A DNA stretch of 64,000 nt from Streptomyces griseus (GTDB lineage: Bacteria; Actinomycetota; Actinomycetes; Streptomycetales; Streptomycetaceae). Numbering within the stretch: the stretch's first letter is position 1; each line of letters begins with the position of its first letter. A program made the position numbers and the translations under genes. The stretch lies in assembly GCF_001715295.1 (NCBI RefSeq), contig NZ_MDKB01000002.1:1137522-1201521 (forward strand), written 5' to 3'. Below, in pieces: positions 1 through 64,000 of the stretch. Below the pieces are notes generated by a model. That model was not told the origin of the DNA and did no database searches. It saw only the letters and a program-made list of their open reading frames with translations.

Positions 1-1
1 C

Positions 2-337
2 GCCTCCCGCTGCACCGTCCCCGTCACCGTCACCGTGGACCTGCAGTCACGGCCCGCGCAGGCCATCGAGGGCATCGCCTACTTCACCGTGTCCGAACTC
101 CTCCAGAACGTCAGCAAGCACGCGCGGGCCGCCCGTGCCTCGGTCGACGTGTGGCGGGTGGCGGACCGGCTGATGCTGCAGGTGACCGACGACGGGCGCG
201 GCGGGGCCGACGTGTCGTCGGGCAGCGGTCTGGCCGGCCTGGCCGAGAGGCTGGACGCGGTGGACGGCGTCCTGGTCGTCGACTCCCCCGTCGGCGGTCC
301 CACCACGGTCACCGCGGAGCTGCCCTGGCGTGGCTGA
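2..337 (+). CDS. Sensor histidine kinase, C-terminal ATPase part (5' truncated)
   Basis: The reading frame is already open at base 2, so only the last 111 residues of this kinase are present. They hold the HATPase_c fold of the NarL/LuxR-partner kinase type (HisKA_3 class): an N-box around [10 protein letters not shown], a DDGRGG G1 box and a [12 protein letters not shown]2 region, ending about 12 residues after the last strand. It would autophosphorylate on an upstream histidine and pass the phosphate to a response regulator, most likely the one starting at 588. The 250-bp gap to that gene holds a strong hairpin, so the two may not always be co-transcribed. The sensor domain lies outside the window, so the signal cannot be guessed. 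Confidence 0.9.
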
Positions 338-370
338 GGCAGGCGCCCGTGGGGCGCGGACAGCACGCGC

Positions 371-409
371 GCAGCGCCCCGGCCCGCCCCACGGCGGCCG
401 GGGCGCTGC
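371..409 (+). terminator. Hairpin after the histidine kinase
   Basis: A 14-bp perfect G+C stem (371-384 with 396-409) with an 11-nt loop sits 34 bases after the kinase stop. It has no T tract, which is usual for Streptomyces terminators. It lies between the kinase and its regulator and could reduce read-through. Confidence 0.5.
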
Positions 410-587
410 GGCGCGGCAGGCGCAGGGAGCGCCCCGGCCGGGCAGGAGCCGCGCCTTCGAGGAGCCCCGGCGGGCCGGGAAGGAACCGGGCGGGCCCGCT
501 CCGGCACCGGAGCTGGGATGCTGGGGACAGGAGGCACGCCGCGCCGGCGGTGTGCGCAGCAGGACCGACAGTGGGGGACACAACGTC

Positions 588-1259
588 GTGGTGGACAGGG
601 TGCGGGTCGTCATCGCCGAGGATTCGGTACTGCTCCGGGAGGGACTCACCCGGCTGCTGACCGATCTGGGGCACGACGTCGTCGCGGGGGTGGGGGATGC
701 CGAGGCGCTGATCAAGACGGTGAGCGATCTCGCCGCGCTGGACGCGCTGCCGGACGTCGTGGTCGCCGACGTGCGGATGCCGCCCACCCACACCGACGAG
801 GGTGTGCGGGCCGCGGTGCGACTGCGCAAGGAGTACCCCGGCATCGGGGTGCTGGTGCTCTCGCAGTACGTCGAGGAGCAGTACGCCACCGAGTTGCTGG
901 CGGGCAGCAGCCGGGGCGTGGGTTACCTGCTCAAGGACCGGGTCGCCGAGGTCAGGGAGTTCGTGGACGCCGTGGTGCGGGTGGCGCGGGGCGGGACCGC
1001 CCTCGACCCGGAGGTGGTGGCCCAGTTGCTGGGCCGGAGCCGCAAGCAGGACGTGCTGGCGGGGCTCACGCCGCGCGAGCGGGAGGTCCTGGGACTGATG
1101 GCCGAGGGGCGGACGAATTCGGCGGTCGCCAGGCAACTGGTGGTCAGCGACGGGGCCGTGGAGAAGCACGTCAGCAACATCTTCCAGAAGCTGGGCCTCT
1201 CGCCCAGCGACGGGGACCACCGCCGTGTCCTGGCGGTCCTCACGTATCTCAACTCCTGA
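588..1259 (+). CDS. Two-component response regulator, NarL/LuxR family
   Basis: This 223-residue protein has a receiver domain (about 3-125) followed by a LuxR-type helix-turn-helix (about 155-215). The acidic pair is in VIAEDS, the phospho-acceptor is Asp61 in VVADVRMPP, and the switch lysine is in YLLKDR. The DNA-binding part contains [15 protein letters not shown] and the recognition-helix region [18 protein letters not shown]. The frame stays open upstream to 330, but GTG 588 (or the next codon, GTG 591) with GGGGGA just before it gives the normal length and starts directly at the receiver strand. It is the likely partner of the upstream kinase. Its target genes are not evident. Confidence 0.9.
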
Positions 1260-1263
1260 CGGG

Positions 1264-1323
1264 CTGCGCGCGTACGCGCCCGGGTCGCACGTGCACGCAG
1301 CCGGCACGGGTGCGTACGCGCAG
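1264..1323 (+). terminator. Imperfect hairpin after the response regulator
   Basis: An inverted repeat built on CTGCGCGCGTACGC... and ...GCGTACGCGCAG begins five bases after the stop codon. The arms pair with a 2-nt bulge and one mismatch and enclose about 24 nt. It is a plausible rho-independent terminator without a T run. Confidence 0.4.
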
Positions 1324-1715
1324 AACCGCATACCCCTCGGTGCCCTGCCCGTGGACCGCATTCCGGAACCACGCTTCCGCGGGTGCGCCCCGAGGAAAGC
1401 ACGATCGAGAACCTGACCGGGGCCATGGGCGGAGGCGCTCCGTAATCCCGGGGAACAAGATCCGGAACCCGATCCGGAACAAGAGCGGAAGCCGGACCCG
1501 CCCTCGGTCCTACGTCGAAAGGCTGAGCCCGCGGGCGGCGGAGCGACCACCTGCAGGTTGCGGAATGGGGGCGTAGTCGGATGAATTCCTGTTTCGATGC
1601 CGCGTCCACCATATGATCGGTCCAGGGAAGGCGACCCTTACAGACGTAGGGTGGGGCCTGGACCGCCGGCGGGTCGGCCGGTCCTGTGCCGCCGCATCCA
1701 GGGAGGTCCAGTTCA
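1324..1715. other. Non-coding interval upstream of korA
   Basis: About 390 bp with no credible ORF. It has short GATCCGGAAC direct repeats near 1470. The TATGAT at 1612-1617 is a possible -10 element for korA, but no convincing -35 was seen at the right spacing. GGGAGG at 1701-1706 is the korA ribosome-binding site. Confidence 0.4.
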
Positions 1716-3671
1716 GTGACCAGCCAGGTCAGTAGCCCAGCCGGAAAGACCGACGACGCCGGCGAGGCCGTCGCCGGGAAGCACAGCGCCCCCTTTACCG
1801 ACGGAACGCGCGCCGCCGAGAAGGAAATCCGCCGCCTGGACCGGGTGATCATCCGTTTCGCGGGTGACTCGGGTGACGGCATGCAGTTGACGGGTGACCG
1901 GTTCACCTCGGAGACGGCTTCGTTCGGGAACGACCTGTCGACACTGCCGAACTTCCCGGCCGAGATCCGGGCGCCTGCCGGGACCCTGCCCGGTGTGTCG
2001 TCGTTCCAGCTGCATTTCGCCGACCACGACATCCTCACGCCGGGCGACGCGCCCAACGTTCTGGTCGCCATGAATCCGGCGGCTCTGAAGGCGAATATCG
2101 CCGATGTGCCGCGCGGTGCCGACATCATCGTGAACACGGATGAATTCGCCAAGCGCCCCATGGCCAAGGTCGGTTATGCGGTCTCGCCCCTGGAGGACGG
2201 ATCGCTCGAGGCGTACAACGTGCATCCGGTGCCGCTGACGACGCTGACGATCGAGGCGCTGAAGGAGTTCGGGCTTTCCCGCAAGGAAGCCGAGCGGTCG
2301 AAGAACATGTTCGCGCTCGGGCTGCTGTCCTGGATGTACAACCGCCCGACGGAGGGCACGGAGAAGTTCCTCCGGTCGAAGTTCGCGAAGAAGCCGGTCA
2401 TCGCCGAGGCGAATGTGGCGGCTTTCCGGGCCGGCTGGAATTTCGGTGAGACCACCGAGGATTTCGCGGTCTCCTACGAGGTCGCTCCGGCGTCGCAGGC
2501 ATTTCCCACGGGCACGTACCGCAACATCTCGGGGAATCTGGCCCTGTCGTACGGGCTGATCGCGGCGAGCCGTCAGGCGGATCTGCCGCTGTATCTGGGC
2601 TCGTATCCCATCACTCCCGCCTCGGACATCCTGCACGAGCTCAGCAGGCACAAGAACTTCGGTGTGCGCACCTTCCAGGCCGAGGACGAGATCGCCGGGA
2701 TCGGCGCCGCGCTCGGCGCGGCGTTCGGCGGATCCCTCGCGGTGACGACGACCTCCGGGCCCGGGGTGGCGCTGAAGTCGGAGACCATCGGCCTGGCGGT
2801 GTCGCTGGAACTGCCGCTGCTCATCGTCGACATCCAGCGGGGCGGCCCCTCGACGGGCCTGCCGACGAAGACCGAGCAGGCGGACCTGCTCCAGGCCATG
2901 TACGGGCGCAACGGCGAGGCCCCGGTCCCGGTCGTCGCGCCCAGGACCCCGGCGGACTGCTTCGACGCGGCCCTCGACGCCGCACGGATCGCCCTGACCT
3001 ACCGCACCCCGGTCTTCCTGCTCTCCGACGGATACCTAGCGAACGGGTCGGAGCCGTGGCGGATCCCGGAGATCGACACGCTGCCCGACCTTCGGGTGCA
3101 GTTCGCGACCGGCCCGAACCACGAACTCGCCGACGGCACGGAGGTGTTCTGGCCCTACAAGCGGGACCCCAGGACGCTGGCCCGTCCGTGGGCGGTACCG
3201 GGGACCCCGGGCCTGGAGCACCGGATCGGCGGGATCGAGAAGCAGGACGGCACGGGGAACATCTCCTACGACCCGGCCAACCACGACTTCATGGTCCGCA
3301 CCCGCCAGGCCAAGATCGACGGGATCGAGGTCCCCGACCTGGAGGTCGACGACCCGGCCGGCGCGACCACCCTCGCCCTGGGCTGGGGCTCGACGTACGG
3401 TCCGATCACCGCGGCGGTCCGCCGGCTGCGCGCGGCGGGCGAGATCGTCGCCCAGGCACATCTGCGCCACCTCAACCCGTTCCCGAAGAATCTCGGGGAC
3501 GTGCTGAAACGGTACGACAAGGTCGTCGTGCCGGAGATGAACCTCGGCCAGCTCGCCACCCTCCTGAGGGCGAAGTACCTCGTCGACGTGCAGAGTCACC
3601 ACCAGGTCAACGGAATGCCCTTCAAGGCCGAGCAGCTCGCCACCGCGCTCAAGGAGGCCATCGATGCCTGA
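1716..3671 (+). CDS. korA: 2-oxoacid:ferredoxin oxidoreductase, alpha subunit
   Basis: This 651-residue protein is the fused gamma-alpha subunit of a KorAB-type enzyme. Such enzymes oxidatively decarboxylate 2-oxoglutarate (or a related 2-oxoacid) to the acyl-CoA while reducing ferredoxin. The gamma domain begins near residue 40 (RFAGDSGDGMQLTGDRF) and runs to about 220. The alpha pyrimidine-binding domain follows, with GSYPITPASDILHEL and the GPG-containing TTTSGPGVALKSE, and then a transketolase C-terminal-like domain. GTG 1716 is chosen because GGGAGG lies 9 bases upstream; an ATG-free extension to 1686 is also open. It overlaps korB by 8 bp, indicating translational coupling. Aerobic actinobacteria often keep KorAB beside or instead of the 2-oxoglutarate dehydrogenase complex. 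Confidence 0.93.
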   Translation: MTSQVSSPAGKTDDAGEAVAGKHSAPFTDGTRAAEKEIRRLDRVIIRFAGDSGDGMQLTGDRFTSETASFGNDLSTLPNFPAEIRAPAGTLPGVSSFQLHFADHDILTPGDAPNVLVAMNPAALKANIADVPRGADIIVNTDEFAKRPMAKVGYAVSPLEDGSLEAYNVHPVPLTTLTIEALKEFGLSRKEAERSKNMFALGLLSWMYNRPTEGTEKFLRSKFAKKPVIAEANVAAFRAGWNFGETTEDFAVSYEVAPASQAFPTGTYRNISGNLALSYGLIAASRQADLPLYLGSYPITPASDILHELSRHKNFGVRTFQAEDEIAGIGAALGAAFGGSLAVTTTSGPGVALKSETIGLAVSLELPLLIVDIQRGGPSTGLPTKTEQADLLQAMYGRNGEAPVPVVAPRTPADCFDAALDAARIALTYRTPVFLLSDGYLANGSEPWRIPEIDTLPDLRVQFATGPNHELADGTEVFWPYKRDPRTLARPWAVPGTPGLEHRIGGIEKQDGTGNISYDPANHDFMVRTRQAKIDGIEVPDLEVDDPAGATTLALGWGSTYGPITAAVRRLRAAGEIVAQAHLRHLNPFPKNLGDVLKRYDKVVVPEMNLGQLATLLRAKYLVDVQSHHQVNGMPFKAEQLATALKEAIDA

Positions 3672-4728
3672 CACCACCACCAACGAACTCCTCCAGCTGG
3701 TGCCCAAGGCCGAGGGTGCCCAGTCCATGAAGGACTTCAAGTCCGACCAGGAGGTGCGCTGGTGCCCGGGGTGCGGTGACTACGCGGTGCTCGCGGCCGT
3801 GCAGGGGTTCATGCCGGAGCTCGGGCTGGCCAAGGAGAACATCACGTTCGTCTCCGGCATCGGCTGCTCCTCGCGCTTCCCGTACTACATGAACACCTAC
3901 GGGATGCACTCCATCCACGGCCGTGCCCCCTCCATCGCGACCGGGCTGGCCACCTCGCGCCGCGACCTCAGTGTGTGGGTCGTCACGGGCGACGGCGACG
4001 CGCTGTCCATCGGCGGGAACCACCTCATCCACGCCCTGCGCCGCAACGTCAACCTCAAGATCCTGCTCTTCAACAACAGGATCTACGGCCTCACCAAGGG
4101 CCAGTACAGCCCCACGTCCGAGGTCGGCAAGATCACCAAGTCGACGCCCATGGGATCCCTCGACGCCCCCTTCAACCCGGTGTCCCTGGCGATCGGCGCC
4201 GAGGCCTCCTTCGTCGCCCGCACCGTCGACTCCGACCGCAAGCACCTCACGAGCGTGCTCCGCGCCGCCGCCGACCACCCCGGCACGGCCCTGGTGGAGA
4301 TCTACCAGAACTGCAACATCTTCAACGACGGCGCCTTCGAGGTCCTCAAGGACAAGGAGCGGGCCGCGGAGGCCGTCATCCGCCTGGAGCACGGCAAGCC
4401 GATCCTCTTCGGGGCGGACGGCGGCAAGGGGGTCGTGCGGGACACGCTGACCGGCGACCTGGAGGTCGTCACCGTCACCGAGGACAACCGGTCGAGCATC
4501 CTCGTCCACGACGCCCACAACCCCAGCCCCACCACCGCTTTCGCACTCTCCCGCCTCGCCGACCCCGACACCCTGCACCACACCCCCATCGGGGTGCTGC
4601 GCAGCGTGGAGCGCCCGGTCTACGACACCCTCATGTCCGACCAGCTCGACGCCGCGATCGAGCAGCACGGCAAGGGCGACCTGAGCACCCTGCTGGCGGG
4701 CAACGACACCTGGACGGTCGTCGGCTGA
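3664..4728 (+). CDS. korB: 2-oxoacid:ferredoxin oxidoreductase, beta subunit
   Basis: This 354-residue subunit binds thiamine diphosphate and one [4Fe-4S] cluster. Cluster ligands visible are Cys34 and Cys37 in RWCPGCGDY, Cys68 in GIGCSSRFPYY and the later Cys in IYQNCNIFND. The thiamine-diphosphate/Mg site is GDGDALSIGGNH followed by NNRIYGLTKGQYSPTS. The ATG lies inside the end of korA, so the two subunits are coupled as expected for a 1:1 complex. Substrate preference for 2-oxoglutarate over pyruvate is inferred from the family, not read from the sequence. Confidence 0.94.
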   Translation: MPDTTTNELLQLVPKAEGAQSMKDFKSDQEVRWCPGCGDYAVLAAVQGFMPELGLAKENITFVSGIGCSSRFPYYMNTYGMHSIHGRAPSIATGLATSRRDLSVWVVTGDGDALSIGGNHLIHALRRNVNLKILLFNNRIYGLTKGQYSPTSEVGKITKSTPMGSLDAPFNPVSLAIGAEASFVARTVDSDRKHLTSVLRAAADHPGTALVEIYQNCNIFNDGAFEVLKDKERAAEAVIRLEHGKPILFGADGGKGVVRDTLTGDLEVVTVTEDNRSSILVHDAHNPSPTTAFALSRLADPDTLHHTPIGVLRSVERPVYDTLMSDQLDAAIEQHGKGDLSTLLAGNDTWTVVG

Positions 4729-4756
4729 CCCGCCGTCACCCCGCCGACAGGCACAC

Positions 4757-4790
4757 CGAGGCCCGGAGCACCCGTCAGCTCCGGGCCTCG
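4757..4790. terminator. Bidirectional terminator between korB and the HxlR gene
   Basis: A 13-bp perfect stem (4757-4769 with 4778-4790) and 8-nt loop lies between the convergent stops at 4728 and 4775. It overlaps the last codons of the minus-strand gene. Confidence 0.7.
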
Positions 4791-5182
4791 TCGTACGCCC
4801 CGCGCGCCGTCTCCACCGCGTCCAGCCGCCGCTCCACCCAGCGGGCCAGCCCCCAGACCTGCTCCGCGGCCTCCCTGCCGAGCGGCGTCAGCGAGTAGTC
4901 CACGCGCGGCGGGATCACGGGCTTGGCGTCGCGGTGCACGAAGCCGTCCCGTTCCAGCGTCTGCAGGGTCTGGGCGAGCATCTTCTCGCTGACGCCCCCC
5001 ACGGTGCGCCGCAGCTCGCCGAAGCGGTACGAACGCTCCAGCAGCGCGGCGAGGACGAGCACACCCCAGCGGCTGGTGACGTGCTCCAGCACCAGCCGGG
5101 AGGGACACATCGGCTGGTTGACGTTCGGGTGCCTGCCCGCCGTGTCCCCGCTCGTCGCGCTCACATCCACACTCACACTCAT
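4775..5182 (-). CDS. HxlR-family transcriptional regulator with one cysteine
   Basis: This is a 135-residue winged-helix protein of the HxlR/MarR-like class (domain about 26-120: CPSRLVLEHVTSRWGVLVLA, then FGELRRTVGGVSEKMLAQTL and the wing DYSLTPLG). It has a single cysteine, Cys26, placed just before the first helix. That matches the position of the redox-active Cys of QorR/YodB-type HxlR sensors of quinones and thiol stress. It is divergent from a QorB-like reductase with 108 bp between starts. The likely role is thiol-sensitive repression of its own and the neighbouring gene; this is inferred from family and layout. Confidence 0.87.
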   Translation of the reverse strand: MSVSVDVSATSGDTAGRHPNVNQPMCPSRLVLEHVTSRWGVLVLAALLERSYRFGELRRTVGGVSEKMLAQTLQTLERDGFVHRDAKPVIPPRVDYSLTPLGREAAEQVWGLARWVERRLDAVETARGAYDEARS

Positions 5183-5189
5183 GCCAGTA

Positions 5190-5215
5190 GCTTACTTCAA
5201 AGTGGGTACTTTCCT
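5190..5215. promoter_or_regulatory. Candidate HxlR operator in the divergent gap
   Basis: The gap contains AAAGTgggtACTTT (5199-5212), a 5+4+5 inverted repeat. It overlaps the earlier ACTTCAAAGT half-sites at 5194-5203. It lies just upstream of the HxlR start, where autorepression would act. No binding data; call rests on symmetry and position. Confidence 0.4.
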
Positions 5216-5290
5216 CTGGTTAGTGCTGCCCTTACGGTGAGTGCAAAGAGTCCGTACGGACCAGCGCACCCGCACCCCAGGAGCAGAACC

Positions 5291-6163
5291 ATGAGCATCG
5301 TTGTCACCGGAGCCACCGGCGAGCTCGGTCGCCGCGTCGTCGAGCGGCTGCTCGTCACGGTCCCGGCCGAGGAGATCACCGCCGTCGTCCGCAGCGAGGA
5401 GAAGGCGGCCCCTCTCGCGGCCCGCGGCGTCGAGATCCGCGTGGCGGACTACGACCGGCCGGAGACCCTGACCGGGGTGTTCCGCGCCGGCGAACGCGTG
5501 CTGCTGGTCTCCGGCAGTGAGGTCGGCAAGCGGGTGCCGCAGCACACCGCAGTGATCGAGGCCGCCAAGGCGGCGGGGGTCGCCCAGCTGGCGTACACCG
5601 GCGTGCTGGGCGGGCCCGGGGCCGACTTCCGGCTGGCCGACGAGCACAAGGCCACGGAGCAGCTGATTCTCGATTCCGGGCTGCCGTACACCTTCCTGCG
5701 CAACGGCTGGTACACCGAGAACTACACGGCGAATCTGGCCCCGGTCCTGGAACACGGCACCGTCGTCGCCAACGCCGGTGACGGCCGGGTCGCCTCCGCC
5801 ACCCGGGCGGACTACGCCGCCGCGGCTGCCGCGGTACTGACGGGCGAGGGCCACCTCGGCGCGGTCTACGAGCTGAGCGGTGACGTCGCCTGGTCCCTGG
5901 CGGAGTACGCCGACGCGGTGGCGGCGGCGGCCGGCAGGGAGATCACGTACTCCGACGTGCCCGCGGCCACCCACCAGGAGATCCTCGTGGGGGCGGGGGT
6001 GCCCGAGGGCTTCGCCGCGATCCTCGTGGACGTCGACGAGGCGATCCGGCGCGGGCTGCTCGCCGGGACGAGCGGCGACCTGGCCCGCCTGATCGGCCGC
6101 CCGACGACGCCCATGGCCGAGACGGTGGCCGCAGCGGTGTCCGCCGCCGTGCCCGCCGCGTGA
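5291..6163 (+). CDS. NmrA/QorB-like NAD(P)H-dependent oxidoreductase
   Basis: A 290-residue atypical short-chain dehydrogenase of the NmrA/QorB type. The N-terminus is a Rossmann fold with the dinucleotide motif VTGATGELGRRVVERLL, followed by YTGVLGGPGADFRLADEHKATEQ and LPYTFLRNGWYTENY, which are typical of quinone oxidoreductase 2 relatives. ATG 5291 is preceded by AGGAG at good spacing; the frame is open further upstream but runs through the promoter. It is divergent from a single-Cys HxlR regulator, the same arrangement as known qorB/qorR pairs. That suggests reduction of quinones or other electrophiles. Substrate not proven. Confidence 0.86.
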   Translation: MSIVVTGATGELGRRVVERLLVTVPAEEITAVVRSEEKAAPLAARGVEIRVADYDRPETLTGVFRAGERVLLVSGSEVGKRVPQHTAVIEAAKAAGVAQLAYTGVLGGPGADFRLADEHKATEQLILDSGLPYTFLRNGWYTENYTANLAPVLEHGTVVANAGDGRVASATRADYAAAAAAVLTGEGHLGAVYELSGDVAWSLAEYADAVAAAAGREITYSDVPAATHQEILVGAGVPEGFAAILVDVDEAIRRGLLAGTSGDLARLIGRPTTPMAETVAAAVSAAVPAA

Positions 6164-6313
6164 ACGACGGCCCGCGAGGAGCGGAGGGCCCGGAGGTACG
6201 CCACGGCCGGCTCGTCACGACCGTCACCGTGAGACGGGTATGACACGGGGCCCTTCCGGCGCTACCGTCGTGCGGTCGGCCGATCGCCGGCGCCGGGAGT
6301 GCCAGGAGGGCCC

Positions 6314-7336
6314 GTGAAGGGGAAGAACGAACAGCGGGCAGGTCTGCTGTACGGAGTCGGCGCGTACGGGATGTGGGGCCTCGTGCCCCTCTTCTGGCCG
6401 CTGCTGGAGCCGTCCGGGGCGGTGGAGATCCTCGCCCACCGGATGGTGTGGTCGCTGGGCGTGGTCGGGGTCGCCCTGCTGGCCCTGCGCCGCTGGGCCT
6501 GGATGGGCGAACTGCTCCGGCAGCCGCGGAAGCTCGGCCTGATAGCGACCGCCGCCGCCGTCATATCGGTCAACTGGGGCCTGTACATCTGGTCCGTCAA
6601 CAACGGCCATGTCGTCGAGGCGTCGCTGGGCTACTTCATCAACCCCCTCGTGACCATCGCGATGGGAGTCCTGCTGCTCGGCGAGCGGCTGAGGCCCGCC
6701 CAGTGGGCGGCGGTCGCCACCGGGCTGGCCGCGGTGCTCGTCCTGGCGATCGGGTACGGGCAGCCGCCGTGGATCTCCCTGACGCTGGCGTTCTCCTTCG
6801 CGACGTACGGCCTGGTGAAGAAGAAGGTCAACATGGGTGGCCTGGAATCCCTGGCCGCCGAGACCGCCGTCCTGTTCGTGCCCGCGCTCGGGTTCCTGCT
6901 GTGGCTCGGCGCGCGCGGCGACGCGACGTTCCTGCACGGCGGCGCGGGGCACGGCGCCCTGCTCGCCGCGACGGGCCTGATCACCGCGATCCCGCTCGTC
7001 GCCTTCGGTGCGGCGGCGATCCGGGTCCCGCTGTCCGTGCTGGGGCTGCTGCAGTACCTCGCACCGGTCTTCCAGTTCGCCCTCGGCATCCTGTACTTCC
7101 ACGAGGCGATGCCCCCCGAGCGGTGGGCCGGGTTCGCCCTGGTCTGGGTGGCACTGATGCTGCTGACCTGGGACGCGCTCCGTACGGGCCGGCGCACCCG
7201 CGCGGAGGCCCTGCGGCTGGCCGTGCGGGCGGCGGAGGCCTCGGTGCCGACGGGCACCGCGGCCGCCACGGGCTCCGCACCCCCGCCGGCCCCGGCCGCG
7301 GATCCGGCCACTCCCGGACAGTCCCGCCCCGCATAG
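6314..7336 (+). CDS. rarD: EamA-family transporter, RarD type
   Basis: A 340-residue integral membrane protein with about ten predicted transmembrane segments in two EamA repeats. The N-terminal YGVGAYGMWGLVPLFWPLL and AHRMVWSL are characteristic of RarD/chloramphenicol-sensitive-type permeases. The last 45 residues are Ala/Pro-rich and cytoplasmic. GTG 6314 is preferred because AGGAGGG lies directly before it; GTG 6299 would add five residues and lacks a good site. Transported substrate unknown. The stop codon overlaps the start of a remnant reading frame that resembles an unrelated monooxygenase. Confidence 0.85.
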   Translation: MKGKNEQRAGLLYGVGAYGMWGLVPLFWPLLEPSGAVEILAHRMVWSLGVVGVALLALRRWAWMGELLRQPRKLGLIATAAAVISVNWGLYIWSVNNGHVVEASLGYFINPLVTIAMGVLLLGERLRPAQWAAVATGLAAVLVLAIGYGQPPWISLTLAFSFATYGLVKKKVNMGGLESLAAETAVLFVPALGFLLWLGARGDATFLHGGAGHGALLAATGLITAIPLVAFGAAAIRVPLSVLGLLQYLAPVFQFALGILYFHEAMPPERWAGFALVWVALMLLTWDALRTGRRTRAEALRLAVRAAEASVPTGTAAATGSAPPPAPAADPATPGQSRPA

Positions 7337-7758
7337 TTGCCTTCGCCGGCCCGCACTTCACCGTGCTCGGCTTCGGGGCGGGCACGGCCGAGGCGCTGCG
7401 GGCGGCGGCCGCCCACGGCGACTCGGTACGCGCGTACCAGGTGTACGCCCCCGGGGACCGGGTGACCGCCCCCTCCGTGCCCGGTCCCGGCGCACTGTGG
7501 GACGACGAGGGGCACGCGTGGGCGGCGTACGGCGCCCACGACGGCACCGTCGTGGTGGTCCGCCCCGACAACCACGTGGGACTCGTCGCGGCGGCGGACG
7601 CCGCCCCGTCGGTACGGCGGTACCTCGGCGCTCTGGACCGGGTTCCCCGGCCGGACGGGACGGGTACGGCGGACACGGTGGACGGCGCGCGCAAAGGCTG
7701 GTTGAGTGCCCCGGATGGGGACGATTCTGGGGGACATGAGGCACGTCCGGTGGCATGA
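7336..7758 (+). pseudogene. Remnant of an FAD-dependent aromatic monooxygenase (C-terminal domain only)
   Basis: The frame from 7336 to the TGA at 7758 encodes about 140 residues resembling the C-terminal thioredoxin-like domain of pentachlorophenol/phenol-hydroxylase-type FAD monooxygenases. Landmarks are AGPHFTVLGFG at the start, LWDDEGHAWAAYGAHDGT and the terminal VVVVRPDNHVGLVAA, the usual RPDGxVAWR strand. No N-terminal FAD-binding domain is present: upstream DNA codes for RarD in another frame. There is no good start or ribosome site (first GTG at 7363). Its end overlaps the start of the next gene by about 40 bp. I read it as a truncated relic; a short translated protein cannot be excluded. 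Confidence 0.5.
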
Positions 7759-8164
7759 GCTGCGCCATGCCCAGGGTTCCGCGTCCCAGGTTCCCGGCCT
7801 GCTCTCGCGGATCGCGTGGGACGACGGCGAGTCGGCCGGGGACGCGCTCGGCGACCTGCGGCAGTGGATAGGCGCCGTGGCCCTCTTCGACTCGACCGTC
7901 GCCACCGTGCCGTTCCTGTGGGAGCTGGCCGGAGCGCGGACGGTGAAGGACCGCCCCGGGGTCCTCGACCTGCTGCGGACGATCCTCGCCCGCGGCCACG
8001 CCCACCAGCCGGAGTGGACGCGGGCCGCGCACGCGGCGGTCCTGGCGGGCCGGCCGACGGCGGAGCGGCTGGCCGGGGACGGCGATCCGGCGGTGCGGGA
8101 CGCCGCCGGCACGTTCCTCACCGCGGCCGACGGGCACACCTGCGGGGCCTGCCGGCCGGACTGA
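7715..8164 (+). CDS. Conserved-looking hypothetical protein, helical
   Basis: I do not recognise this 149-residue protein. It looks largely alpha-helical, with repeated Ala/Leu helices such as LRQWIGAVALF, VLDLLRTILARG and [16 protein letters not shown] in a spacing reminiscent of HEAT-type repeats. It ends in a CGAC motif (THTCGACRPD) that could be a zinc or thiol site. Codon use is strongly coding. The start is uncertain: ATG 7715 is chosen, GTG 7706 and ATG 7736 are alternatives, and none has a well-spaced ribosome site. A hairpin follows 55 bases after the stop. Confidence 0.65.
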   Translation: MGTILGDMRHVRWHELRHAQGSASQVPGLLSRIAWDDGESAGDALGDLRQWIGAVALFDSTVATVPFLWELAGARTVKDRPGVLDLLRTILARGHAHQPEWTRAAHAAVLAGRPTAERLAGDGDPAVRDAAGTFLTAADGHTCGACRPD

Positions 8165-8218
8165 GGACCACCGCGGCCGGGGGCGGTCCGCCGGCGGCCT
8201 TTCTGCGGGAACCGGACG

Positions 8219-8245
8219 GGTACCGGCAATCGTCTTGCCGGTACC
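8219..8245 (+). terminator. Hairpin before the VOC gene
   Basis: GGTACCGGCAA and TTGCCGGTACC form an 11-bp perfect stem with loop TCGTC. It lies 55 bases after the upstream stop and 25 bases before ATG 8271, so it may end the upstream transcript or sit in the leader of the next gene. Confidence 0.5.
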
Positions 8246-8270
8246 TCGTCCAGCCGCTAAGAACGGTCCC

Positions 8271-8720
8271 ATGACCCTGCACTGGAAACTCGTCATCGAC
8301 GCCGACGACCCGCACGGCCAGGCCGACTTCTGGGCCGAGGCACTCGGCTACCTGGTCGAGGACAACAGCGTCCTGATCGGGGAGCTGCTCGGTGCGGGGA
8401 TCCTGCCCGAGTCGGCCACGGTCGAGTCCCACGGGCGCCACGCCTTCCGCGATCTCGCGGCGGTGCGGCATCCCGACGACCCGTACGAGCAGAAGAGCGG
8501 CACCGGCCTCGGCAGGCGCCTGCTGTTCCAGCGCGTCCCGGAGCCCAAGACGGTGAAGAACCGACTCCACCTGGACGTGCACGCGGCCCCCGGGCAGCGC
8601 GACGCGGAGGTGGAGCGTCTGGTGCGCCTCGGGGCGAGCGTGCTGCGCACCGTCGAGCAGCCGGGCGGTTCCTGGCAGGTCCTCGTGGACCCGGAGGGCA
8701 ACGAATTCTGCGTCCACTGA
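8271..8720 (+). CDS. VOC (glyoxalase-like) family protein
   Basis: A 149-residue protein of the Glyoxalase_6 type. Features are the opening WKLVIDADDPHGQADFWAEALGY, the central KNRLHLDVH metal-side strand and the closing WQVLVDPEGNEFCV. Members of this subgroup are usually standalone, of unknown substrate, and some bind small ligands rather than catalyse. ATG 8271 starts immediately at the first beta strand. No clear functional link to neighbours. Confidence 0.85.
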   Translation: MTLHWKLVIDADDPHGQADFWAEALGYLVEDNSVLIGELLGAGILPESATVESHGRHAFRDLAAVRHPDDPYEQKSGTGLGRRLLFQRVPEPKTVKNRLHLDVHAAPGQRDAEVERLVRLGASVLRTVEQPGGSWQVLVDPEGNEFCVH

Positions 8721-8808
8721 GGGGCGGTCCTCCGCCGGGCGCGGTGGGCTGACCGTCCCCGCAGGTCAGCGGCGTCCCCCCGGGGACCGATCTCTCTACT
8801 CTGGCCTC

Positions 8809-9621
8809 ATGTTCACGCCACCCGCCTACGCCCTCGTCGCCACGGACCTGGACGGCACCCTCCTGCGCTCCGACGACACCGTGAGCGCCCGCTCGCGCGC
8901 CGCCCTGGCCCGTGCCGCGTCGGCCGGCGCCCGCCATCTGATCGTCACCGGGCGGCCGGTGCCCGGCATACGCGCCCTGCTCGCGGACCTCGCCTACGAC
9001 GGCCTCGTGGTCTGCGGGCAGGGCACCCAGCTGTACGACGCCGGTTCCGGCCGCATGCTGAGCTCGGTGCCGCTCGACCGGGACCTGGCCGACGCGGCCC
9101 TGGGCAAGATCGAGGCCGAGGTCGGGCCGGTGTTCGCCGCCGTGGACCAGGACGGCCCGGAGGGCAGGACCCTGATCGAACCGGGCTACCGCATGCCGCA
9201 CCCCACGCTCCCCGCGCAGCGGACCGGGCACCGCGCCGAGCTGTGGGAGGCCCCCGTCATCAAGGTCCTGGTGCGCCACCCCGGGCTGACGGACGACGAG
9301 CTGGCCGCCGCGGCCCGTGCGGTCGTGGGGGATCTGGCGACCGTCACGATGGCGGGCCCCGGCACCGTGGAGCTGGCCCCGTACGGCGTGGACAAGGGCA
9401 CCGGGTTCGCCCTGGCCGCCGAGGCCCTGGGCCTCGAACCCGCCGGCACGGTGGCCTTCGGTGACATGCCCAACGACCTGCCCCTGTTCCGCCGCGCGGG
9501 GCACCGGGTGGCGATGGCCGGCGCCCACGCCGAGCTGCGGGCGGCGGCGGACGAGATCACCCTGTCGAACGACGAGGACGGGGTCGCGGTGGTCCTGGAG
9601 CGGCTGTTCGGCCGGGAGTGA
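8809..9621 (+). CDS. HAD-superfamily hydrolase, Cof type
   Basis: A 270-residue phosphatase-like protein. HAD motif I is ATDLDGTLL with both catalytic aspartates, motif II is the threonine in LIVTGRP, and motif III/IV is DKGTGFALAAEAL followed by FGDMPNDLPLF. The inserted cap between about 85 and 185 is of the C2B type found in Cof/YidA phosphatases, which act on sugar phosphates and similar small substrates. Single gene with its own start. It is convergent with the TetR gene, with only 48 bp between stops. Confidence 0.9.
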   Translation: MFTPPAYALVATDLDGTLLRSDDTVSARSRAALARAASAGARHLIVTGRPVPGIRALLADLAYDGLVVCGQGTQLYDAGSGRMLSSVPLDRDLADAALGKIEAEVGPVFAAVDQDGPEGRTLIEPGYRMPHPTLPAQRTGHRAELWEAPVIKVLVRHPGLTDDELAAAARAVVGDLATVTMAGPGTVELAPYGVDKGTGFALAAEALGLEPAGTVAFGDMPNDLPLFRRAGHRVAMAGAHAELRAAADEITLSNDEDGVAVVLERLFGRE

Positions 9622-9655
9622 CCGCCTCCGGCGGCCCCTGCAAGACCCCGGCCGC

Positions 9656-9679
9656 GGCGGGCGGGCCCGTCAGCCCGCC
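9656..9679. terminator. Short hairpin between convergent genes
   Basis: GGCGGGC and GCCCGCC form a 7-bp stem around a 10-nt loop, lying between the HAD stop (9621) and over the TetR stop (9670). Weak but well placed. Confidence 0.3.
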
Positions 9680-10269
9680 TCCCCCTGGGCCGCCCCCAGC
9701 GACCGCAGGACGTGGGCCACGAGGGCGGCGACCGTCTCCTCGTCCTGGGAGGGCTTGCGCAGCACATGGCGGTAGTAGACGGGGCCGTAGAGCATCTCCA
9801 CCGCCAGCGGGAGGTCGGCGTCCGCCGGGATCTGGCCCTGCTCCTGCGCCCGTCGCAGCCGCCCCACGGCGGCCTCGAAGCGGGGGTCGACCAGCTGCTC
9901 CAGAACGGCCGCGGCCAGCGCGTCGTCGTGGTGCATCTCGGACAGGATGCCCGCGAACGCCGGGCCGTACGGCGGCGTCGAGACGAATCTCACCGCGCTG
10001 TTGATGTGGTTCCGCAGGTCGGCGGCGACGTCCCCGGTGTCGGTGAACGGGGTGGCGCCCACGAACACCTCGGTGAAGGCCTCCAGCAGGACGGCCCCCT
10101 TCGACGGCCACCAGCGGTAGATCGTCTTCTTGCTCACCCCGGCACGGGCCGCGATGGCCTCCACGGTGACCCGGCCGTACCCCTTCTCCGTACACAGCTC
10201 GAGGGCGGCGTCCAGCGTCGCCCGCCGTGATCGCTCGCTGCGGCGCGCGGAACTCGGCGATGTGATCAT
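9670..10269 (-). CDS. TetR-family transcriptional regulator
   Basis: A 199-residue repressor. The N-terminal helix-turn-helix is TVEAIAARAGVSKKTIYRWW (about residues 33-52), followed by a TetR_C ligand domain with a VEMLYGPVYYRHVL helix near the end. ATG 10269 is chosen because the longer frame to 10332 runs through non-coding-looking sequence. It lies 199 bp downstream of an ABC exporter on the same strand and might regulate it, but the order leaves room for an independent promoter. An inverted repeat CGGAACG/CGTTCCG (10348-10375) upstream could be its operator. Confidence 0.88.
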   Translation of the reverse strand: MITSPSSARRSERSRRATLDAALELCTEKGYGRVTVEAIAARAGVSKKTIYRWWPSKGAVLLEAFTEVFVGATPFTDTGDVAADLRNHINSAVRFVSTPPYGPAFAGILSEMHHDDALAAAVLEQLVDPRFEAAVGRLRRAQEQGQIPADADLPLAVEMLYGPVYYRHVLRKPSQDEETVAALVAHVLRSLGAAQGEAG

Positions 10270-10347
10270 TCGGTGAGCATAGGGGGATTCCGGCCATCGC
10301 TTATTGACAGCCCGTCGCCAGAAGTCGAACAATGACGGGGCAGAAAC

Positions 10348-10375
10348 GGAACGTACCGTGTCGTGTGCGTTCCGG
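10348..10375. promoter_or_regulatory. Inverted repeat upstream of the TetR gene
   Basis: CGGAACG (10348-10354) and CGTTCCG (10369-10375) form a perfect 7+7 inverted repeat with a 14-bp spacer. It lies 79 bp upstream of the TetR start and 94 bp downstream of the permease stop. It is a candidate autoregulatory operator, with no evidence beyond symmetry. Confidence 0.3.
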
Positions 10376-10468
10376 GCCTCACACCGTTCGTGCCGTTCGT
10401 GCCGCGACGAGCCGATCGGGGGACGGCTCGACCGGCCGACGGCGCGGACCGGCCACGGCGGCCCGTTC

Positions 10469-11365
10469 TCACGCGGTGATGTCCTTGGCCGTGAAGCGCG
10501 CCCAGGCCGCCGAGCCGAACACCGCCACGTACACCGCCTGCAGCCCCAGATCGCTGACGATGCCGTCCCAGTAGAGCGGGTCGCGGAGCAGGTCCGCGAA
10601 GGACAGCCAGTAGTGCGGGAAGAGATACGGGTGGATCGCGTCCAGCTGCGGCATCGTGTCCAGGATCTGCACGGTGATCAGTACCCCGACGGTGGCGGCC
10701 ATCGCGGCGATCCCGCTGTTGGTGAGCGTCGAGACGAACAGGCCGAGCGCGGCGAACCCCGTGAGGGAGACCGCCACCGCCACGGCGATCAGCCCGGCCC
10801 GCAGCAGACCTTCGCCGAGACCGATCCGGGTCCCCGAGATCGTGGTGACCTCCCCGACGGGGAAGAGCAGGGCCCCCACCGCGAGCGCCGACACGGCCAC
10901 GACCAGGGTCGCCACCAGGCAGAACGCAAGCACCGCGGCGTACTTGGCGAGAAGCAGCCTGGCCCGGCCCGCCGGGGCGACCAGTAGGTAGCGCAGGGTC
11001 CCGCCGCCCGCCTCACCGGCCACGGAGTCCCCCGCCACCACGCCGACCGCCATGGGCAGGAAGACGGGGAGCGTCGCCGAGAGTGCCGCGAAGACCAGGA
11101 AGAGCCCGTTGCCGGCGACCTGGGCGAGGAAGGCGGGGCCGTGGGGGCCGTCCGGGCCCGCCGACGAGCCGTCACCCGTCTCGATCCGCACGGCGACCCC
11201 GACGAGCACGGGGACGGCGGCCAGCACCCCGAGGAGGACGAGGGTGCGTCCGCGGCGCAGGGTGGTGGTCAGTTCGGAGCGGAGGATCCCGAACGTCCAC
11301 AGGGCTCGGCGCGGTGCTCCGGGTACGCCGTCCGCGACGGCCGTGGTGAGGTCAGCCCGCGACAT
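10469..11365 (-). CDS. ABC transporter permease (ABC-2 type)
   Basis: A 298-residue membrane protein with about six transmembrane segments: a first span at LVLLGVLAAVPVLVGVAV, a large extracytoplasmic loop, then spans around FLVFAALSATLPVFL, LAFCLVATLVVAVSALAV, LIAVAVAVSLTGFAALGLF and AAMAATVGVLITVQIL, plus the C-terminal one. The start overlaps the ATPase stop by 14 bp, so the pair is translated together. Exporters of this DrrAB/NatAB-like layout move drugs, lipids or ions outward. Substrate unknown. Confidence 0.87.
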   Translation of the reverse strand: MSRADLTTAVADGVPGAPRRALWTFGILRSELTTTLRRGRTLVLLGVLAAVPVLVGVAVRIETGDGSSAGPDGPHGPAFLAQVAGNGLFLVFAALSATLPVFLPMAVGVVAGDSVAGEAGGGTLRYLLVAPAGRARLLLAKYAAVLAFCLVATLVVAVSALAVGALLFPVGEVTTISGTRIGLGEGLLRAGLIAVAVAVSLTGFAALGLFVSTLTNSGIAAMAATVGVLITVQILDTMPQLDAIHPYLFPHYWLSFADLLRDPLYWDGIVSDLGLQAVYVAVFGSAAWARFTAKDITA

Positions 11366-12344
11366 CGAAACCCTCTCCGGTGAGTGCGAGGAACGCGTCC
11401 TCCAGCGAGGCCCGTTCGACGCCGAAGGACCGTACGCGGACGCCGCCGTGCACCAGGGCCGCGCTGAGGTCCGCCGGCTCCACGTCCCCGGGTGGGGCGT
11501 CCGCGCTCACCCGGTCCCCGTCGGCCAGGAGCCCGGTCAGCCCGTGCTCCTCCAGGATGCGGACGGCGTGTTCCGGGTCGGGGGTGGTGACCGCGAGCCT
11601 GCCGCGGGCCCTCGCCGCGAGATCGGCGACCGGCCCCTGGACGAGGAGCCTGCCGCGCGCCATCACCGCCGCGTGGGTGCAGACCTGCTCGATCTCGTCG
11701 AGGAGGTGGGACGAGAGGAAGACCGTGGTGCCCTCGGCCGCCAGCTCCCGGACGAGTGCGCGGATCTCCCGCATCCCCTGCGGGTCGAGGCCGTTGGTCG
11801 GTTCGTCCAGGACGAGCAGCCTGCGCGGCCGGAGCAGCGCGGCGGCGAGACCGAGGCGCTGCTTCATCCCGAGGGAGTAGGCCCTGGCCTTCTTGCCCGC
11901 GGCGGCGGCGAGGCCGACCCGGTCGAGGGCGTCGTCGACGCGGGCGCCGCGGGTCCGCGGATCGGCCGAGGGGTCGGCGCGGTCGTAGCGCAGGAGGTTG
12001 TCGCGGCCGCTCAGGAACCCGTACGCCGCCGGTCCCTCGATCAGGGCGCCGACGTGCGGGAGGACCGCGCGGGCGGCGGCCGGCATGGGCCGGCCGAGGA
12101 CGCGGACACTGCCGGCGGTCGGGTCGATGAGGCCCAGGAGCATCCGGATCGTGGTGGTCTTCCCGGAGCCGTTGGGCCCGAGGAAGCCGAAGACGCTGCC
12201 GTCCGGGACGCCGAGGTCGAGCCCGTCGACGGCCACCTGGCCGCCCCGGTAGCGCTTGGTGAGGCCGCGGGTCTCGATCACGGGACCCCGTTCCGGCCGC
12301 CGGGCCGGCTCCGCCGCCACCGCCCGGGCCGCTGTGTCCCTCAT
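11352..12344 (-). CDS. ABC transporter ATP-binding protein
   Basis: A 330-residue ATPase of the CcmA/DrrA group. Walker A is GPNGSGKTT, the signature is the divergent YSLGMKQRLGLA rather than LSGGQ (usual in this group), and Walker B is LLVLDEPTNGLDP, followed by SSHLLDEIEQVC with the switch histidine. A C-terminal accessory domain follows residue 230. ATG 12344 gives a GGGAG site at correct spacing; GTG 12350 is the alternative. It pairs with the overlapping permease. Upstream lies a very stable hairpin and then a LolA-like gene. Confidence 0.9.
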   Translation of the reverse strand: MRDTAARAVAAEPARRPERGPVIETRGLTKRYRGGQVAVDGLDLGVPDGSVFGFLGPNGSGKTTTIRMLLGLIDPTAGSVRVLGRPMPAAARAVLPHVGALIEGPAAYGFLSGRDNLLRYDRADPSADPRTRGARVDDALDRVGLAAAAGKKARAYSLGMKQRLGLAAALLRPRRLLVLDEPTNGLDPQGMREIRALVRELAAEGTTVFLSSHLLDEIEQVCTHAAVMARGRLLVQGPVADLAARARGRLAVTTPDPEHAVRILEEHGLTGLLADGDRVSADAPPGDVEPADLSAALVHGGVRVRSFGVERASLEDAFLALTGEGFDVAG

Positions 12345-12392
12345 GGCCACTCCCGTTCCTTCCGCCGTGTACGGGCGGTGCCGCCACGACCA

Positions 12393-12429
12393 CGCCGCCC
12401 CGCCGTACGGAGCGTACGGCGGGGCGGCG
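12393..12429 (-). terminator. 17-bp hairpin terminator after the LolA-like gene
   Basis: A perfect 17-bp G+C-rich stem (12393-12409 with 12413-12429) with loop GAG lies 14 bases past the LolA-like stop. It separates that gene from the ABC transporter, suggesting independent transcripts. Confidence 0.8.
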
Positions 12430-12442
12430 CGGACCGTGCGTC

Positions 12443-13672
12443 CTACTTGGCGGTGTCGGCCGCCTTCACGAGCGCGTCCTTGGTGACCGCGCCGACGTAC
12501 ACCCTGCCGTCGTCCGTCATCAGCGCGTTGACCAGGCGGGTCGAGAAGACCGTGCCGGAGCCGAAGTCGCCGGTGACCTTGTCGCCGAGCGCGTCCAGGA
12601 ACTGCTGCGCCTGGGCGGGCATCTCCCCGGACCCCTCGGCCGGGAGACCCGCGCCGCCCGGGATCTTGATCTCGGCGACCGCGTTCCAGCCCTCGCCGAT
12701 GACGTCGAGCCCCTTGAAGTCCTCCAGGGCGCCGAGGTCCTGCGGCGCCCGGTCCGCCGAGCCCTGCTTCCCGGCCTCGGCCTCCAGCTCGCCGGCCTCG
12801 GTCACCTCGGCGCCCTTGGGCGGGGTGAAGGAGAAGGAGGACGCGTCGGGCTTCGCGAAGTCGACCTTGGTGAAGGCGGCGTCGACCGCGGCCTTGCCAC
12901 CGCTGCTCGGCGCCAGGGTGAACTTCAGCGGTACCCCGGTCGAGGCGTCGACCGCGATCCGGACGGATCCGATCGTCGAACCGGACTGCTTCGGCTTGAT
13001 CAGCAGCTGGTACGCGTCGCGGCCCGCCACCTGGGCCGTGCCGTCGACCGTGACCGACGTGGTGTCGCCGGCCGCCGCGAGGGCCTCCTCGGCGAGCTCC
13101 GCGGGCGTGGCCGGCATCCCCTCGGGCGCCGTGTGCTTCCCGGCCTTCCCGCCGGCCTCCTCGGACCGCGCGTGGTAGACCTCGTTGCTCCCGCTGTCGT
13201 ACGCCCAGACGTCGTTCCCGTTGTGGACGACGCTGTACTCGGAGCCCTCGCCGAGGATCGACAGGCGCTGCCGGTCGGGGCCGTCGGCCGCCACCCGGAG
13301 CGTGTGCGTACCGGACGCGAGCTCCATGAGCTTCGCCTCGGGGTCGGCGCTCGACGTACTGCCGCTCCCCCCGCCTCCCGGCGCGAAGGAGCCCGCGAGC
13401 CCGCCGAGGGACGGGATGCCGAGGTCGGTACTGATCTTCACCGTGCCGGAGATCTGCTGCTGATCCGACGCGGCGATCTTCGCGACGAGTTGCTGCGCCG
13501 TGATCTTCGGCAGCTCCGGGTCGCCGGAGTCCGCGAGCGCCGGGACGAGTCCGATCGTCGCCGCCGCCACCCCCGCCACCGCTACGGGGACGATGTAGCG
13601 TGCCGCCCGCCGGCGGCCCACGACGGTGCCCGTGGCGTCGCCGGTGGTCTCCGCGCTGTCGTTCGATGCCAT
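12443..13672 (-). CDS. LolA-like membrane-anchored protein
   Basis: A 409-residue extracytoplasmic protein. Residues 1-25 are cytoplasmic, a single span (YIVPVAVAGVAAATIGLVPA) follows, and the rest is outside the membrane. The body resembles the LolA/LppX beta fold used in Actinobacteria (DUF2092-like). It begins LPKITAQQLVAKIAASDQQQISGTVKIS and has VWAYDSGSNEVYH and VDASTGVPLKFTLAP strands. There is a Gly/Ser-rich insert near residue 85. ATG 13672 has GGAGG at 9-nt spacing. In bacteria without an outer membrane, such proteins may bind lipids or act as envelope sensors. Role unproven. Confidence 0.8.
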   Translation of the reverse strand: MASNDSAETTGDATGTVVGRRRAARYIVPVAVAGVAAATIGLVPALADSGDPELPKITAQQLVAKIAASDQQQISGTVKISTDLGIPSLGGLAGSFAPGGGGSGSTSSADPEAKLMELASGTHTLRVAADGPDRQRLSILGEGSEYSVVHNGNDVWAYDSGSNEVYHARSEEAGGKAGKHTAPEGMPATPAELAEEALAAAGDTTSVTVDGTAQVAGRDAYQLLIKPKQSGSTIGSVRIAVDASTGVPLKFTLAPSSGGKAAVDAAFTKVDFAKPDASSFSFTPPKGAEVTEAGELEAEAGKQGSADRAPQDLGALEDFKGLDVIGEGWNAVAEIKIPGGAGLPAEGSGEMPAQAQQFLDALGDKVTGDFGSGTVFSTRLVNALMTDDGRVYVGAVTKDALVKAADTAK

Positions 13673-13857
13673 GTGTGCCCTACCTCCGTGGTCGGCGGCT
13701 GCCATCCCGTTGCACTCGTCCACCCCTCGCCGCCCTTCTCACCCGATGTGGTCAGGAGTGGTTGTTCTCCATCTGACCAAATCGGGGGGCGGCAAGCGTC
13801 ACCCCCGGGGAGCAACTGCGGCTACCTCTCCGGGATGACACCGGGTCCGAGCCCCTA

Positions 13858-14018
13858 AGGGCTGTCCCGCACTTCCCGGTGGATCGGCGTGCGGCGTCGG
13901 ATGCGGGGCATCGCACGGCGGAGGGACGTTCGCACACTGGATGTAGGGGACGTTCCGACAAAGCGGCGAGATGCCGTAGCTGTCGTCGCGCGCCCGCCGG
14001 GAATCGCGGGACAGCCCT
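13858..14018. repeat. Palindromic intergenic element 1
   Basis: A 161-bp element bounded by a perfect 13-bp terminal inverted repeat (AGGGCTGTCCCGC / GCGGGACAGCCCT). Inside is a second inverted pair (GGCATCGC ... GCGAGATGCC) and at the centre ACTGGATGT (13936-13944), which recurs in elements 2 and 3. It sits downstream of the polyprenyl synthase gene and upstream of the LolA-like gene. Sequence just to its right (14060-14110, with GTGTGCGTGCCGGGCGTCGC) also resembles part of element 2. No ORF inside. Confidence 0.75.
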
Positions 14019-14130
14019 CGGGGGGTGCTCCGGCACCGCGTGTGCCGGGGCGACACGACGCGTGTGCGTGCCGGGCGTCGCCGGGCGGACAGGACTCGGG
14101 AATCACACCCGGGGCACGGCGCACACGGTG

Positions 14131-15141
14131 TCAGCCCGCGCGGTGCACCACGGCGTCGCACAGCTCTTCGAGCGCGGCCTTCGCGTAACCCTCGGGCAGC
14201 GGCGCCAGGGTGGCCCTCGCCTCCTGGGCGTAACGGACGGTGTCCCGGCGCGCCTGCTCCAGCGCGGGGTGGGCGCGGAGGCCGTCCAGCGCCCGGGCGA
14301 GCCGGTCGTCGTCGGCGAGGTCGCCGTCCAGGAGCTCCACGAGCTCCAGGTCCTCCGGCTTGCCGCCGGCCGCCGCCTGCGCGCGCAGGTGGAGAACGGG
14401 GAGCGTCGGGATGCCCTCCCGCAGGTCGGTGCCGGGGGTCTTGCCGGACTCGTGGGAGTCGGAGGCGATGTCCAGTACGTCGTCGGCGAGCTGGAAGGCG
14501 ATGCCGAGCCGTTCCCCGTACTGGGTGAGGATGTCGACGACCGATTCGTCGGCCCCCGCCATCATGGCGCCGAACCGCCCGGAGACGGCGACCAGCGAGC
14601 CGGTCTTGCCGCCCAGCACGTCCATGTAGTGGTCGACCGGGTCGCGGCCGTCGCGCGGGCCCGCCGTCTCCATGATCTGGCCGGTGACCAGCCGTTCGAA
14701 CGCCTCGGCCTGGACGCGCACGGCCTCGGGGCCGAGGTCGGCCAGGATGTGCGAGGCGCGGGCGAAGAGGAAGTCACCCGTCAGGACGGCGACGGAGTTT
14801 CCCCAGCGGGTGTTGGCGCTGTCCACCCCGCGGCGCACGTCCGCCTCGTCCATCACGTCGTCGTGGTACAGCGTCGCCAGGTGTGTCAGTTCCACGACCA
14901 CGGCCGCGGGCACGATCCCCGGCGCGCCGGGGTCCCCGAACCGGGACGCCAGCATCACCAGCAGCGGACGGAAACGCTTGCCGCCCGCGCTGACGAGGTG
15001 CTGTGCGGCTTCCGTGATGAACGGGACATCGCTTTTCGTGGCGTCCAGCAGCCCCGCCTCGACAGCGGCCAAACCGGCCTGGACATCGGCCTCAAGAGCC
15101 TGGTCCCGCACGCGCAGTCCGAACGGCCCGACGACGGTCAC
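14131..15141 (-). CDS. Polyprenyl (E)-diphosphate synthase
   Basis: A 336-residue all-trans prenyl chain-elongating enzyme. The first aspartate-rich motif is LYHDDVMDEADVRRG and the second is FQLADDVLDIASD. The GGKRFRP region (AGGKRFRPLLVMLASRF) binds isopentenyl diphosphate, and small residues before the first motif fit a long-chain product. It condenses isopentenyl diphosphate onto an allylic primer. In this organism type the product most likely forms the menaquinone side chain, which fits the quinone genes elsewhere in the window. GTG 15141 has AGGAG about 8 nt upstream. Confidence 0.92.
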   Translation of the reverse strand: MTVVGPFGLRVRDQALEADVQAGLAAVEAGLLDATKSDVPFITEAAQHLVSAGGKRFRPLLVMLASRFGDPGAPGIVPAAVVVELTHLATLYHDDVMDEADVRRGVDSANTRWGNSVAVLTGDFLFARASHILADLGPEAVRVQAEAFERLVTGQIMETAGPRDGRDPVDHYMDVLGGKTGSLVAVSGRFGAMMAGADESVVDILTQYGERLGIAFQLADDVLDIASDSHESGKTPGTDLREGIPTLPVLHLRAQAAAGGKPEDLELVELLDGDLADDDRLARALDGLRAHPALEQARRDTVRYAQEARATLAPLPEGYAKAALEELCDAVVHRAG

Positions 15142-15451
15142 GAGGGGATCTCCTGTCTGCTGACGATCACACGGAATGTCGATGTGTCGCTGTCTTCACC
15201 CAAGCCAGCGTATCCGGTCCCCTTTGGATCACCGTGGGCGCCTTCCCGCCACCGCCGGTATGTTCGGGATCAGCTCATACGATCAGGAGTTGCCGCTTCG
15301 TCCCCCAGGGCGATCCGCGCCGATCCGGTACGGCCGCCACCGAGGACGACCAGGCCTGCGACGGCGCTGTCGCGGTGGTGTCCGCTGCGGCCGTCACCTC
15401 CGCCGCTTGCCGGCCCAGGCGCGCCACGCACCCGTCCACCGAGGTACCGCC
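15142..15451. other. Divergent intergenic region
   Basis: About 310 bp between the polyprenyl synthase (minus) and the CocE-type hydrolase (plus). It must hold promoters for both. I saw no confident -35/-10 pair and no strong inverted repeat. GAGG at 15441-15444 serves the hydrolase. Confidence 0.4.
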
Positions 15452-17446
15452 ATGCAGATCCGCACCGCGTTCCCGTACGAGACGACCCACGAGGACCTCC
15501 ACATCCCCCTGTCGGACGGCACCCGGCTGTACGCCCGGATCTGGCGGCCGGTCACCGACGACCCCGTACCGGCCCTGCTGGAGTACCTGCCCTTCCGGCT
15601 GAGCGACCGGACGGCACCACGCGACCGGCAGCGCCACCCCTGGTACGCGGGCCACGGCTACGCCTCCGTACGGGTGGACGTACGCGGCCACGGCAACAGC
15701 GAGGGGGTGCCGGGCGACGCGTGCGACGCGACCGAGCTGGCCGACGGGGTCGCCGTCGTGCACTGGCTCGCACGGCAGGAGTGGTGCTCCGGCCGGGTCG
15801 GCATGTTCGGCATCTCCTGGGGCGGTCTCAACTCGCTGCAGATCGCCGCGCTCGCCCCGGAGCCCCTGAAGGCGGTCGTCGCCGTCTGCTCGTCCGACGA
15901 CCGCTACGACAACGACGGACACTACCTGGGCGGCTCCGTCCTCGGCGTCGACATGCACGCCCGGGCCGCCGCCATGCTGGCCTTCGCCTCCCGTCCCCCC
16001 GACCCGGCGGACGTCGGCGACGGCTGGAAGGACATGTGGCTGAGGCGGCTGGAGGCGGTGGAGCCGCTGATCCACACCTGGCTGGCGCACCAGACCCGGG
16101 ACGCCTACTGGAAACAGGGCAGCGTCCGCGAGGACTACGGCGCCGTCGAGGCCGCCGTGCTGGCGGTGGGCGGCTGGCACGACCCCTACCGCGACACCGT
16201 CCTGCGGCTCGTCGAGCACCTGGACCCCTCGAAGGTGCGCGGGCTGATCGGCCCGTGGTCGCACCAGTACCCGGACCGCGGGCTGCCTCCGGGGCCCGCG
16301 ATCGGCTTCCTGCAGGAGACGCTGCGCTGGTGGGACCAGCACCTCAAGGACCAGGACACCGGGGTGATGAACGAGCCGCTGCTGCGGTCCTGGATGAGCG
16401 GGTCGTACCGTCCGGCCACGGTCCACGGGACGCTGCCCGGACGCTGGGTCGGTGACGCGGCCTGGCCGTCGGCGAACGTCACCCCCATGGCCTACGCCCT
16501 CCAGGGCGGTCCGCGGATCGTCCGGTCGCCGCAGCAGACGGGGCTGGACGCGGGACGCTTCCTGCCGTCCGGCAACGAGGCCGACCTGCCTCCCGACCAG
16601 CGCGACGAGGACGCCAAGTCGGTGTGTTTCGAGTTCCCCGTCGAAGGCGCGCCGATCGAGATCCTCGGCAGACCGCGGGTGACGCTCCGCATCCGGATGG
16701 ACGTGCCGCGCGGCCAGGCCGTCGCCCGGCTCTGCGACGTGGCCCCCGACGGTGCGTCGACCCTGGTGACCCGCGGGGCCCTCAACCTGTCGGCCCGGCA
16801 CGGGCGCGACCGGTCCGACGAATGGCCCGCCGGGGAGACCGAGGACGTGCCCTTCGAGCTCAACGCCATCGGGCACACCTTCCCCCGTGGCCACCGGATC
16901 AGGCTGGCCGTCTCGTCGGCGTACTGGCCGTGGATCTGGCCGCAGGCGGACTCGGCGGGTTTCACCCTCGAGGCGGACGGAAGTCTCGTCGAGCTCCCGG
17001 TGCGCCGGCACACCGAGGACCCGGGCATCACCTTCGGCGCACCGGAGCAGGCGGAACCGCTCGGTGTCGCCGTCCCCGCCACGCTCGACGGGCAGCGTCC
17101 GGAGCGCCTGGTGGTCAGGGACGTCGCCGAGGGCGAGTGGCGTCTGGAGGTCGATCCGCGCCCCGGTGGCACGCGCGTCCACCCGGACGGGCTCGAGTAC
17201 ACCGAGGACGCGCTGGACACGTACACGATCCGGGAGGACGACCCGCTGTCGGCGCGGGCGCGTTCGGACTGGAAGATCCGGCTGCACCGGCCGGACGTGG
17301 CCTGGGACGTCCGGATCGAGACCCGTTCGGAGACCGGTGCGGACGACCACGACTTCCTCACGTCGAACGAGGTGGTCTGCAGGGACGGCGACGAGATCGT
17401 CTTCCACCGGACCTGGGAGAAGCGGATCCCGCGGACGGCGGGCTGA
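15452..17446 (+). CDS. CocE/NonD-family (X-Pro dipeptidyl-peptidase-like) hydrolase
   Basis: A 664-residue serine hydrolase. An alpha/beta-hydrolase domain carries the nucleophile Ser122 in MFGISWGGLN, an acid in GGWHDPYRDT and a histidine in GPWSHQYPDRG. A C-terminal jelly-roll domain (about 420-640) has the family's DVAPDGAS and LAVSSAYWPWIWPQ segments. Relatives cleave esters (cocaine esterase), glutaryl-amides or X-Pro peptides. No signal peptide, so probably cytoplasmic. ATG 15452 follows GAGG; the open frame extends upstream but is not coding-like. Substrate unknown. Confidence 0.88.
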   Translation: MQIRTAFPYETTHEDLHIPLSDGTRLYARIWRPVTDDPVPALLEYLPFRLSDRTAPRDRQRHPWYAGHGYASVRVDVRGHGNSEGVPGDACDATELADGVAVVHWLARQEWCSGRVGMFGISWGGLNSLQIAALAPEPLKAVVAVCSSDDRYDNDGHYLGGSVLGVDMHARAAAMLAFASRPPDPADVGDGWKDMWLRRLEAVEPLIHTWLAHQTRDAYWKQGSVREDYGAVEAAVLAVGGWHDPYRDTVLRLVEHLDPSKVRGLIGPWSHQYPDRGLPPGPAIGFLQETLRWWDQHLKDQDTGVMNEPLLRSWMSGSYRPATVHGTLPGRWVGDAAWPSANVTPMAYALQGGPRIVRSPQQTGLDAGRFLPSGNEADLPPDQRDEDAKSVCFEFPVEGAPIEILGRPRVTLRIRMDVPRGQAVARLCDVAPDGASTLVTRGALNLSARHGRDRSDEWPAGETEDVPFELNAIGHTFPRGHRIRLAVSSAYWPWIWPQADSAGFTLEADGSLVELPVRRHTEDPGITFGAPEQAEPLGVAVPATLDGQRPERLVVRDVAEGEWRLEVDPRPGGTRVHPDGLEYTEDALDTYTIREDDPLSARARSDWKIRLHRPDVAWDVRIETRSETGADDHDFLTSNEVVCRDGDEIVFHRTWEKRIPRTAG

Positions 17447-17582
17447 GGACGGGCCGGAGGCGTGCCCCGTGGAGGAGTACCACGTAACTTTCCGGGCATT
17501 ACGCCTACTTGAGCCCTGCCGCCGGCCGGTACGTCCGACGTAACGTGTCCCCCAAGCGACCTGGAAAGCGAGGCAGCAACAG

Positions 17583-18812
17583 ATGCCCGAGCAGAGCAGC
17601 CCGCTCGATCTGGCCGAGGGAGATCCCTTCGGTCCGCACAACCTTCCGTACGGCGTGTTCTCCACCCCGGGACACCCGCACGAGCGCAGGGTCGGGGTCC
17701 GCGTCGGCGGCCATGTGCTGGACGCCGGAGCGGCCGCCCACGCGCTGGGTTCGCCGTACGCCCGGCTGCTGGACCAGCCCAGCCTGACGCCGCTCCTCGC
17801 GGCGGGACGCACCGCGTGGCGGGACGTCCGGCGGGCGCTCACCGCCTGGGTGACCGTGCCGGCCCACCGGACGGACCTGGAGCCCCTCCTGCACCCCCTG
17901 GGCTCGGTGACGCTGCACCTGCCGTACGAGGTGGCGGACTATGTCGACTTCTACGCCAGCGAGCACCACGCCACGAACGTCGGCCGGATCTTCCGGCCGG
18001 ACGGCGCGGCTCTCACGCCCAACTGGAAGCACCTGCCGATCGGTTATCACGGGCGCGCGGGCACGGTCGTCGTCTCCGGTACGGACGTCGTGCGCCCCTG
18101 CGGCCAGCGCAAGGCGCCCACCGATCCCGCCCCGGTCTTCGGCCCGTCGGTGAAGCTGGACATCGAGGCCGAGGTCGGCTTCGTCGTCGGGGTCCCCTCC
18201 GCGCAGGGGTCCTCCGTCGCGCTCGGCGACTTCCGGGACCACGTCTTCGGGCTCAGCCTGCTCAACGACTGGTCGGCGCGTGACATCCAGGCCTGGGAGT
18301 ACGTGCCGCTCGGCCCCTTCCTCGGCAAGTCCTTCGCCACCTCCGTATCGGCGTGGGTCACCCCGCTGGAAGCCCTCGACGCGGCTCGTACGGCGCCGCC
18401 CTCCCGTGACGTCGGCCTGCTGCCCTACCTCGACGACGCGGACGAGGAGGAGCCGGGCGGTTTCGACATCCGGATCTCGGTGGCGATCAACGGCCAGGCG
18501 GTGTCCGAGCCCCCGTTCGCCTCCATGTACTGGACGGCGGCCCAGCAGCTGGCCCAGATGACGGTGAACGGCGCCTCGCTGCGCACCGGCGATCTGTACG
18601 GCTCCGGCACGGTCAGCGGCGCGGAGCCCGGGGAGCGCGGCTCCCTGCTCGAGCTCACGTGGAACGGCCGGGACCCGCTGGAGCTGGCCGAGGGCAAGCG
18701 GACGTTCCTGGAGGACGGCGACACGGTCACCCTGACCGCCTGGGCCCCCGGGCCGCACGGCACGCGGGTCGGGCTCGGCGAGGTCACGGGACGGATCGTT
18801 CCTGCGCCGTGA
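17583..18812 (+). CDS. fahA: Fumarylacetoacetase
   Basis: A 409-residue enzyme for the last step of tyrosine/homogentisate breakdown, splitting fumarylacetoacetate to fumarate and acetoacetate. An SH3-like N-terminal domain (to about 115) precedes the FAH catalytic domain. Metal and catalytic residues are recognisable in YVDFYASEHHATNVGRIF, LPIGYHGRAGTVV, the acidic DIEAEVGFVVG and LLNDWSARDIQAWEY, then PLGPFLGKSF. Length matches the family. Other tyrosine catabolic genes (hpd, hmgA) are not in the window. The start has only a weak AG-rich site. Confidence 0.95.
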   Translation: MPEQSSPLDLAEGDPFGPHNLPYGVFSTPGHPHERRVGVRVGGHVLDAGAAAHALGSPYARLLDQPSLTPLLAAGRTAWRDVRRALTAWVTVPAHRTDLEPLLHPLGSVTLHLPYEVADYVDFYASEHHATNVGRIFRPDGAALTPNWKHLPIGYHGRAGTVVVSGTDVVRPCGQRKAPTDPAPVFGPSVKLDIEAEVGFVVGVPSAQGSSVALGDFRDHVFGLSLLNDWSARDIQAWEYVPLGPFLGKSFATSVSAWVTPLEALDAARTAPPSRDVGLLPYLDDADEEEPGGFDIRISVAINGQAVSEPPFASMYWTAAQQLAQMTVNGASLRTGDLYGSGTVSGAEPGERGSLLELTWNGRDPLELAEGKRTFLEDGDTVTLTAWAPGPHGTRVGLGEVTGRIVPAP

Positions 18813-19001
18813 GCCCGGACGCCCTCCCGCCGGCCGGCGTACGCCGTGGCGGGGGCGGCTCCGGGCGGGGGTGGCCGGGCGCGACGACGGCGCCCTGCCC
18901 GGCGCACCCGGATTCCGCGGGGCGGATCCGGGTTCCGCGGGCACCCCGCCGTCCGGGTCCCCGGGCGACCCGGACGGGGATGTGTGCACGCGGGAAGGGA
19001 G
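18813..19001. other. Non-coding stretch after fahA
   Basis: G+C-rich sequence between the fahA stop and element 2, with CCGGCCGGCG and similar short palindromes that could terminate fahA transcripts. No coding signal. Confidence 0.35.
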
Positions 19002-19182
19002 CTAGGGCGTGTGTCGAAAGTAGCGCCGTCTGCCCGAAGGGCAGGCTCGGCGGTGTCCGGTGCGTGCGATCGCAAGGCGGAGGGTCGCCTCGATACTGGA
19101 TGTATCGGGGCGATCCCGACAACGCGGCGAGTGTGCGTGCCGGACACCGCCGGGCAGGCGGGACTTTCGATACACGCCCTAG
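19002..19182. repeat. Palindromic intergenic element 2
   Basis: A 181-bp element whose ends match in 19 of 20 positions as inverted repeats (CTAGGGCGTGTGTCGAAAGT and its complement with one change). It is a nested palindrome: inside the ends lie CGGCGGTGTCCGG/CCGGACACCGCCG. Nearer the centre is CGATAC-TGGAT-GTATCG around ACTGGATGT (19095-19103). CTAG occurs at both ends. No ORF. Confidence 0.8.
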
Positions 19183-19347
19183 TGCCGCGGCAGGCAACGT
19201 TTGCCCGTCAAGGAGCGGCGTCGGGTGCGTGCTCTCGGCGTGCCGGCCGGAAGTCCTTGTACTGGACGTACTTGGGCTTTCGGCCGGTGCGGCGAGAGTG
19301 CGTGCCGGGCGTCGCGACGGGGCGAACGTTGCCTGTTGCGGCACTAG
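19179..19347. repeat. Palindromic intergenic element 3
   Basis: A 169-bp element sharing its left CTAG (19179-19182) with element 2 and ending in CTAG at 19344-19347. Its terminal inverted repeats match in 21 of 23 positions (CTAGTGCCGC..CAGGCAACGTT). The centre is GTAC-TGGAC-GTAC around ACTGGACGT (19261-19269). The right part has GCGGCGAGAGTGCGTGCCGG as in element 2. Its ends differ from those of element 2. Confidence 0.8.
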
Positions 19348-19450
19348 CGGTCAACGACGCGTGAGTCGCTTGCACGTGCGGGTGGGCTTGATCCGGTTGT
19401 CGGCGGATACGCTGGACGGACCCGCGAGACTCCTTCGTATGGGAGCACTG

Positions 19451-20059
19451 ATGAGCATCGAATCCGAGGCCCCCGAGCCGAGGTGGGCGGTCCCGCCCGC
19501 GGGCGGCTGGACCGCCGATGACCTGGACACGCTTCCGAATCTGCCTCCGCATACGGAGCTGATCGACGGGAGCCTGGTTTTCGTGAGTCCGCAGACCGTA
19601 TTTCACGAGCGTGCGATCGACTACCTGAAGTGGCAGCTGCAGTCGCTCGCTCCGCTCGACCTCGAGGTCTTTCGCGAGTTCACCATCGATGTCGACTTCC
19701 AGAACCGGCCCGAACCCGATGTCGTCGTCGTGCGCGCGGAGGCGGTCGAGAGTCTGCGGCAGACACGGTTCCCCGCGAGCAGTGTGCTGCTGGCGATCGA
19801 GGTCGTGTCCGACGAGTCCGTCACCCGTGACCGGGAGACCAAGCCCGTGAAGTACGCGAGGGCCAGGATCCCGCACTTCTGGCGGGTGGAGAACCAGGAT
19901 GGCCGAGCCGTCGTCTACGTCTTCGAGCTGGAGCCCGCGACCGGGGCGTACACGTCGACGGGGATCTTCCACGACCGGCTGAAGGTCTCCACCCCCTTTC
20001 CCGTCGACCTCGACCTGAACGCCATCGTGACCCGGCGCCGGGCGGCGGACCCGCGGTAG
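19451..20059 (+). CDS. Uma2-family (DUF820) putative endonuclease
   Basis: A 202-residue protein of the Uma2 family, a PD-(D/E)XK nuclease-like fold very abundant in Streptomyces and cyanobacteria. The pattern is visible: an N-terminal LPPHTELIDGSLVFVSPQ strand-helix, RPEPDVVVV with the first acidic residue, LLAIEVVSDESVTRD with the Glu, and KPVKYARARIPHFWRVE with the Lys. ATG 19451 is chosen because GGGAG precedes it; ATG 19439 is also in frame. Biological role of the family is unsettled. It lies 104 bp right of palindromic element 3. Confidence 0.85.
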   Translation: MSIESEAPEPRWAVPPAGGWTADDLDTLPNLPPHTELIDGSLVFVSPQTVFHERAIDYLKWQLQSLAPLDLEVFREFTIDVDFQNRPEPDVVVVRAEAVESLRQTRFPASSVLLAIEVVSDESVTRDRETKPVKYARARIPHFWRVENQDGRAVVYVFELEPATGAYTSTGIFHDRLKVSTPFPVDLDLNAIVTRRRAADPR

Positions 20060-20088
20060 GCCCGCCCGAGAGCCTCCGGCCGCCCGGC

Positions 20089-22056
<1,968 letters not shown>

Positions 22057-22130
22057 CGTTCCGCCCGTTCCGTTCCGTCCCGCACCCGTTCCCCACCCGT
22101 CCACAGCAACCATAGGCGCCGCCTACGACA

Positions 22131-22168
22131 GCGCCGGACGGGCCCGGCTTCCCGGGCCCGTCCGGCGC
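22131..22168 (-). terminator. Terminator of the nuo operon
   Basis: A 17-bp perfect stem (22131-22147 with 22152-22168) with loop CTTC starts 30 bases after the nuoN stop and lies before the recQ start. It is one of the strongest hairpins in the window and marks the end of the 14-gene operon. Confidence 0.85.
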
Positions 22169-22197
22169 GTGTGCGGCGCTGCGTCCCGCGGTCGGCG

Positions 22198-23862
22198 CTA
22201 CCGCACGAAGACACCCGCCTGGCCCGCGAGATCCAGGAAGTACTGGGGGGCGAGGCCCAGGACGAGGGTGACGGCGACGCCGACCGCGATCGTGGTCATC
22301 GTGAGCGGGGACGGGACGGCGACCGTGGGACCGTCCGCCCTGGGCTCGCTGAAGAACATCAGGACGATGACCCGGATGTAGAAGAACGCGGCGATGGCCG
22401 AGGAGATCACACCGACCACGACGAGGCCGGCCGCGCCGCCGTCGGCCGCCGCCTTGAAGACGGCGAACTTGCCGGAGAAGCCCGAGGTGAGCGGGATACC
22501 GGCGAAGGACAGCAGGAAGACCGCGAAGACCGCGGCGGTCAGCGGGGAGCGTCGGCCCAGCCCGGCCCACTTCGACAGGTGCGTCGCCTCCCCGCCCGCG
22601 TCGCGCACCAGGGTGACGACGGCGAAGGCGCCGACGGTCACGAAGGAGTAGACGCCGAGGTAGAAGAGGACCGACGAGACGCCGTCGGGGCTGGCCGCGA
22701 TCACACCGGCGAGGATGAAGCCCGCGTGTGCGATCGAGGAGTACGCCAGCAGCCGCTTGATGTCGGTCTGGGTGATCGCGACGACCGCGCCGCCCAGCAT
22801 CGTGACGACCGCGACCCCGTACATGACGGGGCGCAGGTCCCAGGTGAGGCCGGGCAGCACCACGTAGAGCAGGCGGAGCAGGGCCCCGAAGGCGGCGACC
22901 TTGGTCGCCGCGGCCATGAAACCGGTGACCGGGGTGGGAGCGCCCTGGTAGACGTCCGGGGTCCACATGTGGAACGGGACCGCGCCGACCTTGAACAGGA
23001 GGCCCATGAGGATCATCGCCCCGCCGATCAGCAGGAGCGCGTCGTTGCCCATGGTGTCGGCCAGTGCCGGGTCGATCTGCTGGACGGTGCCGTCGACCAC
23101 GTCGGCGATACCCGCGTACGAGACGGTGCCCGCGTAGCCGTAGAGCAGCGCGATCCCGAAGAGGAGGAACGCCGAGGAGAACGAGCCGAGCAGGAAGTAC
23201 TTCACCGCGGACTCCTGTGACATCAGCCGCTTGCGGCGGGCGATGGCGCAGAGGAGGTAGAGCGGGAGGGAGAAGACCTCCAGGGCGACGAAGAGGGTCA
23301 GCAGGTCGTTGGCGGCGGGGAAGACGAGCATGCCCGCCACGGAGAAGAGGACCAGCGGGAAGACCTCGGTGGTGGTGAAGCCGGCCCTGACCGCCGCCTT
23401 CTCGCTGTCGCTGCCGGGGACCGACCCCGCCTGGGCGGCGAAGGAGTCCACGCGGTTCCCGTGCGAGGCCGGGTCCAGGCGCCGCTCGGCGAACGTGAAG
23501 ACCGCGACCATCGAGACGAGCAGGACGGTGCCCTGCAGGAACAGGGCCGGTCCGTCGACCGCCACGGCGCCCATCGCGGCGATGTGCGCGTTCTTCGTGG
23601 CGTACCCGTCGGCGGCGAGGCCCACCACGGCGGCGAACGCGGCGGCCAGGGCGACCACCGTCAGGAACACCTGGGTGGTGTACCGGGCCCGGCGCGGTAC
23701 GAAGGCCTCCACCAGGACGCCGAGGACGGCGACGCCCACCACGATCAGGACGGGGGCCAGTTGGGCGTACTCGATGGTGGGCGCGGTGAACCTGTCGCCC
23801 GGAGCGGCCGAGGTCACCCCGCCCGCCGTCGTCCACAGGCTGTGGACAGCTGTTGCGCTCAC
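22198..23862 (-). CDS. nuoN: NADH-quinone oxidoreductase subunit N
   Basis: A 554-residue antiporter-like membrane subunit of NDH-1, one of three (L, M, N) that carry proton channels. It has about 14 transmembrane helices. The conserved channel lysine lies in AATKVAAFGALLRLLY, and the broken helix region is around TQTDIKRLLAYSSIAHAGF. The GTG start overlaps the nuoM stop as GTGA, so translation is coupled. Actinobacterial NuoN proteins carry an N-terminal loop rich in charged residues, seen here near 95-120 (ERRLDPASHGNRVDSF). Last gene of the operon. Confidence 0.96.
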   Translation of the reverse strand: MSATAVHSLWTTAGGVTSAAPGDRFTAPTIEYAQLAPVLIVVGVAVLGVLVEAFVPRRARYTTQVFLTVVALAAAFAAVVGLAADGYATKNAHIAAMGAVAVDGPALFLQGTVLLVSMVAVFTFAERRLDPASHGNRVDSFAAQAGSVPGSDSEKAAVRAGFTTTEVFPLVLFSVAGMLVFPAANDLLTLFVALEVFSLPLYLLCAIARRKRLMSQESAVKYFLLGSFSSAFLLFGIALLYGYAGTVSYAGIADVVDGTVQQIDPALADTMGNDALLLIGGAMILMGLLFKVGAVPFHMWTPDVYQGAPTPVTGFMAAATKVAAFGALLRLLYVVLPGLTWDLRPVMYGVAVVTMLGGAVVAITQTDIKRLLAYSSIAHAGFILAGVIAASPDGVSSVLFYLGVYSFVTVGAFAVVTLVRDAGGEATHLSKWAGLGRRSPLTAAVFAVFLLSFAGIPLTSGFSGKFAVFKAAADGGAAGLVVVGVISSAIAAFFYIRVIVLMFFSEPRADGPTVAVPSPLTMTTIAVGVAVTLVLGLAPQYFLDLAGQAGVFVR

Positions 23863-25469
23863 TTGGCGGCCTCCACCTCGGGCTGGGGGTCCTTCTTCTG
23901 TACGTCGTGCATGGTGTGCTGCACCGCCGGGTTCACGACCTCGGTGAGGGGCTTCGGGAAGACGCCCAGGAAGATCAGCAGGGCGATCAGCGGCAGGGCC
24001 ACCGCCAGCTCACGGACCCTGAGGTCGGGCATTCCCCCGACCTCCTGCCTGACCGGCCCCGTCATCGTCCGCTGGTAGAGGACCAGGACGTAGAGGGCGG
24101 CGAGGACGATGCCCACGGTGGCGATGACGCCCGCCGCCGGGTAGGCGCTGAAGGTGCCCACCAGGACGAGGAACTCGCTGACGAACGGGGCGAGTCCGGG
24201 CAGCGAGAGCGTGGCCAGACCTCCGACGAGGAAGGTTCCCGCCAGCACGGGCGCCACCTTCTGCACCCCGCCGTAGTCGGCGATGAGCCGCGAGCCCCGC
24301 CGGGTGATCAGGAATCCGGCGACCAGCATCAGCGCCGCCGTCGAGATCCCGTGGTTGACCATGTAGAGCGTGGCCCCGGACTGGCCCTGACTCGTCATCG
24401 CGAAGATGCCGAGCACGATGAAGCCGAAGTGCGAGATCGACGCGTAGGCGATGAGCCGCTTGATGTCACGCTGACCGACGGCGAGCAGCGCCCCGTAGAC
24501 GATGGAGATCAGGGCCAGCACGAGGATCACCGGCGTCGCCCACTTGCTGGCCTCGGGGAACAGCTGGAGGCAGAAGCGGAGCATCGCGAAGGTGCCGACC
24601 TTGTCGACGACCGCCGTGATCAGGACGGCCACCGGGGTGGTCGCCTCTCCCATGGCGTTGGGCAGCCAGGTGTGCAGCGGCCACAGCGGGGCCTTCACCG
24701 CGAAGGCGAAGAAGAACCCGAGGAACAGCCAGCGCTCGGTGCCGGTCCCCATGTCCAGTGAGCCGTCGGCGCGTGCGGCGGCGATCTCGGAGAGCGAGAA
24801 GCTCCCCGCGACGACGTAGAGACCGATGACGGCGGCCAGCATGATGAGGCCGCCGGCCAGGTTGTAGAGGAGGAACTTCACGGCCGCGTAGCTGCGCTGC
24901 GCCGCCGCGTTCTCGTCGCTGCCGGCGTGCGCACGGTCCCCGAAGCCGCCGATGAGGAAGTACATCGGGATGAGCATGGCTTCGAAGAGGATGTAGAAGA
25001 GGAAGACGTCGGTGGCCACGAAGGAGAGGATCACCATCGCTTCCACCATGAGGATCAGGGCGAAGAAGCCCTGGGTGGGACGCCAGTGGTACGGGGAGGT
25101 CTTCTCGGGACCTCCCCCGCTCGAATCGAGCCGCGCGCCGGGGGCAGGGTCGGCGTCGTGCCAGCCGGCCAGGATGACGAAGGGGATCAGCAGCGCGGTG
25201 AGCGCGAGGAGCGCCACCCCGATGCCGTCGACGCCCAGTTCGTACCGGACGCCGAAGTCCTTGATCCAGGCGTGCGACTCGGTCAGCTGGTAGCGGTCGC
25301 CGCCGGGTTCGAAGCGGGCGAACACGATGCCGGCCAGGACGAGCGTGGCCAGCGAGAGGGCCAGTGCGAGCCACTTGGCCGCGGCGCGCCGTGCGGCCGG
25401 GACGGCGGCGGTGGCGATCGCGCCGACCGCCGGGAGTACCGCCGTCGCTGTCAGGAGGGGAAACGACAT
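23859..25469 (-). CDS. nuoM: NADH-quinone oxidoreductase subunit M
   Basis: A 536-residue antiporter-like subunit with about 14 transmembrane helices. Family landmarks are the conserved AFAVKAPLWPLHTWLPNAMGE segment, with its channel lysine, and QRDIKRLIAYASISHFGF. The start is 4 nt after the nuoL stop; the end overlaps nuoN by 4 nt. It pumps protons in the membrane arm of NDH-1. Residues 100-120 contain an acidic/glycine-rich loop (GARLDSSGGGPEKTS) found in actinobacterial forms. Confidence 0.96.
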   Translation of the reverse strand: MSFPLLTATAVLPAVGAIATAAVPAARRAAAKWLALALSLATLVLAGIVFARFEPGGDRYQLTESHAWIKDFGVRYELGVDGIGVALLALTALLIPFVILAGWHDADPAPGARLDSSGGGPEKTSPYHWRPTQGFFALILMVEAMVILSFVATDVFLFYILFEAMLIPMYFLIGGFGDRAHAGSDENAAAQRSYAAVKFLLYNLAGGLIMLAAVIGLYVVAGSFSLSEIAAARADGSLDMGTGTERWLFLGFFFAFAVKAPLWPLHTWLPNAMGEATTPVAVLITAVVDKVGTFAMLRFCLQLFPEASKWATPVILVLALISIVYGALLAVGQRDIKRLIAYASISHFGFIVLGIFAMTSQGQSGATLYMVNHGISTAALMLVAGFLITRRGSRLIADYGGVQKVAPVLAGTFLVGGLATLSLPGLAPFVSEFLVLVGTFSAYPAAGVIATVGIVLAALYVLVLYQRTMTGPVRQEVGGMPDLRVRELAVALPLIALLIFLGVFPKPLTEVVNPAVQHTMHDVQKKDPQPEVEAAK

Positions 25470-25473
25470 GGGA

Positions 25474-27420
25474 TCAGACCGCCCTCATCAGCAGGGTGGC
25501 GGCGATGAGGACCACCGCACCGCCGAACATCGAGACCGCGTAGGAGCGGGCGTAGCCGTTCTGCAGGGTGCGCAGCCGGCCGGACAGCCCGCCCATGGAA
25601 GCGGCCGTGCCGTTGACGACACCGTCGACCAGGGTGTGGTCGACGTAGACCAGGGAGCGGGTGAGGTGTTCGCCGCCGCGGACCAGGACCACGTGGTTGA
25701 AGTCGTCCTGGAGCAGGTCCCGGCGGGCCGCCCTGGTGAGCAGCGAACCGCGCGGGGCGACGGCGGGTACGGGCCTGCGCCCGTACATGGCCCAGGCGAT
25801 GGCGACGCCGACGACGAGCACCACCATGGTGGCGGCGGTGACGGTGGTCGCGCTGACGGGGGCGTGGCCGTGGTCGTGTCCGGTGACGGGCTCCAGCCAG
25901 TGCAGGAACCGGTCGCCGATGGAGAAGAAGCCGCCCGCGAAGACCGACCCGAAGGCGAGCACGATCATCGGCACCGTCATCGACCGGGGTGACTCGTGGG
26001 GGTGCGGCTCGCTGTGATCGCCGCCCGTCTCGGCGGCGGGCTCCACGTCCGGCTCGGCCGGTGACGGTGTCGCCGCGTGGCGCCAGCGCTCCTCGCCGAA
26101 GAAGGTCAGCAGCATCACGCGCGTCATGTAGAAGGCGGTGATCGCGGCGCCCAGGAGGGCGACCGAGCCGAGGATCCAGCCCTCGGTACCGCCCTTGGCG
26201 AACGCGGCCTCGATGATCTTGTCCTTGGAGAAGAAGCCGGACAGGCCGGGGAAGCCGATGATCGCGAGGTAGCCGAGGCCGAACGTCACGAAGGTGACCG
26301 GCATGTACTTCCGCAGACCGCCGTACTTCCGCATGTCGACCTCGTCGTTCATGCCGTGCATGACCGAACCGGCGCCGAGGAAGAGACCGGCCTTGAAGAA
26401 GCCGTGCGTCACCAGGTGCATGATCGCGAAGACGTATCCGACGGGGCCGAGGCCCGCGGCCAGGATCATGTAGCCGATCTGCGACATCGTCGAGCCCGCG
26501 AGGGCCTTCTTGATGTCGTCCTTGGCACAACCGACGATCGCACCGAAGAGCAGCGTGACGGCGCCGACGACCACCACGGCCAGCTGCGCGTCCGGCGCGC
26601 CGTCGAAGATCGCGCCGGAGCGGACGATGAGGTAGACGCCCGCGGTCACCATGGTGGCGGCGTGGATGAGGGCCGAGACGGGCGTCGGGCCCTCCATCGC
26701 GTCGCCGAGCCAGGACTGCAGCGGCACCTGGGCCGACTTGCCGCAGGCGGCCAGGAGCAGCATCAGGCCGATCGCCGTGAGCTTGCCCTCGCTCGTCTCC
26801 CCGGTCGACCCGAGCACCGGGCCGAAGGCGAAGGTGCCGAACGTGGTGAACATCAGCATGATCGCGATGGACAGGCCCATGTCGCCGACCCGGTTGACCA
26901 GGAAGGCCTTCTTGGCGGCGGTGGCCGCGCTGGGCTTGTGCTGCCAGAAGCCGATGAGCAGGTACGACGCCAGACCGACGCCCTCCCACCCGACGTACAG
27001 CAGGAGGTAGTTGTCGGCGATGACCAGGAGGAGCATCGCCGCGAGGAAGAGGTTCAGGTAGCCGAAGAAGCGGCGGCGCCGCTCGTCGTGCTCCATGTAG
27101 CCGATCGAGTAGATGTGGATGAGCGTGCCCACGCCGGTGATCAGCAGGACGAACGTCATCGACAACTGGTCGAGCTGGAAGGCCACGTCCGCCTGGAAGC
27201 CCTCGACGGGGATCCAGCTGAACAGCCTCTGGTGCAGGGTGCGGTCCTCGGCGCCCCTGCCCAGCATGTCGGTGAACAGCACGACGCCGACGACGAAGGA
27301 CGCGCCGGCGAGCAGGGTGCCGATCCAGTGGCCGGTCCGGTCGAGGCGCCGGCCGCCGCACAGGAGGACCGCGGCTCCGAGGAGGGGCGCCGCGATCAGC
27401 AGCGCGATCAGGTTTTCCAC
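25474..27420 (-). CDS. nuoL: NADH-quinone oxidoreductase subunit L
   Basis: A 648-residue distal antiporter-like subunit with the long lateral helix at its C-terminus. It has the NuoL signatures [38 protein letters not shown] and [20 protein letters not shown]. Starts with GTG 27420 preceded by AAGGGG. A His/Glu-rich cytoplasmic loop lies near residues 450-480 (SEPHPHESP). It is separated from nuoK by only 12 nt. Confidence 0.96.
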
Positions 27421-27432
27421 GACTGCGACCCC

Positions 27433-27732
27433 TTACAGCTTCATCAGGCTGGCGTCGTCGACCGAGGCCGAGTGGCGTGAGCGGAACAGCGACACGATGA
27501 TCGCGAGCCCGACGACGACCTCCGCGGCGGCGACGACCATCGTGAAGAACGCGATGATCTGGCCGTCGAGGTTGCCGTGCATCCGGGAGAACGCGACGAA
27601 CGCGAGGTTGCAGGCGTTGAGCATCAGCTCGATGCACATGAACACCACGATCGCGTTTCGCCTGATCAGCACACCGGAGGCGCCGATCGTGAACAAAAGG
27701 GCCGCGAGGTAGAGGTAGTTGACCGGATTCAC
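27433..27732 (-). CDS. nuoK: NADH-quinone oxidoreductase subunit K
   Basis: A 99-residue protein with three transmembrane helices, the normal NuoK size. It contains the two conserved membrane glutamates of the proton path, in [15 protein letters not shown] and [15 protein letters not shown] 27732 overlaps the nuoJ stop (GTGA). Part of the membrane arm next to NuoJ, A and N. Confidence 0.96.
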
Positions 27733-28562
27733 TTGGCGACCTCCTCCTCTTCTTCGTGGTCACGGCCCAGCCGCTCCTGGGAGCGCTGTTCCAGCGCCCT
27801 GAGGTCGGCGAGCGATTCGTCCGACACGTCGCGGATCTGGCCGCGCCGGCGCAGTGTCTGCATGACGGTGAGCTCGGAGGCGGTGCCGTCCGGGAGCAGG
27901 CCCGCGATGTCCACGGCGTTGTGCCGTGCGTAGACGCCGGGGGCGGGCAGCGGCGGCAGGTGGCTGCTGCGGACCCGCTCCTTCGACATCTCCCGCTGGG
28001 TCTTCGCCCTTTCCGTGCGTTCCCGGTGGGTGAGCAGCATCGCGCCGACGGTCGCCGTGATGAGCAGGGCGCCGGTGATCTCGAACGCGAAGACGTACTT
28101 GGTGAAGATGAGGTTGGCGAGGCCCTCGACGTTTCCGCCGTGCCGGGCGTTCGCCGCGCCGAGGCCGTTGAAGCTCCGCAGTGAGGCCTGCCCGATGCCG
28201 GCGATCAGGAGGATGCCGAAGCCGAGTCCGCAGGCGGCGGCCAGCCAGCGCTGGCCCTTGAGGGTCTCCTTGAGGGAGTCCGCCGCCGTGACACCGACGA
28301 GCATGACGACGAAGAGGAACAGCATCATGATCGCGCCGGTGTAGACGACGATCTGGACGATGCCCAGGAAGTAGGCGCCGTTGGCGAGGTAGAAGACCGC
28401 CAGCACGATCATGGTGCCGGCGAGCGACAGGGCGCTGTGCACCGCTTTCCTCATGAGGACCGTGGAGAGCGCGCCGATCACGGCGACGGTGCCGAGCAGC
28501 CAGAACTGCACGGCCTCGCCGGTCGAGGTGGCGGAGGCCGCGGCGGCCAGGGAGGCGCTCAT
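27729..28562 (-). CDS. nuoJ: NADH-quinone oxidoreductase subunit J
   Basis: A 277-residue membrane subunit with five transmembrane helices in the first 190 residues, including the flexible third helix ([20 protein letters not shown]) implicated in coupling. The remaining 90 residues form a charged cytoplasmic tail ([20 protein letters not shown]), longer than in E. coli but usual in Actinobacteria. ATG 28562 overlaps the nuoI stop as ATGA; the longer open frame upstream is a shadow of nuoI. Confidence 0.95.
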
Positions 28563-29155
28563 GCGTCGACCTCCTTGTCCGCCTCTTCCTCGGAGACGGC
28601 CCGCTGGCGCTCCGTACCCGGCGCGGCCTCCGTGACCAGGCCCCGGTAGTAGTCCTGTTCGTCCATGCCGGGGTAGATCGCGTGCGGGCTGTCCACCATG
28701 CCTTCCTCGAGCCCGGCGAGCAGCTCGTCCTTGGTGTAGATGAGGCTCTCGCGGGTGGTGTTGGCGAGCTCGAACTCGTTCGTCATGGTCAGCGCGCGGG
28801 TGGGGCACGCCTCGATGCAGAGCCCGCACAGGATGCAGCGTGCGTAGTTGATCTGGTAGACGCGGCCGTAGCGCTCACCCGGGGAGTACCGCTCCTCGTC
28901 GGTGTTGTCCGCGCCCTCCACGTAGATCGCGTCCGCGGGACACGCCCAGGCGCAGAGCTCGCACCCGACGCACTTCTCCAGGCCGTCCGGATGGCGGTTG
29001 AGCTGGTGACGGCCGTGGAAGCGCGGTGCCGTCACCTTCTGTGTCTCCGGGTACTGCTCGGTCAGCCGCTTCCTGAACATGGCCTTGAAGGTCACGCCGA
29101 AGCCGGCGACCGGATTCATGAACCTGTCCCCTGAGGGCTCCGATGACTCAGACAC
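28559..29155 (-). CDS. nuoI: NADH-quinone oxidoreductase subunit I
   Basis: A 198-residue peripheral subunit carrying two [4Fe-4S] clusters (N6a and N6b). The ligands are Cys62/65/68/72 ([12 protein letters not shown]) and Cys107/110/113/117 ([12 protein letters not shown]). GTG 29155 is chosen because AGGAGG lies about 8 nt upstream. This start makes an 8-bp overlap with nuoH. The C-terminal 60 residues are an extension relative to the core fold. Confidence 0.95.
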
Positions 29156-30551
29156 CGTCAGCCTCCTTTCCGTTGACCGCGGAGTCGTCACTCTGAGTGT
29201 CCGGCCCGCCACTGGCGACGAGCTCGCGCTCGCGTCGCGGCGTGCGGCGCGGCACCGGCGGCAGGGTCTGGCCGGGCAGCGGCGGCACCGGGAATCCGCC
29301 CGCCATCGGGTCGAACTCCGGTTCCGGGCCGGCCGGCTCCTCGCCGGACCTGTTCCGGCGGTCGCGGAAGAAGTCGGCGACGAACGAGATGAGCAGCACG
29401 GCGATGACGGCCCCCGCGACGTACAGCAGGATCCTCGAGAAGTCGTACCCCTCGTTGCGCAGCGCCCTGACCGTGGCGACCAGCATCAGCCAGACCACGG
29501 AGACCGGGATGAGCACCTTCCAGCCGAGCTTCATCAGCTGGTCGTAGCGGACCCGGGGCAGTGTGCCGCGCAGCCAGATGAAGAAGAAGAGGAGCAACTG
29601 CACCTTGACGACGAACCAGAGCATCGGCCACCAGCCGTGGTTCGCGCCCTCCCAGAAGGTGCTGACCGGGTACGGTGCCCGCCAGCCGCCCAGGAAGAGG
29701 GTCACGGAGACCGCGGAGACGGTGACCATGTTGACGTACTCGGCGAGCATGAACATCGCGAACTTGATGGACGAGTACTCGGTGTTGAACCCGCCGACCA
29801 GGTCGCCCTCGGACTCCGGCATGTCGAACGGGGCACGGTTGGTCTCGCCGACCATCGTGACGACGTAGATGATGAAGGAGACCGGGAGCAGGATGATGAA
29901 CCAGCGGTCCTGCTGCGCGGCGACGATCTCGGAGGTCGACATCGACCCGGAGTAGAGGAACACCGAGGCGAACGCGGCGCCCATCGCGATCTCGTAGCTG
30001 ATCATCTGGGCGCAGGAGCGCAGACCGCCCAGCAGCGGGTACGTCGAGCCGGAGGACCAGCCCGCCAGCACGATGCCGTAGATGCCGACGGAGGCGACCG
30101 CGAGGATGTACAGCATCGCGATCGGCAGGTCGGTCAGCTGCATCGTCGTACGCTGGCCGAAGATCGACACCTCGTTGCCGGCCGGGCCGAAGGGGATCAC
30201 CGCGATCGCCATGAAGGCGGGTGCGGCGGCCACGATCGGGGCCAGGACGTAGACGACCTTGTCGGCCCGCCTGACGACGACGTCCTCCTTGAGCATCAGT
30301 TTGACGCCGTCGGCGAGCGACTGGAGCATGCCCCAGGGGCCGTGCCGGTTGGGGCCGATGCGCAGCTGCATCCAGGCGACGACCTTGCGCTCCCACACGA
30401 TGGAGAAGAGCACGGTCACCATCAGGAACGCGAAGCAGAACACCGCCTTGAGGGCGACGAGCCACCACGGGTCCGTCCCGAACATCGAGAGGTCCTCGGC
30501 GGCCAGGACGGTGCCTCGGGGCGCCGCGGCGAGTTGGGCGAGGCCGGTCAC
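29148..30551 (-). CDS. nuoH: NADH-quinone oxidoreductase subunit H
   Basis: A 467-residue membrane subunit forming much of the quinone-binding chamber, with eight to nine transmembrane helices. Signatures are [32 protein letters not shown] and [21 protein letters not shown] (each is split across loops facing NuoB/D). GTG 30551 overlaps the nuoG stop (GTGA). The last 75 residues are Pro-rich and cytoplasmic, as in other actinobacterial NuoH. Confidence 0.95.
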
Positions 30552-33055
30552 TCTCCTACCTCCGATGTCACGACGTGGGAGCCGGGTGCGGCGGGACCGA
30601 TCCGCACCGGACGGCCGGGCTGGGCGCCGGTGTCGGCGGGAACGCCCCGGCCGACGGAGTTGAGGGGCACCCAGACCACCCGGTCCGGCATGTCGGTCAC
30701 TTCGAGCGGGAGTTCGGTGGTGCCGGCGGGGCCGGTGACGGCGAGCAGATCGCCGTCCTTCACCCCCGCCTCGGCCGCGGTGGCGGCGGAGAGCCGGGCG
30801 ACGGCCGCGTGCCGGGTGGCGGCCAGCGCCTCGTCGCCCTCCTGCAGCCTGCCCCGGTCGAGCAGCATCCGGTGACCCGCGAGGACCGCCTCCCCGTCGC
30901 CGGGCCGGGGCACCGGGCGGGAGGTGGCGTGCGGGCCGTCGGCGTACGGCCCCGGTCGGCCGCCGAGGCGGTCGAGCTCGCGGCGGGCCGCCCTCAGGTC
31001 GGGGAGTGCGAGGTGCACGTCCAGCGCGTCGGCCAGCATGTGCAGGACCCGCGCGTCGGTCGGGCAGAGCGTACGGGGAAGCTGCTCGGGCTTCAGCGCG
31101 GCCTCGAACATGCGGGAGCGGCCCTCCCAGTTGAGGAAGGTGCCGGGCTTCTCGGCGACGGCGGCGACGGGAAGGACCACGTCGGCGCGCTCGGTGACCA
31201 GGCCCGGCCGCAGTTCCAGCGAGACCAGGAACCCGACCTCGTCCAGCGCCTCCAGGGCCCGTGCCGGATCGGGCAGGTCCTCGGGGTCGACGCCGGCGAC
31301 CAGGAGTGCGGCCAGTTCGCCGGTGGCGGCGGCCTCCAGGATCTGGCCGGTGTCCCGTCCGAAGCGGGTCGGGAGCTGGGCGACGCCCCAGACGGAGGCC
31401 ACCTCCTGCCTGGCCCGCGGATCGGTCGCCGGCCGGCCGCCCGGCAGCAGCGACGGGAGTGCGCCCGCCTCCACCGCGCCGCGTTCGCCGGCCCGCCGCG
31501 GGATCCACACCAGCGCGGCGCCGGTCGCCGCGGCGGTGCGTACGACGGCGGTCAGCGCGCCGGGCACCCCGGCGAGTCGCTCGCCCACCACGATCACGGC
31601 GCCCTCGCCGCGCAGCGCCTGAGCGGCGACGGCTCCGTCGCCCTCCAGTCCGACACCGCCCGCGAGCGCGTCCAGCCACTCCGTCTCGGTACCGGGTGCG
31701 GCGGGGAGCAGGGTGCCGCCCGCCTTCTCCAGGCCGCGGGTGGCGTACGAGGCGAGGGCGAAGGTCCGCTGCGCGTGCTTGCGGTGGGCCTTGCGCAGCC
31801 GCAGGAAGACGCCGGGGGCCTCCTCCTCCGACTCGAAGCCGGCCAGCAGCACCGCCGGGGCCTTCTCCAGCGAGGTGTAGGTGACTCCGCTGCCGTCCAG
31901 GTCCCGTCCGCGCCCGGCCACCCGGGCCGCCAGGAAGTCGGCTTCCTCACCGCTGTGCACGCGGGCCCGGAAGTCGATGTCGTTGGTGTCGAGGGCGATC
32001 CGCGCGAACTTGCTGTACGCGTAGGCGTCCTCGACGGTCAGCCGGCCGCCGGTGAGCACACCGGCCCTGCCGCGGGCCGCCGAGAGACCGGCCGCCGCGG
32101 CCGCCAGTGCCTCGGGCCAGCTCGCCGCCTCCAGGACGCCCTCCGCGTTGCGGACGAGCGGGGTGGTGAGCCGGTCGCGCTGCTGGGCGTAGCGGAAGCC
32201 GAAGCGGCCCTTGTCGCAGAGCCACTCCTCGTTGACCTCCGGGTCGTTGAGGGCGAGCCGCCGCATGACCTTGCCGCGCCGGTGGTCGGTACGGGTGGCG
32301 CAGCCGCCCGCGCAGTGCTCGCACACGGACGGCGTCGACACGAGGTCGAAGGGCCGGGAGCGGAACCGGTACGCGGCCGAGGTGAGCGCGCCGACGGGGC
32401 AGATCTGGATGGTGTTGCCGGAGAAGTACGACTCGAAGGGGTCGCCCTGCCCGGTGCCGACCTGCTGGAGGGCGCCGCGCTCGATGAGCTCGATCATCGG
32501 GTCGCCCGCCACCTGGTTGGAGAACCGGGTGCACCGCGCGCAGAGCACGCAGCGCTCGCGGTCCAGCAGCACCTGGGGGGAGATCGGGACGGGCTTCTCG
32601 AAGGTGCGCTTCTTCCCGTCGAAGCGGGAGTCGGCGCCGCCGTGCGACATGGCCTGGTTCTGCAGGGGGCACTCGCCGCCCTTGTCGCAGACCGGGCAGT
32701 CCAGCGGGTGGTTGATGAGCAGGAGCTCCATCACCCCCTTCTGCGCCTTCTCCGCGACGGGCGAGGTGATCTGCGACTTCACGACCATGCCGTCGGTGCA
32801 CGTGATGGTGCAGGACGCCATCGGCTTGCGCTGGCCCTCCACCTCGACGATGCACTGCCGGCAGGCGCCGGCCGGGTCGAGGAGCGGGTGGTCGCAGAAG
32901 CGCGGGATCTCGATGCCGAGGAGTTCGGCGGCCCGGATGACCAGGGTGCCCTTGGGCACGCTGATCTCGATGCCGTCGATCGTGAGCGTGACCAGGTCCT
33001 CGGGCGGGATGGCCGCCTCGCCGCCCCCGGAGGGCGCACTCGTGGTGACTGTCAT
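30548..33055 (-). CDS. nuoG: NADH-quinone oxidoreductase subunit G
   Basis: An 835-residue iron-sulphur subunit. The N-terminal ferredoxin-like domain has the [2Fe-2S] ligands in [15 protein letters not shown]. The next ligand sets are [19 protein letters not shown] and [10 protein letters not shown], then the molybdopterin-oxidoreductase-like domain begins with [18 protein letters not shown]. The large C-terminal domain is structural and has degenerate pterin-binding sequence. ATG 33055 overlaps nuoF by 4 bp. It passes electrons from NuoE/F toward NuoI/B. Confidence 0.95.
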
Positions 33056-34416
33056 GCGTTCACCCCCCGGTGAGCGTTCTTGTCGTCGGCCCAGACGGTC
33101 GACTTGGCGGGATCGAAGGGGCAGCCCTGGCCGGTGATGTGCTGCTCGTACTCCTCGCGGAAGTACGTCAGCGAGGAGAAGATCGGCGCGGCGGCACCGT
33201 CGCCCAGGGCGCAGAAGGACTTGCCGTTGATGTTGTCGGCGATGTCGTTGAGCTTGTCGAGGTCGGACATCTGCCCCTTGCCGGCCTCGATGTCGCGCAG
33301 GAGCTGGACGAGCCAGTAGGTCCCCTCACGGCAGGGTGTGCACTTTCCGCAGGACTCGTGGGCGTAGAACTCGGTCCAGCGGGTGACGGCCCGCACCACA
33401 CAGGTGGTCTCGTCGAAGCACTGCAGGGCCTTGGTGCCGAGCATGGAGCCGGCGGCGCCCACGCCCTCGTAGTCGAGGGGGACGTCGAGGTGCTCGTCGG
33501 TGAACATCGGGGTGGAGGAGCCCCCGGGGGTCCAGAACTTCAGACGGTGCCCGGGCCGCATGCCGCCGCTCATGTCGAGCAGCTGGCGCAGGGTGATGCC
33601 GAGCGGTGCCTCGTACTGGCCGGGTCCGGCGACGTGGCCGCTCAGCGAGTACAGCGTGAAGCCGGGAGACTTCTCGCTGCCCATCGACGTGAACCACTCC
33701 TTGCCCTTGTGCAGGATCGCGGGAACCGAGGCGATGGACTCGACGTTGTTCACCACGGTGGGGCAGGCGTACAGACCGGCGACGGCGGGGAAGGGGGGCC
33801 GCAGTCTCGGCTGGCCGCGCCGTCCTTCGAGCGAGTCGAGCAGCGCGGTCTCCTCCCCGCAGATGTACGCACCGGCACCCGCGTGCACCGTGAGTTCGAG
33901 GTCGAGCCCGGACCCCAGGATGTCGGTCCCCAGGTAACCCGCCTCGTAGGCCTCACGCACGGCCTCGTGCAGCCGCCGCAGGACGGGGACGACTTCGCCG
34001 CGCAGGTAGATGAAGGCGTGCGAGGAGCGGATCGCGTAGCAGGCGATCACGATGCCCTCGATGAGACTGTGCGGGTTGGCGAAGAGGAGCGGGATGTCCT
34101 TGCAGGTCCCGGGCTCCGACTCGTCGGCGTTGACGACGAGGTAGTGCGGCTTGCCGTCGCCCTGCGGGATGAACTGCCACTTCATCCCGGTGGGGAAGCC
34201 TGCGCCTCCGCGTCCGCGCAGACCGGATTCCTTGACGTAGGCGATGAGGTCGTCGGGCGCCATCGCGAGGGCCTTGCGCAGTCCCTCGTACCCGTCGTGG
34301 CGGAGGTAGGTGTCCAGGGTCCAGGACTCCGGCTCGTCCCAGAAGGCGGACAGTACGGGAGCCAGGAGCTTCTCCGGGCTGGTCCCGTCCTGGCCGATCT
34401 CGGCTGCCAAGGTCAT
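33052..34416 (-). CDS. nuoF: NADH-quinone oxidoreductase subunit F
   Basis: A 454-residue NADH-binding subunit containing FMN and one [4Fe-4S] cluster (N3). The NADH/FMN loop is [16 protein letters not shown], and FMN-site residues are in [12 protein letters not shown] and [10 protein letters not shown]. Cluster cysteines are in [12 protein letters not shown] plus a later Cys ([11 protein letters not shown]). The ATG shares one base with the nuoE stop (TGATG). This is the electron entry point of the complex. Confidence 0.96.
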
Positions 34417-35273
34417 CACTCCCCCTCCTCGGCTGCGGGCCCGGCCGGGTGCTCCGGATCGGAGGCCGAGGTGTGCTGCGGTGCGTCGTGCGAGCTCAGG
34501 TGCTCGGACGGGGACGGTTCGTGCGGCGGTGTGTCCCGGGGCGCCTCGCCCCGCGGGCCGACCACCCGTGCCTGCGACGCGCCCTCGCCCTTGGCGAGCT
34601 TCAGCCCGGCCAGGGAGGCGGGGCCCGCCCCGCCGCTCGCCTCGACGGCGCCGGGGCGCGTGTCGGGGAAGCCGGCCAGGATGCGGGCCGTCTCCTTGTA
34701 CGTGCACAGAGGGGCGCCGCGGGTGGGTTCGACGGTCCGTCCGGCGATCAGGTCGTCGACGAGCCGTGTCGCGCTCTCGGGCGTCTGGTTGTCGAAGAAC
34801 TCCCAGTTCACCATCACGACGGGCGCGAAGTCGCAGGCCGCGTTGCACTCGATGTGTTCGAGGGTGACCTTGCCGTCGGCGGTCGTCTCGTCGTTGCCGA
34901 CGCCCAGGTGCTCCTTGAGCCGGTCGAAGATGGCGTCGCCGCCCATGACCGCGCACAGGGTGTTGGTGCAGACCCCGACCTGGTAGTCGCCGCTCGGCCG
35001 GCGCCGGTACATCGTGTAGAAGGTGGCGACCGCGGTGACCTCGGCGGTGGTGAGGCCGAGGAGTTCGGCGCAGAACGCCATGCCCGTCCGGGAGACGTAT
35101 CCCTCCTCGGACTGCACCAGATGGAGCAGGGGCAGCAGCGCGGAGCGGCTGCCGGGGTAGCGGGCGATCACCTCCTTCGCGTCGGCCTCGAGCCGGGCGC
35201 GCACCTCGGCCGGGTAGGCGGGGGCGGGGAGCTGCGGCATCCCCAGGCTGACTTCTCGGTTGGCTGCGGTCAC
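34416..35273 (-). CDS. nuoE: NADH-quinone oxidoreductase subunit E
   Basis: A 285-residue thioredoxin-like subunit with a [2Fe-2S] cluster (N1a) held by Cys102 and Cys107 ([12 protein letters not shown]) and Cys143 and Cys147 ([11 protein letters not shown]). The core ends near residue 205. About 80 further residues form a Pro/Ser/His-rich tail ([15 protein letters not shown]) that is absent from E. coli NuoE and probably disordered. GTG 35273 overlaps nuoD by 4 bp. Confidence 0.95.
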
Positions 35274-36592
35274 CGGTCGACGCCTCCCATCACGGGGTCG
35301 ATGGACGCGACGGCGACGATGACGTCGGCGACCTGGCCGCCCTCGCACATCGCCGCCATGGCCTGGAGATTGGTGAAGGACGGGTCGCGGAAGTGGACCC
35401 GGAAGGGGCGCGTGCCCCCGTCGGAGACCACGTGCACGCCGAGTTCGCCCTTGGGGGACTCGATGGCCGTGTACGTCTGACCGGCCGGCACCCGGAAGCC
35501 CTCGGTCACCAGCTTGAAGTGGTGGATCAGGGCCTCCATGGAGGTACCCATGATCTTCCTGATGTGGTCGAGCGAGTTGCCGAGGCCGTCGGGTCCCAGC
35601 GCGAGCTGCGCGGGCCAGGCGATCTTCTTGTCGCCGACCATGACCGGGCCGGGCTCCAGCCGGTCCAGGCACTGCTCGATGATCCTGAGCGACTGGCGCA
35701 TCTCCTCCAGGCGGATGAGGAAGCGGCCGTAGGCGTCGCTGGAGTCGGCGGTGGGCACGTCGAACTCGTAGTTCTCGTAGCCGCAGTACGGGTCGGTCTT
35801 GCGCAGGTCGTGCGGCAGGCCGGCGGACCGGAGGATCGGGCCGGTGGCGCCGAGCGCCATGCAGCCGGCCAGGTCGAGGTAGCCCACGTCCTGCATGCGG
35901 GCCTTGAAGATGGGGTTGCCGGTCGCCAGCTTGTCGTACTCCGGCAGGTTCTTCTTCATGGTCTTCACGAACTCGCGGATCCGGTCGACCGCACCGGGGG
36001 GCAGGTCCTGGGCGAGTCCGCCGGGCCGGATGAACGCGTGGTTCATCCGGAGGCCGGTGATCAGCTCGAAGAGGTCGAGGACGAGCTCACGATCGCGGAA
36101 GCCGTAGATCATGATCGTGGTGGCGCCGAGTTCCATACCGCCGGTGGCGACGCACACGAGGTGCGAGGAGAGCCGGTTGAGCTCCATGAGGAGCACCCGC
36201 AGGACGGTGGCCCGGTCGGGGATCTGCTCCTCGATCCCGAGGAGCTTCTCGACCCCGAGGCAGTACGCGGCCTCGTTGAAGAACGGGGTCAGGTAGTCCA
36301 TGCGCGTCACGAAGGTGGTGCCCTGGGTCCAGTTCCGGAATTCGAGGTTCTTCTCGATGCCGGTGTGGAGGTAGCCGATCCCGCAGCGGGCCTCCGTGAC
36401 GGTCTCGCCGTCGATCTCCAGGATGAGCCGGAGCACGCCGTGCGTGGACGGGTGCTGCGGGCCCATGTTGACGATGATGCGCTCGTCGTCGGAGGTGACC
36501 GCGGACTCGACGACCTCGTCCCAGTCCCCGCCGGTGACTGTGTATACGGTGCCCTCGGTCGTGGCACGGGGTGTTGCGTGTGGAGTGGTCAT
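35270..36592 (-). CDS. nuoD: NADH-quinone oxidoreductase subunit D
   Basis: A 440-residue subunit homologous to the [NiFe]-hydrogenase large subunit, forming the quinone site with NuoB and NuoH. Landmarks are [15 protein letters not shown], with the quinone-contacting histidine, RIGYLHTG-type [18 protein letters not shown]-type loops and the C-terminal [10 protein letters not shown] 35-residue N-terminal extension precedes the core. NuoC and NuoD are separate genes here, unlike the E. coli fusion. One-base overlap with nuoC. Confidence 0.96.
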
Positions 36593-37308
36593 CAGCTGTA
36601 CGACCTCCGCTGGTCCGGAGCCGGGATCTGGGCGCCCTTGTACTCGACGGCGATGCCGCCGAGGGGGTAGTCCTTGCGCTGCGGGAAGCCCTGCCAGTCG
36701 TCCGGCATCATGATCCGGGTCAGGGCGGGGTGCCCGTCGAAGATCAGCCCGAAGAAGTCGTAGGTCTCGCGCTCGTGCCAGTCGTTGGTCGGGTAGACCG
36801 CGACGAGGGACGGGACGTGCGGGTCGCTGTCCGGGGCGGACACCTCGATGCGGATCAGCCGCCCGTGGGTGAGCGACCGCAGGTGGTAGACCGCGTGCAG
36901 TTCGCGGCCCTTGTCCCCGAGGTAGTGGACACCGCTGACGCCCGTACAGAGCTCGAAGCGCAGGGCGGGGTCGTCGCGCAGGGTGCGGGCGACCTGGAGG
37001 AGGTGCTCGCGGGCGATGTGGAAGGTGAGTTCGCCGCGGTCGACGACGGTCTTCTCGATGGCGTTCCCGGGGAGCAGCCCCTGTTCTTCCAGGGCTCCCT
37101 CCAGTTCGTCCGCCACCTCGTCGAACCAGCCGCCGTACGGGCGGGACGCGGCACCGGGCAGGGTCACGGTGCGGACGAGGCCGCCGTAGCCCGAGGTGTC
37201 GCCGCCGTTGTTCGCGCCGAACATGCCCGTGCGGACGCCGATGACCTCACCGGAGTCGTCGCGGGGGGCGGGTACCTGACCGCTGTTCGTGTTCGGTCCG
37301 TCGCTCAT
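36592..37308 (-). CDS. nuoC: NADH-quinone oxidoreductase subunit C
   Basis: A 238-residue subunit of the 30-kDa type. The family signature is [22 protein letters not shown], followed by [15 protein letters not shown]. The first 60 residues are a variable, Gly/Asn-rich extension containing [16 protein letters not shown] 37308 is inside the end of nuoB (4-bp overlap); the longer frame upstream is a shadow of nuoB. It helps bind NuoD in the peripheral arm. Confidence 0.95.
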
Positions 37309-37859
37309 CGCAGCAGCCCCTTCATCTCGATCAGGGGCAGTGCGTTGAGGGCCGCCTCCTCCGCCTCCCGGGCCGCCTCCTCCGCGTTGACCCCGAGCTT
37401 GGAGCCCTGGATCTTCTGGTGGAGCTTGAGGATGGCGTCGATCAGCATCTCGGGACGCGGCGGGCATCCCGGCAGATAGATGTCGACGGGCACAATATGA
37501 TCAACACCCTGCACAATGGCGTAATTGTTGAACATTCCGCCCGATGACGCGCAAACCCCCATGGAAATGACCCACTTGGGGCTGGGCATCTGGTCGTAGA
37601 CCTGCCTCAGGACGGGCGCCATCTTCTGGCTGACCCGCCCCGCGACGATCATCAGGTCCGCCTGCCGCGGTGAACCGCGGAAGACCTCCATGCCGAAGCG
37701 GGCCAGGTCGTAACGGCCCGCCCCTGTCGTCATCATCTCGATGGCGCAGCAGGCGAGGCCGAAGGTGGCCGGGAAGACGGAGGACTTCCGTACCCAGCCG
37801 GCGGCCTGTTCGACGGTGGTCAGCACGAAGCCGCTCGGCAGCTTCTCTTCGAGTCCCAT
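37305..37859 (-). CDS. nuoB: NADH-quinone oxidoreductase subunit B
   Basis: A 184-residue subunit with the terminal [4Fe-4S] cluster N2 that hands electrons to quinone. Its ligands are Cys37 and Cys38 ([10 protein letters not shown]), Cys103 ([10 protein letters not shown]) and Cys132 ([11 protein letters not shown]). The tandem cysteine pair is diagnostic. Separated from nuoA by 18 nt. DNA around 37490-37560 is slightly richer in A+T than the rest of the operon but is well within the conserved core. Confidence 0.96.
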
Positions 37860-37877
37860 GGTGTGCCCCTCAGCCCC

Positions 37878-38237
37878 TCAGTCCCATTCCAGGCCGCCCC
37901 GACGCCACACATACGCGTAGGCGACGAAGACGGTGAGCACGAAGAGCAGCATCTCCACGAGCCCGAAGATCCCCAGGGCGTCGAAGGTGACCGCCCAGGG
38001 ATAGAGGAAGACGATCTCGATGTCGAAGACGATGAACAGCATCGCCGTCAGGTAGTACTTGATGGGGAAACGGCCGCCTCCGGCTGGAGTGGGGGTGGGT
38101 TCGATACCGCACTCGTACGCTTCGAGCTTTGCCCGGTTGTACCGCTTGGGGCCGATAAGCGTGGCCATGACCACGGAGAAGATCGCAAACCCTGCCCCGA
38201 GGGCGCCGAGCACGAGGATGGGCGCGTAGGCATTCAC
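37878..38237 (-). CDS. nuoA: NADH-quinone oxidoreductase subunit A
   Basis: A 119-residue subunit with three transmembrane helices, the first gene of the operon. Signatures are KLEAYECGIEPT, with the conserved loop cysteine near the quinone site, and MLFIVFDIEIVFLYPWAV. GTG 38237 gives the standard length; two GAG-rich sites precede it. The ORF upstream to 38351 is not coding and runs through the likely Rex operator. Confidence 0.95.
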   Translation of the reverse strand: MNAYAPILVLGALGAGFAIFSVVMATLIGPKRYNRAKLEAYECGIEPTPTPAGGGRFPIKYYLTAMLFIVFDIEIVFLYPWAVTFDALGIFGLVEMLLFVLTVFVAYAYVWRRGGLEWD

Positions 38238-38317
38238 GCTCCTCGCTCCTTCCAGTCGTCCTTGACCGTTGGACCGCATCGGGCGACCGGCTCGCCACCT
38301 CACCAAGATCGTGCATA

Positions 38318-38333
38318 TGTGAGGCAGTTCACA
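38318..38333. promoter_or_regulatory. Probable Rex operator upstream of nuoA
   Basis: On the minus strand the site reads TGTGAACTGCCTCACA. The two halves, TGTGA and TCACA, are fully symmetric and the sequence fits the Rex operator pattern TGTGAAC-N-TTCACA except one inner position. It lies 81 bp upstream of the nuoA start, over TTGTGA, a possible -35. Rex is the NADH/NAD+-sensing repressor known to bind upstream of nuo in Streptomyces coelicolor. That this genome encodes Rex is assumed. Confidence 0.75.
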
Positions 38334-39094
38334 AGCCCGACTGCCCCGCATCCTATGCCTGCCGTCCTGTGATCTGCGACACGGGGTACGTCACCGAGTT
38401 TGTGATCTCCACCACCCGACGAACGATCATGAAGGCGGTTGAGCGGTGATCTACGTACGCGAAGCGGCCGAGCAGTTACGAGACGTGACATTTGGCGGTG
38501 TTGTTGCTGGTCAAAGCCGTGCGGGCACTATCAATAGTAGGCGCCTACATGCAAATTGGCGATGGACTCCATGGACGTGATATAGGAAAGGCTCCCCGTT
38601 CACACCCACCCGGAAGAGGGGGTGTCCGGACAGAGGTGGACGGCGGCAACGCGCGCCCGTTCACCAACTCCCCGGACACGGTCGACGACGCTGTGCACAG
38701 GGGCCGCGGTGCGGGGACGGACGGCGCCGCGCGCCGGGGGCGCCCGCACCGCCTCGGTGGCGTATCGCCCCGGGCCGGGCCGATACGCCGGCCCGGACAC
38801 CGATCCGGGACCCGGCCGGCGCGTCGACGGCGGACCGGGCGCCGGAACACCGCGAGGCGGCGGCGGTCGCGGGCGGCCGCAGGAAGGGCCGGCGACGCCG
38901 GCCGGGCCCCCCGGCGGGGCCGGAAGGCCTCCCCGCCGGGGGCGGGTCAGGCCGACGAGCCGCGGAACCCTCGACACCCTCCAACCAAAAGGGACATGAC
39001 TTACCAATAGGTCACAGGGTGACAAGAAGCCGGGGCCTCCGGGGGCCCACCTCGCACCCGGCCGCACGGTTGCCTCCCGCGGCGGACTCGCCTG

Positions 39095-39108
39095 GTGACC
39101 TGCGTCAC
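39095..39108. promoter_or_regulatory. Candidate Crp-type site
   Basis: GTGACCTGCGTCAC fits the GTG-N6-GNCAC pattern associated with Streptomyces Crp, and also the general CRP core GTGA-N6-TCAC. It lies 239 bp upstream of the NlpC/P60 start. Pattern match only. Confidence 0.4.
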
Positions 39109-39198
39109 TTCACGTATCCTCCGATAAAAGCGGGCTTGGCCAACCGTGTGAACAGATGGTAGGTGGCGGGCAATTCGGGCGTATTGCAGAAAACCCGT

Positions 39199-39214
39199 GA
39201 TCACGCGCGTGATC
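39199..39214. promoter_or_regulatory. 16-bp perfect palindrome upstream of the NlpC/P60 gene
   Basis: GATCACGCGCGTGATC is a perfect palindrome 133 bp upstream of the start codon, in relatively A+T-rich surroundings. A dimeric regulator could bind it; I cannot assign one. Confidence 0.4.
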
Positions 39215-39283
39215 CAGTGCGCCCGTTTTGCCCGTTAGGGCGTCAATAAGGGCGCGGGACAAGCGGATTCACAGATTCCGAAC

Positions 39284-39299
39284 GTAACTGTGTCGCAAC
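39284..39299 (+). promoter_or_regulatory. MtrA/GlnR-like direct repeat
   Basis: GTAAC (39284-39288) and GCAAC (39295-39299) are spaced 11 bp start to start, as in the GTnAC-N6-GaAAC boxes bound by OmpR-family regulators GlnR and MtrA. It lies 48 bp before the start of a cell-wall hydrolase gene, a typical MtrA target class. Inference from spacing and context. Confidence 0.35.
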
Positions 39300-39346
39300 A
39301 CACGTTTCTTGATGGGACCCCTACAGCCCTGATAGCGCTAGTACTC

Positions 39347-40189
39347 ATGTCCCACACCGCTCACATACCCAGCCACCGGAAGCCCCGCCAGAGCGCCTCG
39401 AAGACGGCGCTGCGGGCAGGAGTTGCCGGTGGCGTCCTCAGCACCATCGCGGTCGCAGGCGCGGCCGGTCCGGCTCAGGCCGAGCCGGTGACCCAGACCA
39501 TCGAGATGCCCACCATCACGGCGGGGCTCTCCACCACCGTCGCCGCCTCCGCGCAGGCCACCCAGGCCGTCGCTCTCGACCTCGAGACGCAGGCCTACGA
39601 GGACGCCGCGGCGGCCGACGCCGCCAAGACCGCCAAGAAGGCCAAGGCCGAGGCGGTCCGCAAGGCAGAGGCCGAGAAGAAGGCCGAGGCCGCCGCCAAG
39701 GCCAAGGCCAAGGCGGAGGCCGCGGAGCGCGCCTCCCGCACCGCCGAGCGCACGACGCTCAGCGCCTCCTCGAAGTCGTCCGGCTCGTCGGGTTCCTCCG
39801 CGACCTCCGCGTCCTCCTACTCCTCGAACGCCACGGGCTCCGCCGCGTCCGTCGTCGCGTTCGCGCAGGCCCAGGTCGGCGACGCGTACGTCTCCGGCGG
39901 CACCGGCCCCAACTCGTGGGACTGCTCCGGGCTCGTCCAGGCCGCGTTCCGCACGGTCGGTGTCGACCTGCCGCGCGTCTCGCAGAGCCAGTCGACCGCC
40001 GGCACCCAGGTCTCGCTCAGCAACCTGCAGCCGGGTGACATCCTGTACTGGGGTGGCGCGGGCAGCGCGTACCACGTCGGGATCTACGTGGGTGGCGGTC
40101 AGTTCGTCGGCGCGCAGAACTCCTCCACCGGTGTGGTGCAGAAGTCCCTCGACTACGACCCGCCGTCGGGCGCGGTCCGCGTTCTCTGA
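39347..40189 (+). CDS. NlpC/P60-family secreted peptidoglycan hydrolase
   Basis: A 280-residue secreted protein. A basic N-terminus and hydrophobic stretch (LRAGVAGGVLSTIAVAGAAG) end at an AQA-type signal peptidase site near residue 45. A long Ala/Lys/Glu coiled-coil (about 85-135) and a Ser-rich linker (140-170) follow. The last 105 residues are the NlpC/P60 domain with catalytic Cys193 (SWDCSGLVQ) and His243 (AYHVGIYVGGG). It should cleave stem-peptide bonds in peptidoglycan. ATG 39347 gives the correct signal peptide. There is no obvious ribosome site, so translation may be inefficient or leaderless-like. A strong terminator follows. Confidence 0.92.
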   Translation: MSHTAHIPSHRKPRQSASKTALRAGVAGGVLSTIAVAGAAGPAQAEPVTQTIEMPTITAGLSTTVAASAQATQAVALDLETQAYEDAAAADAAKTAKKAKAEAVRKAEAEKKAEAAAKAKAKAEAAERASRTAERTTLSASSKSSGSSGSSATSASSYSSNATGSAASVVAFAQAQVGDAYVSGGTGPNSWDCSGLVQAAFRTVGVDLPRVSQSQSTAGTQVSLSNLQPGDILYWGGAGSAYHVGIYVGGGQFVGAQNSSTGVVQKSLDYDPPSGAVRVL

Positions 40190-40240
40190 TTCACAAGCAC
40201 CGGACGCGCACGCTCCGGAACGCCTGAGCACGACAGCGGG

Positions 40241-40266
40241 CCGTCACTCCCCCCTGGGAGTGACGG
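40241..40266. terminator. Bidirectional terminator between the NlpC/P60 and mannosyltransferase genes
   Basis: CCGTCACTCCC and GGGAGTGACGG pair perfectly over 11 bp with a CCCT loop, lying between convergent stops at 40189 and 40271. Confidence 0.8.
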
Positions 40267-40270
40267 TCCG

Positions 40271-41770
40271 TCAGCGTGCCGTGGCAGCGTTGCCGGGGGC
40301 GTTCTCCGCGCCCGTTTCCCCGGTGGCCGCGGGAAGCCGGTGCGGCTCCGGCGTCCGGGCCGCTCCCGCCGCCCGCTCCCGCCGCAGGAACAGCACGCCC
40401 GCCACGCAGGTCAGGGCCGCGAGCACGAAGCCGTACGGCGGGGTCGACCCCGAGGGCTGGGTCTCGTAGACGAGCGCCGCGGACAGGACGGCCACCACGT
40501 TCCTGACCCGTCCCTCGGACGCCGTGGCGGCGAGCACCACCGTGCCCCACAGCAGGTACCACGGCTGCACCATCGGCGAGAGGGCCACCAGCGCCAGCAG
40601 GGCCAGCCCCAGGGCGTGGACCGGTTCCGTACGCCCGGTCGCGGAGTGCCACGCCAGCCGGGCGATCAGCACCAGGGCCACGGCCAGTCCCAGGCTCTGC
40701 ACCACGGACCTGACCGGGTCCGGGTCCGTGCCGGCCAGGAGCCGCAGCAGGTGCCCGAGCCCCAGGCCGAGGTCGCTGCTGACCGACAGCGCCGTGTGGA
40801 TCCGGCCCGCGACCCCCTGGGTCCCCAGCCAGCCGAGACCGGTCCCGCCGAGCAGGCTCGTGCCCAGCGCGACCGCCACGGCGACCAGTCCGGGCGCCAG
40901 CAGCCCCTTCGCCACCCGGCGCACCACGGGACCGGCCGCGGCTTTGCCGACGACGACGCCGACGAACAGGAGCGCCACCGCCGCCGGGGACTTCACCGTC
41001 ATGGCGAGCCCGATCAGTGCGGAGCCGGTGATCCACCTCCCGCGCAGGGCGAGCACCACGCCCGCCAGCATCAGGCCGGCCATCAGCCCGTCGTTGTGGA
41101 TGCCGCCGACCACGTGCATGAGCAGCAGCGGGTTCAGGGCGCCCAGCCACAGGGCGGCGCTCTCACTGCGGCCGTGCTCCCGGGCGAGCCGCCGCAGGGA
41201 CCACACGACGAGGGCCAGGGCGCCCACCGCGATGATCCGCATGCTCAGCACGGCGGGGACGATCGTCCCGCCGGTCACCCACGCCACGCCCCGGGCGAGG
41301 ACGAGGAAGAAAGGCCCGTACGGCGCGGGCGTATCGGTCCAGTGCCCCCCGACGCTCGCCGCCGCGTCCCCGCCGGGTCCGGCCGGGTCCAGGACCGACG
41401 GCCCCACGCTGTACACGTCGTGGCCTTCCAGGACCATCGCCCCCTGGGCGATGTAGCTGTACACGTCCGCGCTGTAGAGCGGCGGCGCCAGCGCGAACGG
41501 GACCGCCCACCAGACCAGCGTGACGAGGCCGTGCCGGACGGAGGCCCCCGCCCGGCCGTACAGCCACCAGGCCACGACGAGGAGCGTCAGGCCGCCGTAC
41601 GCCAGGGCGTAGCCCGCGGCGTTCACCAGGGATCCGTGCGGTACCCACAGGCCCCACGGGTCATGGGCCGGCAGTGTGCCGACGGCCCAGCCGCCCACGG
41701 CTGCGGCCGCCGAACCCGCCGCGCCCAGCCGGCGGTATCCGTCGGCGTTCCATGCCCCCAGTGCCCGCAT
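40271..41770 (-). CDS. mptB: MptB-like polyprenol-phosphomannose-dependent mannosyltransferase
   Basis: A 499-residue GT-C type glycosyltransferase with about 12 transmembrane helices. The first loop holds the catalytic acidic motif in PPLYSADVYSYIAQG, typical of MptA/MptB alpha-1,6-mannosyltransferases. Other landmarks are HWTDTPAPYGPFFL, GGIHNDGLMAGLML and SPMVQPWYLLWG. In mycobacteria and corynebacteria these enzymes extend lipomannan cores from polyprenyl-phosphate-mannose. In Streptomyces the product may be a related lipoglycan or protein glycan. The C-terminal 35 residues are polar. ATG 41770 lacks a clear ribosome site. Confidence 0.8.
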   Translation of the reverse strand: MRALGAWNADGYRRLGAAGSAAAAVGGWAVGTLPAHDPWGLWVPHGSLVNAAGYALAYGGLTLLVVAWWLYGRAGASVRHGLVTLVWWAVPFALAPPLYSADVYSYIAQGAMVLEGHDVYSVGPSVLDPAGPGGDAAASVGGHWTDTPAPYGPFFLVLARGVAWVTGGTIVPAVLSMRIIAVGALALVVWSLRRLAREHGRSESAALWLGALNPLLLMHVVGGIHNDGLMAGLMLAGVVLALRGRWITGSALIGLAMTVKSPAAVALLFVGVVVGKAAAGPVVRRVAKGLLAPGLVAVAVALGTSLLGGTGLGWLGTQGVAGRIHTALSVSSDLGLGLGHLLRLLAGTDPDPVRSVVQSLGLAVALVLIARLAWHSATGRTEPVHALGLALLALVALSPMVQPWYLLWGTVVLAATASEGRVRNVVAVLSAALVYETQPSGSTPPYGFVLAALTCVAGVLFLRRERAAGAARTPEPHRLPAATGETGAENAPGNAATAR

Positions 41771-41836
41771 GGCCGCAACCTATCGCAGCGTGTGCGGGGT
41801 GCCGCCCGCGGGACCGCAGGCCGGCGTCCCGCGGGG

Positions 41837-43120
41837 TCAGGCCTTCGGGGCCACCTTGGAGAGTCCGTTGATGATGCGGTCCATGGCGTCGCCGCCCGTC
41901 GGGTCGGTGAGGTTGGCGAGCATCTTCAGCGTGAACTTCATCAGGACGGGGTGGGTAAGACCGCGCTGGGTCGCGATCTTCATGACCTTCGGGTTGCCGA
42001 TCATCTTCACGAAGGCGCGGCCCAGCGTGTAGTAGCCGCCGTAGGTGTCCTTGAGGATCTTCGGATAGTTGTGCAGGGCCAGTTCGCGCTGGGCGGGCGT
42101 CGCGCGGGCCTGGGCCTGGACGATGACGTCCGCGGCGAGCTGTCCGGACTCCATGGCGTACGCGATGCCCTCGCCGTTGAACGGGTTGACGAGGCCGCCC
42201 GCGTCACCGACGAGCAGCAGGCCCTTGGTGTAGTGCGGCTGGCGGTTGAAGGCCATCGGGAGGGCCGCGCCCCGGATCGGCGTGGTCATGTTCTCGGGGG
42301 TGTAACCCCAGTCCTCCGGCATGGACGCGCACCAGGCCTTGAGCACCTCGCGCCAGTCGAGCTCCTTGAAGGCGGACGAGGAGTTGAGGATGCCGAGGCC
42401 GACGTTGGACGTGCCGTCGCCCATGCCGAAGATCCAGCCGTAACCCGGCAGCAGGCGGTCCTCGGTGCCGCGGCGGTCCCACAGCTCCAGCCAGGACTCC
42501 AGGTAGTCGTCGTCGTGGCGGGGCGAGGTGAAGTACGTGCGGACGGCGACGCCCATCGGGCGGTCCTCACGGCGGTGCAGGCCCATGGCGAGGGAAAGCC
42601 GGGTGGAGTTGCCGTCCGCGGCGACGACGAGGGGGGCGTGGAAGGTGACCGGGGTCTTCTCCTCGCCGAGCTTGGCGTGGACGCCGGTGATGCGGCCGGT
42701 GCGGGGGTCCGTGATCGGGGCACCGACGTTGCAGCGCTCGTGGAGCCGGGCACCCGCCTTCTGCGCCTGCCGGGCCAGTTGCTCGTCGAAGTCGTCGCGC
42801 TTGCGGACCAGACCGTAGTCCGGGTACGAGGCGAGATCCGGCCAGTCCAGCTGGAGGCGGACACCGCCGCCGATGATGCGCAGACCCTTGTTGCGCAGCC
42901 AGCCGGCCTCTTCCGAGATGTCGATGCCCATGGCCGCGAGCTGCTTGGTCGCGCGCGGGGTGAGGCCGTCACCGCAGACCTTCTCCCGGGGGAAGGCCGT
43001 CTTCTCCAGAAGGAGGACGTCGAGTCCGGCCTTGGCGAGGTAGTACGCGGTCGTGGAGCCGGCTGGACCCGCTCCGACGACGATCACGTCCGCGCTGTGC
43101 TCGGAGAGGGGCTCGGTCAC
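41837..43120 (-). CDS. Geranylgeranyl reductase-family flavoprotein
   Basis: A 427-residue FAD enzyme. The dinucleotide site is VIVVGAGPAGSTTAYYLAK (about 12-30). A GD motif follows as LLLVGDAGGLVNPFNGEGIAYAME, and PREKVCGDGLTPRA is characteristic of geranylgeranyl reductases. Relatives saturate isoprenoid double bonds; the mycobacterial MenJ acts on the menaquinone side chain. Its position between nuo and menG/mqn genes supports a quinone role. Membrane association is likely through its C-terminal helices. It is divergent from a GNAT gene 96 bp away. Confidence 0.87.
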   Translation of the reverse strand: MTEPLSEHSADVIVVGAGPAGSTTAYYLAKAGLDVLLLEKTAFPREKVCGDGLTPRATKQLAAMGIDISEEAGWLRNKGLRIIGGGVRLQLDWPDLASYPDYGLVRKRDDFDEQLARQAQKAGARLHERCNVGAPITDPRTGRITGVHAKLGEEKTPVTFHAPLVVAADGNSTRLSLAMGLHRREDRPMGVAVRTYFTSPRHDDDYLESWLELWDRRGTEDRLLPGYGWIFGMGDGTSNVGLGILNSSSAFKELDWREVLKAWCASMPEDWGYTPENMTTPIRGAALPMAFNRQPHYTKGLLLVGDAGGLVNPFNGEGIAYAMESGQLAADVIVQAQARATPAQRELALHNYPKILKDTYGGYYTLGRAFVKMIGNPKVMKIATQRGLTHPVLMKFTLKMLANLTDPTGGDAMDRIINGLSKVAPKA

Positions 43121-43216
43121 GGTCGGATCTCCCGAAGACTCGAATTCGCGTGCCGCGCGGCACAGGTCACGTGCAGTCTATGGGTGCCTGCTGATCCGTC
43201 ACCGAAGGGCTCCCCG

Positions 43217-43735
43217 ATGTCGCTCGCGCCTCCCGCCGCCCCCTCCGTGCACCTGCGTGTCCCGACCGACGAGGACACCCTGGCCTGGCACCGCGTCTTC
43301 GGCCACCCGGAGGTGATGGAGTTCCACGGCGGCCGGCCGGCCGAGTACTCGGTGTACGAGGAGCTGACCGCCCGGCAGCGCCGGCACGACGCGGAACTGG
43401 GCTACTGCCTGTGGACGCTGACCGACGACGCCGGGCAGGTGCTCGGCTTCACCGGCGCCCAGCCCTGGCCGCACACGTCCTTCGGCCCGGTGGGCGCGAC
43501 CGAGATCGGCTGGCGGCTGGGCCGGGCCGCGTGGGGGCGCGGGTACGCCACCGCCGCCGCGCGGACCACCCTGGAGCGGGTGCGGGCCGCGGGCGTGACC
43601 GAGGTCGTGGCCATGATCGACGCGCGCAACGAGCGTTCCCTGGCGGTCGCACGGCGGCTCGGCATGCGGCCCGCGGAGACGTACACGACCCCGGTGACGC
43701 GGCAGGAGGCCCGCTGCTTCCGACTGGAGCTGTGA
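43217..43735 (+). CDS. GNAT-family N-acetyltransferase
   Basis: A 172-residue protein of the RimJ/RimL-like GNAT branch. The acetyl-CoA binding motif A is IGWRLGRAAWGRGYATAAA, and NERSLAVARRLGMRPAETY forms the C-terminal part. It transfers acetyl groups to an amine on a protein or small molecule that cannot be named from sequence. ATG 43217 starts directly before the first strand. The gene is divergent from the reductase and convergent with menG, separated from the latter by palindromic element 4. Confidence 0.87.
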   Translation: MSLAPPAAPSVHLRVPTDEDTLAWHRVFGHPEVMEFHGGRPAEYSVYEELTARQRRHDAELGYCLWTLTDDAGQVLGFTGAQPWPHTSFGPVGATEIGWRLGRAAWGRGYATAAARTTLERVRAAGVTEVVAMIDARNERSLAVARRLGMRPAETYTTPVTRQEARCFRLEL

Positions 43736-43770
43736 GGGCCGGCCCGCCGCACCACCGGACGGGCGGGCTC

Positions 43771-43891
43771 AGAGCCTGTCGGGTGACCTGGGGTCGGGAA
43801 GCGGACGCGGTCCGGTGCGTGCGATGCCAAGGCGCCGGAAGCGGGCGTGCCGGGCCTTGGCCGCTCGATCGGAGGTCACCCGGCAGGCTCT
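43771..43891. repeat. Palindromic intergenic element 4
   Basis: A 121-bp element with 19-bp terminal inverted repeats differing at one position (AGAGCCTGTCGGGTGACCT and AGGTCACCCGGCAGGCTCT). Internal GCCAAGGC/GCCTTGGC form a second stem. GGTGCGTGCGAT and GCGTGCCGG match elements 2 and 5. It fills the space between two convergent genes and may also serve as their terminator. Confidence 0.8.
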
Positions 43892-43923
43892 CAGGCGCAC
43901 ACGCCCCGCGGCATCACCGGGGC

Positions 43924-44616
43924 TCAGGCGCGCACGCCCCGGTGCAGTGCCACCACGCCTCCCGTGAGGTTGCGCCAGCCGACCTTCGACCAGCCGGCCT
44001 TCTGCAGCAGGCCCGCGAGACCGGCCTGGTCGGGCCAGGCGCGGATGGACTCGGCGAGGTAGACGTACGCGTCCGGGTTGCTGCACACCGTGCGGGCGAC
44101 CGGCGGCAGGGCCCGCATCAGGTACTCGGTGTACACCCGGCGGAAGGGCGCCCAGGTCGGCTGCGAGAACTCGCAGATCACCACCCGGCCGCCGGGCTTG
44201 GTCACCCGGTACAGCTCGCGCAGCGCCTGGTCGGTGTCCTGGATGTTGCGCAGTCCGAAGGAGATCGTGACGGCGTCGAAGGTCTCGTCCTTGAAGGGGA
44301 GCCTGGTGCCGTCGCCCGCGGTGAACGGCATCCACGGGTGGCGCTCCTTGCCGACCCGCAGCATGCCGAGCGAGAAGTCGCAGGGCACCACGTAGGCACC
44401 GGCGCGGGCGAACGGCTGGGAGGAGGTGGCGGTACCGGCGGCCAGGTCGAGGATCTTCTGCGCCGGCCGGGCGTCCACGGCCCGGGCGACCTCCTTGCGC
44501 CAGAGCCGGGCCTGCCCGAGGGAGATCACATCATTGGTGAGGTCGTAGTTCGCCGCGACATCGTCGAACATCGAGGCGACTTCGTGCGGCTGCTTTTCCA
44601 GGGATGCTCGGGTCAC
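43924..44616 (-). CDS. menG: Demethylmenaquinone methyltransferase
   Basis: A 230-residue SAM-dependent methyltransferase of the UbiE/MenG family. It has the N-terminal signature [23 protein letters not shown] motif [16 protein letters not shown] (about 55-69) and the family motif [19 protein letters not shown]. In menaquinone-only organisms it adds the ring methyl in the last or near-last step. GTG 44616 is the start. It lies near the reductase and mqn genes, consistent with a menaquinone cluster spread over several operons. Confidence 0.94.
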
Positions 44617-44860
44617 CCACCCATTGTGCCGGTCGCGCCCCGGCGGGGACCGGGCAGGACCGTGCGTGGCGCGCTTCCGCCGCCGTACCCGCCCGGACCG
44701 GACGGCCTCCCGCCATCGGGGCGCCGGGCCCGTGCGCCCCGGCGGTCATTTCCATCCGTTCGCATTCGCCTTCAACCTTTTCGGCCTCCTTCCTCTCTGT
44801 AAGGGGTGGGAGCAGGCACCGGCCGCACCCCCGGGCGGGCCGGACGCGGGAGGAGGGCGG

Positions 44861-45289
44861 ATGCGCGGCGGACGAGGAGGCGACGGTCACGGGCGGCGGC
44901 GGGAACGGATTCGAGGACGGGCGGTGTTCCCCGCACGCTGCACGGTCCGCGCGGCCCTCCCCTGCCGGAACACCGCGGCCGAGCGCCTGACCTGCGGTCC
45001 GGTGTCACCGGCGGACGGTACGGTCACCCGTGCGTACCGGCGGACGGCCGGCTTCCCGGCGCGCGGGGAGGTCTTCCTTCGTCCCTCCGCCAGGAGCAGC
45101 GACGTCTCCCCGCCCGTCTCGCCGCCGGGGCCTGCGCGGTCGGCGGCGACGCCGAGGCCCGCCGCGGAACCCGCTCCGCTCACGCTGCCCCAGCTGATCA
45201 GCGCGGTGGACGACACCCGGTTCCAGGAACCGCTGTCGTACGCCGACGCGCATCCCGTACGGAAGAGTGGAACGAACAGTGCCGACTGA
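44861..45289 (+). CDS. Small hypothetical protein, possibly co-translated with the DUF3152 gene
   Basis: I do not recognise this 142-residue ORF. In its favour: AGGAGGG lies just before ATG 44861, and codons from about 45000 on have strong G/C at the third position. The C-terminal segment LTLPQLISAVDDTRFQEPLS also looks like a folded helix. The first 45 residues are Arg/Gly-rich and less convincing. The stop overlaps the next gene by 23 bp, which would couple the two. No signal peptide or transmembrane segment. It may be real only in its C-terminal half (alternative GTG 45002). Confidence 0.4.
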   Translation: MRGGRGGDGHGRRRERIRGRAVFPARCTVRAALPCRNTAAERLTCGPVSPADGTVTRAYRRTAGFPARGEVFLRPSARSSDVSPPVSPPGPARSAATPRPAAEPAPLTLPQLISAVDDTRFQEPLSYADAHPVRKSGTNSAD

Positions 45290-46289
45290 ACAGCACCTCC
45301 CTGCCCGTGGGCCGCGACCCGCAGGCCAGGCACCGCGCCCGGGCAGGACGCCCGAGCCCGGCGGGGGGTGGGAGGACGGCCCGCGGCCCGCTCGGCCCCC
45401 GGGCCGTGCCGCCGGCCCGTACGGCCGTGCCCCACGGTCGGCCGGGCCGGGGGACGTCCCGGGTTCCCGCGCCTGGCGGGGCCGGGCACGGCGCAGACCT
45501 CGTGCCCGGCGCCGCGCGGTGCTCGCCGCGCTGGCGGTGGCGGCCGCAGTGACCGCCGCCGTACTCCTGGACCTGCTGCCGGGAAGCGGCGGGGCGGTCG
45601 CGGACGGAGTGCCGGCGCCCTCCCTCTCCGCCTCCCCGCACCGCACCTCCGCACCGGGCGCGGTCGCCGAGGACACTCCGCCCCCGTCCTCCTCGGCGTC
45701 CCCACGCGGCGCGGCGGCGGGGAAGCGCCTTCCCCGCTCGGGACCGGGCACCTTCACGGTCGCCCGCGCGGGGCTCTCTCCGGCCTCGGGCGGGAAGCAC
45801 TACCGGGTGGAGGTGGAGGACGGCCTGGACGTGGATCCCGACGAGGCCGCGGACCGGATAGCGGAGATCCTCGGCGACCCGCGGGGCTGGTCCCACGGCG
45901 GGGAGACGACCTTCCACCAGGTGGCCGACGCCTCCGCCGGACTGGTGATCAAGATCGCCACCCCGGACACCACGGACGCGCTCTGCGGAAAGTACGGACT
46001 GGACACCGGCGGCGAGGTCAACTGCCGCGTCGGCGAGAAGGTGGTGGTCAACCTGAAGCGCTGGGAGCTCGGTTCGCCGACCTTCGACGGTACGGCGGCC
46101 GAGTACCGCGCCCTGATCATCAATCACGAGGTCGGCCACTGGCTCGGGCACGGACACGAGACCTGCCCCGGTGCCGGCCGCCCGGCCCCCGCGATGATGC
46201 AGCAGATCAAGGGGCTCAAGGGGTGCAGGTCGAACGCATGGCCGTACGACGGGAACGGCCGCTATCTGAGCGGCCCGTCCGTACCGTAG
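45267..46289 (+). CDS. DUF3152 protein, membrane-anchored zincin-like
   Basis: A 340-residue protein. A long basic, Pro/Arg-rich cytoplasmic part (1-82) leads to one transmembrane helix (AVLAALAVAAAVTAAVLLDLL). A Ser/Pro/Ala-rich linker and then the extracellular DUF3152 domain (about 160-335) follow. The domain contains HEVGH (287-291) extended to NHEVGHWLGHGHETCP. That is an HExxHxxxH arrangement like metzincin-type zinc peptidases, and two cysteines (CPGAG, GCRS) could form a disulphide. Protease activity is predicted by motif only. GTG 45267 or 45279 are both possible starts. Confidence 0.82.
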   Translation: MERTVPTEQHLPARGPRPAGQAPRPGRTPEPGGGWEDGPRPARPPGRAAGPYGRAPRSAGPGDVPGSRAWRGRARRRPRARRRAVLAALAVAAAVTAAVLLDLLPGSGGAVADGVPAPSLSASPHRTSAPGAVAEDTPPPSSSASPRGAAAGKRLPRSGPGTFTVARAGLSPASGGKHYRVEVEDGLDVDPDEAADRIAEILGDPRGWSHGGETTFHQVADASAGLVIKIATPDTTDALCGKYGLDTGGEVNCRVGEKVVVNLKRWELGSPTFDGTAAEYRALIINHEVGHWLGHGHETCPGAGRPAPAMMQQIKGLKGCRSNAWPYDGNGRYLSGPSVP

Positions 46290-46377
46290 GAGGGGACGCA
46301 CCACGGGGGCCGCGCGCCGCACCTCCCCGGCGCGCGCCGCCCGCCTCACCGGCGCCGGTCGGAGCGGCCGGCCGTCC

Positions 46378-47025
46378 TCACCGCCGCCGGTGGACCAGCC
46401 GGCCGCCGAGCACCGTGGCGACGCAGGTCCCGGCGCCCGCCGCGACCAGCGCCGCCTCGTCGGGCACGTCGAAGACGGCGAGGTCGGCGCGGCCCCCGAC
46501 GGTGAGGGGGCCGTGCACGGAGCCCGCCAGGTCGCGGCCCTGGACGAACGGGTCCAGGTCCGGCTCGGCCGGGAGGCCTCCGGGAGCGGCGGCGACCGGC
46601 GTGAGGCCCGAGCGGAGCACGGCGGTGTGTACGGCAGGGTCGTCGAACGGGCCGGCGAGGTGTGTGGTGCCGTGGCGCAGCATCCGCTGCAGCCCCCGGC
46701 GCACGCTGCCGGCCCGGCGCGGCCCGTCCGGCCGCCCGCCCAGCCGCTCGAACTCCGCCGCGGTCAGGGGCTCCTCACCCAGCTCATGCGCCTCGCGCGG
46801 GTCGGGGTGGTAGCGACGGGTCAGCAGCTCGGGACCGTGCCACTGCCGCAGGCCTGGGGTGAGGACGCCGGGCCACCGCCGCACGCGGGCAGCGGGATGG
46901 GCCGCCACGACCGCTTCGTACGGTCCGAGGGCCACGACGCGGTCGCCGTCCACGGCGACGGCAGCCTCGGACATGGCCGCCGCGCCGACCGGCAGGACCA
47001 GGGGCGCCGCGTGAACGGTCAGCAC
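46378..47025 (-). CDS. Imidazolonepropionase-like (amidohydrolase-derived) protein without metal site
   Basis: A 215-residue protein resembling the outer beta-sandwich and part of the barrel of amidohydrolases such as imidazolonepropionase: VAVDGDRVVALGPYEAV at the start and GGRADLAVFDVPDEAALV near the end. It is about half normal length, and the expected HxH metal-binding motif after the PG turn is absent (PGVLTPGLRQWHGP). It is therefore unlikely to hydrolyse in the usual way. It starts 7 bp after mqnC and is probably co-transcribed with it. It may be a degenerate relative of deaminases linked to futalosine metabolism, or structural. Confidence 0.7.
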   Translation of the reverse strand: MLTVHAAPLVLPVGAAAMSEAAVAVDGDRVVALGPYEAVVAAHPAARVRRWPGVLTPGLRQWHGPELLTRRYHPDPREAHELGEEPLTAAEFERLGGRPDGPRRAGSVRRGLQRMLRHGTTHLAGPFDDPAVHTAVLRSGLTPVAAAPGGLPAEPDLDPFVQGRDLAGSVHGPLTVGGRADLAVFDVPDEAALVAAGAGTCVATVLGGRLVHRRR

Positions 47026-47032
47026 GAGAGGC

Positions 47033-48232
47033 TCAGTTGGCGCTCAGGAGCTTGAGCTCCGGGTGCGCGGTGCCGCCGGAGATCGCCGTGGACGAGATGT
47101 GCGAGACGACACGCTCGTCGACCGGGTCGTTCGCCGGGTCGTCGTGCACGACGAGGTGCTCGTACGTCGTGGCGCGCTGGGCAGGGACACGCCCCGCCTT
47201 GCGGATCAGTTCGATGATCTCGAGGCGGTTCGAGCGGTGTCTGGCACCGGCCGAGGAGACGACGTTCTCCTCCAGCATGATGGAGCCGAGGTCGTCCGCG
47301 CCGTAGTGCAGCGACAGCTGGCCGACCTCCTTGCCCGTGGTGAGCCAGGAGCCCTGGATGTGGGCCACGTTGTCGAGGAAGAGCCGGGCGATGGCGATCA
47401 TCCGCAGGTACTCGAAGAGCGTGGCCTGCGTCTGCCCCTTCAGCTTGTTGTTCTCCGGCTGGTAGGTGTACGGGATGAAGGCGCGGAAGCCGCCCGTGCG
47501 GTCCTGCACGTCGCGGATCATCCGCAGGTGCTCGATGCGCTCGGCGTTCGTCTCGCCGGTGCCCATCAGCATGGTGGAGGTGGACTCCACGCCGAGGCCG
47601 TGCGCGATCTCCATGATCTCCAGCCAGCGCTCACCGGACTCCTTGAGCGGGGCGATCGCGGTGCGCGGCCGGGCCGGCAGCAGTTCGGCACCGGCGCCCG
47701 CGAAGGAGTCGAGTCCGGCGGCGTGGATCCGCCGGATGGCCTCCTCCGCGGGGACGCCGGAGATCCGGGCCATGTGCTCGATCTCGGAGGCGCCCAGCGA
47801 GTGGATGACCAGCTGCGGGAACGCCTTCTTGATGGCGGAGAAGTGCTCCTCGTAGTACTCCACGCCGTAGTCCGGGTGGTGGCCGCCCTGGAACATGATC
47901 TGCGTACCGCCCAGTTCGACGGTCTCCGCGCAGCGGCGCAGGATGTCGTCGAGGTCGCGCGACCAGCCCCTGGCCGTGTCCTTGGGGGCGGCGTAGAACG
48001 CGCAGAACTTGCAGGCCGTGACACAGACGTTGGTGTAGTTGATGTTGCGCTCGATGATGTACGTCGCGATGTGCTCGGTGCCGGCGTAGCGGCGGCGGCG
48101 TACGGCGTCGGCGGCGGCGCCCAGGGCGTGCAGCGGTGCCGACCGGTACAGGTCGAGGGCCTCTTCCGGAGTGATCCGCCCGCCTTCGGCGGCTCGGTCG
48201 AGGATGGGCTGGAGGTCGGCCTTCTCGGTCAC
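47033..48232 (-). CDS. mqnC: Cyclic dehypoxanthine futalosine synthase
   Basis: A 399-residue radical SAM enzyme of the futalosine route to menaquinone, converting dehypoxanthine futalosine to its cyclic form. The [4Fe-4S] ligands are Cys70, Cys74 and Cys77 in NVCVTACKFCAFY. HHPDYGVEYYEEHF and the GLDSFAGAGAELL segment are typical of MqnC. The C-terminal IMLEENVVSSAGARHR is also conserved in the MqnC/MqnE group. It lies downstream of a Ser/Thr kinase on the same strand (72-bp gap) and upstream of the amidohydrolase-like gene. Confidence 0.95.
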   Translation of the reverse strand: MTEKADLQPILDRAAEGGRITPEEALDLYRSAPLHALGAAADAVRRRRYAGTEHIATYIIERNINYTNVCVTACKFCAFYAAPKDTARGWSRDLDDILRRCAETVELGGTQIMFQGGHHPDYGVEYYEEHFSAIKKAFPQLVIHSLGASEIEHMARISGVPAEEAIRRIHAAGLDSFAGAGAELLPARPRTAIAPLKESGERWLEIMEIAHGLGVESTSTMLMGTGETNAERIEHLRMIRDVQDRTGGFRAFIPYTYQPENNKLKGQTQATLFEYLRMIAIARLFLDNVAHIQGSWLTTGKEVGQLSLHYGADDLGSIMLEENVVSSAGARHRSNRLEIIELIRKAGRVPAQRATTYEHLVVHDDPANDPVDERVVSHISSTAISGGTAHPELKLLSAN

Positions 48233-48304
48233 CGGGCTGTCACCTTTCGGCGGTTTTTCAACGGATCTGCGGACCGATCCAGCCTACGCCAGCCCCTGCC
48301 GGGG

Positions 48305-49927
48305 TCAGCCGCCGGACCGGCTGAGCGTGCCCTGCGGCGTGCCCGCGGCCTCCTCGTGGGACTGGTAGCGCAGGGTGCGTGGGGAGGTGAGCGTGAGGAC
48401 GAGGTCGGCTTCCCCGCCGGTGCACAGGGAGCTGCCGGCGTTCTCCGGATCGGTGCGCTCCCGGATCCGCAGTTCGTCCGGGGTGGCGGAGACGAGTCTG
48501 CCGATGCCCGTGCAGACGACGGTCGTGCCGAGGACGTCGAGCCGGTGCGTGAGGCGGACGACGTCCTCCCCCTTCGCGCCCCGGGTGAACACGGCGGTGA
48601 CCGTGCCGTGCGGCAGCCCGCCGCGTTCGGTGACGGGCCCTTTCCAGGTGCCGGCGAACGCCGCGGGGAGGGCGTCCGGGGAGGCGGTGTCCCCGGACGG
48701 CTCCGACGCGGTGGCCGCCGGGGGCGACGCCGCTCCGTCGTCGGCGTTCCGGGAGCCGCCGGGGAACCAGTCCCCCAGCGTCGCGGCTCCGACGGTCACG
48801 GCGGCGAGCGCCCCGGCGACGGCGAGCGCGAGAGTGCAGCTCACCCGCCGCCCCCGGCGCGCGCCGGGCTGCCCGGCGTCCGTGGTGAGGGCGATCCGGG
48901 CGCCGCCGTCCGCCGGGGGCGGCGGTCCGTCCGGCGGGAGCGGCACGGACGGGGGCCCGAAGGTGCCGGGCCGGGGGCTCGGGAGGGAGGCGTTGCTGAA
49001 CGGCACCGGGCCCGACCGTACCGGTGCCTCCTGGGGCTCCAGGTCCAGCAGGGCCACCGCCGCCCGGCTCACCTCACGCTCCAGGGCGCCGGGCAGCCAT
49101 CCGGCCGACACGAGTACGGTCGCCCCGCCGGGTGCGAGCGTGCGGGCCAGCTCCGCGGGGGCGGGCCGGTCGGCGGGGTCCTTGGCGAGGCATCCGGCGA
49201 CCAGATCGCGCAGCTCCCCCTCCAGGTCCCCGAGTTCGGGCTCCTCGTGCACCACCTTGTAGAGGAGCACGGCGGAGGAGTCGCCCGGGAAGGGCTCGCT
49301 GCCGGTCGCCGCGTAGGCGAGTACGGCTCCGAGCGAGAAGACGTCGGCCGCGCCGGTGACGTCCAGACCCCGTATCTGCTCCGGCGCCATGTAACCGGGC
49401 GAGCCGACGGAGACTCCGGTGGAGGTGAGGGAGACGGTGGCGCCGAGCGCCCGGGCGATCCCGAAATCGATGAGCCGGGGGCCCTCCACGGCGAGCAGGA
49501 CGTTGGAGGGTTTCACGTCCCGGTGGACGAGGCCGTGCGCGTGTACGGCGTGGAGCGCCTCGCCGAGCCCGGCACCCAGGGCCCGCACCGCGTGCACGGG
49601 CAGCGGCCCGTACCGGGTGACCGCGTCGGAGAGCGGCGGTCCCGCCACGTAACCGGTCGCCACCCAGGGCACGGGCGCGTCCGGGTCGGCGTCCAGGACA
49701 GGGGCCGTCCACTGCGCGCCGAGGCGGCGCGCGGCCTCGACCTCGCGCCGGAACCTCGCGCGGAACTGCTCGTCGAGGGCGAAGTGCGGGTGGACGACCT
49801 TGACGGCGACGGTCCGGCCGCCCGCGCTGCGGCCGAGGTACACCCGGCCCATTCCGCCGGCACCCAGCCTGCCGAGGAGCCGGTAGGCACCGATCGTCCG
49901 CGGTTCGCCGGCTTCCAGCGGCTGCAT
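48305..49927 (-). CDS. Membrane-anchored Ser/Thr protein kinase
   Basis: A 540-residue eukaryotic-type kinase. The kinase domain (about 13-275) has the Gly loop LGAGGMGRVYLG, Lys43, catalytic Asp137 in HRDVKPSN and DFG at 154-156. A Pro-rich juxtamembrane stretch precedes a single span (CTLALAVAGALAAVTVGAATL). The extracellular domain (about 420-540) is unlike PASTA and has two cysteines in TTVVCTGIG and SSLCTGG. It resembles the AfsK kinase domain (same EVEAARRLG and ATGYVAGPP features). ATG 49927 has GGGGGAG at 6-nt spacing. Substrate unknown. Confidence 0.9.
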   Translation of the reverse strand: MQPLEAGEPRTIGAYRLLGRLGAGGMGRVYLGRSAGGRTVAVKVVHPHFALDEQFRARFRREVEAARRLGAQWTAPVLDADPDAPVPWVATGYVAGPPLSDAVTRYGPLPVHAVRALGAGLGEALHAVHAHGLVHRDVKPSNVLLAVEGPRLIDFGIARALGATVSLTSTGVSVGSPGYMAPEQIRGLDVTGAADVFSLGAVLAYAATGSEPFPGDSSAVLLYKVVHEEPELGDLEGELRDLVAGCLAKDPADRPAPAELARTLAPGGATVLVSAGWLPGALEREVSRAAVALLDLEPQEAPVRSGPVPFSNASLPSPRPGTFGPPSVPLPPDGPPPPADGGARIALTTDAGQPGARRGRRVSCTLALAVAGALAAVTVGAATLGDWFPGGSRNADDGAASPPAATASEPSGDTASPDALPAAFAGTWKGPVTERGGLPHGTVTAVFTRGAKGEDVVRLTHRLDVLGTTVVCTGIGRLVSATPDELRIRERTDPENAGSSLCTGGEADLVLTLTSPRTLRYQSHEEAAGTPQGTLSRSGG

Positions 49928-50514
49928 ATGGTCTCCCCCTGTGGACCGTGGGACCTCCCGGGCAGCGTAGAGGCCCGGGGTCGCATGGTCACAGAGAGCC
50001 GTTCCGCCGATATCACCCCTAACGGCACGAAGCACGGTTTTCGCCATCGCGAAAGGCGTGAATACGTCGTTCGCCGTTACACATCGCGGTTCCACGGCCG
50101 GATACCGGAACGTGAACCGGACGTGTTCGCGATGCCATCCGCTATTCGCCGCACCGGCCACCCCGGCCCATTCGCGGCATTACACGGGAGGGGAATGCGC
50201 GCCGCACGCCGGAGTAATGGGACGGACCGGGGGGACGGGCCGGGGAGTAAGGCCGGGAGGACGGCCGAAAGGCCGAGCGGGAAGGCCGCCGGCCGCGGGG
50301 ATCCGGCCGACTCCACGGGGCACGAAGACACCGGGAAGCAGCGACCGGGAAGGTGCCGGAAGGCGGCGGCCGGAAGGGGGCGGTAAGCGCTGCGGGAGGC
50401 TACGGGAAGCAGACCCGGGAAGGCACACGAACAGCCGCGGGACGGTACGGGAAGCAGACCCGGGAAGGGGTGGGGATCCGCCATCCCTCCCGTGCCCTTC
50501 CCGCCCCGCCCACC
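49928..50514. other. Non-coding interval between the kinase and mqnA
   Basis: About 590 bp. The first 200 bp next to the kinase are less G+C-rich and should hold its promoter. 50190-50480 is a purine-rich, GGAAG-dominated tract with low-complexity character. It includes a 23-bp direct repeat at 50401-50423 and 50446-50468. A 63-codon frame with a good ribosome site (50195-50386) was rejected on codon use. Confidence 0.45.
50401..50468. repeat. 23-bp direct repeat, 45-bp period
   Basis: TACGGGAAGCAGACCCGGG plus AAGG occurs identically at 50401-50423 and 50446-50468, just past the mqnA stop. The spacer itself contains GCGGGACGG, an imperfect relative. Local slippage or a binding-site array are both possible. 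Confidence 0.6.
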
Positions 50515-51402
<888 letters not shown>

Positions 51403-51586
51403 CTAGACCCGTGTCCACGGACGGGCATCATCGGGGCACCCGGAGAGCCCGCGGCGCCCTTGTCCGTCAGCTCTTCGGCGGCCCGATCAAACATCCGGGT
51501 GAAGTGATCTTTCCCTCTACCGCTGACTGCGGACTACGTGCTAGGCTCGCTCGCAAGTTGCAGTTTGGTTTCCCTTGCAGTACAGA

Positions 51587-51612
51587 GCCTGCGGAGCATG
51601 TAACCCGCAGGC
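51587..51612 (+). terminator. Intrinsic terminator inside the cold-shock gene leader
   Basis: GCCTGCGG (51587-51594) pairs with CCGCAGGC (51605-51612). The flanking A-T extends the stem to 9 bp, the loop is 10 nt, and TTTTGTAGTTTTC follows. A T-rich tail is unusual in this genome and makes this a textbook rho-independent terminator, yet it lies 67 bp before the cold-shock ATG. It may end a short RNA started near 51550 or act as a temperature-dependent attenuator. Confidence 0.7.
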
Positions 51613-51678
51613 TTTTGTAGTTTTCAGACTTGTTTGCAGGTTCTGGAGCAGGGCAACCCTTTGGCCCAAGGAGGGCTT

Positions 51679-51882
51679 ATGGCTACCGGAACCGTCAAGT
51701 GGTTCAACGCTGAAAAGGGCTTCGGCTTCATCGCCCAGGACGGCGGCGGCCCGGATGTCTTCGTCCACTATTCCGCGATCAACGCGTCCGGGTTCCGCTC
51801 CCTCGAGGAGAACCAGGTCGTGAACTTCGACGTCACTCAGGGACCCAAGGGTCCGCAGGCTGAGAACGTCACCCCGGCCTAG
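51679..51882 (+). CDS. Cold-shock protein, CspA family
   Basis: A 67-residue single cold-shock domain. It carries the RNP1 motif KGFGFI in [19 protein letters not shown] and RNP2 DVFVHY, which bind single-stranded RNA and DNA. It is an RNA chaperone that keeps transcripts unstructured at low temperature or in fast growth. AAGGAGGG precedes ATG 51679 at ideal spacing. A long A+T-richer leader and an upstream terminator suggest control of transcript extension. A 13-bp terminator follows the gene. Confidence 0.96.
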
Positions 51883-51923
51883 TTGCCCGGGTCGGCCGAT
51901 CGCGGCCGGCGCGCAGTACCCAA

Positions 51924-51963
51924 GGAGCCCCGCTCCCCCGCCCCGGCGGAGGAGCGGGGCTCC
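51924..51963 (+). terminator. Terminator of the cold-shock gene
   Basis: GGAGCCCCGCTCC and GGAGCGGGGCTCC form a 13-bp perfect stem with a 14-nt loop, beginning 42 bases after the stop. Confidence 0.8.
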
Positions 51964-52402
51964 TGCCGTGCCGCGGTCCCGGGATCCGCCGCACGGCACC
52001 GCGCCGCCCCACTCACGGCGCAGGCCGCCGGGCACCGGCCGCAGGACACCGGCCGGGACGTCTCCGCGGGGGGAGCCACGACCTGACCGGCCGGCCCGAC
52101 GGCCCCGGGCGACGTACCGCCGGGTGCGGCCGGACACGTCCGGAGGCCGCCCCGGGATGCCCGGCGGACCGCGCGCGGCGGCGGCACCGGACTCCGGCCG
52201 CCCCGCACCGGCTGACGTGACGTCACCCGCCTTACCCCTCACGGGCGCACGTTCGTTGTCGAGGGCCTGTGCAGAGCGTTCACCCGATGCTGACGAGTCC
52301 GCCCGTTACAAGGCAGACTGTGGAGCGCCATACCGGCGGTACAGAGGTACGGATCAGAGCGGGATCGGCAGGACCGGCGGGGCGAGCAGAACAGGGGGCA
52401 TC
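51964..52402. other. Non-coding interval upstream of afsR
   Basis: About 440 bp. The left part is G+C-rich without features. GTGACGTCAC (52217-52226) is a 10-bp perfect palindrome, and GTTCACC (52278-52284) is an isolated PHO-box-like heptamer. The afsR promoter probably lies after 52220. No ORF credible. Confidence 0.4.
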
Positions 52403-55372
52403 ATGGACCGCGACAACGGACCCGGCGTGCGCGTTCCGGGGCAACGCGCCGCACGGGAACGGGTGGCCGGCACCGATCTGCGCTTCACCGTGCTCGGCCC
52501 CGTACGCGCCTGGCGCGGCGGCGAGGCCCTGCCGTCCGGGTCTCCGCAGCAACGGGCCCTGCTGGCCGCCCTGCTGCTGCGCGGCGGCCGCACGGCCACC
52601 GCCGCGGAACTCATCGACGCCCTCTGGGGCGACGACCCCCCGTCCCAGGCCCTGGCCACGGTACGCACCTACGCGTCCCGGCTGCGCAAGACCCTGGGCC
52701 AGGACACCCTGGTCAGCGAGGCCGGGGGCTACGCGCTCCGGATCCCCCGCGAGGCCCTGGACCTGTCGCTCGCCCAGGACCTGGCCGCCGAGGCGGAGAA
52801 GGTGCGCGGCGCGGACCGCTGCCAGGCCCGCACCCTGATCAACAAGCTGCTCGGCCTGTGGGACGGCGAGGCCCTGGCCTCCCTCCCCGGGCCGTACGCG
52901 GAGAACCAGCGCACCAGCCTGGAGGAGTGGCGCCTCCAGCTCACCGAGACCCGGCTGGATCTGGACCTCGAGGTGGGCTGCCACGCGGAGGCGGTCTCCG
53001 AACTGACCGCGCTCACCGCCGCGCACCCCCTGCGCGAGCGGCTGCGCGAGCTGTTGATGGTCGCCCTGTACCGCAGCGGCCGGCAGGCCGAGGCCCTCGC
53101 GGTCTACGCCGACACCCGCCGCCTGCTCGCGGAGGAACTCGGCGTCGACCCGCGCCCCGAGCTGGCCCAGCTCCAGCAGCGGATCCTCCGGGCCGACGAG
53201 GAGCTGGCCCGGCCGGCCGACGAACCGGCCACGGCCCCGGCGCAGGTCCGTCCCGCCCAGCTCCCGGCCACCGTGCCGGACTTCACGGGCCGCGCCGCCT
53301 TCGTACGCGACCTGGGTGACCGGCTCGTCACCGCCGAGGGCTCCGTGATGGCCGTCTCCGCGCTGGCCGGCATCGGCGGTGTGGGCAAGACGACCCTGGC
53401 CGTGCACATCGCCCACCGGGCCCGGCCGCACTTCCCGGACGGCCAGCTGTACGTCGACCTCCAGGGCGCGGGCTCCCGGGCCGCCGAACCCGAGACCGTA
53501 CTCGGAGCGTTCCTGCGCGCGCTGGGCACACCCGACTCCGCGATCCCGGACTCCCTGGACGAGCGGGCGGCCCTCTACCGCTCCACCCTCGACGGCCGTC
53601 GCGTCCTGGTCCTGCTCGACAACGCGCACGACGCGGCCCAGGTCCGGCCCCTGCTCCCCGGCACGGAGGGCTGTGCGGCGCTGGTCACCAGCCGCGTCCG
53701 CATGGTCGACCTGGCCGGCGCCCACCTCGTGGACCTGGACGTGCTGTCCCCCGAGGAGGCCCTGCAGCTCTTCACCCGCATCGTCGGCGGCGAACGCGTC
53801 CGCTCGGAGCGCGAGGCCGCCCTGGACGTGGTGGCCGCCTGCGGATTCCTGCCGCTGGCCATCCGTATCGCCGCGTCCCGGCTGGCCGCCCGCCGCACCT
53901 GGACGGTGTCGGTCCTGGCCGCGAAGCTCGCCGACGAGCGCCGCCGCCTGGACGAGCTCCAGGCCGGCGACCTCGCGGTGAAGGCCACCTTCGAGCTCGG
54001 CTACGGCCAGCTGGAGCCGGCCCAGGCCCGCGCCTTCCGCCTCCTGGGCCTGGCGGACGGCCCGGACATCTCTCTCGCGGCGGCGGCGGCCCTTCTCAAC
54101 CTGGATCCCCACACGGCGGAGGACCTCCTGGAGTCGCTGGTCGACACCAGCCTGCTGGAGTCCGCCGCCCCGGGTCGTTACCGCTACCACGACCTGGTGC
54201 GCCTCTACGCGCGTGCGTGCGCGGAGCGCGACGAACAGCCGCCGGTGGAACGGGACCTGGCACTGTCCCGGCTGCTGGACTTCTACCTGTCGACGGCGGC
54301 GGGGGTCTACGCGCTCGAGCGGCCCGGCGAGCGGGTGCTCGACCACTTCTCGCGCACCGCCTACGTCGGCCTCACGTTCACGGTGCGGGAGACGGCTCTG
54401 GACTGGCTCTTCTCGGAGTCCAGCGGACTGCTGGCCTGTGCGGCCCAGTCAGCCGGGTGCGGCATGCCGCGGCGCGCCGCTGACCTGCTCATGGCCGTGG
54501 TGGACCTGGGTGAATCCGGGGCCAACTCGCATCAGTTCGCCACCGCGGCCAAGGCGGTGAGCGACGCGGCACGGTCGGCGGGCGACGCACAGGCCGAGGG
54601 CCGGGCCCGCACGATGCTGACCCACGCCCTCAGCGTGTCCGGGCGGTTCGCGGAGGCCGAGACGGAGGCCCGGCGCGCCCTGGAGCTGGGGCGGCTGGCC
54701 GACGATCCCGTCTCCCTCGGCCAGGTACCGAACCAGCGGGGCATCATCGCGCTGTACGAGAACCGCCACGCCGACGCCGAGGACCACCTGAGGGAGGCGC
54801 TGGCCGCCTTCCGCGCGGACGGCAACAAGCCCGGCGAGGCCTCGGCCCTGTGCAACCTGTCCCGCGTCCATCTGGCGACGGGCAGGACGGCGAGCGCGGT
54901 CGAGCTCGCCCAGCAGGGGGTCACGATCTACGAGGCGGACACCTCGGGCCTGGCCCTGCGCCTCGCCAACGGGAAGTACGCCCTCGGGCTGGCGCTCACC
55001 GGTACGGGGCAGACCGCCTCCGCCCTGGAGACGCTCACGGAGGCCATGGCGGTGTTCCGCGACAGCCGGCAGCAACTCTGGCACGGGATGACCCTGTTCC
55101 GTCTGGCCGAGCTGCACCTCACCATCCGTCAGCCGGCCCACGCGGCGTCCCATGCCGAGCACGCCCTGGCGATCCTGCGCGGCATCGGGGGCGACTGGCG
55201 CCGGGCCAACGTCCTGACCACCCTGGGCCGCGGCCTCGCGGGCATAGGTCAGACGGACCGGGCGCAGGTCTGCTGGAACGAGGCGCTGGCGGTGTTCGAG
55301 GACCTCGGCTCGCCGGAAGCGGCGACGGTCCGCCAACTGCTGGCCCCGGCCCCGGTCGCCACGGCGTCCTGA
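52403..55372 (+). CDS. afsR: AfsR-type SARP transcriptional activator
   Basis: A 989-residue regulator, the same size and order of domains as AfsR of Streptomyces coelicolor. An OmpR-like winged helix (about 25-110: GSPQQRALLAALLLRGG) is followed by the bacterial transcriptional activation domain (about 115-265, YRSGRQAEALAVYADTRRLL). Next come an NB-ARC ATPase with Walker A GIGGVGKTTLA (Lys329) and LVLLDNAHDAAQV, and a C-terminal TPR region from about 690. AfsR is phosphorylated by AfsK-type kinases and activates afsS; both genes are close by here. ATG 52403 follows AGGGGG. Confidence 0.93.
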   Translation: MDRDNGPGVRVPGQRAARERVAGTDLRFTVLGPVRAWRGGEALPSGSPQQRALLAALLLRGGRTATAAELIDALWGDDPPSQALATVRTYASRLRKTLGQDTLVSEAGGYALRIPREALDLSLAQDLAAEAEKVRGADRCQARTLINKLLGLWDGEALASLPGPYAENQRTSLEEWRLQLTETRLDLDLEVGCHAEAVSELTALTAAHPLRERLRELLMVALYRSGRQAEALAVYADTRRLLAEELGVDPRPELAQLQQRILRADEELARPADEPATAPAQVRPAQLPATVPDFTGRAAFVRDLGDRLVTAEGSVMAVSALAGIGGVGKTTLAVHIAHRARPHFPDGQLYVDLQGAGSRAAEPETVLGAFLRALGTPDSAIPDSLDERAALYRSTLDGRRVLVLLDNAHDAAQVRPLLPGTEGCAALVTSRVRMVDLAGAHLVDLDVLSPEEALQLFTRIVGGERVRSEREAALDVVAACGFLPLAIRIAASRLAARRTWTVSVLAAKLADERRRLDELQAGDLAVKATFELGYGQLEPAQARAFRLLGLADGPDISLAAAAALLNLDPHTAEDLLESLVDTSLLESAAPGRYRYHDLVRLYARACAERDEQPPVERDLALSRLLDFYLSTAAGVYALERPGERVLDHFSRTAYVGLTFTVRETALDWLFSESSGLLACAAQSAGCGMPRRAADLLMAVVDLGESGANSHQFATAAKAVSDAARSAGDAQAEGRARTMLTHALSVSGRFAEAETEARRALELGRLADDPVSLGQVPNQRGIIALYENRHADAEDHLREALAAFRADGNKPGEASALCNLSRVHLATGRTASAVELAQQGVTIYEADTSGLALRLANGKYALGLALTGTGQTASALETLTEAMAVFRDSRQQLWHGMTLFRLAELHLTIRQPAHAASHAEHALAILRGIGGDWRRANVLTTLGRGLAGIGQTDRAQVCWNEALAVFEDLGSPEAATVRQLLAPAPVATAS

Positions 55373-55377
55373 CCGGC

Positions 55378-55418
55378 GTTCATCAATCGTTTATCGCCGC
55401 ACGGCACTCTCTTACTCA
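55378..55418 (+). promoter_or_regulatory. afsS promoter with AfsR/PHO-box direct repeat
   Basis: GTTCATC (55378-55384) and GTTTATC (55389-55395) are heptamers 11 bp apart, the spacing of SARP sites and of the GTTCACC PHO box. The second covers the -35 position (GTTTAT 55389-55394), 18 bp from a possible -10 TACTCA (55413-55418). AfsR is known to bind repeats overlapping the afsS -35 in S. coelicolor, and PhoP competes there. Confidence 0.65.
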
Positions 55419-55488
55419 TCGATCCGTCGCGTCGGGGGGCAGACGGATCGTCGAGTGGCCTCACCGTTAGGGTGATCGGCCCTGGGAG

Positions 55489-55526
55489 GCCCGCCCGGCG
55501 ATCCACGGGGGAACCGCCGGGCGGGC
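55489..55526 (+). promoter_or_regulatory. Leader hairpin upstream of afsS
   Basis: GCCCGCCCGGCG (55489-55500) and CGCCGGGCGGGC (55515-55526) form a 12-bp perfect stem with 14-nt loop, 41 bases before ATG 55568. It could terminate afsR read-through or structure the afsS leader. No T tract. Confidence 0.5.
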
Positions 55527-55567
55527 TCATCCGTCCGCTGTCAGAACCGTTTCAGGAGTTGAACTTC

Positions 55568-55741
55568 ATGGCCGACAAGAGCGACATCCTCAAGCCGACG
55601 GACGCGCACGCCACAGGCGCGGAGATCACCACTCAGGACGCCCACGCCACCGGCACGCCGCTCAAGCCCACGGACGCACACGCCACAGGCGGGACGCTCA
55701 CCACCCAGGACGCGCACGCCACGAGCGAGCCGGCCAACTAG
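55568..55741 (+). CDS. afsS: AfsS-like small repeat protein
   Basis: A 57-residue protein made almost wholly of repeats. DAHAT occurs four times, alternating KPTDAHATG and TTQDAHATG. At DNA level two 72-bp units (55589-55660 and 55661-55732) are tandem copies. Position right after afsR, size and T/D/H repeats match AfsS, the sigma-like global activator of antibiotic genes in S. coelicolor, whose mechanism is not settled. AGGAG precedes ATG 55568. No cysteine, signal peptide or hydrophobic segment, so a soluble cytoplasmic protein. Followed by a strong bidirectional terminator. Confidence 0.85.
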   Translation: MADKSDILKPTDAHATGAEITTQDAHATGTPLKPTDAHATGGTLTTQDAHATSEPAN

Positions 55742-55870
55742 AACCACCATGTGCACGGGGGGAGCGGCCGCGGCGGCGCGGAGGGGGAGCCGTCGCGGCC
55801 GCGGTGCGTCCGTGGCCGGTGCGGTACGCCGCACCGGCCACGGCGGTGAGGCACCACCACGGGGGAGACA

Positions 55871-55906
55871 GGACAGGGCCCGAGCCGTTCGGCTCGGACC
55901 CTGTCC
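55871..55906. terminator. Bidirectional terminator after afsS
   Basis: GGACAGGGCCCGAGCC and GGCTCGGACCCTGTCC form a 16-bp stem with one C-A mismatch and a GTTC loop. It lies between the convergent afsS and the secreted-protein gene ending at 55934. Confidence 0.8.
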
Positions 55907-55933
55907 ACGCTCCGCCCACCGCGACGGCCGGCG

Positions 55934-56470
55934 TCAGTAGACCTCCGCCGTGACCTGGCAGCGCTTCACCCGGGAGACCAGGCGCGGGCTGTCCATCCTG
56001 ACCGTCAGCGTCTTCGCCTCGTCGTGGTCGAGGTCGACCGTGGCCTCGCCCGTGTCGACGGTCAGGCCCTTGGCGTCCAGGAACGTCACGTCCACCTCGT
56101 ACGTCTGCGGGGTGGTCGCCGTCGAGCGGATCTCGACCGTCGAGGTGGTCACCGCCTTGCGCGTGCCCTTCTTGGGCCGGGCGCACCGGATGACGCGGAC
56201 CTCGGGGGCTTCGGTGGCATCCGGGGCGGGGGTGGAGTAGGTGGAGCCGCCGGAGGAACCCGACGAGCTGTCGTAGTCGTCGTCGTAGTCGTGGTAGCCG
56301 CCGTTGCTCTTCTTCGAGTTGGAGCACCCGCCGCCCGAACTGCTGCTGCTCTTCCCGCTCCGGCTCTTGCCGCTCTTGCCGCTCTTCCCACCGCTGGACG
56401 TGGAGAATCCGGTGAGTGCGAGCACCACCACGACCAGCACCGCCGCGAACCTGATCCGTCGCCGCATCAT
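55934..56470 (-). CDS. Secreted low-complexity protein of unknown function
   Basis: A 178-residue protein not recognised beyond its layout. A basic N-terminus and hydrophobic core (FAAVLVVVVLALTGFS) look like a signal peptide. LTGF stands where a lipobox LTGC would be expected, so it is not a lipoprotein as written. A Ser/Gly/Lys repeat stretch (SGKSGKSGK) and an Asp/Tyr run (HDYDDDYD) follow. The last 90 residues resemble an immunoglobulin-like beta domain (EVDVTFLDAKGLTVDTGEATV), with two cysteines (IRCARP, KRCQVT). ATG 56470 or 56467 follow a GGGGGG site. Located between afsS and afsK. Confidence 0.7.
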   Translation of the reverse strand: MMRRRIRFAAVLVVVVLALTGFSTSSGGKSGKSGKSRSGKSSSSSGGGCSNSKKSNGGYHDYDDDYDSSSGSSGGSTYSTPAPDATEAPEVRVIRCARPKKGTRKAVTTSTVEIRSTATTPQTYEVDVTFLDAKGLTVDTGEATVDLDHDEAKTLTVRMDSPRLVSRVKRCQVTAEVY

Positions 56471-56698
56471 CGACGCAGCCCCCCTTGCTGTTGTCTGCTC
56501 CTGGGCCGTCGCACGGCCGCGCGACACCGTAACGCACAGCATCGCGGGCGCGGACCGACGGTCCGGTCATGACCCTGTCACAGTCCGGTCATGGTCTGGT
56601 GGCAGGCCCGACCCGCCCGGCGTAGCGTCGCAGGAGGGGAGCCGCACGGTGGGCACCGCCGGACAGGGGGTCGCACGAACGCCGCAGGAGGCTGACCG

Positions 56699-57370
56699 AT
56701 GATCCGCAACGTCCTCGGCTCGGTGATCGCCCTCGCCGGAGCGGCGGCTGCCGTCCTGAGCCCCTTCCAGCCCTGGTACGACGGCCGCCTGGGGCGGGAC
56801 TACCGCATCCAGGACCTGTTCGGCGGCATCACCGGCGCGCACGCGGCGGTCATGACCTCGATCCTGCTGCCCTTCCTGTTCGCCGCCCTCGTGACCGTCG
56901 TCGGCGTGCTCCTGCGTTCCCGCGCCGTGGTGGCGTTCGCGGGGCTCGTCGTGCTCGGTTTCACCGTGCTGTGGATGGTGCGCCAGGGGCAGGCGGCAGG
57001 CAGCCTGTCGGTCGGCAGCGACGGGACGGGGCTCCGCTGGGGCACCGCCCTGGCCGCCGGGGGCGGGCTGCTGCTCCTGCTGGGGTCCCTCCTGATGTCG
57101 GGCCGTCCGGCGGGGCGGGGCAGGCGCCGCCGCGGGGCCACCGAGCCGTATCCGGTCCCCCGGGACGACCGCCCGGACACGTGGCCGCCCACCCAGGAGC
57201 CCGGCCCGGCCGCCCAGACGTCGCCCTGGCCGGAACAGGAGCGCGACCCGTACACGGGCCCGGATCCGCGCGACCGGGAACAGTACTCCGGTCACCACCG
57301 GGGCCAGGACACCGCGTCGCACCCCACCGGGGACGAGGACCGCGACGAGCGGGACCGGGGCGACCGCTGA
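56699..57370 (+). CDS. Hypothetical membrane protein with disordered tail
   Basis: A 223-residue protein with four transmembrane helices in the first 140 residues (VIALAGAAAAVLS, VMTSILLPFLFAALVTVVGV, AVVAFAGLVVLGFTVLW, ALAAGGGLLLLLGSLLM). A polar Arg/Asp/Pro-rich cytoplasmic tail of about 85 residues follows. The extracytoplasmic loop after helix 1 has PFQPWYDGRLGRDYR. AGGAGG gives a clear start. It sits between afsS and afsK on the opposite strand from afsK. Function unknown; the tail could be a kinase target, which is speculation. Confidence 0.72.
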   Translation: MIRNVLGSVIALAGAAAAVLSPFQPWYDGRLGRDYRIQDLFGGITGAHAAVMTSILLPFLFAALVTVVGVLLRSRAVVAFAGLVVLGFTVLWMVRQGQAAGSLSVGSDGTGLRWGTALAAGGGLLLLLGSLLMSGRPAGRGRRRRGATEPYPVPRDDRPDTWPPTQEPGPAAQTSPWPEQERDPYTGPDPRDREQYSGHHRGQDTASHPTGDEDRDERDRGDR

Positions 57371-57400
57371 GGACGGCCCTCGGGTGGGAGCGGCCGCGTC

Positions 57401-57532
57401 AGAGGCTGTCGGGTGACCTCTGATCGGGTGGCCACGCCCCGGCACGCACGCTTCCGGCGTTGCCCGGATGCCCTGGAATCGCACGCACCATGCCGCGTCC
57501 ACTTTCCGATCGAAGGTCACCCGTCAGCCTCT
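57401..57532. repeat. Palindromic intergenic element 5
   Basis: A 132-bp element with 19-bp terminal inverted repeats differing at one position (AGAGGCTGTCGGGTGACCT and AGGTCACCCGTCAGCCTCT). On the minus strand its interior (GGTGCGTGCGAT, then CGCCGGAAGCG and GCGTGCCGG) matches element 4. It fills the gap between convergent genes and its last base is the first base of the afsK stop codon complement. Confidence 0.8.
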
Positions 57533-59913
57533 CAGGCCCGCGGCGCCCGGCTTCCCGTGCCCGTCCCCTTCAGCGCGTCCAGCGCGTACACGCACCGGTC
57601 CTTGCTGCACGCGTACACCACGCCCGCCCGGGCCACCGGGGAGCCGGTGATCTCGCCGCCCGTGGCGAGCTTCCAGCGGAGCTGGCCGCCCGCCGCGTCC
57701 AGGGTGTAGAGGACGTGGTCCGCCGAACCGAAGTGGACCCGGCCGTCGGCGACCACCGGGGCGCCCACCACCTCGCCGCCCGCCGCGAACCGCCACTTCG
57801 GTGTCCCGGTGACGGCGTCCAGCGTGTACAGCGCGCTTCCGCTGCCGACGTGCACGTTGCCCCCCGTGACGAGCACGGGCTCGATGGACTGGCGGGCCTC
57901 CGTCGCGATGCGCCAGCGGTCCTTGCCGGTCGACGCGTCCAGTGCGTACACGGTGCCCAGGTAGTCGGCGAGGTACACCCCTCCGCCCGTGACCGCGGGT
58001 CCCGGCGCGAAGGAGGGCGGGGAGAGGAAGACGGCCGGCGACTCGAAGTGCCAGCGCACCCGGCCCGAGACCGTGTCGACCGCCAGCACCCGGGTCCCCG
58101 CGGCGACGTACACGAAGCCGTCCTGCGCGGGAGCCACCCGCACCGGCACACCGCCGCACGAGGCGGCGTCGCCGATGGGGTACGACCACCGCTCGGCGCC
58201 CGTGCGCGCGTCGACCGCCCGCAGCCGGGCGCTCTGCCAGAGGTACACCGTGCCGTCGTGGATGACCGGCCCGGCCTCCGCGTTCTCGAAGTCCGTCTGG
58301 ACGCCCCCGGTCTCCCACAGCTTCTCACCGGTGGACGCCTCCCAGGCCTGGACGCCGCCGCCCCTCGTCGCCGTCAGGACGGTGCCGCGGTCGGCCTTGA
58401 GGGAGTACACCCAGGCATCGGTCTGCAGCCGCCACCGCTCCTCACCGGTCGCCGCGTCCAGCGCGTACAGCGACGGGCCGTCCGAGGCGTGGATCCGGCC
58501 GCCTTCCACGGCCATCGCCCAGGCGACGTCCCGGGTCTTGAACTGGCGCCGCCCGTTGCCGACGTCCAGGGCGTGGACCTCGAACGACGTCACGTACAGC
58601 AGGTCACCGACCACGACCGGGGTGCCCCACACGTCGTTCGACATGCGGAAGCGCCACGGGCGCCAGCGCTCGGGCCCGGCCGGCGGGGCCTCCGGGGGCG
58701 GGGTGGGCGCGGGCACCGGTGCGGTCGCGGTCCCCGGGCCGCCGGTCGCCCCCGGGGCGCGCACCCAGCCGGTGGCCGGGTCGGCGTGGGCCGCGGCCGG
58801 TCCGCGGACCTCCGCCGGGCGGGGCCCGGGGCCGATCGGCACCTGGGCGCCGGGCAGCCGTACGGGGCCGCCGCCGGCAGAGGGCGCGGGCGCGGTGCGG
58901 ACGTCGCCGCTGCCGCGCCACGCCCCGTCCGGGCCGGCGCTCCGCGCCGGTGGCCGCTGCGGAGGCGGCGGCACGGCCGCCGGCGCGGGGGCGGGGGCGG
59001 GGGCGGCCACGACGGCGCGGCCGCCGCCCCGGCGCTGCTCGATCATGGCGGTCGCGGGGGTGGGCAGCCAGGCGGACGCCGTACCGCTGTCGTCGCCACC
59101 CGAGGCGAACAGGTGCGGGGCCAGCTGGGCCTGGAGGTCGGCCGGGCTGGGCCGCCGGGTCGCGTCCATCTGCATACAGGACTCGATGAGCGGGCGCAGG
59201 TCCTCCGGCAGCCCCTCCGTGTCCGGACCCTCGCGCAGGAGCATGAAGACGGTCTCGACCGGGTTCGCCCCGTGGAAGGGCGCGTGCCCCGTCGCCGCGA
59301 AGACCAGCGTCGATCCCAGCGAGAAGATGTCGCTGGCCCCCGTCACGCTGCGCGAGTCGCGGGCCTGCTCGGGAGACATGTACGCGGGGGTACCCACCGC
59401 GACGTTCGTCATCGTCAGCCGGGTGTTGGAAACGCCCGACGCGATCCCGAAGTCGATCACCCGGGGCCCGTCCTCGACGACGAGCACGTTGGACGGCTTC
59501 AGGTCGCGGTGGACGAGTCCCGCCCCGTGGATCGACTGCAGGGCCTCGGCGATACCGGCGGCCAGCCACCGCACGGCCTGGGTCGGCATCGGCCCGCACT
59601 CGCTCACTATCTCCTCGAGCGAGGGGGCGGGGACGTAGGCGGTGGCCAGCCAGGGGACGGCCGCCCGGGGATCGGCGTCCACCACGGCAGCGGTGTAGAA
59701 CCCGCTGACCGCGCGCGCCGCCTCCACCTCCCGGGTGAAGCGGACCCGGAACAGCTGGTCCTCCGCCAGTTCCGTACGGACCGTCTTGATCGCCACCCGC
59801 CGGCCCGACGCCGACCGTGCGAGATAGACCAGCCCCATGCCGCCGGCCCCGAGCCGTCCCAGCACCTCGAACGGGCCGATCCGCCGCGGGTCATGCTGCG
59901 TCAGCTGCTCCAC
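57532..59913 (-). CDS. afsK: AfsK-type Ser/Thr protein kinase with beta-propeller domain
   Basis: A 793-residue kinase matching AfsK of S. coelicolor in size and layout. The N-terminal kinase domain (about 13-270) has [12 protein letters not shown], Lys43, Asp137 in HRDLKPSN and DFG at 154-156. Thr167 in the activation loop ([13 protein letters not shown]) aligns with the activating Thr168 reported for AfsK. A Pro/Ala-rich linker (290-440) leads to a PQQ-type beta-propeller with repeats such as [14 protein letters not shown] and [14 protein letters not shown]. It phosphorylates AfsR and, in S. coelicolor, affects tip growth. GTG 59913 follows GGAGG. No transmembrane helix. Confidence 0.93.
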
Positions 59914-60209
59914 TTGCCTGCCACCTCCCCGTACGGACCTCAGGAAACGAGGCCCGCGAAATCCCGCCCTGTGCAGCGTCTCACCACTGAGCACCACCTG
60001 GCGGCGCGCACCCTGATTGTTGCTGGCTCGGGGCCCGGTTGCGAACCCGGGGGCGGATCAGGGTGTCCTGTGGCACTCCACCCGTTTCAGGACAGGGGAC
60101 GAGAAGCCGGAGGCCGGCGCCGGGCCGCGGGTCTCCGGCGGTGGCACGACCACGGCCGAGGCACCTCGCCGCTTCGCCGGAGCGCCGGCCGGCCGGCACG
60201 GGCCGGTCG
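59914..60209. other. Upstream region of afsK
   Basis: About 296 bp between the VOC gene stop and the afsK start, both on the minus strand. It contains CCCGGTTGCGAACCCGGG-type short inverted repeats near 60030-60055. They resemble a tRNA T-arm superficially but have no tRNA body. The afsK promoter is expected here. Confidence 0.35.
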
Positions 60210-61007
60210 TCAGGGTCGCGGTCCGGCCGGCTGCAGCACCGCGAAGGCGGCACCCTGGTCGTCCTGGAGGACCGCCGTCCGCCCGTACGGGGTGTCCTGA
60301 GCCGGGGCCGAGATCCGGCCACCGAGGCGTACGGCGCTCTCGGCGGCCCGGGCGCAGTCGGCAACGGCGAAGTAGGTGAGGAAGTGGCTCGGCAGCATCG
60401 CGGGGACGGCATCCGTGAGGACGGCGCGCCCGAGGACCGCGGTGTCCGGGCCCGGCTCGGTGCCCGCCGGGGAGAACACGCGGAGGTCCGCCACCTCCCC
60501 GGCGCCGCCCGCGACCTCGTCCGGATCGGTGCCCCGGAAGCCGAACACCTCCTCGTAGAAGGCGTCCACCCGTTCCGGCTGCCGCGTGCGGACCTCGGTC
60601 CAGCAGAAGGCGCCGGGCTCGTACCGCTTCTCGAAACCGGCACGGTCGCCCGCCTGCCACAGGCCGAAGACCGCCCCGCCCGGATCGGCCACCTGCGCGA
60701 GGACGCCGGCCCGGCCGGCCCGCACCGGGTCGGTGATCACCTGGCCGCCCGCCTTCCTGACCAGCGCGACGGAGGCGAGGATGTCGTCGGTGGCGAAGTA
60801 GACGCCCCAGGCGGTCGGCATGCGTCCGTCCTGCTTCGCGGCGAGCGCGGCGACGAGCCGGCCGTCGCTGTACGCGTCCGCGAAGGGCATCCCGTCCTCG
60901 GCGCGGAAGGTCCAGCCGAAGAGCCCGCCGTAGAAGCGCTTCCCCGCTTCGAGGTCGGAGAGCTGCACGTCCACCCAGCACGGCACGGACTGCGCGAATG
61001 CGGCCAT
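60210..61007 (-). CDS. VOC-family protein with two glyoxalase-like domains
   Basis: A 265-residue protein formed of two VOC modules (about 1-120 and 130-262). Each begins with a strand followed by YGGLFGWTF- or YEEVFGFRG-type helices (DLEAGKRFYGGLFGWTF; RQPERVDAFYEEVFGFRG). The tandem arrangement is common in Streptomyces hydroxylase-linked proteins. Substrate unknown. It lies upstream of afsK on the same strand but the spacing argues against a tight operon. Confidence 0.85.
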   Translation of the reverse strand: MAAFAQSVPCWVDVQLSDLEAGKRFYGGLFGWTFRAEDGMPFADAYSDGRLVAALAAKQDGRMPTAWGVYFATDDILASVALVRKAGGQVITDPVRAGRAGVLAQVADPGGAVFGLWQAGDRAGFEKRYEPGAFCWTEVRTRQPERVDAFYEEVFGFRGTDPDEVAGGAGEVADLRVFSPAGTEPGPDTAVLGRAVLTDAVPAMLPSHFLTYFAVADCARAAESAVRLGGRISAPAQDTPYGRTAVLQDDQGAAFAVLQPAGPRP

Positions 61008-61382
61008 GGCCCGGGTCCTTCCGTCGCGGTGACGCCCGTCACACTCAACGTAGCGCCGGGCGTCACGGCCCGCGCCCCGAAAGCGCTCCCGGAGCCCGCG
61101 ACCGGCCGCAATAAATCGAACATCCGGTCACCGGTGAAGGCGGCAGTCCCACCGTGGACGCACGTTGTCCACCGACGTTATCCACAGGCTGTTGATAAAA
61201 TGATCGCATCGATCCGTTCCGTTCCGGGGTGCCTCCAGGAGGCTCCATGGCCACGCTGCGTTACCACCGTCGCCTCCGCGCCCGGCCGACGGAAATAGGC
61301 CTTTCGCCTTGTGCGGACTGGGGCGATCCCCATTTGCAGTCGGTCAGATCGCGCCTCGATCCCCCCTCGGTAAGCTGACGGC
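61008..61382. other. Divergent intergenic region with DnaA-box-like sequences
   Basis: About 375 bp between the VOC and TetR genes. TTGTCCACC (61165-61173) and TTATCCACA (61178-61186) lie in the same orientation 13 bp apart. The second is the classic DnaA box, the first is one base from the Streptomyces form TTGTCCACA. They are followed by an A+T-rich GTTGATAAAATGATCG. No ORF. Confidence 0.45.
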
Positions 61383-62030
61383 ATGACAGGACAAGTACGC
61401 ACCGTTGACGGCCGCGTGGCCGGTCGGCGAGGCCAGGCGACGCGGCAGAAGCTGCTCGACTGCCTCAGCGAGATGCTCAGCTCCTCGCCGTACCGGGACG
61501 TCAAAGTCATCGACGTGGCCCGCAAGGCGGGGACTTCGCCCGCGACGTTCTACCAGTACTTCCCCGACGTGGAGGGCGCCGTCCTCGAACTCGCCGAGGA
61601 GATGGCCAAGGAAGGCGCCGGGCTGACCGAACTGGTCGCCGGCCGCTCCTGGGCGGGCAAGGCCGGCCGCCAGAGCGCCGAGGAACTCGTCGACGGTTTC
61701 CTCGACTTCTGGCGGCGCCACGACGCGATCCTGCGCGTCGTCGACCTCGGCGCGGCCGAGGGCGACAAGCGGTTCTACAAGATCCGCATGAAGGTCCTGA
61801 CCTCCGTCACCAGCCCGCTGACGGAGTCGGTCAAGGAGCTCCAGGCGAAGGGCAGGGTCGACAAGGACGTCAGCCCCGCCGCCATGGCCGGCTCCCTCGT
61901 CGCGATGCTGGCGGCGGTCGCCTCGCACCAGAAGGGCTTCAGCACCTGGGGCGTGAAGCAGGCCGAACTCCGGCCGAACCTCGCGCTCCTGGTCCACCTC
62001 GGCATCACCGGCAGGAAGCCGGCCCGGTAG
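61383..62030 (+). CDS. TetR-family transcriptional regulator
   Basis: A 215-residue regulator. The DNA-binding domain has KVIDVARKAGTSPATFYQYF (about 40-59). The C-terminal ligand domain includes WRRHDAILRVVDLGAAEGDKRF and a terminal VASHQKGFSTWGVKQ helix. The long N-terminal extension before the first helix (GRVAGRRGQATRQKLL) is positively charged. ATG 61383 starts it. Target genes unknown; a stable terminator follows, so it is a single-gene transcript. Confidence 0.88.
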   Translation: MTGQVRTVDGRVAGRRGQATRQKLLDCLSEMLSSSPYRDVKVIDVARKAGTSPATFYQYFPDVEGAVLELAEEMAKEGAGLTELVAGRSWAGKAGRQSAEELVDGFLDFWRRHDAILRVVDLGAAEGDKRFYKIRMKVLTSVTSPLTESVKELQAKGRVDKDVSPAAMAGSLVAMLAAVASHQKGFSTWGVKQAELRPNLALLVHLGITGRKPAR

Positions 62031-62094
62031 GCGCCGGCCCGGAACCCCGCACCCGGCGCCGTACGTACACTCCGCAGCGCCCCCCGTCCTGTCT

Positions 62095-62132
62095 CACCGG
62101 CGGCGGACCACCCAGGTGGTCCGCCGCCGGTG
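62095..62132 (+). terminator. 18-bp terminator after the TetR gene
   Basis: A perfect 18-bp stem (62095-62112 with 62115-62132) around a CA centre lies 65 bases past the stop. One of the longest perfect hairpins in the window. Confidence 0.8.
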
Positions 62133-62209
62133 TCCGTGGCGCCCGGCCCGCCGGGCCGGGGAACGGGGCCGCCCGCCCGAGCCCGAGCCCGAGGAGCGAC
62201 AGTAGGACC

Positions 62210-62881
62210 ATGAGCGATGCACAGAAGGCCTTCCGCGACCTGCTCCACGCCCAGCGCGTCTGGGACGTCCCCCTCCCGCTCCCGCGGTTCGACACCTCCG
62301 CCGCTCCCGCCGACCCGCTCACCCTGTTCCACACCTGGTTCGCCGAGGCGGTGGCGGCCGGCCAGACGGAGCCGCACACCATGACACTGGCGACCACGGA
62401 CGCCGAGGGGCGGCCCGACGCGCGGACGGTGATCCTGCACGACGCCGACGAGCGCGGCTGGCACTTCGCCACGCACACCACGAGCGAGAAGGGCCGGCAG
62501 CTCGCCGCCCACCCGCACGCCGCCCTCGGCTTCTACTGGCCCGCCCAGGCCCGCCAGATCCGCGTGCGCGGCGCCGTCACTCCGGCGAGCCCGGCGGAGA
62601 GCCGGGCCGACCTGCACGCCCGGTCGGCCGGTGCGCTGGCCGCCGCACTGACCGGCAGGCAGAGCGAAGTGCTCCCGTCGCAGGAGGAGCTCGTACGGGC
62701 CTCCGAGGCCGCCTGGGAACGCGCGCGGGCCGAGCCGGACGCCGAGGTGGAGACCTGGACGCGCTACGTGGTCGAGCCGCGCGAGGTGGAGTTCTTCCAG
62801 GGCGACGCGCTGCGGCGGCACGTACGCCTGCGCTACCGCCGAGGCGGCACGGACTGGACGCGCGAGCTGCTCTGGCCGTAG
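62210..62881 (+). CDS. Pyridoxamine/pyridoxine 5'-phosphate oxidase-like flavoprotein
   Basis: A 223-residue protein of the PNPOx fold. It shows the FMN-binding split barrel with MTLATTDAEGRPDARTVILHDAD, the phosphate-binding THTTSEKGRQLAAHPHAALGFYWP and the dimer-forming C-terminal domain VEFFQGDALRRHVRLRYRR. The last part matches the PdxH C-terminal region (WQG-type loop replaced by FQG). It probably oxidises pyridoxamine or pyridoxine phosphate to pyridoxal phosphate; a different FMN/F420 function cannot be excluded. ATG 62210 follows an AGG-containing site. Confidence 0.83.
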   Translation: MSDAQKAFRDLLHAQRVWDVPLPLPRFDTSAAPADPLTLFHTWFAEAVAAGQTEPHTMTLATTDAEGRPDARTVILHDADERGWHFATHTTSEKGRQLAAHPHAALGFYWPAQARQIRVRGAVTPASPAESRADLHARSAGALAAALTGRQSEVLPSQEELVRASEAAWERARAEPDAEVETWTRYVVEPREVEFFQGDALRRHVRLRYRRGGTDWTRELLWP

Positions 62882-62953
62882 CACCACCACGGATTTACCC
62901 CGTTTCTACACGAAAGGGGCACTATGGGAGCAGGTGAGCTGCTGGAGGTACCC

Positions 62954-63862
62954 ATGGCACGAGCCCGTTCCCGTTACGCCCCCGACCACGGTCTGACCAC
63001 CCGCATGGTGAGCACGATGTTCTTCATCGGGCTGCTGTACGTGGTCCTGGTGGGCGTGCTCCTGGCCGTCCTGCGCGGCGCCTGGCCGCTCATCCTGATC
63101 GTCGCGGGCGGCCTCTTCGTCGCCCAGTTCTGGTTCAGCGACCGCATCGCCGCGTACGGCATGGGGGCCCGCGAGGTCACCCCGCAGGAGGCGCCCGAAC
63201 TGCACGGGGCGATCGACCGGATCTGCGCCCTGGCCGACATGCCCAAGCCCCGGGTGGCCGTCGCACGGAGCGACGTCCCGAACGCCTTCGCGACCGGGCG
63301 CAGCGAGAAGACCTCCCTCGTCTGCGCCACGACCGGACTCCTGCGCAGACTCGAACCCGACGAGCTCGAGGGCGTCCTCGCCCACGAGATGTCGCACGTC
63401 GCCCACCGGGACGTGGCCGTCATGACGATCGCGTCGTTCCTCGGCGTCCTCGCCGGCATCATCACCCGCGTCGCCCTGTGGGGCGGGTTCGCCCGCAGCA
63501 GGGGCAACGACCCGGCGGGCATCATCATCATGCTCATCCCGCTGATCAGCGCGGTCGTGTACGCCGTCAGCTTCCTGCTGACCCGGCTGCTCTCCCGCTA
63601 CCGCGAGCTGTCCGCCGACCGTACGGCCGCCCTGCTCACCGGCCGGCCCTCCTCGCTCGCCTCGGCCCTCACGAAGGTGAGCGGCCAGATGGCCAGGATC
63701 CCGACCGAGGACCTGCGGAAGGCGGAGCCGTACAACGCCTTCTACTTCGTGCCCGCCTTCTCCTCCAAGGAGAGCCTGGGCCGGCTGCTCTCCTCGCACC
63801 CGACGCTGGAACAGCGTCTGGATCAGCTGGCCCGGATCTCGGCCGGGCTCTCCCGTCCGTAA
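62954..63862 (+). CDS. htpX: Membrane zinc metalloprotease HtpX
   Basis: A 302-residue M48-family protease. Two N-terminal transmembrane helices (MFFIGLLYVVLVGVLLAVL and WPLILIVAGGLFVAQFW) precede the catalytic HEMSH (144-148), with two more helices following. The third zinc ligand is the Glu in YRELSADR. HtpX degrades misfolded membrane proteins under envelope stress. ATG 62954 is preferred (GGAGG just upstream, and the protein then begins MARARSRY like relatives). ATG 62924, also with a good site, would add ten residues. It is followed 9 bp later by a PspAB-like gene. Confidence 0.93.
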   Translation: MARARSRYAPDHGLTTRMVSTMFFIGLLYVVLVGVLLAVLRGAWPLILIVAGGLFVAQFWFSDRIAAYGMGAREVTPQEAPELHGAIDRICALADMPKPRVAVARSDVPNAFATGRSEKTSLVCATTGLLRRLEPDELEGVLAHEMSHVAHRDVAVMTIASFLGVLAGIITRVALWGGFARSRGNDPAGIIIMLIPLISAVVYAVSFLLTRLLSRYRELSADRTAALLTGRPSSLASALTKVSGQMARIPTEDLRKAEPYNAFYFVPAFSSKESLGRLLSSHPTLEQRLDQLARISAGLSRP

Positions 63863-63871
63863 GGAGCTCCT

Positions 63872-64000
63872 GTGGGCCTGCTCGACAGCATCCTGGGCCG
63901 CAGCAAGCCGGTACGCCCCGACCTCGACCAGCTCTTCGCCGTCCCCTCCGCCGCCCTCACCCTCCAGGCCGGCACCGGCTTCGCCCCGACCGGCCTGGGT
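63872..64000 (+). CDS. PspAB-like protein, N-terminal part (3' truncated)
   Basis: Only the first 43 codons are present, starting at GTG 63872 with AAGGAG upstream. They encode MGLLDSILGRSKPVRPDLDQ and continue LFAVPSAALTLQ. This matches the start of PspAB, an actinobacterial protein usually encoded next to htpX and linked to the phage-shock/envelope stress response. The 9-bp spacing suggests an htpX-pspAB operon. The identification rests on a short segment and context. Confidence 0.65.
   Translation, partial: MGLLDSILGRSKPVRPDLDQLFAVPSAALTLQAGTGFAPTGLG

Follow-up and report, generated by a model that had tools for sequence, protein, structure and literature searches.

The window, a 64,000-nucleotide stretch of Streptomyces griseus DNA, carries afsR on the plus strand at 52403–55372. 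Its product scores 1773.5 bits against the NCBIfam family NF053617 (cut-off 1430), and a Pfam and NCBIfam scan detects BTAD, NB-ARC and TPR parts, the STAND architecture of a large SARP regulator. Hereafter, AfsR residue n begins at position 52400 + 3(n − 1), one above the count from the start codon at 52403. Five bases past the afsR stop, between afsR and afsS, begins a putative afs box (55377–55398, plus strand), read by eye as two 11-bp direct repeats, CGTTCATCAAT and CGTTTATCGCC, in comparison with the consensus CGTT(T/C)ATCGNN given in a passage of PMC10972967. An AGGAG ribosome-binding site, also read by eye (55554–55558, plus), precedes afsS (55568–55741, plus), a small ORF directly 3′ of afsR on the same strand that translates into 57 residues with four DAHAT pentapeptides. 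The two genes share a reading frame across 55370–55741 with one TGA between them, and a single stop likewise separates them in 15 other loci. Downstream of afsS, a protein kinase with PQQ repeats on the minus strand (57532–59997) recalls afsK. Between it and afsS sit ORFs 55934–56542 (minus) and 56699–57370 (plus), which recur in 11 and 12 of 80 named loci, counts limited by the flanks, and to which a Pfam scan assigned no family. The six afsS neighbours that were scanned are two protein kinases, a menaquinone-biosynthesis protein, a cold-shock protein and two unassigned ORFs, with no RiPP-type modifying enzyme recognised among them.

The original prediction that this ORF encodes AfsS is borne out by its position 3′ of afsR. 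The protein has only 7 residues ahead of its repeats. At the DNA level, a 72-nt repeat starts at 55589 and 55661 with 83% identity, accompanied by a weaker 36-nt period; repeat search and unit comparison place the two units at residues 8–31 (55589–55660) and 32–55 (55661–55732), both on the plus strand. The two 24-residue units described originally are therefore real, with 19 of 24 residues identical. A 12-residue unit is more basic than the 24-residue one, as published for S. coelicolor (PMC2267785), and short repeats of about this length fill the window protein. The four DAHAT copies lie, all on the plus strand, at residues 12–16 (55601–55615), 24–28 (55637–55651), 36–40 (55673–55687) and 48–52 (55709–55723), with second-residue codons GCG, GCC, GCA and GCG, respectively. 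The glycine said to follow each copy follows only three; the last copy precedes serine (DAHATSEP). The protein scores 19.2 bits on the NCBIfam family NF053616, under the cut-off of 60; this family is narrow, passed by 28 of 199 Streptomyces genomes, mostly of the coelicolor type, and we name the window protein AfsS for its position and architecture without counting it in this family. A Pfam scan of the protein gave no family reaching cut-off, and a weak sub-cut-off match to the FAM186A repeat was dismissed as composition. The suggestion that AfsS has no hydrophobic core is supported in that the protein looks disordered, with a pLDDT of about 30 for the AfsS part of a read-through AfsR–AfsS model.

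The motif itself varies, and a similarity search with the window AfsS accordingly matched just 141 of 392 genomes at E 0.01; taking afsR as the anchor removed this obstacle. ORFs were gathered 3′ of afsR, and not by similarity, at 213 afsR-anchored loci (the window, 80 named contigs and 132 stretches, a few of these chosen for having AfsS matches). Named and other loci may share species; identical proteins were merged and near-identical ones kept apart. Our picker, which demands at least two pattern matches without demanding that they agree, found an AfsS-like ORF in 205 of the 213 loci (196 unique), in contrast to the statement in a 2008 paper that AfsS-like proteins are relatively rare (PMC2267785). 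Among the eight loci without a pick, L052, L138 and L255 stop at contig edges, L221 and L241 adjoin second AfsR-like matches and L218 has an AfsS ORF that the picker overlooked; L192 and L235 are the others. With repeated ORFs recurring 3′ of afsR in this way, the repeat in the window is not a chance feature.

Within a protein the copies agree, and between species they differ. When every [DNE]xHxx is counted, whatever x, 194 unique proteins have at least two copies; 186 of them carry one second residue, x, across all copies, and 181 a single pentapeptide throughout, with 66 majority pentapeptides and 16 different x among the AfsS-like proteins. Identity at x is 0.963 within proteins and 0.127 between them, as compared with 0.29–0.49 within and 0.11–0.34 between at flanking AfsS positions, and 2,000 shuffles of x never produced more than 11 uniform proteins. 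Mixed x occurs in eight proteins, through one odd copy (L053, for example, has three DAHAT and one DTHAT) or through extra pattern matches. Types without histidine mostly obey the same uniformity, including DNAMP, DNGMP, NNAMP (one locus, L042, with one deviating copy) and DSNRP; the locus L292 (genome G036) has about seven DSNRP at the AfsS position together with a secreted ORF that repeats a DNNRP-like unit, so that the uniformity appears there with no histidine in the motif. Of 15 loci from further genera of the family, 13 carry a repeated new pentapeptide (DNFHN, DNWHT, NIYTE and NWQPT), although these ORFs were chosen for being repeated, which shows presence and not frequency. The DAHAT of the original motif reading is not conserved; it is one species’ version of a pentapeptide that varies between species and is uniform within nearly every protein. 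The proposed comparison of homologues finds the repeats kept, their sequence shifting together, with no repeat-less homologues; repeat number differs among them as predicted, mostly from 2 to 8 copies.

Such sameness might arise if slippage or gene conversion homogenised the repeats and their sequence were unimportant. Tandem repeats with changing copy number, the 72-nt unit in the window and a slight excess of codon identity at most positions are what this process would leave. However, when two copies have the same residue and that residue is at least four-fold degenerate (Ile being counted in), their codons agree in 0.684, 0.561 and 0.478 of cases at positions 2, 4 and 5, against 0.613, 0.506 and 0.456 expected from pooled codon usage, a small excess that is far from full identity. 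This near-expected codon identity, together with the three different alanine codons at position 2 in the window, indicates that the copies are old. Furthermore, the flanks differ while the five residues stay identical, and homogenisation does not predict co-variation with AfsR, so we regard it as highly unlikely. The sameness is maintained at the protein level, which calls for one partner reading every copy. The exact codon pattern of the pentapeptide occurs only in afsS in two DNHMP and eight DMHAT genomes, barring one additional site in one of the eight DMHAT genomes, and is absent from 10 and 8 control genomes; a second gene bearing the identical pentapeptide was not found by this pattern in the DNHMP and DMHAT genomes.

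The pentapeptide changes in step with the sensor half of AfsR. We analysed 127 AfsR/AfsS pairs with 53 pentapeptide codes. After regressing out distance over AfsR 30–600, windows inside 30–600 correlate with the code by at most about 0.16 in either direction, partly by construction, and the signal climbs from about residue 650, reaching for position 2 up to 0.39 across all pairs and 0.51 among near pairs. The code thus tracks AfsR residues 641–990, the arm/TPR half (54320–55369, plus strand), beyond what AfsR 30–600 explains. In a branch test on the full tree, changes in AfsR 641–790 are enriched 1.23-fold where position 2 changes (null 0.98 ± 0.05), and 791–890 and 891–990 are enriched 1.18- and 1.14-fold with changes at positions 4–5; the N-terminal AfsR tree gives a smaller excess spread over 641–990. 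When total C-terminal distance is also removed, position 2 is highest over 701–790, with its maximum at 761–790 (p = 0.014), positions 1 and 4 peak at 781–810 (p = 0.002 for each) and position 5 at 881–910 (p = 0.002), the floor for these windowed maxima being 0.002.

A test of single AfsR columns against 300 tree-simulated nulls, whose 95% maximum z is about 5, names the residues concerned. The strongest partner of position 2 is residue 779 (Q in the window, 54734–54736; z 13.4 and 12.6), followed by residue 701 (V, 54500–54502; z 7.7). Position 1 pairs with residue 854 (R, 54959–54961; z 8.5), position 4 with residue 785 (L, 54752–54754; z 6.1, and by independent pairs) and position 5 with residue 899 (L, 55094–55096; z 6.9), all encoded on the plus strand. 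Asn at position 2 goes with Asp779 in 31 pairs (Glu in 1), Ser with Glu in 13 (Met in 2, Asp in 1), Val with Ile in 13, Ala with Gln in 10 (Leu in 1) and Met with Ala in 8. At residue 701, Asn goes with Lys in 31 pairs (Arg in 1), Ser with Lys in 14 of 16, Val and Ala mostly with Val, and Met with Leu in 8. For position 1, Asp and Glu accompany Arg854 in 88 and 8 pairs, and Asn accompanies Lys in 25 and Arg in 6; residue 780 is Arg in 79 of 88 Asp and 8 Glu pairs and mostly Leu or Ser with Asn. Residue 785 is Leu or Ile in 84 of 89 pairs with Ala at position 4, Gly or Ala in 4 of 5 with Met and Asn in 4 of 5 with Gln; residue 899 is Leu in 76 of 87 pairs with Thr at position 5 and His in 16 of 17 with Ser. 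Many of these combinations read like contacts, an acid with arginine or a large residue with a small one.

Because afsS adjoins the 3′ end of afsR, we considered a linkage artefact: if afsS moved by exchange jointly with the 3′ half of afsR, any feature of afsS would track that half. Position 2 does take 70 changes on the N-terminal AfsR tree as against about 36 on the full AfsR tree of 127 species, as such exchange would produce. However, equally linked features give no comparable signal: in the same column test, nine flanking AfsS positions, copy number and length have maximum z values of 2.7–5.6, and in that control run positions 1, 2, 4 and 5 of the pentapeptide reach 8.8, 12.6, 6.7 and 7.9. 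Linkage of the gene ends therefore does not explain the main signal, and most of the co-variation with AfsR sits in the five residues themselves. Two flanks are less clear-cut: the second residue ahead of the motif exceeds its null (z 5.6, p = 0.045, at AfsR 971), and the immediately preceding residue has AfsR 779 as its top column at z 4.5, under its null. In addition, positions 1, 2, 4 and 5 do not share a single peak region in AfsR, nor do their peaks all crowd to its 3′ end, and the residue pairs are chemically sensible; a linkage artefact is accordingly a very improbable account of the data.

Independent pairs of lineages agree in direction. On the N-terminal AfsR tree, the contrast Asn/Asp779 gives 13 pairs, 11.4 of them changing the same way and 0.1 the opposite way (median p 0.001), Ser/Glu779 gives 12 pairs with 10.2 the same way and 0 opposite (median p 0.002), and position 4 with residue 785 gives 14 pairs with 12.1 the same way and 0.2 opposite (median p 0.0005); Met/Ala779, Val/Ile779 and position 1 with residue 780 do not reach 0.05 on this tree. 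On the full tree without the tested columns, Asn/Asp779 holds with 8 pairs (p = 0.03) and position 4 with 15 (p = 0.001). Ser/Glu779 there has p = 0.06, position 1 with residue 854 has 0.125 and position 5 about 0.5; the median p exceeds 0.05 in 11 of 14 tests on this tree, which offers fewer pairs and leaves most single tests underpowered. Across all 28 independent-pair tests, AfsR changes in the opposite direction average 0 to 0.3 pairs.

Held-out loci mostly keep the code. The held-out set comprises 48 AfsR rows, each less than 97% identical to any row used (28 below 80% and 20 at or above it), with L031 and L274 left out as belonging to the set used; the row for L266 displays its secreted and not its AfsS pentapeptide. 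Ala occurs with V701/H742/Q779 and Ser with K701/Q742/E779, each in 6 of 6 rows, and Asn with K701/D779 in all 7 DNHAT or DNHAS rows. Among more distant rows with Asn, 16 in number (DN?MP, NN?MP, DNHSP and DNHMP), all have Lys or Arg at residue 701, but residue 779 varies (10 Asn, 6 Asp) in a way absent from the set used; the NN?MP rows retain R780/N809/R854 although their position 1 is Asn. In a stricter distance test, which excluded any AfsR within 40% C-terminal distance and used columns chosen on the same 127 rows, four pocket residues predict position 2 correctly in 53% of cases (n = 79), against 12% for random columns (best of 300, 35%) and 13% for the nearest whole C-terminus. At this 40% cut, positions 1, 4 and 5 do not beat the commonest residue.

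A model of AfsR 561–990 (AF2, 69 sequences, mean pLDDT 88.9) is predicted to be entirely helical, with TPR proteins as its structural neighbours. Many candidate contact residues would fall on alternate helices (742/746; 779/780/785; 823; 854; 897/899; 937), as expected for residues lining a groove; in the same model 701, 809, 843 and 885 lie off this pattern. APPBP2 with its degron heads a VIA-align search (Z 28.1); lower down come phage Phi3T Rap with pheromone (25.0), MalT domain III (24.1), RapF with inhibitory peptide (23.7), Rap with CSF (23.4), NprR–NprX (21.5), AimR with peptide (18.7) and PlcR–PapR (18.2), along with LGN and further TPRs. TPRs are common, and a shared TPR fold by itself proves nothing. 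A model of a read-through AfsR–AfsS fusion gave no confident docking of the peptides, the AfsS part having a pLDDT of about 30.

The co-variation leads us to propose AfsS as the missing ligand of the AfsR sensor. AfsR is restrained in vitro by its NB-ARC and TPR parts, and ATP binding lifts this restraint, according to PMC10936776, which describes inducer binding to the sensor with the words ‘remains elusive’ and reports that AfsR induces afsS expression. We consider it quite probable, from the pattern of substitutions, that the AfsR sensor recognises the pentapeptides of AfsS as a multivalent, species-specific ligand, which makes a multivalent linear motif, as originally suggested, the best reading of the protein. 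AfsR would switch on the adjacent afsS, and AfsS would return as a ligand of the AfsR arm/TPR part, closing a feedback loop. Each pentapeptide, DAHAT here, may lie extended along the TPR groove; we infer contacts in which the second residue would point toward 701/742/746/779, the first toward 780/809/854, the fourth toward 785/823 and the fifth toward 897/899/937. An AfsS chain with its several copies could then link a number of AfsR molecules and contribute to the release or the assembly of the autoinhibited regulator. On this proposal, the copies would be identical because all must suit one groove, and species would diverge because peptide and groove can drift together. Against the proposal, multicopy afsS may act without afsR. 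In vitro, moreover, ATP by itself is enough to lift the autoinhibition of AfsR, and AfsS is to that extent dispensable under the conditions described (PMC10936776).

The sign of the effect is a separate matter, on which co-variation is silent. Activation fits best, because an afsS disruptant is reported to lose actinorhodin in phosphate-free R5− medium; the effect is much weaker in R2YE, and undecylprodigiosin is only marginally altered (PMC2267785). We therefore favour activation, with less assurance than binding itself. If AfsS instead bound AfsR as a negative-feedback or decoy ligand that damps it, the induction of afsS by AfsR (PMC10936776) would make sense. The same actinorhodin loss and the description of AfsS as a mainly positive regulator (PMC2267785) stand against this, and we judge damping unlikely. 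Another published proposal makes AfsS sigma-like, with RNA polymerase or DNA as its binding target, an idea consistent with an annotation drawn from residues of sigma domain 3 (PMC2267785) and with a review that lists AfsS as binding upstream of the act and red regulators (PMC6988585). However, 66 forms of the motif between species are unlike the selection expected from a conserved RNA polymerase, the window AfsS reaches the cut-off of no Pfam family and the co-variation points to AfsR, which leaves sigma-like action scarcely credible.

A minority of species carry, 3′ of afsS, a further small ORF that is predicted to be secreted, a signal peptide being followed by the pentapeptide at the predicted start of the mature protein and often by another at its end. 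In one locus (L071, 5737–5910) it bears DQHAT three times; others include L127 (from 5792 onwards), L265, L268 and L279. A profile search finds 25 places at E < 1e-6 in 24 of 199 genomes, 22 of which, by our reading, adjoin afsR/afsS. The genome of the window has none at E 0.1 by profile and the window itself none by pattern search, and three secreted members that were scanned reach the cut-off of no NCBIfam or Pfam family. Dropping L070, L254, L278 and duplicate code pairs reduces the comparison with AfsS from 40 to 32 rows, in which the secreted and AfsS residues agree at position 2 in 14 (3.6 expected), at position 4 in 16 (7.9), at position 5 in 23 (12.5) and at position 1 in 26 (23.1), the shuffle expectations ignoring relatedness of the rows. 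The pentapeptide is uniform in 13 of the 32 secreted ORFs. Two loci differ in form: L070 has a DNHAT AfsS and a secreted ORF with three DNHMT and two Cys, and L278 (G097:C408), from a genome with its afsR match on a different contig, encodes a larger secreted protein with DQHVS, ENHAT and DAHVT before a Cys-containing domain. D-x-H at a mature N-terminus would be an amino-terminal Cu/Ni-binding site, as in albumin DAHK, and a metal role is possible for the secreted cousin. Metal binding through NH2-x-x-His was set aside as an explanation of the motif, as several AfsS lineages have lost the histidine.

The original comparison of AfsS with peptide precursors gains from these secreted cousins in other species and loses from the six neighbouring genes, among which no modifying enzyme is recognised, and from the lack of a signal peptide in AfsS. 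AfsS could be a precursor that is cut to free pentapeptides; these, possibly joined by the secreted cousin, would then be what AfsR actually binds. Identical repeated short peptides resemble pheromone precursors, the secreted cousins are predicted to start with the pentapeptide once mature and often end with it as well, and the AfsR model has a Rap-like TPR fold. However, AfsS itself is not marked for export, the secreted majority pentapeptide equals that of AfsS in none of the 32 non-redundant rows and the window genome is without a secreted cousin by profile, so we find cleavage to free peptides rather improbable. A wider reading that keeps AfsS as the multivalent assembly ligand would have STAND regulators use a private peptide language, in which the AfsR sensor of each species reads its own pentapeptide on cytosolic AfsS and, in some species, the secreted cousin with its related but different pentapeptide allows outside cells to compete for or tune that sensor; we offer this tentatively and think it more doubtful than not.

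The window AfsS resembles AfsS (AfsR2) of S. coelicolor and S. lividans in its gene position 3′ of afsR, its afs box and its small protein of 12-residue repeats. Short repeats were thus already published, S. coelicolor AfsS being described as 63 residues with three 12-residue repeats (PMC2267785). The locus L032, which matches by eye the S. coelicolor afsS primers in that paper, encodes three DNHMP, whereas the window AfsS carries four DAHAT. Beyond the earlier motif reading stand the uniformity within each protein and the co-variation with AfsR, and neither the rule of identity within and difference between proteins nor this co-variation was found in the open-access literature searched. RRNPP systems (Rap–Phr, NprR–NprX, PlcR–PapR and AimR), surveyed in Firmicutes and viruses in PMC10075063, combine, as we propose for AfsR and AfsS, a TPR receptor with an adjacent gene for a short varying peptide. 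In contrast, AfsS is multi-copy and not secreted, the window protein having no signal peptide of the kind carried by an RRNPP propeptide, and AfsR is a STAND protein of about 990 residues with SARP and NB-ARC parts. MalT-type STAND regulators share the NB-ARC and TPR-like sensor seen in AfsR. The MalT inducer is maltotriose, as noted in PMC10936776, whereas the ligand we propose for AfsR is a protein from its own target gene.

How AfsS works is described as unknown in PMC10972967; its variation in step with the AfsR sensor suggests that it is the missing ligand, a reading that would answer both its mode of action and the question of the AfsR inducer, with named residues. It would also offer a route to matched and mismatched AfsR/AfsS pairs that alter antibiotic output in laboratory Streptomyces, and the present-day AfsS and AfsR sequences would document how a peptide and its TPR groove drift in concert in nature. 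If the private peptide language is real, Actinobacteria, in Streptomyces and its relatives, would have species-private peptide signalling over antibiotic production.
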